Part shown: positions 1 through 34,755 of the stretch, one piece after another
Layout: each line of letters starts with the position of its first letter
How positions within the stretch are numbered: the first letter of the stretch is position 1
From: Oscillospiraceae bacterium
GTDB taxonomy: Bacteria; Bacillota; Clostridia; Oscillospirales; Acutalibacteraceae
Assembly (NCBI GenBank): GCA_015065425.1
Contig: SVQH01000023.1
Coordinates: forward strand, 13,858-48,612
Length of the DNA: 34,755 bases
Direction of reading: 5' to 3'
Position numbers and translations under genes: made by a program
Notes under the pieces: model-generated
What the model was told of the DNA's origin: nothing
What the model saw: the letters and a program-made list of their open reading frames with translations, nothing else
Databases searched by the model: none

Positions 1-60
1 CCTGCACCTGCACCCGAACCTCAGCCTGATGTTCCCGCAAATGAGGCTGCTTCACAATAA
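1..60 (+). CDS. C-terminal tail of an upstream gene (partial)
   Basis: The frame starting at base 1 is open from the window edge and ends in TAA at 58-60, followed at once by a second TAA and a TAG. It encodes 19 residues, very rich in Pro and Ala (PAPAPEPQPDVPANEAASQ). Such a low-complexity tail could belong to many exported or ribosome-associated proteins, so no function is assigned. It lies on the same strand as the genes that follow, with a 99-nt gap. Confidence 0.55.
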   Translation, partial: PAPAPEPQPDVPANEAASQ

Positions 61-159
61 TAATAGAGAACGCAGTTTTATTAAGATTGTCTTTACAGAA
101 TAACGGTCACAGGCAATCAGTATTTTTTGGTGTGTAATTATTAAAGAAAAGGAAAGAGT

Positions 160-1404
160 ATGAAAATCAGATTTTTTTTACTGGGCACACAAGAGCACAG
201 TTCTGCAAAAAGACTTGAATCAGATCTGAAATATGTTTTCTCCGATTATCTTACCGATAACGGGGATATACAGACTTTTGACGACATAAAAAAGGCAACA
301 AATTCAATAGCAAAAGCCATTTCCGATACTCATGCGGTGGTATTTATTGCTGAGCATTCAAAGTTTGCCGCAACAAAACTTATGCTTTCAAAGGCTTTCG
401 GATTTGAACTCAACTGCGATGTCTCACTTTTGCAGAAGGCATGTGAAAGCTTCGGGAAAGACCCCGAAGAAGAGGATTACGAATTTTCCGTGACCCATGC
501 ATTTGTGCCTGTACAATCCCGTCTTTTTGTGCTTGAAGACGGTAAATATGCAGGTTTTTCCGTTGCAAACGGTAACCAGACAATAATTCTTCTTCCTTTT
601 GAAAAAGACAGAACTTCATTTTTAATGTCATCTCAGGTCATTCCGTATCTTAATGCGACCTATCATATAAGCATTGATATTACAGGACTCAAGAAATATA
701 ACGCAGAAAAACTTGCAGATATTCTTGAGGAGCGTGATATCAGAATTGCCGTTGCAGGAACGAATACTGCTTCATTTTTCAAAGAATATGTATCGGTTAA
801 TGAAAAACTTACGGACAGAACGGAAATATCTCCCATAACGGAAAAAAGAGGAAATATGCAGCCCATAGATTATGTGGTAAATCTTTCCGTTGCTGCATCA
901 GAGCTTCTTTCCTGCCGTTACGGTGTGGCTATGTCCAATGCGTTTTATACGGGAGACAGTCCCGACAGTGAAAAAATAGTATATCTTGCCGTTACCAATG
1001 AAAGAGAAACAGCCGTAAGAGAATTACATTCTTATGAAGGTGAGGATATACCGGCTTTTCTTGCGAGATGCAGCGGTGATTTGTGTGTGTTTATCACTGA
1101 TATAATTGAAAATGATGATGATTATGCCGAAGACAGAAGTCTCAGAGAAAAAGCGGCACTTAAAAGATATAAAACAGCCATAATAGCCGTTGCTGCACTT
1201 ATTCTTGCGGCGATAGTATTCTGTGTTTCATATTTTGCTGTTCATGATTATTCCATATCACAGTGGGGGAACAGCGTTATTGAATATATTTTCCCCGGAG
1301 GGAATCCTTTTGAAGGTCTTTTCGGTAAAGATGATGCTACTCAGCCTGAAGCTACAACTGAGTGGCAGCCCATTACCGATGTGACCGGAAATAACGATTT
1401 ATAA
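160..1404 (+). CDS. Membrane-anchored protein resembling a degenerate CinA
   Basis: 414 residues; start ATG preceded by AAAGGAAAGAG. Function not known. The cytoplasmic part can be laid over CinA. Residues 55-85 resemble the MoCF segment that normally holds GGxGPT, but here the motif is lost (VVFIAEHSKFAATK). Residues 114-146 match the 'VP..A..L....G..AGF.....I.LLP' block. Residues 240-310 resemble the CinA C-terminal domain (GVAMS..YTGDSPDSEKIVYLAV, then R..H.YEGE). Residues 338-361 form one transmembrane helix (KTAIIAVAALILAAIVF), followed by a 50-residue tail ending in Thr/Pro/Gln-rich sequence. Lys/Arg before the helix suggests the large domain is inside and the tail outside. The CinA relation is inferred from motif order only. 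The next gene downstream is the secreted dockerin-SpoIID protein. Confidence 0.85.
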   Translation: MKIRFFLLGTQEHSSAKRLESDLKYVFSDYLTDNGDIQTFDDIKKATNSIAKAISDTHAVVFIAEHSKFAATKLMLSKAFGFELNCDVSLLQKACESFGKDPEEEDYEFSVTHAFVPVQSRLFVLEDGKYAGFSVANGNQTIILLPFEKDRTSFLMSSQVIPYLNATYHISIDITGLKKYNAEKLADILEERDIRIAVAGTNTASFFKEYVSVNEKLTDRTEISPITEKRGNMQPIDYVVNLSVAASELLSCRYGVAMSNAFYTGDSPDSEKIVYLAVTNERETAVRELHSYEGEDIPAFLARCSGDLCVFITDIIENDDDYAEDRSLREKAALKRYKTAIIAVAALILAAIVFCVSYFAVHDYSISQWGNSVIEYIFPGGNPFEGLFGKDDATQPEATTEWQPITDVTGNNDL

Positions 1405-1405
1405 C

Positions 1406-1457
1406 AGGAGAAGCGGAGCCCGTTTCTTCTTGTGTACGGGTTCCATGAAAATTTATG
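1406..1457 (+). promoter_or_regulatory. Hairpin between a Shine-Dalgarno-like AGGAG and the downstream start codon
   Basis: AGGAG at 1406-1410 lies 44 nt before the ATG at 1455, and no good ribosome binding site lies closer. Between them, GGAGCCCGT (1415-1423) can pair with ACGGGTTCC (1436-1444), nine pairs with one G-U and a 12-nt pyrimidine-rich loop. Folding would shorten the effective spacing to about 14 nt. The pairing is seen in the sequence; a role in translation start is inferred. Confidence 0.35.
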
Positions 1458-2669
1458 AAAAAAATCAAAAAGCTGACCGCAGCTGTCCTTTCAGTTATCA
1501 TTTTTGTGCTTTCGTTTACCGTAATCAGTTTCGCAGATGAGTTTTCTGCAGGTGACATTGACTTCGACGGAAGTATATCTTCCTCCGATGCAAGATATGC
1601 ATTAAGATATGCTGTTTCACTTGAGTATTATACGAAAGCACACTTGAAAGTCGGAGATATTGACGGAGATTCCATACTCAGTGCAAATGATGCACGGGCT
1701 ATTCTCCGTGCGGCGGTAGGACTTGATGCACTTCCTTCTCAGCCGATTGCATTGACTTTATCCGATTACAGAGAATATGTGAACTGTCCCAAAGATTATA
1801 TCTTTAACTGGGATGTTCCCGATGCTCCCGAAATCAATGCTTCTTCGGGTACTTTTACATTTACCGTTTACGGCTACGGTCACGGAGTCGGACTTTCTCA
1901 GTACGGTGCTTTGTCAATGGAAGACGCAGGGTATACTTATGATGAGATTCTGTCTCATTATTACACGGGAACCGAAATAAAAAAAGCTTCAGAAATTCCG
2001 TCACTTACATATTACCCCACGACGGGTTATATTGACACCGAACAGCTTCTTGCAAGAATTGTATATCAGGAGATATACGGTGTTACGCAGTACGGGAAAT
2101 ATAAAGAGAGTCTCAAAGCCATGGCTTTGTGTATTTTTACACTTCTCATGCGTGAGAATTTCTATGTTTCCAATAAGTGGGATGTGGGTATATGTTCATC
2201 TGTAGGGTATTATAATCTTCCTTACAATCTCAGAGAGGTTGTTCATGAGATTTTCGGAGAGTATATCACCGTAATAGGACAGACCTATCCTATTATGTCC
2301 GTATACAGTGGTCTTGCCGCAGGGATGACGGCAGCATCTGCAAGTGTATGGGGCGGTGACCTTTCATATCTTCAGCCTGTGGAAAGTCCCTTTGATATGC
2401 AGCGTCCCGGTTTTATTACATTTGAAACCTATACTGTAAATCAGATGTATAATCTTATAAAATCTTACGACAGCAGTATAGTTCTTTCCGATAATCCTGC
2501 CGAGTGGCTGGAAATAATCGAGCATACAGCTTCAATGGATGAAAACAGAGGTTATGTTACCAAAATAAGAGTCGGAAACAAGCTTCTCACGGGTAACAAT
2601 CAGTTCCAGACGGGACTTATGAAAAACGCATTCAATTCATCCTGTTTTACAGTTACATATACACCGTAG
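1455..2669 (+). CDS. Secreted dockerin-like plus SpoIID/LytB-like protein (permuted order)
   Basis: 404 residues. Residues 1-27 are a signal peptide (KKIKK, hydrophobic core, SFA|DE). Residues 32-92 hold two dockerin-type calcium-loop repeats ([14 protein letters not shown] and [14 protein letters not shown], each followed by R.aLR.AV). The rest is SpoIID/LytB-like, the family of peptidoglycan lytic transglycosylases that act on denuded glycan. The [13 protein letters not shown] motif and the EILSHYYTG segment normally end this domain, but here they come first (about residues 140-175). The segment with the likely catalytic Glu (IVYQEIYG...SLKAMAL), then [17 protein letters not shown] and finally [10 protein letters not shown] follow. 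Dockerins bind cohesins, so surface attachment is plausible. The start was chosen for its signal peptide. The TAG stop lies within the folE ribosome binding site region. Confidence 0.85.
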
Positions 2670-2679
2670 GAGAAAACAA

Positions 2680-3234
2680 ATGGATAAAGAAAGAATTGAA
2701 AAAGCGGTGAGAGAAATTCTCATCGCCATTGGTGAAGACCCGGACAGAGAGGGCCTTCTTGAAACTCCCCGCAGAGTTGCGAACATGTATGAAGAGGTAT
2801 TCTGCGGTCTTGAAAATTCTCCTCAGGAGCATCTGAAAATTTTCAACGAAGAAAAAAATGAAGAGATGGTTGTCGTCCGTGATATTCCTTTATATTCCAT
2901 GTGTGAACATCATCTTCTTCCCTTTGTCGGAAAGGCTCATATAGTATATATACCGAAAAACGGTAGGGTCATAGGGCTTTCAAAACTTGCAAGAATAGTT
3001 GATAATTTTGCAAGACGGCCCCAGATACAGGAACGGCTCACTTCTCAGATTGCAGATTTTCTGATGGATAATCTTGACCCTCTCGGTGTTGCCGTTGTTA
3101 TTGAAGCCGAGCATCTGTGTATGACCATGCGTGGTGCGAGAGCCGCAGGGGCAAAAACAAAGACATCTGCTCTCAGAGGAAATATGCGTTCTGATGCAAG
3201 GACCCGTGCAGAGGCAATGTCTTTAATAGTTTAA
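2680..3234 (+). CDS. folE: GTP cyclohydrolase I
   Basis: 184 residues, the usual length for the bacterial type. It converts GTP to 7,8-dihydroneopterin triphosphate, the first step of tetrahydrofolate synthesis, in the cytoplasm. The zinc-site motif CEHHLLPF is at residues 75-82 (Cys75, His78), and the third ligand is Cys147 in [29 protein letters not shown] (99-118) is the family signature. The start ATG has GGAGAAAACAA upstream; this ribosome binding site overlaps the stop of the dockerin-SpoIID gene, suggesting co-transcription. No other folate gene is nearby, and rarA follows after 18 nt. No missing residues were seen. Confidence 0.97.
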
Positions 3235-3252
3235 GAAATATCGGAGGATAAT

Positions 3253-4521
3253 ATGTCTACACCTCTTGCAGACAGGATAAGACCGAAAAATCTTGATGAA
3301 ATATCAGGTCAGCGTCATTTGTTTTCAAAGGGTGCTGTTCTTCGTAATATCATTGAATCGGGAAATATCCCAAATCTCATTTTTTACGGCCCTTCGGGGA
3401 CGGGTAAAACCACCGTGGCAAGGATAATTGCCGCCGCAACCAATAAAAGACTTCATATTCTCAACGGAACCAGTGCATCTCTTTCGGATGTGAAAGAAGT
3501 CATAGGAGAGATAAATACCATTGCAGCTCCCAACGGACTGCTTCTCTATCTTGATGAAATTCAGTATTTCAATAAAAAACAGCAGCAGTCATTGCTTCAG
3601 TATATAGAAAACGGTGATATAACTCTTGTCGCCTCTACTACGGAAAATCCCTATTTCTACATTTATTCGGCGGTTCTCAGCAGAAGCACTGTTTTTGAAT
3701 TTAAAAGCATTTCACCCGAGGATGCCGAACCGGGTATTGAAAGGGCTTTTGCAATTATGAGTGAAGATACAGGGGAAGAATATGAAACGGAAGATGGTGT
3801 CATTTCATATATAGCTCAGTCTTGCGGCGGTGATATGAGAAAGGCAGCAAATATAGTTGAACTTACGGTTCTTGGCTCAATGTCAGCAAACGGCGGAGAA
3901 AAAAAGAAAATTACTCTTGATACCGTAAAGCAGATAACTGCAAAAACCGCCATGCACTATGACAGACAGGGAGACGAGTATTATGATATGCTCTCTGCTT
4001 ATCAGAAGTCAATGAGAGGCTCGGATCCCGATGCGGCACTTCATTACCTTGCAAGAATTCTTGAAGCAGGGGATCTTATTTCTGCTACGAGAAGGCTTAT
4101 GGTATGTGCCTGTGAGGATGTAGGACTTGCTTACCCCATGATAATTCCAATAGTGAAATCAGCCTGTGATATTGCTATGCAGGTAGGGCTTCCCGAGGCG
4201 AGAATTCCTCTTGCGGATGCCGTTATTCTTGTGTGTAATTCACCGAAATCCAATTCGGGTGAAGCGGCAATAGATGCGGCTCTTTCCGATGTCAGAGCAG
4301 GTCTTGCAGGTCCTGTTCCGAGACATCTGCAGAACAAGCACTTTGACGGGGAGGACGCACTTGTTAAGGGGCAGCATTATAAATATCCCCACGATGCTCC
4401 GAATCATTGGTTGAAACAGCAGTATCTTCCCGATAATATAAAGCACAGAACCTATTACACCTACGGCGACAATAAAACCGAACAGGCAGCAAAGGAATAC
4501 TGGAGTAAAATAAAGAAATAA
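3253..4521 (+). CDS. rarA: Replication-associated recombination protein A (AAA+ ATPase)
   Basis: 422 residues, typical for RarA/MgsA (WRNIP1-like). It is a clamp-loader-like ATPase that works at stalled replication forks and single-strand ends. Walker A is GPSGTGKTT at 46-54 and Walker B is LLYLDEIQYF near 97-106. The sensor-1 region STTENPYFY and the motif CGGDMRKA follow, and the C-terminal tetramerisation region contains HYLARILEAGDL and RHLQNKHF. The start has CGGAGGATAAT upstream. It is the last gene of the first plus-strand run and is followed 10 nt later by a strong hairpin terminator. Confidence 0.96.
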   Translation: MSTPLADRIRPKNLDEISGQRHLFSKGAVLRNIIESGNIPNLIFYGPSGTGKTTVARIIAAATNKRLHILNGTSASLSDVKEVIGEINTIAAPNGLLLYLDEIQYFNKKQQQSLLQYIENGDITLVASTTENPYFYIYSAVLSRSTVFEFKSISPEDAEPGIERAFAIMSEDTGEEYETEDGVISYIAQSCGGDMRKAANIVELTVLGSMSANGGEKKKITLDTVKQITAKTAMHYDRQGDEYYDMLSAYQKSMRGSDPDAALHYLARILEAGDLISATRRLMVCACEDVGLAYPMIIPIVKSACDIAMQVGLPEARIPLADAVILVCNSPKSNSGEAAIDAALSDVRAGLAGPVPRHLQNKHFDGEDALVKGQHYKYPHDAPNHWLKQQYLPDNIKHRTYYTYGDNKTEQAAKEYWSKIKK

Positions 4522-4531
4522 GAAAACAGTG

Positions 4532-4574
4532 AAAAGGCTTAAGTTTACATTTTTTTTGTAAACCTAAGCCTTTT
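4532..4574. terminator. Bidirectional intrinsic terminator
   Basis: AAAAGGCTTAAGTTTACA (4532-4549) pairs with TGTAAACCTAAGCCTTTT (4557-4574) over 18 positions with one mismatch, around a T-rich loop. It has A-runs before and T-runs after, so it can work on both strands. It lies between the convergent rarA (+) and DHHW (-) genes. Confidence 0.85.
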
Positions 4575-4594
4575 AATCATGATTTATTCTGTTG

Positions 4595-5941
4595 TCATCC
4601 TGTAATAAAGTTTGCCATCTGAGTAACCAGTGAGCTGCTTCTTGTCATTGATACATTATTACAGAAAATAATGTCATTTACCTGATGGGAAGAGAGGAAG
4701 CTTGCAAGAGAGCCGTTGTAGTAACGGTAGTCTATGACATAAACGGTTTTGTAATGATATACAAGAAAGGGAACAAAGGCATTGCCGAAGCTTTCCTTGA
4801 CAACAAGACAAGTCTCACCGTCGGGTTTATCTGCGTTTGTTATAGTTGAAAGAGGATTGTCACCACAGATGAATGTGCCGTATTTTAATGAAGCAGGAGC
4901 ATTTGTTTCATCAAAAAGAAGGGGCATAGATTTCGTTGCTCCGCTTTTGTCTGTAATCGTCATTGAATAATTGCAGGGCGGCTTATAAGTATCAACTCTG
5001 TCGGGTGTTGCACCGAGGTCAGGGTCAGAACCCGAATCGTTGTAGAAGGTTCCGAGGAAACCGTCAAAACTCCGGACTTCATAGGCTGAGAGGGGAAGAG
5101 GAGAAATTCCTTTTGCCTGACAGAATGATTCATAGCAGTAATATGCTCCCAGAGCTGTCCAGTGGTGGTCTGTACGGAAGTATACATATTCATTTCTGTG
5201 TTGCTTGATGTTGTCAAAGCAGTCAAACTTCTTTACCTTGTCCGAAGTAGAACCGAGGATGTAGTTTATCGCCGTTTTCTGATCGGATACATTTAGATTC
5301 TTTCTTACTTTTTCATTGAGTGTGATATCTGCACTTGTAGGAGCTATTGTGGCATAAATGTTATATGTCGGGAAGCGTGCAGCTGCGGTGTTGAGTGCCT
5401 TTGCATAATTGTCTGCCGCAGACTGTACAAAGTTATAGTACTCAAAGCCCGAATCGTCTACAACTACAATGGCACCTAACTGTTCGACATTGACTGCATC
5501 CTTTTCGTCGGGGGGATATGTTATATCCTCGGGCGTTTCGGAATTGTCTGTCTGCATTTCAGTGGGATCGACATAAGGTAACGTTTCTTCATTTCCCGGT
5601 GCCGCAGGGTCCGGAATATCGTCACTCTCTGCCCCCTCATTGAAGCCTTTTATAACTCCGTCAGTGCCGAGGAAATTCTGTATCTTTGAATTGAATCCCA
5701 TAAGAGTGTCACGGAAGGGAACAGTATCGGAAAACCACTTTGATATATCTGCGAAATATTCTCCGCTTGAGATTGCGGAAAAGCTGAACTCGGGAAATTT
5801 TGCAAGTTCACGCTTTTCCGTATCCGAGACCTTGGGTCTTAACGGAATCATGAAGCATACTGCACTTATAACAATTAGCGTACAGAAACATATCAGAATT
5901 TTTGTTATCCTGTGTTTTTGTACCGGTGAAAAATTTTTCAT
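4595..5941 (-). CDS. DHHW/AlgX-like protein, partner of MBOAT acyltransferase
   Basis: 448 residues. Residues 13-33 form an N-terminal membrane anchor. An 'E.REL..FP' segment with SKWFSDTVPFRD (43-78) is typical of the DHHW family. Residues 101-150 are an acidic Pro/Asp/Glu linker. The TDHHWTALGAYYCY motif begins at 257, the SGNH-like catalytic Asp-His region related to AlgJ/AlgX. These extracytoplasmic proteins are known partners of MBOAT proteins and move acetyl groups onto secreted polysaccharides. Here the gene directly follows the MBOAT gene with an 18-nt gap and GGAGAC upstream of its ATG, so the two are almost certainly one operon. The polymer modified cannot be told from the sequence. 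Confidence 0.9.
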   Translation of the reverse strand: MKNFSPVQKHRITKILICFCTLIVISAVCFMIPLRPKVSDTEKRELAKFPEFSFSAISSGEYFADISKWFSDTVPFRDTLMGFNSKIQNFLGTDGVIKGFNEGAESDDIPDPAAPGNEETLPYVDPTEMQTDNSETPEDITYPPDEKDAVNVEQLGAIVVVDDSGFEYYNFVQSAADNYAKALNTAAARFPTYNIYATIAPTSADITLNEKVRKNLNVSDQKTAINYILGSTSDKVKKFDCFDNIKQHRNEYVYFRTDHHWTALGAYYCYESFCQAKGISPLPLSAYEVRSFDGFLGTFYNDSGSDPDLGATPDRVDTYKPPCNYSMTITDKSGATKSMPLLFDETNAPASLKYGTFICGDNPLSTITNADKPDGETCLVVKESFGNAFVPFLVYHYKTVYVIDYRYYNGSLASFLSSHQVNDIIFCNNVSMTRSSSLVTQMANFITG

Positions 5942-5959
5942 TGTGTCTTTGTCTCCTTA

Positions 5960-7429
5960 TCAGAATTGGAAGTAGAGGAAAGGATTATAGGAGTCACCGA
6001 CCAGTGTGACAGCCGCAATTATTATAAGAATTACGGGCAATGCTACGTCGCAGACTCTGTAGGTAATGTTAGCTGCCACATTTTTTGTAGCCAGTTTCAT
6101 CAGTATCTTTTTTGCGTACTTGGCAATGGGGGTACATGCAACCGCACAGATGATGAAGAAGAAAATATAGCCTGCAGAAAATCTGAATGCTTCATAAGTG
6201 AAAAGTCTGTTGCCGTTGAGACCTAACATACCCCTAAAAACAGTGCCGAGAAGGGAGAAATCGGTGAATTTAAAGAATATCCAACCGAGATAAACTGTAC
6301 CGAGAAGGTATACTCTGCCGATGAGCTTGTGTTTTTTAAGAACATTGCCAAGGAAGAATTTTTCTATAACGAGAAGCACGAAGAAATAAAGTCCCCAGAG
6401 TACGAAATTCCATGATGCTCCGTGCCACAGTCCGGTAAGTCCCCATACAACAAAAAGATTGAATATCTGTCTTGCCTTCCCTTTGCGGTTGCCGCCGAGA
6501 GGGATGTATACATAATCTCTGAAGAAAGTTCCCAGTGACATGTGCCATCTTCTCCAGAACTCCGTGACAGAGGCCGAAATATAGGGATAGTCAAAGTTTT
6601 CTTTGTAGTGGAAGCCGCAGATAAGTCCCATACCGATTGCCATGTCGGAATATGCCGAGAAGTCAAGATATATCTGAAGCATATAGAATGCCATTCCCAC
6701 CCATAAGGCGAGTGCACTTCTGCCTGAAAGAATTTCAAGGTTTGCCGTAATTTCTGCCGCATTTCCTATTGCCGCATCCGTAAGAAGCAGAGTATCTGCC
6801 ACAGCTCCGCAGCCGTTTGCAAGAACAGCCTTTTTTGCAAGGCCGCATGCAAATCTTGTAAAACCGTTTGAAATGTCAGTAAGGTCTGCACGTCTCATGG
6901 TAAGCTCGTTTTCCACATCACCGTAACGGACAATGGGACCTGCTATACACTGATGGAAAAGACTTGCATAAAGAAGTACTTTCCAAAAACTTTTCTGTGA
7001 AGGAACTGCTTTACGGTAAACATCAATGACATAAGTCAGAAGCTGGAAGGTATAAAACGAAATACCTATCGGAAGCGTCACCTGAGGAACAGGTATCAGG
7101 TCTGTGCCGATTATTGAATTGAAGGTATCCGCTGCAAAGCCTATATATTTGAAATAACCGATGGAGCCGAGACATACTGCAACTGCTGCCGCCAGCCACA
7201 TTTTTTGTTCCTGTCTGCTTTTTGCCGTATCTATGAGCCGTGAGAACAGCCAGCAGAAAAGTGACATCAGGACAAGAATGGCGATATATACAGGTTCGCC
7301 CCATGCGTAAAAGACAAGTGAAAAAATGAGAAGAACAATATTTTTTGTCTTTATATCTTTACATGCAAAATAACAGATGAGATTTATCGGTAAAAATGCA
7401 AAGCAGAAAATCAGGCTTGAAAATACCAT
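5960..7429 (-). CDS. MBOAT family membrane-bound O-acyltransferase
   Basis: 489 residues with about ten hydrophobic helices; PatA/AlgI/DltB-like. It carries acyl groups (usually acetyl) across the membrane for O-acylation of extracellular glycans. Family motifs seen are FSLVFYAWGEP near 36, LPIGISFYTFQLLTYVIDVYR (119-139), LQIYLDFSAYSDMAIGMG (251-268), FWRRWHMSLG (291-300), RDYVYIPLGG (304-313) and WHGASWNF with the conserved His336. Length and motif order match intact AlgI-type proteins. It is the first gene of a minus-strand pair with the DHHW protein. The ribosome binding site is AAAGGATT. DltB was considered, but no dltA, dltC or dltD lies nearby and the DHHW partner argues for polysaccharide acetylation. 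Confidence 0.93.
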   Translation of the reverse strand: MVFSSLIFCFAFLPINLICYFACKDIKTKNIVLLIFSLVFYAWGEPVYIAILVLMSLFCWLFSRLIDTAKSRQEQKMWLAAAVAVCLGSIGYFKYIGFAADTFNSIIGTDLIPVPQVTLPIGISFYTFQLLTYVIDVYRKAVPSQKSFWKVLLYASLFHQCIAGPIVRYGDVENELTMRRADLTDISNGFTRFACGLAKKAVLANGCGAVADTLLLTDAAIGNAAEITANLEILSGRSALALWVGMAFYMLQIYLDFSAYSDMAIGMGLICGFHYKENFDYPYISASVTEFWRRWHMSLGTFFRDYVYIPLGGNRKGKARQIFNLFVVWGLTGLWHGASWNFVLWGLYFFVLLVIEKFFLGNVLKKHKLIGRVYLLGTVYLGWIFFKFTDFSLLGTVFRGMLGLNGNRLFTYEAFRFSAGYIFFFIICAVACTPIAKYAKKILMKLATKNVAANITYRVCDVALPVILIIIAAVTLVGDSYNPFLYFQF

Positions 7430-7694
7430 TTTTGAAATCCTTTTTTTTCTATATTTTGCCGTATAAAAAAGTGCGGCAAGAAATCTTTTATATTATCCTT
7501 CAAAAAAACAAAAAAAACAAGTATTAAAAACAAAATAACTTAAAATTGGAAAAATATACAAAACTTTACCTTAGTTTTATATACATTTTTCGAGTGCATA
7601 AAAATTTATTTCATCTAAAAAGTTTGTTTTCTGATATTGTATTCCTGCGTAAACTATGCTATTATAATTTATATTTAAATTTCGGAGGCGTGAA
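7430..7694. promoter_or_regulatory. Divergent promoter region between MBOAT and ABC exporter genes
   Basis: A 265-nt, very AT-rich spacer between divergent genes. On the plus strand a TATAAT (7663-7668) lies just upstream of the ABC gene, and CGGAGGCGTGAA precedes its ATG; no clear -35 box is seen. On the minus strand a TTGTTT/TAATAT pair with an 18-nt spacer could serve the MBOAT gene. Its leader would hold a small hairpin (TTGCCG 7456-7461 with CGGCAA 7474-7479). No gene is seen in the spacer. Confidence 0.45.
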
Positions 7695-9536
7695 ATGAAA
7701 AAGGTATTATCGATGTTAAAGCCGCATACGGGCTTTCTTATATTGTCGATAGTTTTTTCTACCGTCAATACTCTGTTACAGCTGCTGATACCTCTTTATA
7801 CCAAGGATATCCTTGCTGAAGGAATTCTTGAGTATAACATGGAAAAACTTGTGGAACTTTGTCTTGCTCTTCTCGGTTTTACCCTTCTCAGTATTGTTAC
7901 TTCCATAGCCAATACATATTTTTCCACAAAAACATCTGTGGGATATGCCATTACCATGAGAAACTATATTTTTGACAAGGTGTCCCGTCTTTCTCACAGT
8001 GATATTGATAAAATAGGCGTTGCTTCACTTGTTACGAGAACCACCAATGATGTTAGGCAGGTGCATGACATTGTTCTCAATACTCTGAAATCCCTTGTGC
8101 CCATTCCCATTATGCTTGTGGGCGGCCTTGTGCTTGCTTTTTCTCTCAACCCCGAACTTGCAAAACTGTCCTTGTGGGCAATCCCCGTTCTCGCTGTTCT
8201 TGCCGTTGTTCTTATTTCAATAATCATGCCTTTGTACTCAAAGGTTCAGAAGCTTGTTGATAAAATGAATCAGATAATGCGAGAAAAAATAAGCGGAATC
8301 AGAGTTATCAGAGCTTTCAATAAGAGCGAATATGAAGATGACCGTTTTATGAAGGCAAATCTTGAGCTTACGGGACTTTCTCTCAAAGCCAGCCGTATTA
8401 TGGCAGGTTTTCTTCCCATTCTCACCCTTCTTATGTATACACTTATCTGTGTTATCATTTATCTTTGTGTCATGGCTGCCAATGACCTTGATATAGTGAC
8501 ACAAGAGGAGGAAATACTGCATACCATTCCCAACATGTATGCGTTTATTTCCTATTTCACTCTTATAATCGGTGCACTCACCTCCGTTGTTTCCATAGTT
8601 GTTTCCATCCCCAGAGCTTCCATTTCAGGTAAGCGTATCAAAGTAATAATGGATGCAGTCTCCGATATCCTTCCTCCCGAAAATCCCGTTACTCCAAAAA
8701 AAGAGGATGCAGGTAAACTTGAATTTTCAAATGTATCCTTTAAGTACAAGCCCGTTATCAAAGAGGAAAAGAAAAAGCGGTTTGTTCCGAAATCAAAGAA
8801 GAAGAAGCCTGCAGAGCCTCAGATTCCCTTTGAACTTAAAAATGTCAGCTTTGAATCCCGTCCCGGAGAGACTACTGCCATAATCGGTATTACGGGAAGC
8901 GGAAAAACCACACTTTGTAACCTTATTCCGCGACTTTATGATGTTACGGAAGGTGAAGTAAAACTTGCAGGTGTAAATGTAAAAGACCTTGACCCTGCTG
9001 AAATCGGTGAAAGAATAGCATTTATCCCTCAGCAGGCATTCCTTTTCAGCGGTACTATTGCCGACAATATCCGTTTCGGTAAAAAGGATGCCACCGATGC
9101 AGAAATATGGCATGCATTGGAAATTGCACAGGCAAAGTCCTTTGTTGCATCTATGCCCGACGGAATAGATTCCTTCGTTTCTCAGGCAGGTAAAAACTAT
9201 TCGGGCGGTCAGAAGCAGCGTCTTGCCATTGCAAGAGCCATAGTAAAAGGTGCAGAGGTCATAGTCTTTGACGACTCCTTCTCTGCACTTGACCTTGCTA
9301 CCGATGCCCGTCTGCGTGCATCTCTGCGTGAAAATCTTTCCGATGCCAACATTATAATCGTTGCCCAGCGTGTGGGTACGGTTCTTAATGCTGACAGAAT
9401 TATTGTTCTTGACGGTGGTAATGTCGTCGGTCAGGGAACACATAAAGAGCTTCTTAAAACATGTGAAACCTACCGTGAGATAGTTGCCACACAGCTTTCC
9501 GAAGAAGCACTCAAGGAGGTGGATGACGATGAGTAA
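7695..9536 (+). CDS. ABC exporter half-transporter with degenerate ATPase site
   Basis: 613 residues: six-helix membrane domain (about 1-310) then a nucleotide-binding domain. Walker A GITGSGKTT is at 398-406, signature YSGGQ at 502-506 and Walker B ends in Asp526-Asp527. The catalytic Glu is thus replaced by Asp527 and the H-loop His by Gln558 (VAQRVGT). The same two changes mark the TM287-type subunit of heterodimeric exporters, where this site binds but hardly hydrolyses ATP. Odd feature: a lysine-rich insert (about 352-375) between the first two strands of the ATPase domain, before Walker A. The gene overlaps the next half-transporter by 8 nt. Substrate unknown; drugs, lipids or peptides are all possible. 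Confidence 0.93.
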   Translation: MKKVLSMLKPHTGFLILSIVFSTVNTLLQLLIPLYTKDILAEGILEYNMEKLVELCLALLGFTLLSIVTSIANTYFSTKTSVGYAITMRNYIFDKVSRLSHSDIDKIGVASLVTRTTNDVRQVHDIVLNTLKSLVPIPIMLVGGLVLAFSLNPELAKLSLWAIPVLAVLAVVLISIIMPLYSKVQKLVDKMNQIMREKISGIRVIRAFNKSEYEDDRFMKANLELTGLSLKASRIMAGFLPILTLLMYTLICVIIYLCVMAANDLDIVTQEEEILHTIPNMYAFISYFTLIIGALTSVVSIVVSIPRASISGKRIKVIMDAVSDILPPENPVTPKKEDAGKLEFSNVSFKYKPVIKEEKKKRFVPKSKKKKPAEPQIPFELKNVSFESRPGETTAIIGITGSGKTTLCNLIPRLYDVTEGEVKLAGVNVKDLDPAEIGERIAFIPQQAFLFSGTIADNIRFGKKDATDAEIWHALEIAQAKSFVASMPDGIDSFVSQAGKNYSGGQKQRLAIARAIVKGAEVIVFDDSFSALDLATDARLRASLRENLSDANIIIVAQRVGTVLNADRIIVLDGGNVVGQGTHKELLKTCETYREIVATQLSEEALKEVDDDE

Positions 9537-11427
9537 GAAGAAAAACATCTCCGTTCCCGAAACTGAGTATAAAAGCCGTTATGCTGATTACAGAAATCAG
9601 CCAAAGGACGAGCAGAAACCCGAAAATGCGAAGGGTACATTTTTGCGTTTTGTTTCTCTTATAAAACCGCATCGGATATCTATGGCTATAGTTGTTATCT
9701 GTGCGATGATGAGTACTTTGTGTAATGTTGTTGCCCCCGAATTTATGGGCAATGTAATAAGTATTATACAGAAACAGATTGAGGGACGGCTTACGGGCGG
9801 AACCATTGATTTTACCGCCACATTCGACCAGCTTACCATTCTTGCGGGGCTTTATCTTGCAGCCAGTCTTTTTACCTTTCTTCAGGAATTCGTTTCCGCA
9901 GGGGTTTCTCAGAGACTTGTATGCGGACTGCGTTCACAGCTCAACAGCAAGCTTTCAAGGCTTCCTCTCAGTTATTTTGACAAGCAGACAAAGGGTCAGG
10001 TCATTTCCAAGATTATAAATGATATTGAAAATGTGTCTTCAAGCCTTCAGGGAAGTATTCTCACTGTCATGACAAGTCTCATTCAGGTTGTAGGCTCTTT
10101 TGTTATGATGCTTACCACGGGTAATATTCCCATGACTTTTGCAGCTGTCTGCCTTGTTCCCGTTTCAGCTTATGTGTCTTATAAAGTTTCAAAGGTGTCA
10201 AAGGTATGGTTCAGAAGATATTGGGATACCATGGGTGACCTCAACGGACATATAGAAGAGATGTATGCAGGTCATACCATAGTCAGAATGTTCGGTCATG
10301 AGGATGAATCCGTAAGGGAATTCAGAGGTATTACCGAAAGACTCGGTAAAAACTCATTTATGGCAAATATGATTTCCGGTATTCTTAATCCTGTTCTCAC
10401 TCTCATTAAAAATATAAACTATGTTTTCATTTGTCTTTTAGGCGGCTTCTTCTTCATAGGTATTCACAACGGTACCATTCCGAACACAGCTTTCTCAGGA
10501 ATAGGCGATATTCAGAAATTCCTTTCATATTCGTCCTCTTTTTCATCTCCCATTATAAATGTTTCAAGAATTATCAACAATATTCAGTCATCACTTGCTT
10601 CCGCAGAGCGTGTGTTTTCAATGCTGGACGAGCTGGATGAGGCTCCCGATAACTGCGAAAACGAACCTTCTGAAGAGACAAAGGGACTTGTTGAATTCAG
10701 GGATGTTTCCTTCAGATATGTTGAGGATGTACCTCTTATAGACGGACTATCTCTCACTGCAAAGCCCGGAAGTATTACTGCTATTGTCGGCCCCACAGGT
10801 GCAGGTAAGACCACTATCGTAAATCTTCTCATGCGTTTTTACGATATAAATTCAGGGCATATATATCTTGACGGAACCGATATATACACCATGTCGAGAA
10901 ATGCACTGCGTTCCAATTTCGGTATGGTTCTTCAGGATACATGGCTTTTCAAGGGTACTGTAAGAGATAATATAAAATACGGTAAAGACGATGCTACGGA
11001 AGAAGAGATAATCGAGGCGGCAAAGACTGCTCAGATATACGATTACATAATGACACTTCCCGAAGGCTTTGATACCCTTCTTACAGAAGATGCAACAAAT
11101 ATCTCTCAGGGTCAGCGTCAGCTTCTTACAATCGCCAGAGCCATTATCGTAGACCCGAAGGTTCTGATTCTTGACGAAGCCACATCTTCCGTTGATACAA
11201 AGACGGAACAGAAAATACAGACGGCAATGAATTCTCTTATGGAAGGCAGAACGAGCTTTGTTATTGCCCATCGTCTTTCAACCATTAAAAACGCTGACAA
11301 TATTCTTGTCATGAAAAAGGGTACCATTGTTGAACAGGGTACTCATAAGGAGCTTCTCGAAGCAGACGGCTTCTATGCTCTTTTATATAATTCACAGTAT
11401 ACAGACGGAATTCCGCCTGAAGACTAA
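9529..11427 (+). CDS. ABC exporter half-transporter with catalytic ATPase site
   Basis: 632 residues from the ATG at 9529, chosen because AAGGAGG (9513-9519) sits 9 nt upstream; a longer reading has no such support. It has a 36-residue cytoplasmic N-terminus, six membrane helices, and an ATPase domain with Walker A GPTGAGKTT (421-429), Walker B LILDE with catalytic Glu550, and H-loop His581. The signature is SQGQ (526-529) rather than SGGQ. In heterodimers such as TM287/288 that altered signature completes the degenerate site of the partner, so the two proteins complement each other exactly. The start overlaps the preceding gene by 8 nt, indicating translational coupling. fucU follows after 18 nt. 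Confidence 0.95.
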   Translation: MSKKKNISVPETEYKSRYADYRNQPKDEQKPENAKGTFLRFVSLIKPHRISMAIVVICAMMSTLCNVVAPEFMGNVISIIQKQIEGRLTGGTIDFTATFDQLTILAGLYLAASLFTFLQEFVSAGVSQRLVCGLRSQLNSKLSRLPLSYFDKQTKGQVISKIINDIENVSSSLQGSILTVMTSLIQVVGSFVMMLTTGNIPMTFAAVCLVPVSAYVSYKVSKVSKVWFRRYWDTMGDLNGHIEEMYAGHTIVRMFGHEDESVREFRGITERLGKNSFMANMISGILNPVLTLIKNINYVFICLLGGFFFIGIHNGTIPNTAFSGIGDIQKFLSYSSSFSSPIINVSRIINNIQSSLASAERVFSMLDELDEAPDNCENEPSEETKGLVEFRDVSFRYVEDVPLIDGLSLTAKPGSITAIVGPTGAGKTTIVNLLMRFYDINSGHIYLDGTDIYTMSRNALRSNFGMVLQDTWLFKGTVRDNIKYGKDDATEEEIIEAAKTAQIYDYIMTLPEGFDTLLTEDATNISQGQRQLLTIARAIIVDPKVLILDEATSSVDTKTEQKIQTAMNSLMEGRTSFVIAHRLSTIKNADNILVMKKGTIVEQGTHKELLEADGFYALLYNSQYTDGIPPED

Positions 11428-11445
11428 TAAAACGGAGGTAATTTT

Positions 11446-11865
11446 ATGCTTAAAGGTATTCCTGCTCTGGTTTCTCCCGAGCTTCTCAAAATTTTATGTG
11501 AAATGGGTCACGGTGATGAAATAGTTATCGGTGACGGTAATTTCCCCGCAGCATCCTGTGCTCAGAGACTTATCCGCTGTGACGGTCTCGGTGTTCCTGA
11601 AATCCTTGACGCTGTTTTACAGCTTTTTCCTCTTGATACTTATGTAGATTCTCCCGTTTCTCTTATGGCTACCACAAAGGACGATCCCACTCCAGAAATA
11701 TGGGCAACCTATGAAGAAATAATCAATAAGCACAACGGCAGCACAAATATTTCTCAGGTTGAGAGATTTGATTTCTATGACAGAACAAAGAAAGCTTATG
11801 CGGTTATCGCAACAAGCGAAAAGGCTTTATACGCAAACATCATTCTTAAAAAAGGTGTTATATAA
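11446..11865 (+). CDS. fucU: RbsD/FucU family sugar mutarotase
   Basis: 139 residues, the length of FucU (L-fucose mutarotase), which interconverts the alpha and beta anomers of L-fucose. The motif GHGDEIVIGDGNFPA (21-35, with His22, Asp24 and Asp30) is the family active-site block. The C-terminal F..YDRTKKAYAVIATSE segment is typical of FucU rather than RbsD. The start has CGGAGGTAATTTT upstream. It sits 18 nt after the ABC exporter and touches the next start codon (TAAATG). A sugar kinase is two genes downstream, but no fucose isomerase or aldolase is in the window. Confidence 0.88.
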   Translation: MLKGIPALVSPELLKILCEMGHGDEIVIGDGNFPAASCAQRLIRCDGLGVPEILDAVLQLFPLDTYVDSPVSLMATTKDDPTPEIWATYEEIINKHNGSTNISQVERFDFYDRTKKAYAVIATSEKALYANIILKKGVI

Positions 11866-12558
11866 ATGGAATATGTTTTTATTCTTTTTCTTGTAATAGA
11901 TGCTGTACTCGCGTATCGCTTTGCATATAAAGACGGTTCAATGCGGCAGAAGCTTCTTACCTCCCTTCCGTTTGTTGCGGCGGGATTTTACCTCACACTC
12001 GTCTGCAGTCCGAACAATATGCTGTATGCATGGCTTATTGTCGCAGGTCTTTGTGCTTCCTTTATCGGCGACTGGGTGCTGAGATATGACCTTTTCGGCA
12101 TGAAAGGGCTTCCCGGCATAATATCCTTCGCCCTTGCACATATTCTTTATATAAGTGCATTTGCAGTAAGAGTGCCTCTTACGGTTAAGGACCTTGTGCT
12201 TCTTATTCCATGGAGCATAATGTTTGTTCTTGAAATTTTTGCAAAGAAAAAGATAAAAATTGACCTCGGACCCACCGCCCCTGCAGTTGCCGTATATGCC
12301 ATGATAATTGATGCTATGGTTGTTCTCGGTGTGCGTGCGGCAATTATGACATTGAACGGCGGTATTTCCGTGCTTCGTTCAATAGTTCTTGTTGCAGGTG
12401 TCATTATGTTCATTATATCCGATGCAGGAGTATGTCTTATGATGTTCGGTAACAGAACGGAGATAAAAATAAAGAATAAGATATACAGACTTGACCCCAT
12501 CAATATTGCAATGTATTACGGCGGGCAGATGCTCATTGCAGCAAGCGTGTTGTTATAA
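11866..12558 (+). CDS. YhhN-family membrane protein (lysoplasmalogenase-like)
   Basis: 230 residues with about seven to eight hydrophobic segments and very short loops. Motifs consistent with YhhN/TMEM86 are SFIGDWVLRYDLF (63-75), ISFALAHILYISAF, MFIISDAGV and the C-terminal MYYGGQMLIAAS. Characterised relatives hydrolyse the vinyl ether bond of lysoplasmalogens; many Clostridia make plasmalogens, so the role is plausible but unproven here. The start codon directly follows the fucU stop, so the two are probably co-translated. The C-terminus overlaps nothing; the kinase gene starts 19 nt later. Confidence 0.8.
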   Translation: MEYVFILFLVIDAVLAYRFAYKDGSMRQKLLTSLPFVAAGFYLTLVCSPNNMLYAWLIVAGLCASFIGDWVLRYDLFGMKGLPGIISFALAHILYISAFAVRVPLTVKDLVLLIPWSIMFVLEIFAKKKIKIDLGPTAPAVAVYAMIIDAMVVLGVRAAIMTLNGGISVLRSIVLVAGVIMFIISDAGVCLMMFGNRTEIKIKNKIYRLDPINIAMYYGGQMLIAASVLL

Positions 12559-12577
12559 CTTTTTAGGAGAAAAACTT

Positions 12578-14044
12578 ATGAAAAAGGTTCTTGCATTTGA
12601 CTTCGGTGCTTCCTCGGGAAGAGCCATTCTCGGTACTTTTGACGGTGGAAAAATAACACTTAAAGAAATTCACCGTTTTTCTAATGACCCCGTAAAGGTA
12701 AACGGTACTTTTTACTGGGATGTATTAAGACTTTTCCATGAAATAAAGCAGGGTATTCTCAAGGCAAAAGCCCACGGCGGCTTTGATTCGGTAGGTATTG
12801 ATACATGGGGTGTTGACTTCGGACTTGTTGACAAGGACGGAAAGCTTCTTGAAAATCCCGTACATTACCGTGATGAGAGAAACACTGGAATGATAGAAAA
12901 GTCTTCTGAATTTATTGACAAAAAGAGACTTTACGAACTTACGGGTATTCAGTTTATGGATTTTAATACCTGTTTCCAGCTTTTAAGTCTTAAGCTTAAT
13001 CGCCCCGAGCTTCTTGAAAAAGCAGATAAACTACTTTTTATGCCCGACCTTCTTTCATATTTTCTTACGGGCAAAATGTGTGCAGAGTACTCCATTGCCA
13101 CCACTTCTCAGCTTGTGGACATAAATACAAGGGAGTGGAGTGAAGAAATATGCACTGCTCTCGGTATTCCCATGAATATACTCCCCGAAATAGTTAAAAC
13201 GGGAACCGTCCTCGGAAATCTCAGCGATGAGATATGTGAGGAATTGGGTGTGCCCTCTGTGCCTGTTATTTCCGTTGCGGGTCATGATACCCAGTCTGCC
13301 GTTACGGCTGTTCCCGGTCTTGAAAAAGACTTTGCGTTTATCAGCTGCGGTACATGGTCACTTTTCGGCACGGAAACAGATACGCCCATAGTAAATGAAG
13401 AATCCCTTGCCTTCAACATTACAAATGAAGGCGGATACAACTATACAACAGCCTTCCTTAAAAACATTTGCGGGCTCTGGCTCATTCAGGAAAGCCGCCG
13501 TCAGTGGATAAGAGAAGGTAAGGAATATTCCTATGCAGAGCTTGAAAAAATGGCTCTTGAGTGCGAACCCTTTAAGTGCTTCATTGACCCTGATGCTCCC
13601 GATTTTGTTGCAATGGGAGACCTTCCTTCAAGAATAAAGGATTTTTGCAGAAGAACGGGTCAGTATGTCCCCGAAACCGTAGGCGAGGTTGTAAGATGTA
13701 TATATGAAAGCCTTGCACTCAAATACAGATATGTTCTCGGCGGAATACAGAAATGTACGGGTAAGAAATATCCGCATATAAATGTTGTGGGCGGAGGTAC
13801 AAAGGACGGACTTCTTCTTCAGATGACGGCATCCTCCTGCGGTATTCCCGTATACGGCGGACCCATTGAAGCCACCGTTTTCGGTAATATTGCAATTCAG
13901 CTCATGTCCACGGGTGAAATTTCAGATATTTATGAAGCAAGAAGAATTATTGCCGAAGGTGAAAAACTGAAGAAATTTATACCTGAAGATACCGAAAAAT
14001 GGGCTGCAGTTTCTTCGGAATATGAAAAATATATAGTAGGATAA
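12578..14044 (+). CDS. FGGY sugar kinase, rhamnulokinase/fuculokinase type
   Basis: 488 residues from the ATG at 12578, which has AGGAGAAAAACTT upstream; an in-frame extension to 12491 would run into the previous gene. Phosphorylates a ketohexose in deoxy-sugar breakdown. N-terminal FDFGASSGR (7-15) is the ATP site. GIDTWGVDFGL (73-83) and PVHYRDERN (94-102) are diagnostic of the RhaB family. AGHDTQSAV contains Asp237, the same number as the catalytic base of E. coli RhaB. NICGLWLIQESRRQW is also RhaB-like. RhaB-like enzymes act as L-fuculose kinases in some gut bacteria, and fucU is two genes upstream, so L-fuculose is as likely a substrate as L-rhamnulose. The gene symbol is left blank for that reason. 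Confidence 0.92.
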   Translation: MKKVLAFDFGASSGRAILGTFDGGKITLKEIHRFSNDPVKVNGTFYWDVLRLFHEIKQGILKAKAHGGFDSVGIDTWGVDFGLVDKDGKLLENPVHYRDERNTGMIEKSSEFIDKKRLYELTGIQFMDFNTCFQLLSLKLNRPELLEKADKLLFMPDLLSYFLTGKMCAEYSIATTSQLVDINTREWSEEICTALGIPMNILPEIVKTGTVLGNLSDEICEELGVPSVPVISVAGHDTQSAVTAVPGLEKDFAFISCGTWSLFGTETDTPIVNEESLAFNITNEGGYNYTTAFLKNICGLWLIQESRRQWIREGKEYSYAELEKMALECEPFKCFIDPDAPDFVAMGDLPSRIKDFCRRTGQYVPETVGEVVRCIYESLALKYRYVLGGIQKCTGKKYPHINVVGGGTKDGLLLQMTASSCGIPVYGGPIEATVFGNIAIQLMSTGEISDIYEARRIIAEGEKLKKFIPEDTEKWAAVSSEYEKYIVG

Positions 14045-14045
14045 T

Positions 14046-14903
14046 ATGGAACTTACAGATATTAATGTTATCAAAAGAATTCTCGGAAGACACGGTTTTT
14101 CCTTTTCAAAAAGTCTCGGACAGAATTTTCTCATTGACCCGACAGTATGCCCGAGAATGGCTGAAATGGGCGGAGCAAAAGAGGGGACGGGTGTCATTGA
14201 AATAGGCCCCGGGCTTGGTGTTCTTACGGTGGAACTTGCAAAAAGGGCAGATAAGGTGGTAACGGTGGAGCTCGATACCCGTCTTATTCCCGTTCTTGCA
14301 GAAACTCTTGACGGATACAGAAATGTTGAAGTTATAAATGCAGATGTTCTGAAAACAGACCTGCATAAGCTTATTGATGATAATTTTCAGGGAAAAAGTG
14401 TAAATGTATGTGCAAACCTTCCTTATTACATCACTTCTCCCATACTGATGTATCTTCTTGAAAGCCGTCTGCCCGTTGAAAATATAACTGTCATGGTGCA
14501 GAAGGAAGCTGCAGACCGCCTTTGTGCACAAGTCGGTTCCCGTGAATCGGGTGCCATTACCGTTGCAGTGAATTACTATGCTGAGACAGAGGTTCTTTTC
14601 GGAGTAGAAAGAGAATGCTTTACCCCCTCTCCTAATGTTGATTCTTCTGTAATAAGGCTCAGAGTAAGAAAAGAGCCTCCCGTAAAGGTGAATGATGAGG
14701 AGTTCTTCTTCAAGATGGTAAAAGCCGCTTTTTCTCAGAGAAGAAAAACTGCCGCAAACGGTATTTCATCGGGACTTGGTATCTCAAAGGATAAGGTAGG
14801 CGAAGCCCTCACGCTATCGGGTCTTTCTCCGACGGTAAGGGCAGAAGCTCTCACAATGGAAGAACTTGCTGTGCTCTCCGACAATCTATTGAAAGTAAGG
14901 TAA
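14046..14903 (+). CDS. rsmA: 16S rRNA dimethyladenosine transferase
   Basis: 285 residues, full length for KsgA/RsmA. It dimethylates two adjacent adenosines in helix 45 of 16S rRNA late in small-subunit assembly, using S-adenosylmethionine. SLGQNFLID (23-31) is the N-terminal family block. IEIGPGLGVLT from 51 is the SAM-binding motif I. NLPYY (124-128) is the catalytic N-L-P-Y motif IV. FTPSPNVDSSVIRL and FSQRRKT mark the C-terminal part. It starts 1 nt after the kinase stop and is followed 4 nt later by tmk, so it lies inside the same transcript. Confidence 0.97.
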   Translation: MELTDINVIKRILGRHGFSFSKSLGQNFLIDPTVCPRMAEMGGAKEGTGVIEIGPGLGVLTVELAKRADKVVTVELDTRLIPVLAETLDGYRNVEVINADVLKTDLHKLIDDNFQGKSVNVCANLPYYITSPILMYLLESRLPVENITVMVQKEAADRLCAQVGSRESGAITVAVNYYAETEVLFGVERECFTPSPNVDSSVIRLRVRKEPPVKVNDEEFFFKMVKAAFSQRRKTAANGISSGLGISKDKVGEALTLSGLSPTVRAEALTMEELAVLSDNLLKVR

Positions 14904-14907
14904 AATA

Positions 14908-15534
14908 ATGAGTAAGTTTATTGTAGTTGAAGGTCTTGACGGAACAGGAAAGACCACGCAGATAAAAATACTTGCCGATTATATAAAAGGAAAGAGTAAA
15001 GATGCTGTGATAACGGCAGAGCCCACCTCACACCCTTCGGGAAAACTTATAAGAAGGATATTGGCTGGGGAAGTTCCCTGTGACCCCTTTGCACTTGCCG
15101 CACTTTTTCTTTCCGACAGAATAATACACAATACTGACAGTGAAGACGGTATAGAGAAAATGCTCTCAGAGGGAAAAACCGTTATATCAGACCGATATTA
15201 TTATTCAACCTTTGCTTATCAGGGACATGAAACAGACCTGTCATGGACTATGGATATGCATTTTTCCTGTCCGAAGATTAGAAGACCTGACCTTGTGCTT
15301 TTTCTTACAATGTCACCTGAAAAGTGTATTGAGAGAATAAGGGCAAACAGACCTGATGAAGCCATTGAAATATACGAAAACACCGAAAGCCTCACAAAGA
15401 TAAGCCGACAGTTTGATACCGTTTTTGATATTCTCAAAGAAAAAGAAAATATAGTATACGTCGATGCTGACGGTACTGTTGAAGAAGTATCCCGAAGACT
15501 TTTTGACGCTTATGATAAATATTGCGGAGAATAA
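14908..15534 (+). CDS. tmk: Thymidylate kinase
   Basis: 208 residues, the usual length. Converts dTMP to dTDP in DNA precursor synthesis. The P-loop GLDGTGKTT is at 9-17; TAEPTSHPSG (36-45) resembles the substrate-binding EP block; DRYYYSTFAYQG starts at 95 with the conserved Asp-Arg. ERIRANRPDEAIEIYEN is the lid and LID-following region. The P-loop lacks an Arg next to Gly in the position used by the E. coli class, so catalytic Arg is probably in the lid. The gene lies between rsmA and a HAD phosphatase with gaps of 4 and 2 nt. Holliday/holB neighbours often seen with tmk are absent. Confidence 0.95.
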   Translation: MSKFIVVEGLDGTGKTTQIKILADYIKGKSKDAVITAEPTSHPSGKLIRRILAGEVPCDPFALAALFLSDRIIHNTDSEDGIEKMLSEGKTVISDRYYYSTFAYQGHETDLSWTMDMHFSCPKIRRPDLVLFLTMSPEKCIERIRANRPDEAIEIYENTESLTKISRQFDTVFDILKEKENIVYVDADGTVEEVSRRLFDAYDKYCGE

Positions 15535-15536
15535 AT

Positions 15537-16187
15537 ATGAAGAAAAAACTTATACTTTTTGATTTTGACGGTACTGTTATCGATAACAGTGAGGGTATAT
15601 ATAACTGTATAAGATACGCTCTGGAAAAAGAGGGAATGGAAATTCTTCCCGATGATATACTGCGTAAATTTATCGGACCTTCTCTTTTTGACAGCTTCAG
15701 ATGGCAGTGTGGTGCCGATGATGAAGCAGCCGAAAGACTTGTTGCATATTACCGTGAACGCTATGCTCCCGTCGGCTCTACCGAGCTCATAGTTTTTGAC
15801 GGCATGAAAGAGCTGCTTAAAAGGCTGAGGGAGGAAGGCTGTAAAACAGCAGTGTGTTCAAGTAAGCCTTATGATTTTGTAAGAAAAATTGCAGCAGAAC
15901 AGGGCTTGGAGTCGCTTTTTGACGGATTTTTCTGTCCCGGCTTTTCTTCTCATGTTTCGGATAAATCGGGACTTGCCCTTGAAGCAATTTCATATTTCGG
16001 CGTAACAAAAGAAGAGACTGTGCTTGTGGGAGATACAAAATTTGATGTGTCGGCTGCAAAAGCTGCGGGAATAGAATGTATCGGAGTATTATACGGCTTC
16101 TGTGAAGAAGGAGATATGGATACAGCCGAATATATTGCTCCCGGAGTAAAGGATATATATTCTGTGATAACAGGTGAAGCAATATGA
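15537..16187 (+). CDS. HAD-superfamily phosphatase, Gph/PGP-like
   Basis: 216 residues. The start at 15537 was chosen because GCGGAGA lies 6 nt upstream; a start five codons earlier would overlap tmk with no better site. Motif I is FDFDGTVIDNSEG with nucleophile Asp9 and acid Asp11. A helical cap follows. TAVCSSKP is motif II and VLVGDTKFDVSAA is motif IV. The best match by form is phosphoglycolate phosphatase or a similar small-phosphate HAD enzyme; the substrate cannot be told. Its last four bases overlap the thiN start (ATGA), so the pair is translationally coupled. A thiamine- or nucleotide-phosphate substrate would fit the neighbours but is only a guess. Confidence 0.88.
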   Translation: MKKKLILFDFDGTVIDNSEGIYNCIRYALEKEGMEILPDDILRKFIGPSLFDSFRWQCGADDEAAERLVAYYRERYAPVGSTELIVFDGMKELLKRLREEGCKTAVCSSKPYDFVRKIAAEQGLESLFDGFFCPGFSSHVSDKSGLALEAISYFGVTKEETVLVGDTKFDVSAAKAAGIECIGVLYGFCEEGDMDTAEYIAPGVKDIYSVITGEAI

Positions 16188-16792
16188 AAAAAGCATTTGT
16201 TTTCGGCGGCGGCGTTTATGACGGGCAGTTCCCCGTTATATGTCCTGAGGATTTTATTATTGCCGCCGATGCAGGACACGAAATTCTTGAAAAACACGGT
16301 ATAACACCGCACATCACTGTCGGAGATTTCGATTCTTCGGAAAAGATACCTTCCGTAAATGTGATAAAACTTCCCGTTGAAAAGGATGTTACGGACACTT
16401 ATGCCGCAGTGAATATCGCTCTTGAAAAAGGCTGTGACGAAATATATATATACGGCGGCATGGGTGGTCGACCTGACCATACCTTTGCAAATTACACGAT
16501 TATAGCACAGCTCAGTGAAAAAGGAATAAAAGCCTTTCTTTTCGGCGAGGGTTATGTTGTAACTGCAGTGTGCTGCGGTAAAATCTCTCTCAAAGGAAAA
16601 AAAGGAAAGACGGTTTCGGTTTTTTCATGGAGCGAAAAATGTGAGGGTGTTTCTCTTGCGGGGCTTAAGTATACTCTCAGTGATGCTGTGCTTATAAACA
16701 GCTTTGCACTCGGTGTCAGTAATTCTTTTGAAGCAGAAAAAGCGGAAATTTCCGTAAAAAACGGTACACTTATCATAATGACGGAATTATGA
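16184..16792 (+). CDS. thiN: Thiamine pyrophosphokinase
   Basis: 202 residues. Transfers pyrophosphate from ATP to thiamine, making thiamine diphosphate in one step, as in B. subtilis ThiN. N-terminal AADAGHEIL, then GDFDSSEK (about 46-53), EKDVTDTYAAV (66-76) and GGMGGRPDHTFANY (87-100) are the diagnostic blocks, in the expected order. The C-terminal beta domain has VSVFSWSEKCEGVSLAGLKYTL and LGVSNSF, typical of the family. It overlaps the HAD gene by 4 nt and ends the nine-gene run. No TPP riboswitch is seen, which fits a salvage or final-step gene inside a housekeeping operon. Confidence 0.95.
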   Translation: MKKAFVFGGGVYDGQFPVICPEDFIIAADAGHEILEKHGITPHITVGDFDSSEKIPSVNVIKLPVEKDVTDTYAAVNIALEKGCDEIYIYGGMGGRPDHTFANYTIIAQLSEKGIKAFLFGEGYVVTAVCCGKISLKGKKGKTVSVFSWSEKCEGVSLAGLKYTLSDAVLINSFALGVSNSFEAEKAEISVKNGTLIIMTEL

Positions 16793-16901
16793 TTTAGATA
16801 TACGGTTTTAAGTTTTGGTTAAGAATATTATATTAATATATGTTGGATTGTTTCCAAAAAAATGTTAAACTTCAGTAAATTCAATTTTCGGAGGAAAAAT
16901 T

Positions 16902-19109
16902 ATGAACGACGATAACAACAAGACAGGTCTTCCCGGTGAAGAAGCTCTTGAAAGTGAAAAACTCAATGAGGAGCTTGAAAATCTCAGAGATACATTCCAG
17001 GAAAAATATGATGAAACGGTAAATGAAGCAAATGAACTTCCCGTTATTCAGGAACTTGAAGAGGGTGCCGAAGAGGAAGAGCCCGAAGAGGAAGATGAAA
17101 ATGAAGAAAAATCACAGGCTTCAGAAAAGCCCCGCAAACAGAAGAAGAACAGAAAAGGACTTAAAATTGCAATAATTTCCGTTGTTGCAGTGCTCCTTGT
17201 CAGTGTAATCGGTATTCTGGTTACTGCTCTCGCTGTTGTTGTCAGTGACCCCGATATCATTCAGTGTTTTGATTTGTACGCCAAGGCTTCTTCTGCGGAA
17301 ACTTATGAAGAAAAAACAGAACTTTACGAGGAGGCAATTTCTCTCAGTAAAGATTCAGACAGTATGTTCATGAAGGCTCTCAATGTAATGCTTCTTGAAG
17401 AAACAGTGGTTCTTACTTATGAAAATGACGGTTTTGCTGCGGCATATTCATATATGAAAGCAAATATGACGGATGATATGACAGCAAATCCCGCATCAGC
17501 TCAGTTTAAGAAATTCCTCAAGAAGGTCGATACGGTAAATGATATTGCCATAAAGTCCCTTGCCGTAACATTTGACAATACTGCAGGTGTTTCCGAGATT
17601 CCCGCTGACGATGTTCTTACAAAGGGACTTGACATTCCCGAGGAACTTAAAGAAGATATAACGGAAATACTTTCTTCTCTTGCTTCCGCTTGTATATATA
17701 ATGCTTCTGCCGACGGTATAGTTGATGTTCTCACTGCAGTAAATTATTACGGTAATGCATATTCAGGTTTCGTGTCTCTCGGTGCAGATTCAAGACTTCT
17801 TGCAGAAACCTACTGTACAACGCTTTATTCAAAGGGCTATATAACAGAAGCTTATGTTCTGGCTTCCGTTGCCGTTGACCCTACAACTGAAAATGTTACA
17901 GAAGAATATGCTGCAATGATGAAGGATGCAGAAGCCTTCTCTGCACTTGAAGTCAGTGCTTATGATATGGCACTTGAAGCTATTGAAAATGAAAAAATCG
18001 CTGAAACTGACATCAAAGCCGAGGTTCTCGCAAAAACAGAACTCAGCGAACAGTTTGCAGATGTATTTGCCGATGTGGTAATTTATGCTGTTGAAACAAT
18101 AAAAGCCGAAAATGAGCACAATCTTACGGAGGCTTCCACCTGCTATGCAACACTGTCCTCTGTTCTTGAAGCACTGGGAATAACTGATGTTTCCGTATAT
18201 CTCAGAACTGCTTACATCATATTCATGACAGGTAACCTTTCTGAACCTGCAACTCTTATTGAGACTTATGTGACAGATGAAGCAATGGCTGAAGCTACAG
18301 AAGAAGAAAAGCTTCTTCTTGAAGATTTGAATGCTGTTTTTGCTGCACTGGAAGCAACAAGTGAGATATTCTCCCCCTATTATGCCCAGTATTATCAGGC
18401 CGGTACAGCCATTGATTACGATGCTCTCAGCAAAGAATTTGATGAATTCCTCAGTAAAGAAGATGCCACAGCCTATGACAGAGCAATGGTAAATTATTGC
18501 CTCTATTTTGCAGCATCCACCGATGCGGATTCCACAGTTGATAAACTTGCACTTATAAGGGCAATAGAGGAAAATATGCCTCAGTATCCTTTCGTTTACG
18601 GCTATTATTATCTTGAAACTTATATCAATAACAATAATTTTACTGCCGCAAGAAACTATGCGGAAACTCTTCTTGAAATCAACATTGCCGATGAATATGT
18701 AAACAGTGTAATAGCTCTTACGGAAAGAGCAAACGGCAATATCGATGCTTCCCTTGAAGCAGCCCTTAAGGGTATCGAATATGCAGGCTCATCTGCTATG
18801 TGCTCAAAACAGGCAGGTATTGCATATCTTCTCAAGGGAGACTATGAAAGTGCCACAGGTTATCTTATGTCCTATTATTCGGCTAATATGTCCCTTGATG
18901 CCTGTGACCTCATTCTCATTGTTGAACACCTTTATGAGGGCAGTGATGAGGAGACAAAATCCACGCTTGAAACTGCTGTTTCGGAGATAAATCAGACTTA
19001 TGCTTATTACGGTGTGTCATCTCTCAGCGAAACAAAAGCAATAATTGACGGCGAAAAGACTGTTGCCGATATCTTCACAAAAGGAGACTATGACCTTTCC
19101 GCAGATTAA
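16902..19109 (+). CDS. Membrane-anchored helical-repeat (TPR-like) protein, function unknown
   Basis: 735 residues, not recognised as a known family. Residues 1-75 are highly acidic, with an unbroken Glu/Asp stretch near 52-69, then a basic patch (KPRKQKKNRKGLK, 76-88). Residues 88-114 form one membrane helix. The remaining 620 residues are all-helical, rich in Ala, Glu, Tyr and Leu, with recurring 'A..Y......A' pairs such as AETYEEKTELYEEAISLSKD and EAALKGIEYAGSSAM, as in TPR or SEL1-type solenoids. The positive-inside rule puts the solenoid outside the cell. CGGAGGAAAAATT precedes the ATG. It stands alone: 109 nt separate it from thiN and a hairpin follows. A scaffold in envelope assembly or division is possible, but this is inference only. 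Confidence 0.88.
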   Translation: MNDDNNKTGLPGEEALESEKLNEELENLRDTFQEKYDETVNEANELPVIQELEEGAEEEEPEEEDENEEKSQASEKPRKQKKNRKGLKIAIISVVAVLLVSVIGILVTALAVVVSDPDIIQCFDLYAKASSAETYEEKTELYEEAISLSKDSDSMFMKALNVMLLEETVVLTYENDGFAAAYSYMKANMTDDMTANPASAQFKKFLKKVDTVNDIAIKSLAVTFDNTAGVSEIPADDVLTKGLDIPEELKEDITEILSSLASACIYNASADGIVDVLTAVNYYGNAYSGFVSLGADSRLLAETYCTTLYSKGYITEAYVLASVAVDPTTENVTEEYAAMMKDAEAFSALEVSAYDMALEAIENEKIAETDIKAEVLAKTELSEQFADVFADVVIYAVETIKAENEHNLTEASTCYATLSSVLEALGITDVSVYLRTAYIIFMTGNLSEPATLIETYVTDEAMAEATEEEKLLLEDLNAVFAALEATSEIFSPYYAQYYQAGTAIDYDALSKEFDEFLSKEDATAYDRAMVNYCLYFAASTDADSTVDKLALIRAIEENMPQYPFVYGYYYLETYINNNNFTAARNYAETLLEINIADEYVNSVIALTERANGNIDASLEAALKGIEYAGSSAMCSKQAGIAYLLKGDYESATGYLMSYYSANMSLDACDLILIVEHLYEGSDEETKSTLETAVSEINQTYAYYGVSSLSETKAIIDGEKTVADIFTKGDYDLSAD

Positions 19110-19142
19110 AAAGCGAAAGAGTTAAATAATTGAATCCTTAAA

Positions 19143-19186
19143 ACAGATGGCTCAGGTCTGCTGAAAAGCAAACTTAAGCCATCTGT
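19143..19186. terminator. Hairpin terminator with GAAA tetraloop
   Basis: ACAGATGGCTCAGGTCTGCT (19143-19162) folds on AGCAAACTTAAGCCATCTGT (19167-19186) around a GAAA loop, about 20 positions with one A-C mismatch and some G-U pairs. The T-tracts are weak on both sides. It separates the 735-residue protein gene (+) from the small minus-strand gene. Confidence 0.7.
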
Positions 19187-19227
19187 GATTTAAATAAAGC
19201 TCTCTCTGAAAAAGGTTCAGATAAATC

Positions 19228-19428
19228 CTACAGGTCATCTGCATCCTGAACGGGATATAAGTCAGGCTGATCCTGTGAAAAGCCCCGGTTTACGGGTGTT
19301 CCCGTATAACTTCCGAGCACATCGCTTACGATGTTTTTATCTGCACTGATTATTCTGCCCGATGCAGATGTTCCGAAGCTTCTTACTGTTTTTTTTCGTG
19401 AAGGATTTTTGTTTTTTTCTTTATCCAT
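19228..19428 (-). CDS. Small protein with SYTG and C-terminal PVQDADDL motifs
   Basis: 66 residues. A basic, Lys/Arg/Ser-rich N-terminus (about 1-18) is followed by DVLGSYTGTP (36-45) and a C-terminus ending PVQDADDL. From memory, small Clostridia proteins of unknown function share the 'GSYTGxP ... PxQDADDL' ending; this was not checked. AGAAGGGAAACAGC precedes the ATG on the minus strand, a usable ribosome binding site. There is no signal peptide or membrane segment, so it is probably cytoplasmic. It lies alone between two plus-strand surface-type genes, and its promoter would overlap the region upstream of the Cys-rich gene. Confidence 0.65.
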   Translation of the reverse strand: MDKEKNKNPSRKKTVRSFGTSASGRIISADKNIVSDVLGSYTGTPVNRGFSQDQPDLYPVQDADDL

Positions 19429-19509
19429 GCTGTTTCCCTTCTTTATTCCTGTTTATATTATTAATATCTGCTGTTAAAGAAAAATTATTCTGTTTATTTA
19501 AATTTCTTG

Positions 19510-19539
19510 TTGACAATGACATATAGTTTGTAGTATATT
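19510..19539 (+). promoter_or_regulatory. Sigma-A-type promoter for the Cys-rich secreted protein
   Basis: TTGACA (19510-19515) and TATATT (19534-19539) are separated by 18 nt, in an AT-rich stretch 55 nt before the start codon. The consensus -35 box and isolated position support it as the gene's own promoter. Confidence 0.65.
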
Positions 19540-19593
19540 AATTGTGTATAGAAATCCTATATGCTTTTACTATTAGAAAGGGTGGTTTTTTCT

Positions 19594-20136
19594 ATGAAAA
19601 AGATCATTGCAATTTCTGTAGCTCTTATTCTCGCATTATCCGTAACACTTACCGTTTCTGCTACTGTTGCTGATGAAGCAATGCAGCTTTCAGACATCGG
19701 TTCAATGCTCGGCGATTTTGATATCGGCAGCGTGCTCGGTGATTTTGACCTTGGCGGTATGATGGATTCTCTCGGCGGAAGCCTTGATTTCGGTGGTGTA
19801 ATGGATTCACTTGGCAGTCTTGGTGATTCACTCGGCGGTTCCGGTGACTCTCTCGGCGGTCTCGGTGATTCTCTCGGCAGCAGCGGTGAAGAGCCCACAG
19901 AACCTCCCGTTGATGACGGTTGTGGTTGTGACGACGATTGTCCCTGTGACGGTGCTTGTGACGACGATTGCGAAAACTGCGGTCCCGACTGTGACTGCAC
20001 TTATGATTGCGGTTGTGACAAAGATTGTCCCTGCGAAGGCGACTGCGATGACGACTGCAAAAACTGTGGTCCTGACTGTGACTGCGGCGAAGACAAGGAT
20101 CCTGTTGACATTCCTGACACCGGTGACATTCTCTAA
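19594..20136 (+). CDS. Secreted Gly/Asp/Ser repeat protein with 18-cysteine array
   Basis: 180 residues from the ATG at 19594, chosen because it begins a clear signal peptide (KKIIAISVALILALSVTLTVSA) with GAAAGGGTGG upstream. Residues 30-95 are low complexity: repeated LGD-F/S, GGM/VMDSLG and LGDSLGG units, which would form a flexible or amphipathic stretch. Residues about 110-164 hold two 26-residue units, each with nine cysteines in the same places among many Asp residues. The end, DIPDTGDIL, resembles the start of a PxTGD wall-sorting tail, but the membrane helix and basic end are missing. Function unknown; metal binding or disulfide-rich fold are both possible. It has its own promoter and terminator. 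Confidence 0.85.
   Translation: MKKIIAISVALILALSVTLTVSATVADEAMQLSDIGSMLGDFDIGSVLGDFDLGGMMDSLGGSLDFGGVMDSLGSLGDSLGGSGDSLGGLGDSLGSSGEEPTEPPVDDGCGCDDDCPCDGACDDDCENCGPDCDCTYDCGCDKDCPCEGDCDDDCKNCGPDCDCGEDKDPVDIPDTGDIL
19921..20085 (+). repeat. Tandem 78-bp coding repeat encoding nine-cysteine units
   Basis: Unit 1 is 19921-19998 and unit 2 is 20008-20085, separated by 9 nt. All 18 cysteine codons are conserved, yet the units differ at many third positions (TGT/TGC, CCC/CCT, GAC/GAT). Only four residues change (Asp/Lys, Asp/Glu, Ala/Asp, Glu/Lys). This is the pattern of an old duplication held by selection on the protein. Confidence 0.9.
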
Positions 20137-20156
20137 TTCATAATCTGATGTTGCTA

Positions 20157-20194
20157 ACGGGCGGATACTTCGGTATCTGCCCGTGTGTCATTTT
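20157..20194 (+). terminator. Intrinsic terminator with UUCG tetraloop
   Basis: ACGGGCGGATAC (20157-20168) pairs with GTATCTGCCCGT (20173-20184) over 12 positions (one G-U) around a TTCG loop, followed by GTGTCATTTT. It lies 20 nt after the stop of the Cys-rich gene. Confidence 0.85.
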
Positions 20195-20213
20195 AAAAAA
20201 TTGTTAAAAAAAG

Positions 20214-20256
20214 AAAAAGCCGGTTTCCGCTGATTTACAGCGAAAACGGCTTTTTT
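20214..20256. terminator. Bidirectional intrinsic terminator
   Basis: An AAAAAGCCG...CGGCTTTTTT stem continues through GTTTCCGCTG and CAGCGAAAAC around an ATTTA loop, with A-run and T-run on the two sides. It can end the minus-strand uracil-DNA glycosylase transcript and back up the preceding plus-strand terminator. Confidence 0.85.
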
Positions 20257-20304
20257 ACAGGTAAAAATATAAGAAGGCAGAAAGTATTCTTTAAAAAGGA
20301 TATA

Positions 20305-20883
20305 TTATGTAAAATCCGTTTTTATGCCGAGTTCCTTAATTTTGTCCTGAAGCTTCAGGAAATCTTCAAAGCAATCGCTTTTTCTTCTGGGGTCTCTGAG
20401 AAGTGCGGCGGGATGAAATGTTCCCATCATAAGTGTTCCGTTTTTATTATAAAATATTCCATGATCTCTGGTAACTCTGAAATCGGGAGATATAAGTCTT
20501 TGTGCAGCAATTCTTCCGACGCAGACGATAATTTTAGGTCTCATTATATGTACAAGGTTTCTGAGCCATCCGATGCACTCATCCATTTCAGCAGGCTTCG
20601 GGTCACGGTTTTGCGGAGGACGGCATTTCAGCATGTTTGCAATATAAATATTATCCTTTCTGTCAAGACCGATTCCGCCCATGTATAAATCAAGAAGCTT
20701 TCCGCCTCTGCCTACGAAGGGCTCACCCTCAAGGTCTTCGTTTTCTCCCGGTGCTTCACCGACGAAAAGGATTTCAGCATTTTCGTTTCCGACGCCGAAA
20801 ACAACATTGTGCCTTGTTTCGCACAACGGACATTTTCTGCACAGCAAACACTCTCTTCTCAGTTCATCCATTGTTGCATGCAT
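20305..20883 (-). CDS. Uracil-DNA glycosylase, family 4 (iron-sulfur)
   Basis: 192 residues from the ATG at 20883, preferred because AAGAGGGATAAC lies just upstream; an ATG ten codons earlier has none. It removes uracil from DNA, starting base excision repair. The 4Fe-4S ligands are in CLLCRKCPLC near the N-terminus, LKCRPPQNRDP and the later MDECIGW. GEAPGENED is the family 4 active-site motif (GEAPG), and GTFHPAALLRDP is the C-terminal HP block. Length is typical. It is a single gene, convergent with the Cys-rich gene and divergent from the cohesin-like gene. Confidence 0.94.
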   Translation of the reverse strand: MHATMDELRRECLLCRKCPLCETRHNVVFGVGNENAEILFVGEAPGENEDLEGEPFVGRGGKLLDLYMGGIGLDRKDNIYIANMLKCRPPQNRDPKPAEMDECIGWLRNLVHIMRPKIIVCVGRIAAQRLISPDFRVTRDHGIFYNKNGTLMMGTFHPAALLRDPRRKSDCFEDFLKLQDKIKELGIKTDFT

Positions 20884-20994
20884 GTTATCCCTCTTTTCTG
20901 CGGTCCCTTCCATATATAGGGGAAGGATAGCCGTCTTTATACAAATTATATAATATGAACAGTAAAAAATGCTTCAAAATCATAAAATTAACAA

Positions 20995-21024
20995 TTGACT
21001 TTTTTATGTATTTTAGTGTAAAAT
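20995..21024 (+). promoter_or_regulatory. Possible upstream promoter
   Basis: TTGACT (20995-21000) and TAAAAT (21019-21024) with an 18-nt spacer, 243 nt before the cohesin-like gene. An inverted repeat (ACTTCA / TGAAGT) surrounds its predicted start point and might be a regulator site. Confidence 0.45.
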
Positions 21025-21140
21025 ACTTCAAGAAACTTTATGTTACCTGAAGTAATAATGTTTTTTATAAAATGATTATACAGCCGTATTCCGCTTCCTG
21101 TCAATGAGTATATTTAAATGTTTAAATTTTGTATTTTCTA

Positions 21141-21169
21141 TTGACTTATGTGTGTACCTGTTGTATAAT
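21141..21169 (+). promoter_or_regulatory. Strong sigma-A-type promoter for the cohesin-like gene
   Basis: TTGACT (21141-21146) and a perfect TATAAT (21164-21169) are separated by exactly 17 nt. The predicted start near 21176 gives a leader of about 90 nt that begins with a small hairpin. This suggests high expression. Confidence 0.8.
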
Positions 21170-21266
21170 ATCTCCGTAAACCCTGTAATTTTGGGTTTTG
21201 TAATCAAATATATTATGAGTTGCAATGCTCTTAATATAAAATTTAGAAAAAGGAAGGTCCTTAAAA

Positions 21267-22043
21267 ATGAAAATTGCAAAAAAAGTGCTTGCAGTTGTAA
21301 TCACAGTTGCTATGCTTGCTTGCTTTTCAGCTGTAGCTTTTGCAGCTCCTGCTGAAGGTGCTCAGCTTAAGCTCGTACTTGGCGAAGTAAACAAAAAGGG
21401 TTTCTATCCTGTAACTCTTGTTGCTGAAAACAGCATTGGTCTTGCTGCTGCTGACGTTACTCTCACTTATGATGAAAGCGTTGTATCTTATGCCTCAAGT
21501 GCAGACGGTAAAGACGCAAAGCAGGTTGCCGCTGCTATTGATAAGGAAGCTAACACATTTAACTCCGCTATCAATGGTGCTGCTGCCGGCGAAGTTTCTT
21601 ATGCATTCAATTTCCTTGAAAATCTTTGGGCAACTGAAGAATGGGATGCAAACACCAACATGGATTGGGAAGAAGAATCAGCAGGTATCAATGCTAATGC
21701 TTTTGAAGTTGCTGTTTTCTATTTCAAGCTCGCTGAAGGAAAGACAGCAAATGATATCGAAATCGCTCTTTCAGCTGTAGTTACTCTTGAAACAGAAGAA
21801 AAGATTGCTGACTATCCTTGCGTAGGTCTTGCAAAGGTTGAGGTTGAAGAACCCTCAGAAGAACCCTCAGAAGAGCCCTCAGAAGAGCCCTCTGAAGAAC
21901 CCTCTGAGAAGCCCGAAGACAAGCCCGCTGACAAGCCCTCAGCTGACGACAAGCCCACAGGTGACATCGGTCTCCTTGCTGTTGCTGCTGGTGTAGTTGC
22001 TGTTGCCGGTGCTGCATTCGTAGTTTCCAAGAAGAGAAAATAA
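21267..22043 (+). CDS. Cohesin-like surface protein with PTGD-type anchor
   Basis: 258 residues. Residues 1-27 are a signal peptide (MKIAKKVLAVVITVAML...AFA|AP). Residues about 30-190 resemble a cohesin fold: a KLVLGEV..KGFYPVTLVAEN strand pair, then GLAAADVTLTYDESVVSYAS and later FEVAVFYFKLAEGKTANDIEIAL. These blocks match the ends of cohesin domains, but the assignment is by pattern only. Five EEPS repeats (194-213) and a Lys/Pro/Asp spacer follow. The end is KPTGDIGLL, a hydrophobic helix and KKRK, a wall-sorting tail of non-standard type. Codon choice is strongly biased to GCT, CTT and GAA, which fits high expression from the TATAAT promoter. A dockerin-bearing gene is about 19 kb upstream. 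Confidence 0.85.
   Translation: MKIAKKVLAVVITVAMLACFSAVAFAAPAEGAQLKLVLGEVNKKGFYPVTLVAENSIGLAAADVTLTYDESVVSYASSADGKDAKQVAAAIDKEANTFNSAINGAAAGEVSYAFNFLENLWATEEWDANTNMDWEEESAGINANAFEVAVFYFKLAEGKTANDIEIALSAVVTLETEEKIADYPCVGLAKVEVEEPSEEPSEEPSEEPSEEPSEKPEDKPADKPSADDKPTGDIGLLAVAAGVVAVAGAAFVVSKKRK
21846..21905 (+). repeat. Five tandem 12-bp units encoding EEPS
   Basis: Five in-frame copies of a 12-nt unit (GAAGAACCCTCA with third-position changes) form a Glu/Pro/Ser stalk between the cohesin-like domain and the anchor. Such units readily gain or lose copies. Confidence 0.95.
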
Positions 22044-22097
22044 TCTCTGAAAATAATTAATTAAAGCATTATTTGCAGTTTTAATTAGGGTTTATAG

Positions 22098-22136
22098 GAG
22101 TTGATTCCGAAAAGGGTCAGCTCCTTTTTCCTTTTA
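22098..22136 (+). terminator. Intrinsic terminator of the cohesin-like gene
   Basis: AGGAGTTGATTCC pairs with GGGTCAGCTCCT, with G-U pairs, around a GAAAA loop, followed by TTTTTCCTTTT. It lies 54 nt after the stop. Confidence 0.8.
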
Positions 22137-22213
22137 ATGCATCTTTGCTGTTTGATGCTGTAAATCATAATTTATCGGGCATCAGCCATGATAAATGCTA
22201 TGCTTTTCAAACT

Positions 22214-22267
22214 AAAAAATCAGCAGACCGACTTTGTAAAAAAGTATTGGTCTGCTGATAATTTTTT
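22214..22267. terminator. Bidirectional intrinsic terminator before the GH13 gene end
   Basis: ATCAGCAGACC (22219-22229) pairs perfectly with GGTCTGCTGAT (22249-22259), with possible further pairs inside the loop. An A-run lies on the left and ATTTTTT on the right. It can end the minus-strand GH13 transcript, whose stop is 14 nt away. Confidence 0.85.
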
Positions 22268-22280
22268 ATTCATCATTTTG

Positions 22281-24137
22281 TCAATAATCGGAAAGTATAG
22301 CATAGCCGTTTCCGGGTACGATAACTCCTTCACCGAATCTTGCACCGCCTGAAATTGCCGTCATTTCCGTCATATCGGGATTTAGCCGATATGTGATGTG
22401 ATGGGGGTTTTTATTGATTATTACAAATATCCTTTTTGCTCCCTCTTTATATCTCAGATATGCGACACAACCGAGAGTTGCAGAAATGGGGTAAAAACCG
22501 CCATTCTTGAGGACTTCGTAATTTCTGCGAAGTTGTGCGAGTTCTCTTGTAAAATCGAGAATTTCGGCGTTTTCATTGCCCCAAGGGTAACATTTTCTGT
22601 TGAAGGGGTCTTTGCACCCCGTAAGTCCAGCTTCATCGCCGTAATATATTGAGGGAACACCGGGCAGAGTGAAGTTCATAACCATGGCAAGCTTCAGAAG
22701 TCTGATTCCTTTTTTCAGAGAATCTTCACTTATGCTAATCTGTGCCTGAGTTTCTCTGCTTTTTCCTTCGCAGGAAACGCCTGAGAGCAAAGAAAGAATT
22801 CTTTCGGTATCATGAGTTCCTAAATGATTCATCATACAGTGAAGGGCATTTTCAGGGTAATTCTGCGTAATAAGGAATACAGAATGCATAAAACTCTCTG
22901 CATTGGAATTGAGAAGAAAGTCAGTTATGGCTTTTCTGAAGGGGTAATTCATTACAGAGTCAAGCTGATTACCCTGCAGGAATCTTCTTCTTCCGCCGTG
23001 GCTTATCTTGTTTGATGCATCTTCCCATACTTCGCCTAAAAGATATTTGTCGCTTCCGTTTCTTTTAACGGCAATTCTTACTTTGTCAAGAAATTCATCA
23101 GGAAGTTCATCTGCAACGTCAAGTCTTATGCCTTTTGCACCGAGCTTCAGCCAGAAATCAATGACACCGTTTTCTCCCGTGATAAACTCAGAGAAAGAGT
23201 GGTCGTTTTCATTTGTTTCGGGCAGAGTATCAATACCCCACCAGCTGTCATATTCGTCCTTAGTCTTTCCGAAATTGTACCAGGATAAATAGGGGGAAGA
23301 AACATCATTATAAGCACCGACACTGTCATATCTGTTGTATTTGTTGAAATATATGCTGTCTGCTCCCGTGTGGCTGTATACACCGTCAATGATAACATAA
23401 ATGCCGAATTCCTCAGCCTTCTTACACAGAAGTGAAAAATCTTCGTTGCTTCCGAGAAGCACATCTGTTTTCATGTAGTCGGCCGTGTCATATCTGTGAT
23501 TTGAATGAGCTTCACAAATGGGGTTTAGATAAATGCAGTTTACTCCGAGAGAAGCAATGTAGGGGAGTTTTTCAATTATTCCTTTGAAATCGCCGCAGAA
23601 ATAGTCATTATTTCTTATTATTCCGTTTTTATCCGGTCTGTACGCCGGCAATCCTCCCCAATCATCACGAAGCACTCTGTCTGCAGGTATATTTTTCTTT
23701 ATCTCTCCCGAAAAACAGAATCTGTCAGGGAATATCTGATATATGATACCGCCCTTTATCCAGTCGGGTGTCGAAAAATCGGGGGAGTATACCGTAAGCT
23801 GCCATTTTTCCTTGCTGCATATCTCACCGAGAAGTGAGCCCTTTGCAGGACCTATGTCGGTCTTGCCCCATGAGTTTTCGTACTGAAAACGGTAAAACAG
23901 AAGCTTTGGTTCGGAAAAATGTATTTCTGTCTGCCACCATTCCTCAATTCCGTCTGTATTATCCCATGTCATGTCCGTGTAAACATCTTTTTTGCCGTCC
24001 TCTGATATTATAAGTCTGCAGGCAGTAACTCCGAAGTCTCTGGGCAGTACCACTCTCAGCCACAGGGAATTTCCTGCAGCCACAGCACCGTTTATTGACT
24101 TGTGCCATGATTTTGACGGATCAAAAGGTATTTTCAC
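22281..24137 (-). CDS. GH13 alpha-glucan hydrolase (neopullulanase/cyclomaltodextrinase-like)
   Basis: 618 residues with a GTG start at 24137, placed by GGGAGG six bases upstream. Residues 1-120 are an N-terminal beta domain as in neopullulanase-type enzymes. The catalytic barrel starts at GGIIYQIFPDRF (129-140). Conserved regions: IIDGVYSHTG (249-258), GIRLDVAD with nucleophile Asp340, LLGEVWED with acid/base Glu369, and LGTHDTER with Asp443. No signal peptide is present, so it acts in the cytoplasm on maltodextrins or glycogen fragments. The insertion GRRRFLQGNQLDSVMNYPF is typical of the cyclomaltodextrinase/neopullulanase subgroup. It follows glycogen phosphorylase with a 91-nt gap that holds a hairpin. 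Confidence 0.93.
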   Translation of the reverse strand: MKIPFDPSKSWHKSINGAVAAGNSLWLRVVLPRDFGVTACRLIISEDGKKDVYTDMTWDNTDGIEEWWQTEIHFSEPKLLFYRFQYENSWGKTDIGPAKGSLLGEICSKEKWQLTVYSPDFSTPDWIKGGIIYQIFPDRFCFSGEIKKNIPADRVLRDDWGGLPAYRPDKNGIIRNNDYFCGDFKGIIEKLPYIASLGVNCIYLNPICEAHSNHRYDTADYMKTDVLLGSNEDFSLLCKKAEEFGIYVIIDGVYSHTGADSIYFNKYNRYDSVGAYNDVSSPYLSWYNFGKTKDEYDSWWGIDTLPETNENDHSFSEFITGENGVIDFWLKLGAKGIRLDVADELPDEFLDKVRIAVKRNGSDKYLLGEVWEDASNKISHGGRRRFLQGNQLDSVMNYPFRKAITDFLLNSNAESFMHSVFLITQNYPENALHCMMNHLGTHDTERILSLLSGVSCEGKSRETQAQISISEDSLKKGIRLLKLAMVMNFTLPGVPSIYYGDEAGLTGCKDPFNRKCYPWGNENAEILDFTRELAQLRRNYEVLKNGGFYPISATLGCVAYLRYKEGAKRIFVIINKNPHHITYRLNPDMTEMTAISGGARFGEGVIVPGNGYAILSDY

Positions 24138-24190
24138 GGTAGACCTCCCGAAAAAACTGATAATATAATAATAAGTTATTTAAAACCAAA

Positions 24191-24218
24191 ATGCAATACG
24201 ATGTTAAACGTATTGCAT
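24191..24218 (-). terminator. Perfect inverted repeat between glgP and GH13
   Basis: ATGCAATACG (24191-24200) and CGTATTGCAT (24209-24218) are a perfect 10-bp inverted repeat with an 8-nt loop. On the minus strand it is followed by TTTGGTTTT, so it can act as a weak or partial terminator after glgP that lowers GH13 expression. A TTGGTT/TATTAT pair beside it could be a separate GH13 promoter. Confidence 0.6.
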
Positions 24219-24228
24219 AATGAACGGA

Positions 24229-26652
24229 TTATTTTTTGTTTTTTTCTGCTGCTTTTACAGTGTGCCAGATGTCTCTTGCATAGTCATTTATTGAACGGTC
24301 TGCGGCAAAAATACCTGCTCCCGCAATATTGTGAAGTGACATTTTGTTAAGTCTTTCCTTGTCAAGATATATTTCTTCTGCCTTTTTCTGTGCCAGAGCA
24401 TAATCTGCAAAATCAGCAAGTGCCATATAGGGGTCGTGATGCTTTATGGTTTCTCCGATTTCGGGGAAAGATTTTCCGTCTATTGTGTGAGAATTGATAA
24501 AATCAATGGTTTTTCTCAGCGTGGGATTGTTCTGATAGAAGTTTGCAGGAACATAACCGCTCTTTTTAAGTTCATTTACCTCATGAGTCTTCATGCCGAA
24601 AATTATGAGGTTGTCATCTCCGACACTGTCATATATCTCTACGTTGGCTCCGTCCATGGTTCCCAGTGTTATTGCACCGTTTATCATAAGCTTCATGTTA
24701 CCCGTACCCGAAGCCTCTGTACCTGCAAGAGATATCTGTTCGCTGATGTCAGCTGCAGGCATGAGAAGCTCTGCTTTTGTGACATTATAATCTTCAACAT
24801 AAACTACCTTGAGGAATTTGTTTACATCGGGGTCGTTGTTTATCATGTTTGAAAGAGCAATAATGAAGCTTATTATCTTCTTCGCCACATAATATCCGGG
24901 AGCAGCCTTTGCACCGAAAATATAAGTGTGCGGAACATAATTTCCGTTGGGATTTTCCTTGATTTCAAGATATTTACTCAGTATGTGCAGTGCATTCATT
25001 TCCTGACGCTTGTACTCGTGAAGACGCTTTACCTGAACATCAAACAGAGACTGTGTATCAAGCTTTATTCCCGTTGTCTTATAAATGTGGTCTGCAAATT
25101 TCTTTTTGTTGTTGAGCTTAATTTTTCCGAGCTGTTCAAGCACAGCCTTGTCGTCAGAAAATTCTCTGAACTTTACAAGCTCCTCACCGTTTACAATAAA
25201 ACCGTCACCTATCTTCTTTGTGAGAAGCTCCGTAAGCTCCGGATTTGCCTGACACAGCCAACGTCTGTGTGCAATGCCGTTTGTCACATTTGTAAATTTC
25301 TCGGGAGTAAGTCTGTAATAATCGTTGAAAACAGTATCCTTAAGTATCTGTGAGTGAAGAGCCGAAACACCGTTGACACTGTGGCATGCGGCAACACAGA
25401 GGTTTGCCATTCTGACGGCACCGTTTGAAATTATTGCAGTTCTTTCCACATAATCTGCATCATGAGTACAGTTCCATACGTAAGCTCTGAAACGGTTGTC
25501 AATTTCTTTTATAATCTGATATATTCTCGGAATTAGTCTGCGTACAAGGTCCTCGCCCCAGCATTCAAGTGCTTCAGCCATAACGGTATGATTTGTGTAG
25601 GCTACCGTTCCCGTAACGATTCTCCATGCATCATCCCAGCCGTAGCCGCATTCGTCAAGAAGAATTCTCATAAGCTCGGGTATTACAAGAGTAGGATGAG
25701 TGTCGTTAATGTGAAGTGCCATTTTTTCGGGAATGTTTTCCATCGTACCGTGTTCTCTTAAATGGCGTCTTATTACATCCTGAACCGATGCGGAAACAAG
25801 GAAGTACTGCTGTCTGAGACGAAGGCTCTTTCCTTCAGGGTGATTGTCAGCAGGATAAAGAATTTTGCATATAGTCTGTGCCATTGCATCTCTTTCAATG
25901 GCTTTGAGGTGCTGTCCTTCATTGAAAAGGGACATGTCAATTCCCGTTCCCTCGCTTGACCACAGACGGAGAACGCTTATTCCTCTGCCGTCCTTACCGG
26001 CAATGAACATATCATAAGGTACAGCCTTGATTGTATCGGGATCAATTATTTCCACCTGATGATGACCGTTGTCCCAATAGTCTTTTATCTGTCCTTCAAA
26101 ATTAACGTAAACGGAGCTTTCTTCTCTTCTCGTAAGCCATACATCGCCGCCGGGAAGCCATTCGTCGGGAAGCTCTGTCTGCCAACCGTCAATGAGCTTC
26201 TGCTTGAAAATACCAAACTGATAAAGAAGGGAATAGCCTCTTGCAGGATAGCCTGAGGTTGCAAGGCCGTCAAGATAACAGGCTGCAAGTCTTCCGAGAC
26301 CGCCGTTTCCAAGCCCCGCATCAGGCTCACAGTCATAAAGTCTTTCTATGTTTATGTCATAGCCTTTAAGGACTTTTTCAAAAACTTTGGTAAGATTAAG
26401 ATTATAAAGATTATTTTTAAGGGATCTGCCCATTAAAAACTCCATGGAGAGATAATATATTCTCTTGGCTCCGCTTTTATCTCCTCTTTCGTTGAAATCG
26501 GCACGTTCCTTAGCCATTATGTCAACGAGAATAAGTGCAACAGCTCTGTAAAACTGTTCGTAAGTTGCATCCTCGGCACAAACACCGAAGAAGTGAAGCA
26601 GCTTGTTTTCAAGAAGTGTCTTTGCTTGTGCTTCAGAAAGTGAATTTTTCAT
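24229..26652 (-). CDS. glgP: Glycogen/starch/maltodextrin phosphorylase
   Basis: 807 residues from the ATG at 26652, chosen because GGAGGTTTTGT lies directly upstream; a start 15 codons earlier has no site. Releases glucose 1-phosphate from alpha-1,4-glucan using phosphate and pyridoxal phosphate. GNGGLGRLAACYLDGLA (115-131) and HINDTHP are active-site blocks. VKRLHEYKRQ (541-550) and EASGTGNMK with the PLP lysine Lys654 are decisive. Full length without gaps. It begins the minus-strand pair with the GH13 enzyme; together they would take glycogen to glucose 1-phosphate and short maltodextrins. Transcription should start from the TTGAAA/TAAAAT promoter at 26707-26735. Confidence 0.97.
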   Translation of the reverse strand: MKNSLSEAQAKTLLENKLLHFFGVCAEDATYEQFYRAVALILVDIMAKERADFNERGDKSGAKRIYYLSMEFLMGRSLKNNLYNLNLTKVFEKVLKGYDINIERLYDCEPDAGLGNGGLGRLAACYLDGLATSGYPARGYSLLYQFGIFKQKLIDGWQTELPDEWLPGGDVWLTRREESSVYVNFEGQIKDYWDNGHHQVEIIDPDTIKAVPYDMFIAGKDGRGISVLRLWSSEGTGIDMSLFNEGQHLKAIERDAMAQTICKILYPADNHPEGKSLRLRQQYFLVSASVQDVIRRHLREHGTMENIPEKMALHINDTHPTLVIPELMRILLDECGYGWDDAWRIVTGTVAYTNHTVMAEALECWGEDLVRRLIPRIYQIIKEIDNRFRAYVWNCTHDADYVERTAIISNGAVRMANLCVAACHSVNGVSALHSQILKDTVFNDYYRLTPEKFTNVTNGIAHRRWLCQANPELTELLTKKIGDGFIVNGEELVKFREFSDDKAVLEQLGKIKLNNKKKFADHIYKTTGIKLDTQSLFDVQVKRLHEYKRQEMNALHILSKYLEIKENPNGNYVPHTYIFGAKAAPGYYVAKKIISFIIALSNMINNDPDVNKFLKVVYVEDYNVTKAELLMPAADISEQISLAGTEASGTGNMKLMINGAITLGTMDGANVEIYDSVGDDNLIIFGMKTHEVNELKKSGYVPANFYQNNPTLRKTIDFINSHTIDGKSFPEIGETIKHHDPYMALADFADYALAQKKAEEIYLDKERLNKMSLHNIAGAGIFAADRSINDYARDIWHTVKAAEKNKK

Positions 26653-26706
26653 ACAAAACCTCCAAAAGTATTCGCGAAAAAGGGTATTTTTTACCACCTT
26701 TTCGTT

Positions 26707-26735
26707 ATTTTACACTATTTTCAGGCAAATTTCAA
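26707..26735 (-). promoter_or_regulatory. Sigma-A-type promoter for glgP
   Basis: On the minus strand TTGAAA (26735-26730) and TAAAAT (26712-26707) are separated by exactly 17 nt. The predicted start near 26700 gives a leader of about 48 nt that begins in a hairpin and ends in GGAGG. Confidence 0.75.
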
Positions 26736-26896
26736 TAGGTAATACAAAGATATATATACCAAAAAATAAACAGGGTTATTATGCATTTTTATCTTCATAT
26801 TCGGATGTGTTGACACCGCCGTTCATTTTTACTGAATAATACTATTATGTACAGTTAATTTCCGTTTAATTTCATATAATTAATATTAACAAGTAT

Positions 26897-26925
26897 TTGA
26901 CTTATCTCAATAAATATTGTATTAT
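26897..26925 (+). promoter_or_regulatory. Sigma-A-type promoter for alr
   Basis: TTGACT (26897-26902) and TATTAT (26920-26925) with a 17-nt spacer; an overlapping TATAAT (26925-26930) is an alternative -10. The predicted start is about 20-25 nt before the alr start codon. Confidence 0.65.
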
Positions 26926-26954
26926 ATAATGACAGAAAATTTTTGAGGTTTAAG

Positions 26955-28136
26955 ATGCAGGAATTTTTCAGACGAACCTGGGCACAGATAAATCTTGATG
27001 CCATTGAAAATAACATACTGCGTATTAAAAGTCTTCTTTCACCGGGGGCTCTTCTTTGTGCTACTGTGAAGGCTGACTGCTACGGACACGGTTATGCTTT
27101 TACGGCTCAGGCAATGTGTGAGGCAGGTGCCGATTGGTTTTCTGTTTCCAATCTTGCCGAAGCTTTGCAGCTTCGCAGAATCGGCATAGACAAGCCTGTA
27201 CTTATTTTAGGCTATACTCCTCCCGATAAGGCAAGAGAACTTGTTTACAACGATATTTCACAGGCGGTATATTCATCCGATTATGCAAAAGCACTCTCGC
27301 AGGAGGCAAAAAAAGCAGGTGTTACCGTCAATGCACATGTAAAAATTGATACGGGTATGTCAAGAATCGGTTTTTTGTATCATGACAGTGTGGAGGACAG
27401 CGGTGTTATTGAAGAAATAGCAGAGATATGTTCCCTTGAAGGTATCCGTCCCGAAGGTGTGTTTACCCATTTTTCCTCTGCAGATACCCCTGACGGAGAG
27501 CTTTTCACAAGACTTCAGTATGAGTTGTTCTGTACGGCGGTGGATTCGCTGAAACAGATAGGGACAGATTTTTCCATAAAGCATTGCAGTAATTCAGCCG
27601 CAATACTGAACTTCCCCGAAATGCAGTTTGATATGGTCAGAGCAGGGCTTATACTTTACGGTCATTATCCTTCCGAAAATGTGAGAAAAAGCATAAAGCT
27701 TCTTCCCGTAATGGAGCTTAAAACAGTAATTTCCATGGTTAAAAACATTCCTGCGGGAACTCCCGTAAGTTATTCGGGAACCTTTGTAAGTGACAGGGAA
27801 ATGACTGTAGCAACCGTTCCCATAGGTTATGCAGACGGCTATCCGAGACGTGCATCGAATAAAATGTATATGCTCGTTAACGGAAAAAAAGCACCAATAA
27901 CAGGCAATGTCTGTATGGATCAGACAGTTCTTGATGTCACGGGAATACCCGATGTCAGGGAAGGTAAGCAGATAACCGTTTTCGGTACAGATCACGGAGA
28001 ATATCTCGGTGTGGAGGAAATCGCAAAAAGTTCAGGGCTTATAAATTACGAAATTCTCTGCGGACTCAGCAGAAGAGTACCGAGAGTATATATAAAAGAC
28101 AATGAAATTATCGAAACCACAGACTATATGCTGTAA
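26955..28136 (+). CDS. alr: Alanine racemase
   Basis: 393 residues from the ATG at 26955, with GAGG six bases upstream; a TTG four codons earlier would consume that site. Interconverts L- and D-alanine for peptidoglycan precursors. The PLP lysine is Lys39 in VKADCYGHGY. The catalytic tyrosine is Tyr273 in PVSYSGTF. HVKIDTGMSRIGF (128-140) and VPIGYADGYPR (289-299) are diagnostic, and TGNVCMDQTVLDV contains the conserved MDQ block. The length is typical. It heads a two-gene plus-strand unit; the exported protein of unknown function starts 12 nt later, suggesting an envelope link. Confidence 0.97.
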   Translation: MQEFFRRTWAQINLDAIENNILRIKSLLSPGALLCATVKADCYGHGYAFTAQAMCEAGADWFSVSNLAEALQLRRIGIDKPVLILGYTPPDKARELVYNDISQAVYSSDYAKALSQEAKKAGVTVNAHVKIDTGMSRIGFLYHDSVEDSGVIEEIAEICSLEGIRPEGVFTHFSSADTPDGELFTRLQYELFCTAVDSLKQIGTDFSIKHCSNSAAILNFPEMQFDMVRAGLILYGHYPSENVRKSIKLLPVMELKTVISMVKNIPAGTPVSYSGTFVSDREMTVATVPIGYADGYPRRASNKMYMLVNGKKAPITGNVCMDQTVLDVTGIPDVREGKQITVFGTDHGEYLGVEEIAKSSGLINYEILCGLSRRVPRVYIKDNEIIETTDYML

Positions 28137-28148
28137 AGGAGAATCATT

Positions 28149-29519
28149 ATGATAAAAAGATATAAAGCTATTTTATCCATACTTCTCGTAATCCTTGTTG
28201 CATTTACCGTTGTTACGGTCACGGGTGTTATTGATATCAACAAGATGGTAACGGAGAAGGAGAAAGAAACCGAGATTCCGAAAAACTCTTATGAGGATGT
28301 TTTTACCACATATACGGCTGCAGGTCTTCCTCTGCTTAAAACAGACATTGAAAATGTTTTCTATACCATGAGTACTCACGGTGATGTTGCATTTTTTGAA
28401 ATTGCAGACGGAAAAGTAGCAAACATTCCTCTTACGGGTACAAAGAATATGAGTGTATCCTGCAGCGGTCAGACACTCACCGCACAGGTGCATTACATCG
28501 AAAAAGACGGAAGAACAATGGGATACGGACTTTTTACAAATGACCTTCACCCTGAAGTATTCCTTTATGATTACGCATTTTTTAAATTGACAGATCAGTT
28601 TAGTGCATATAAGTCAAAAAGCGACCTGCTTCTTCTTATTGATGTGGAAAAAGAGCGTTTTTATGATGAAGACAAGGTATACAGTGAGAGCTTCTACGTT
28701 TCCTCGGAAGATAAGACCTCATACTTTCTCAATGAAGACCAGCGTATAGTTGACCTTTCAGCAAGACTCAGAACTGACTATAAGATGTTTACTGATGATA
28801 TACTTCATCAGGAGGAAAGCAAGATAATGTTCTTCTCCTCCCGTTTCTACAACGACTACGCATATTCCGATAATGTTGACATTTTTCTGTCAGGAGGTTC
28901 TGGTGAAAATGTGGATAACAACAGATATATTCAGAATATTGCTTCTCTTGACTTCTGGAAAACTGATGAAGGCGTGCTTTATTTCGTGAATGTTGAAGAC
29001 AGTACGGAAAACACCGATGAACAGACTGTACCTTCCGCATTTACTCTTAATCTTTTTGACGGTGAAGAATCAAAAGAGATTAAGCTTTTTGACGGTTCTC
29101 TCCAAGAAGATTACATCCTTTCAGACAGCTTTCTGCTTAACAAGGCTACGGGGGATGTGTATGACATCATAAACGACAAGAGCTTCAATATTGATTACGA
29201 AAAGTTTGAAACAAGTTTTACTCCCGATCTTTTCACTGTCAGCAAAAACGGAAAATATTGCATAATAAGAGGTAAAAATAATCTCGAAAAACCCTCAATA
29301 GGTGTTCTTGATGTAGAGAAAAACGAATTCTTTACATTTACTGATAATGTATTCGGTTATGTTGCGTCCATGCAGGCACTCAATGACGGAAGTATAGCAA
29401 TAAGCCTTGCTGCAGGTGAAAATTCAGAAACCTATTATCAGCTTGTATACAGCAGTACCGGTGAAATTTCCTCCGAAGAAGGTACATCAGAAGAAACAAC
29501 TGTAATATCCGTGGGATAA
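28149..29519 (+). CDS. Exported or membrane-anchored protein of unknown function
   Basis: 456 residues, not recognised. One N-terminal hydrophobic helix (about 8-28, AILSILLVILVAFTVVTVTG) follows a KRYK basic start; no lipobox and no clear cleavage site is seen, so it may stay anchored. The outside part is beta-rich with many Asp, Tyr and Phe residues. Repeated strand-turn units such as FTVSKNGKYCIIRGKNN and LNDGSIAISLAAGEN recall beta-propeller blades of a sensor or scaffold, but this is weak. The last 20 residues are Glu/Ser/Thr-rich. AAGGAGAATCATT precedes the ATG. It is 12 nt after alr and ends before a hairpin terminator, so the two are probably co-transcribed. Confidence 0.88.
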   Translation: MIKRYKAILSILLVILVAFTVVTVTGVIDINKMVTEKEKETEIPKNSYEDVFTTYTAAGLPLLKTDIENVFYTMSTHGDVAFFEIADGKVANIPLTGTKNMSVSCSGQTLTAQVHYIEKDGRTMGYGLFTNDLHPEVFLYDYAFFKLTDQFSAYKSKSDLLLLIDVEKERFYDEDKVYSESFYVSSEDKTSYFLNEDQRIVDLSARLRTDYKMFTDDILHQEESKIMFFSSRFYNDYAYSDNVDIFLSGGSGENVDNNRYIQNIASLDFWKTDEGVLYFVNVEDSTENTDEQTVPSAFTLNLFDGEESKEIKLFDGSLQEDYILSDSFLLNKATGDVYDIINDKSFNIDYEKFETSFTPDLFTVSKNGKYCIIRGKNNLEKPSIGVLDVEKNEFFTFTDNVFGYVASMQALNDGSIAISLAAGENSETYYQLVYSSTGEISSEEGTSEETTVISVG

Positions 29520-29552
29520 TTTGATAACATCTGTATATTTTATAAAAAGAAT

Positions 29553-29591
29553 AAGGACCGGGTTTACAGAAAAGTAAACTCAGTCCTTGTT
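29553..29591. terminator. Bidirectional hairpin terminator
   Basis: AAGGACCGGGTTTAC (29553-29567) pairs with GTAAACTCAGTCCTT (29574-29588) around an AGAAAA loop, with two non-canonical positions. It lies between the convergent alr-unit and phosphoglycerate mutase-like genes. Confidence 0.75.
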
Positions 29592-29601
29592 TGATTATAA
29601 C

Positions 29602-30810
29602 TCAGTCTTTTATAAAATGTTCCATAAGAAGCGTGCCGCTTTCAAAGAAAATTCCTGTTTCTTTTGCGGTGTTTTCATTTACACTGTCAACTCCCGTGAT
29701 TTCCTTGTTTTTGTGATATATCATATAAGGTACGGGATCTCTTGCGTGGGTGTTTGTTTTAATCGGAGTGGGATGATCGGGAAGTATCATTATCTTGTAA
29801 TCGTCATATTTTTCAAGGGCTTCAATAAGAACGCTGAGCACCTGTTCGTCAATAATTTCAATGGAACGGACCTTGTTTTCAGGCTCATTTCTGTGTCCGC
29901 ACTCATCGGGGGCTTCAAAATGAAGGTAAACGAAATCCGCACCGTTTTCCCATTCGCTGACAGCACACTGAGCCTTTCCTTTGAAATTTGTATCGATATA
30001 ACCCGTTGCACCTTCTACTTCGGGAGTGTTCATTCCCGCACATATACCGATACCCTTGAGAAGGTCAACTGCAGATATGATGCTGCCTTTAAGACCGAAT
30101 TTTTCGTAAAAATTATCAAGCTGAGGCTTTGTGCCTTCTCCCCACAGCCATATTGAGTTTGCAGGACGAAGTCCCTTTGCTTCTCTTTCCTTATTAAGCG
30201 GATGTTCACTGAGCACCTCATAGCTTTCCTTCATCATTGAAATGAGCATTTTTGCGTTTTCACTGTCGGAAAGATAGCTTCCCACAACTCTGCCCGAAAT
30301 GTCATGAGGAGGTGTCATATTTCCGAGCTCTGTGGTTCCCTCGTGCCATACAAGGCAGTGACGGTAAGCAACACCTGCATAGAAAGTGAATATTTCATTG
30401 CCGAAATGTTCTTCCACTGCTTTCATAAGTACAGCAGCATCTGCAGTTGAAATGTCACCTGCTGAATAGTCTACCATGGTCTTGTCTTCATAATTCTCTT
30501 CATCGGAAAGTGTGACAAGATTGCATCTGAGTGTAACATCAGAGTCAAGAAGCTTTACTCCTATGCTTACGGCTTCAAGAGGGCTTCTGCCCGTATAGCT
30601 CTTTGTGGGGTCATAGCCCAAAACGCTGAGATTAGCAACATCCGAACCGGGCTTGAGAGAATCGGCAACAGTCTTTACAAGGCCTACTTCACCTTTTTTG
30701 CCCATCATATCAAACAAAGGTTTTTTTGCAACCTCCATTGGTGTTTTCCCATCCAACGCATCAACAGGATAATCAGCCATCCCGTCGTAAAGTACAACTG
30801 CATATTTCAT
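29602..30810 (-). CDS. Cofactor-independent phosphoglycerate mutase, archaeal type
   Basis: 402 residues, alkaline phosphatase superfamily. Metal-binding Asp9 in VVLYDGMAD and the likely nucleophile Ser56 in PGSDVANLSVLGYDP are present. SYTGRSPLEA (72-81) and the C-terminal ILPDHPTPI and THARDPVPY blocks fit the ApgM group. Known archaeal members interconvert 2- and 3-phosphoglycerate. A bacterial subgroup has been proposed as a homoserine kinase because it sits with threonine genes in organisms lacking thrB; no threonine gene is in this window, so the choice is open. GAGGAAATATAT precedes the ATG. It is the last gene of the minus-strand run from hflX, 48 nt after the PP-loop gene. Confidence 0.9.
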   Translation of the reverse strand: MKYAVVLYDGMADYPVDALDGKTPMEVAKKPLFDMMGKKGEVGLVKTVADSLKPGSDVANLSVLGYDPTKSYTGRSPLEAVSIGVKLLDSDVTLRCNLVTLSDEENYEDKTMVDYSAGDISTADAAVLMKAVEEHFGNEIFTFYAGVAYRHCLVWHEGTTELGNMTPPHDISGRVVGSYLSDSENAKMLISMMKESYEVLSEHPLNKEREAKGLRPANSIWLWGEGTKPQLDNFYEKFGLKGSIISAVDLLKGIGICAGMNTPEVEGATGYIDTNFKGKAQCAVSEWENGADFVYLHFEAPDECGHRNEPENKVRSIEIIDEQVLSVLIEALEKYDDYKIMILPDHPTPIKTNTHARDPVPYMIYHKNKEITGVDSVNENTAKETGIFFESGTLLMEHFIKD

Positions 30811-30858
30811 ATATATTTCCTCTTTTCAATATAAATCAAACAAATCATAAATTGTGAT

Positions 30859-31569
30859 TTACCATCCGCTGATGTCGGCTTTTTGCATTCCGCCGATAAT
30901 TTTTTCTTTAAGTGCGGGGTATTTTTTTTCAAGTTCTCTTATCAGTTCCTTCATTTCGTTGCGGTTGCTTGTTTTGTCCTCGGGACAGGGGCTTTCAACC
31001 GTGGGAAGGGACATTTTTCTTGCAGCGGAAGAAACTTCCTTTTCAGAAGCAAATATCATGGGTCTTATCATTGTAATATCTTTTCTTGAAAGATATGTCA
31101 CGGGACGGAAGCTTTCTATTCTTCCTCCCGAAAGAAGATTCATCATAAAAGTCTCTGCTGCATCATCCGCATGATGCCCCAGTGCAAGTTTGTTACACCC
31201 GAGTTCCTTTGTAATGTCGTGAAGGATACCCCTTCGCATTCTCGCACAAAGTGAACAGGGATTTTTTTCTTTTCTCGTTTCAAAAATGATATGATAAAGC
31301 TCTGTTTCTCTTATTATATGAGGTATTCCGAGATTATTGCAAAGCTCCGTTATTTCTGAAAAATCCGTTTTTTCTCCGAAAAATCCCATATCAGCCGTTA
31401 TTGCAATTACATCGTATTTTTTCGGGTAAAACCGTCTCATTTCGCTCAGTGCATATAAAAGTGCAAGAGAGTCCTTGCCCCCTGAAACTCCGACGGCAAT
31501 CCTGTCACCGTCTTCTATCATATCATATTTTTCCATAGCCGCTCTCATGCGGCTCATAAGTATCTGCAT
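30859..31569 (-). CDS. TtcA-like PP-loop ATPase (tRNA thiolation type)
   Basis: 236 residues. The PP-loop SGGKDS (29-34) activates a tRNA base with ATP. NPCSLCARMRRG holds the CxxC pair, and SPCPEDKTSNRNEMK holds a later cysteine; three cysteines of this kind bind the 4Fe-4S cluster in TtcA/TtuA enzymes. LALGHHADDAAETFMMNL is the family's second signature. It is shorter than E. coli TtcA, as in the Firmicutes group often annotated as 2-thiocytidine synthesis; the exact base modified is uncertain. The start lies 1 nt after the stop of the deacetylase gene (TGA-T-ATG) with no strong ribosome binding site, so translation is probably coupled. Confidence 0.87.
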   Translation of the reverse strand: MQILMSRMRAAMEKYDMIEDGDRIAVGVSGGKDSLALLYALSEMRRFYPKKYDVIAITADMGFFGEKTDFSEITELCNNLGIPHIIRETELYHIIFETRKEKNPCSLCARMRRGILHDITKELGCNKLALGHHADDAAETFMMNLLSGGRIESFRPVTYLSRKDITMIRPMIFASEKEVSSAARKMSLPTVESPCPEDKTSNRNEMKELIRELEKKYPALKEKIIGGMQKADISGW

Positions 31570-31570
31570 A

Positions 31571-32464
31571 TCAACCGAATCTCATTTTCTTAAGGTCACG
31601 GTAATTTATGAGCTTTATTCCCTGTGACTTTATGAAATCAAGAGTTTTGGGATCGGAGAACAGTTTGTATTCCCAGACTCTTCTCTGCCATGAACCTGCA
31701 ATGCCCTTAAGCTCATCACTCTCCATTGCCGGATGGATGTATGTTTCAATGATGCCGTCAGGGAAGGCACGGTATTTTTCGTATATATACTCTCTGAAAT
31801 TTTCATAACTTTCACTCTGAGGACCGTTCCAGTCTCCAGGCATGAGATAATCAAGAATTGCAACTCCCGCTTCGCCCGCTCCCATTATCATAGGTTCCAA
31901 AAGCCCCATGATAACTTCCTTGGGAACGCTTATATCAAGCATTTCGTTTCCGAACTGCTCATCAGTAAATTTAGAAGGGAAGCGGAAGGGCATACCGCCG
32001 TGTTTTGCACATTCCTCAATAGTAAGAGACAGAAGTTCAAATCTTCCTGTTGCAACTCCGTAAAGTGAACCCATGTGGTTATCAAAATGGGAAGGTGTAA
32101 AACCGAACTGATGAAGTCTGTCATACTGTGCATTGATTTCTTTTCTTACTTCTTCGAGATTTGCATGCTGCTCAAACTGATCGGATTCATGCCACATAAA
32201 GCCCTCTTCATCACATAAACTCGGAACATTGTCTGCAACGGGAGCCCAACGGTAATTTCCCCATTCCGATGTGGTGGTGAGATGAAGTCCCACTGCATAC
32301 TGAGGATTTTTTGCTGCCCAGACTGCTGCTTCTTTTGCCCAGGGACAAGGAGCCATTATGGTGGCTGAGGTTATGCCGCCTTTTTCAAAGAGGTCATATA
32401 CCGCAAGGTTGGCACTGCGGCACATTCCGAAATCGTCTGCATTGATTATCAGGTATCTTGACAT
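31571..32464 (-). CDS. YdjC/ChbG-family carbohydrate deacetylase
   Basis: 297 residues. IINADDFGMC (6-15) is the family signature whose two Asp residues hold the metal. GLHLTTTSEWG and PSHFDNHMGS provide the metal-binding His residues. Characterised ChbG removes acetyl from chitobiose or related amino sugars; the substrate here is unknown. There is no signal peptide, so it acts in the cytoplasm. The start overlaps the end of hflX by 16 nt, with GGAAGAAGAG upstream of the ATG, and the next gene begins 1 nt after its stop. The long loop at 77-100 (WGNYRWAPVADNV) is typical of Clostridia members rather than E. coli ChbG. Confidence 0.9.
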   Translation of the reverse strand: MSRYLIINADDFGMCRSANLAVYDLFEKGGITSATIMAPCPWAKEAAVWAAKNPQYAVGLHLTTTSEWGNYRWAPVADNVPSLCDEEGFMWHESDQFEQHANLEEVRKEINAQYDRLHQFGFTPSHFDNHMGSLYGVATGRFELLSLTIEECAKHGGMPFRFPSKFTDEQFGNEMLDISVPKEVIMGLLEPMIMGAGEAGVAILDYLMPGDWNGPQSESYENFREYIYEKYRAFPDGIIETYIHPAMESDELKGIAGSWQRRVWEYKLFSDPKTLDFIKSQGIKLINYRDLKKMRFG

Positions 32465-33720
32465 ATCTCTTCTTCCTTTACTATATAATCTAAAATTTTA
32501 TACATTATGCTGACATCGGTAATTGCATCTAAAAAGATACCGTCAGCCCTGTATTCTTCTTTAAGAATTCTTGAATTCTTCCGCACCTCATTTGCAAGTG
32601 CACCCTCAGAAAAGGGAATCAGAAGAAGTACCCTCTTTTTGTTCTTCGGCATATTGTCGGCAATACATTCAAGAAGACTGTCTATGCCGATGCCCTTCAG
32701 TGCCGAAATTTTTACTGTGTTTCTCGTCACGGGCAGAAGGTAAGACTCTGCAATATCACACTTATTGTATACCGTTATCATTGGCTTTTCTTCTCCGCCA
32801 AGCACTTTGAGTATCTCCTTTGTGACAGTGAGCTGTTCTTCGCATTCACTGTCCGAAGCATCACAGAGTATTATCAGTATATCTGCATTTGTGGCTTCTT
32901 CAAGTGTTGATTTGAATGCCTCAACAAGAAAGTGGGGAAGCCGTGAAATAAAGCCGACGGTATCAATAAGCATCACTTCGTTTCCGTCAGGAAGGCGTAT
33001 AGCTCTCGCTGTCGGGTCAAGTGTTGCAAACAGCTTGTTTTCTGCAAGAACATTGGCATCTGTAAGTGTGTTGAGAAGTGTGGATTTGCCTGCGTTGGTA
33101 TATCCCACTATTGCAGCAGTAATTATTCCGTCCTTTTTTCTTCTCTCCCTGTGCCGTTCTCTTCTTTTTGATAATTCCTTAAGGTTTTCTTCAAGTGTGT
33201 GAATCCGTCTTCTTATGTGCCTTTTATCGCTTTCAAGCTTTGTTTCTCCGGGACCTCTCGTGCCTATTCCGCCGCCAAGTCTCGACATGGAAGTTCCCTG
33301 ACCCGAAAGACGGGGGAGAGAATACTTAAGCTGTGCAAGTTCTACCTGCAGTTTGCCTTCACCGCTTCGTGCATTTCTTGCAAAGATATCAAGAATAAGC
33401 ACTGTTCTGTCAATAACTCTTGTCTTCAGCATTTTTTCAAGAACCCGTCCCTGTGTAGGAGACAGCTCACCGTCGCAGACAACTACATCTATTTCACAGT
33501 TTTCGCATATCTCTTTTGCTTCTTCAAGTTTTCCCGAGCCTATATAAGTGACACTGTCGGGAGAAGGTCTTTTCTGAATTATTACCCCTGCAGTTTCTCC
33601 GCCTGCAGTTTTTACAAGCTCCGACAGCTCATTAACGGAAACTTCCGCATCAAATTCTCCCGTATCTACGGAGATAAGAAGTACTTTTTCAGGTTGTACG
33701 GTGTTATCATAAAATTCTAT
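32449..33720 (-). CDS. hflX: GTPase HflX, apparently starting at an AUA codon
   Basis: 423 residues when read from the ATA at 33720-33718. HflX is a GTPase that splits stalled or idle 70S ribosomes. The N-terminal domain is complete (EFYDNTVQPEKVLLISV, then TYIGSGKLEEAKEI and CDGELSPTQGRVLEK). RTVLILDIFARNARSGEGK and GGGIGTRGPGETKLE follow, then P-loop GYTNAGKST (206-214) and G3 DTVGF (253-257). A first in-frame ATG occurs only at 33432, inside the fold, and would delete the first domain. In-frame TGA lies two codons before the ATA. AAGAGGTG ends 7 nt before the ATA. Its own promoter is at 33744-33772. The 3' end overlaps the deacetylase start. Confidence 0.9.
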   Translation of the reverse strand: MEFYDNTVQPEKVLLISVDTGEFDAEVSVNELSELVKTAGGETAGVIIQKRPSPDSVTYIGSGKLEEAKEICENCEIDVVVCDGELSPTQGRVLEKMLKTRVIDRTVLILDIFARNARSGEGKLQVELAQLKYSLPRLSGQGTSMSRLGGGIGTRGPGETKLESDKRHIRRRIHTLEENLKELSKRRERHRERRKKDGIITAAIVGYTNAGKSTLLNTLTDANVLAENKLFATLDPTARAIRLPDGNEVMLIDTVGFISRLPHFLVEAFKSTLEEATNADILIILCDASDSECEEQLTVTKEILKVLGGEEKPMITVYNKCDIAESYLLPVTRNTVKISALKGIGIDSLLECIADNMPKNKKRVLLLIPFSEGALANEVRKNSRILKEEYRADGIFLDAITDVSIMYKILDYIVKEEEICQDT

Positions 33721-33743
33721 GGCTGTTCACCTCTTAAAACGAT

Positions 33744-33772
33744 ATTTTAGCATATCATATAAGGAATGTAAA
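33744..33772 (-). promoter_or_regulatory. Sigma-A-type promoter for hflX
   Basis: On the minus strand TTTACA (33772-33767) and TAAAAT (33749-33744) are separated by exactly 17 nt. The predicted start near 33737 leaves a leader of only about 17 nt, just enough for the AAGAGGTG site, which places the start codon at or very near 33720. Confidence 0.75.
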
Positions 33773-33815
33773 GACAAACGGGGAAGTCATAATCTATTTT
33801 TTTTATATCGTCAAG

Positions 33816-33882
33816 AAAGAGCATAGAATTCTCCTTTTTGGTTTGTCTTGCAACTATCATTTTGGAGTTTTCTATGCTCTTT
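33816..33882. terminator. Long inverted repeat between surface protein gene and hflX
   Basis: AAAGAGCATAGAATTCTCC (33816-33834) and GGAGTTTTCTATGCTCTTT (33864-33882) pair at 17 of 19 positions, with a 29-nt loop. T-runs flank it on the plus side; on the minus strand a long A/T tract follows less closely. It probably ends the minus-strand surface-protein transcript before the hflX promoter. Confidence 0.6.
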
Positions 33883-33930
33883 TTCAATATTTATTTTTTA
33901 ATTTACAAACTTTCCGTAAAGGGGTAGATT

Positions 33931-34755
33931 TTATCCGAAAACGGAATTTTTATAATGAAGCTCACCGCAATCGCAATACTGCTGAATATTAAAGAGTCTG
34001 AAGAAGAAGTTGATTATTTTCCAGATGAACTTAACGAAAGCGTTATTGCTGTGGCAAAGGTGGTCACAAGCTTCGTCTGTGGGTTCATCGGGAATATCCG
34101 GTGTGTCGGGCTGTTCAGGTTCAACGGGTTTCTCAAACTCGTGTCCGCAGCCGTGGTCACAGAGATAGTCGCCGTCTTCGTCAATATGTTCGAGTGCAGG
34201 GATTTCCTTTTCATCTGTTGCACCGCAGCCGTAATCACAGACAGCTTTTTCAAGACCTGCCTTACCGCATTCGGGAGCAGTTACTTCTTCGTACTTTGTG
34301 AAGGAGTGAATGCCATTTGCACAGTCAGCCATTGTTTCTGCAACAGCCTTTACTCTTTCAAGAAGCTCAGCCGCATCAGCCATACTTGTGTTTTCATTTA
34401 CCTTAAGAGCTTCAAGCTGAGATTTGATGTCAGAGAACTCGTTTGCCATTTCTTCGCTGATTGTTGCATTTTCAAGTGCTTCATCAATAGCCTTGATAGC
34501 TTCGTCGATTTCGGTGTAATCAGCCTTGACATATTCGCCGCTTGCGATTTTTTCTTCTGCATCAGCAACGATTTTCTCAAGCTCTGCAACTAAAGAATCA
34601 ACTTTATTCTGCTCGCTTTCCGTAAGGTCATTGGAGAGAAGTTCGCATTCATTAGCCGCTGAATAGATTGCCTGCTTTGCTTCGGAAGTAAGGTCATCAG
34701 ACTGAAGTAAAGCATTGATTTCTTCTGAAACAGCTTCATAAGCTGAGTAATCGGC
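33931..34755 (-). CDS. Surface protein C-terminus: FIVAR-like repeats, Cys/His modules, CxCGxxHY tail (partial)
   Basis: 274 residues are visible; the frame is open to the window edge at 34755, so the N-terminus and any signal peptide lie outside. Residues 1-77 and 78-150 are two helical repeats of about 77 residues starting ADYS.YEA and ADYTEIDEA, like the FIVAR-type repeats of Gram-positive surface proteins. Next come Cys/His modules (PECGKAGLEKAVCDYGCG, HIDEDGDYLCDHGCGHEF), then a Pro/Asp/Glu linker. The last 45 residues have CDHLCHSNN, a hydrophobic helix with bulky aromatics (FIWKIINFFFRLF), then CDCGELHY and six more residues. It is most likely exported and wall- or membrane-attached. 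Confidence 0.88.
   Translation of the reverse strand, partial: ADYSAYEAVSEEINALLQSDDLTSEAKQAIYSAANECELLSNDLTESEQNKVDSLVAELEKIVADAEEKIASGEYVKADYTEIDEAIKAIDEALENATISEEMANEFSDIKSQLEALKVNENTSMADAAELLERVKAVAETMADCANGIHSFTKYEEVTAPECGKAGLEKAVCDYGCGATDEKEIPALEHIDEDGDYLCDHGCGHEFEKPVEPEQPDTPDIPDEPTDEACDHLCHSNNAFVKFIWKIINFFFRLFNIQQYCDCGELHYKNSVFG

Follow-up and report, generated by a model that had tools for sequence, protein, structure and literature searches.

Introduction

The closest described relatives of the protein analyzed here are enzymes of the SpoIID type. The substitution E101A abolishes the activity of C. difficile SpoIID (PMC6221140), and the SpoIID of the non-sporulating Waddlia chondrophila is both a lytic transglycosylase and a muramidase (PMC6635528). 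A SpoIID-like protein of C. acetobutylicum has been placed among four possible sortase substrates (PMC4877998), which is a related hint but different from the permuted SpoIID reported below. In the literature searched, which mostly excludes subscription papers, no permuted SpoIID is described, nor is a partnership of sortase-like proteins, CinA-like proteins and a glycan cutter.

In this study, a window of 34,755 nt from an Oscillospiraceae bacterium (GCA_015065425.1, contig SVQH01000023.1, positions 13,858–48,612 of the forward strand) was analyzed. The gene at 1455–2669 probably encodes an exported, circularly permuted glycan-strand cutter of the SpoIID/LytB type, from a non-sporulation branch that lies beside sortase-like and CinA-like genes. 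At the level of sequence comparison, the swapped order, the completeness of the domain, the conserved glutamate, the recurrence of the order in many genomes, the gene neighborhood and several changes of order on the tree were all established.

The window gene and its parts

Hereafter, G000 is the window's own genome, L039 is the window locus with wider flanks, and residue numbers refer to the 404-aa protein. The features of the window are as follows.

1–60, + strand: 3′ end of the upstream sortase-like gene (L039 4374–5918), its remainder outside the window and partly masked in the source
160–1404, + strand: CinA-like protein, with a single hydrophobic segment near its C-terminus, residues 341–359 (putative profile kinship)
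1455–2669, + strand: 404-aa permuted SpoIID/LytB protein carrying dockerin-like repeats (open frame, profile and phmmer matches)
1455–1535, + strand: approximate signal peptide, putative cleavage (hydropathy, hydrophobic residues 9–27)
1542–1733, + strand: dockerin-like pair of Ca-binding loops, residues 30–93, loops 34–45 and 68–79 (regex; Pfam below cut-off)
1833–1985, + strand: block B, residues 127–177, with EILSHYYTG, usually the SpoIID C-terminus (TIGR02669, phmmer, profile)
1986–2021, + strand: linker bridging the original C- and N-termini, residues 178–189, approximate (alignment, profile)
2022–2660, + strand: block A, residues about 190–402, the catalytic core, usually first (phmmer, profile)
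2070–2072, + strand: codon of E206, aligned with the catalytic E101 of C. difficile SpoIID (alignment, profile)
2643–2645, + strand: codon of C397, a residue of the strand that is now C-terminal (residue conservation)

Along the protein, a signal-like segment is followed by the dockerin-like repeats, then by block B and finally by block A. The GHGVGxSQ motif occupies residues 140–149, and the stretch from this motif to EILSHYYTG (140–172) lies C-terminal to the dockerin-like repeats, while YQEIYG sits in the core, after block B. The first-pass annotation had described a GHGVG block placed after a dockerin in a protein that ends in the strand normally preceding that block, and this arrangement is indeed present in ORF 1455–2669.

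Swapped block order in a complete SpoIID/LytB domain

The window protein scored 94.2 bits against NCBIfam TIGR02669 (SpoIID_LytB; cut-off, 83.3) in two stretches, and residues 127–177 fell on positions 220–270 of the 270-position model, that is, on its last 51 positions. Consistently, phmmer comparison with the solved SpoIID chains 5i1t, 5txu, and 4rwr gave E-values of 9.7e-20 to 4.2e-17, and each chain was aligned in two stretches of swapped order; with 5i1t, query residues 258–387 corresponded to chain residues 146–268, and 127–176 to 278–327. When profile A1, made of 34 permuted proteins including that of the window, was compared with 5i1t (a chain of 330), nearly the whole domain was covered at an E-value of 3.1e-44, with A1 positions 73–285 on 5i1t 55–280 (block A) and A1 25–66 on 5i1t 286–327 (block B). 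The window protein had no match to the Pfam SpoIID model PF08486 at E-values up to 10, indicating that its core is diverged; among the relatives scanned, some passed the PF08486 cut-off and others missed it.

A regex for the motif found exactly one copy in 50 permuted proteins and no copy in the two others of the 52, so that the idea of long relatives carrying a canonical and a permuted domain together was rejected. Further, a single block-B match was obtained in each of 97 proteins compared, and no B-A-B double-block intermediate was seen. The second canonical C-terminal block, which the first-pass annotation had named as the finding that would speak against a permutation, was not found in the proteins searched.

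The breakpoint separates the last strand of the core from the first strand of block B, and the new termini interrupt the turn linking the strand that ends in CFTV to the strand FTFTVYG. In canonical proteins (n = 45), the gap between the two domain hits had a median of 1 residue (range, −2 to 8), which fits a tight turn at this point. A cysteine equivalent to C397 was found in 32 of 35 permuted rows vs. 11 of 42 canonical rows.

Because the alignment is swapped along the entire domain, many genomes share this order and no duplicate block was found, the proposal that the window carries a complete, circularly permuted SpoIID/LytB domain is well supported by sequence. Block B precedes block A, with the old ends joined by a short linker, and the permuted fold would be expected to equal the canonical SpoIID fold.

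Distribution of the permuted order

A first homologue search, from which very near genomes were possibly left out, returned one match, in Clostridiales bacterium DTU089 (L001). Using profile A1, near-full-length permuted matches were then found in the window's family, where 59 rows (E-values up to 1e-40) came from 56 of 329 sampled genomes and two of the 59 had an internal stop codon. A second family, which belongs to the same bacterial order, showed the same block order, with 16 rows in 16 of 148 sampled genomes among the matches listed (E-values up to 1e-25), two of them again with an internal stop codon. In the order-wide sample of 295 genomes, three near-full-length rows (G018, G000, and G388) were among the matches listed, and in the class-wide sample of 291 genomes only the window's own was; for these two samples and the second family, the matches listed represent the strong end only. 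Two genomes matched in the phylum-wide sample of 249 genomes at E-values up to 1e-30, the window's own and one with the canonical protein L106. As A1 was built from first-family permuted proteins plus L001, remote permuted proteins could be missed. Conservation of the order across homologues, which had been suggested as a check on the permutation, thus holds over many genomes of two families.

Catalytic residues and predicted function

E206 was invariant in 34 of 34 aligned proteins, and in a second set its equivalent was present in 35 of 35 permuted rows, all of which also kept the histidine of GHG. Judged from this conservation and from knowledge of the family, the window enzyme should cleave the glycan strands of peptidoglycan.

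The protein scored 100.7 bits against TIGR02870, the equivalog model of stage II sporulation protein D, thus remaining below the cut-off of 234.75, and the window genome encodes elsewhere both a separate canonical-order SpoIID (L073), presumed to serve sporulation, and SpoIIP. The window protein was therefore rejected as the sporulation SpoIID of its genome.

Two canonical-order proteins of one genus, L074 (7520–9808) and L088 (205–2532), have the GHG histidine replaced, and L074 lacks the catalytic glutamate as well; from their sequences, both are possibly pseudoenzymes.

Dockerin-like repeats and cohesins

A dockerin fused to the SpoIID domain had also been proposed by the first-pass annotation. 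Two loops of the DxDxDGxIxxxD type are found by regex at residues 34 and 68, which agrees with it, but the protein stayed below the Pfam Dockerin_1 cut-off (17.2 vs. 22.9 bits), so that the repeats are termed dockerin-like here. Among the 14 matches to Pfam cohesin PF00963 listed for the window genome, 12 exceeded the cut-off alone and one did so with its neighbors, and about 40 stretches resembled the window dockerin at E-values up to 1. On these two grounds G000 is a cellulosome-type organism in which docking to a cohesin is possible, and delivery of the predicted enzyme to a cohesin is plausible.

Two clear repeats were detected by regex in just 12 of 52 permuted proteins, indicating that the dockerin does not define the system. 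Ten of the 12 fall within the window's own clade of 13 (support 99/92 in a 70-row tree), whose other members have one repeat (two proteins) or none (L044); the two-repeat proteins outside the clade are L062 and L071, and L001 exceeded the Pfam dockerin cut-off with one regex repeat. The CinA-like gene is a separate neighbor in all 13 members of this clade, suggesting that the dockerin may replace a tether that a fused membrane segment would provide elsewhere.

A second dockerin protein (L047 7017–7934; Pfam, 38.9 bits) is encoded about 1 kb downstream of a permuted SpoIID, and similar genes occur in five loci.

Sortase-like and CinA-like neighbors

Sortase-like genes were called with a profile made in this study, and six whole or nearly whole candidates or fusions were submitted to Pfam, of which L039 1534–2736, L050, L125, and L170 passed the Sortase cut-off. 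The upstream gene that reaches into the window, L039 4374–5918, matches the profile and carries a TLYTC motif at residue 312, and its first 309 codons had no Pfam match; L039 1534–2736, further upstream and outside the window, scored 35.9 bits against Pfam Sortase and has a TLSTC motif. On the same strand and within 4.5 kb upstream, sortase-like genes accompanied 45 of 52 permuted rows; for canonical order the count covered the 17 of 45 rows that have wide flanks, and 15 of these had such genes. A sortase operon is thus the most frequent context of the permuted genes, and its sortase-like and CinA-like members fall outside the coordinates given in the first-pass annotation. The seven permuted rows lacking one within that distance were L001, L059, L062, L064, L065, L068, and L175, and no sortase-like gene lies near the window genome's own canonical SpoIID. 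This neighborhood suggests that the enzyme serves sortase-dependent surface assembly.

The CinA-like gene at 160–1404 is separated from the SpoIID gene by 50 bases. Its product had no match to Pfam CinA or MoCF at E-values up to 1, and profile A2 of this upstream protein family matched the Pfam-verified CinA of L170 at an E-value of 4.3e-13 in a small ORF set, and CinA structures weakly (E-values of 0.02–0.08); the relative L051 was sub-threshold for Pfam CinA (15.7 vs. 23.5 bits). Across the 52 permuted loci, the CinA-like part was fused in front of SpoIID in 15, encoded by the adjacent upstream gene in 15, and found in neither form in 22. Being fused in some relatives and an adjacent gene in others, the CinA-like part and the permuted SpoIID form a Rosetta-stone link in the first family. 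A C-proximal hydrophobic segment was present in six of 13 separate CinA-like proteins and absent from seven, which weakens a common role of these proteins as membrane tethers.

A gene cluster with a Pfam-verified cinA as its example lies near SpoIID genes in 17 of 37 loci, and one with thiI as its example in 14 of 37. In L170 2373–6761 (G751), a genuine CinA with MoCF, KH, and CinA domains shares one frame with a sortase, and a permuted SpoIID begins about 10 bp downstream. In L125 6154–8892 (G447), a CinA-like part and a hydrophobic segment are joined to a sortase and a canonical-order SpoIID in one protein. Downstream of the window SpoIID lie genes that we take to be folE-like and rarA-like; these are not conserved neighbors, with matches in two and one other loci, respectively.

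Changes of block order among relatives

The comparison set comprised 97 proteins in which both blocks were present (permuted, 52; canonical, 45), and one further protein, truncated at a contig end, was set aside. A quick tree of the 97 rows needed five order changes, three of them forced by starred branches. A careful tree of 70 rows (47 permuted and 23 canonical; 36 rows left out by hand, so that few classical SpoIIDs remain) needed five as well, with a range of 5–5 over bootstrap trees and at least four forced by starred branches, although such counts by themselves cannot separate gain from loss. In this tree, the second-family permuted proteins formed a clade of eight rows (100/99) that grouped with two canonical relatives (99/90). 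L170, also of the second family, stood apart as a single long row near the classical SpoIIDs and is possibly a further independent permutation.

In AU tests on the 97 rows, a single clade was rejected for all 52 permuted proteins (p = 0.0013), for the 51 without L170 (p = 0.004), and for the 36 first-family rows plus L001 (p = 0.025), the p values of the sub-groups being indicative since these were picked after a tree was seen. With 77 rows, a single permuted clade was not rejected (p = 0.223 for 35 rows and 0.615 for 34 rows); that tree held just one clade-forming second-family permuted protein.

Both orders also occur within one genus. L171 (genome G1193) is canonical, while the three other genomes of the genus among the matches listed, G087, G194, and G1250, have permuted copies. 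Between L171 and L061 (G194), identities were 42% in the N-terminal part, 49% in the core, and 73% in block B, the highest among seven proteins compared, and against the G1250 protein they were 39, 43, and 67%, respectively; block B of L171 was less like that of the canonical SpoIID L073 (47%). From these identities, the parts of L171 and L061 look orthologous, and order alone would differ. In a second genus, all four genomes listed (G098, G446, G1197, and G1253) were canonical; this genus is nested in a group that is mostly permuted, and the fork that decides its position is modestly supported (83/85 in the 70-row tree).

As far as the aligned proteins tell, the block order appears to have switched several times in evolution. 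For the sortase-linked loci of this bacterial order, we somewhat favor repeated switching in both directions, in which, given a root at the classical SpoIIDs, three permutations and two restorations of the domain would have occurred, one of the restorations inside a single genus. If true, these loci would provide, in one enzyme, a natural series of circular permutations running forward and in reverse.

Alternative explanations

Four other readings of the locus were weighed. An origin of the swapped order in assembly or gene prediction might be suspected, as many of the sampled genomes are multi-contig drafts and four permuted rows have an internal stop, but the same order recurs in 72 sampled genomes of two families and 71 of the 75 rows among the matches listed are free of internal stops, so this artefact was rejected and its chance is negligible. 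It is unlikely, too, that a single ancient permutation explains the distribution, a reading in which canonical proteins nested in permuted groups have either reverted or been wrongly positioned in the tree. The 77-row AU tests are compatible with this, as they fail to reject one permuted clade, whereas the 97-row tests reject it in all three forms, and the clade of second-family permuted proteins groups with canonical ones.

Regarding function, the domain could be permuted and yet be a pseudoenzyme or a peptidoglycan-binding module that makes no cut. L074 and L088 illustrate that canonical-order relatives have lost key residues, but with the glutamate and the GHG histidine kept in all 35 permuted rows examined, we give this reading little credence. 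Less credible still is that block B acts in trans, completing the core of a neighboring chain in a domain-swapped oligomer such that chain order would be irrelevant; the variation of order within one genus having the same parts would be expected if order were nearly neutral, while many members have a short linker from B to A, as would likewise fit packing in cis. The preferred reading remains that of a permuted, predicted glycan-strand cutter, in which the enzyme would open the wall for the sortase-dependent display of surface proteins. In relatives, the enzyme may be tethered through fusion to a CinA-like membrane part; in the window's lineage, where the CinA-like and SpoIID genes are separate, the dockerin repeats may tether it to a cohesin protein.

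Discussion

Circular permutation is usually regarded as a rare event, and the recurrent, apparently reversible block order is the surprising part of this finding. One enzyme domain exists in both orders among related species, with the changes on well-supported branches, and so offers a case from nature in which the mechanism of permutation, its cost and the importance of order can be studied. The loci further suggest that sortase-like proteins, a CinA-like protein and a putative glycan-cutting enzyme act as partners. They also expose a gap in annotation, since models bound to one order see just parts of the permuted proteins; Pfam, for example, reports no SpoIID in the window protein.

Compared with known systems, the window protein shares all domain segments, the catalytic glutamate and the GHGVGxSQ motif with the engulfment lytic transglycosylase SpoIID of C. 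difficile (5i1t and 5txu) and with chain 4rwr. Unlike these, its segments are swapped, it carries dockerin-like repeats, it has sortase-like neighbors, and it falls under the spore_II_D cut-off. A glycan-cleaving role like that of the non-sporulation SpoIID of Waddlia chondrophila (PMC6635528) is probable for the window protein, which differs from that type in being permuted and in its other architecture and neighbors. The pair of Ca-loop repeats resembles that of ruminococcal cellulosome dockerin proteins, and the window genome has cohesins; compared with those proteins, however, the cargo is a predicted wall-acting domain, and the dockerin is below the Pfam cut-off and, by regex, missing in most permuted relatives. 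Finally, the upstream protein belongs to a family whose profile matches the Pfam-verified CinA of L170, but, unlike CinA, the product of 160–1404 has no Pfam CinA match, contains a hydrophobic segment and is fused to SpoIID in relatives.
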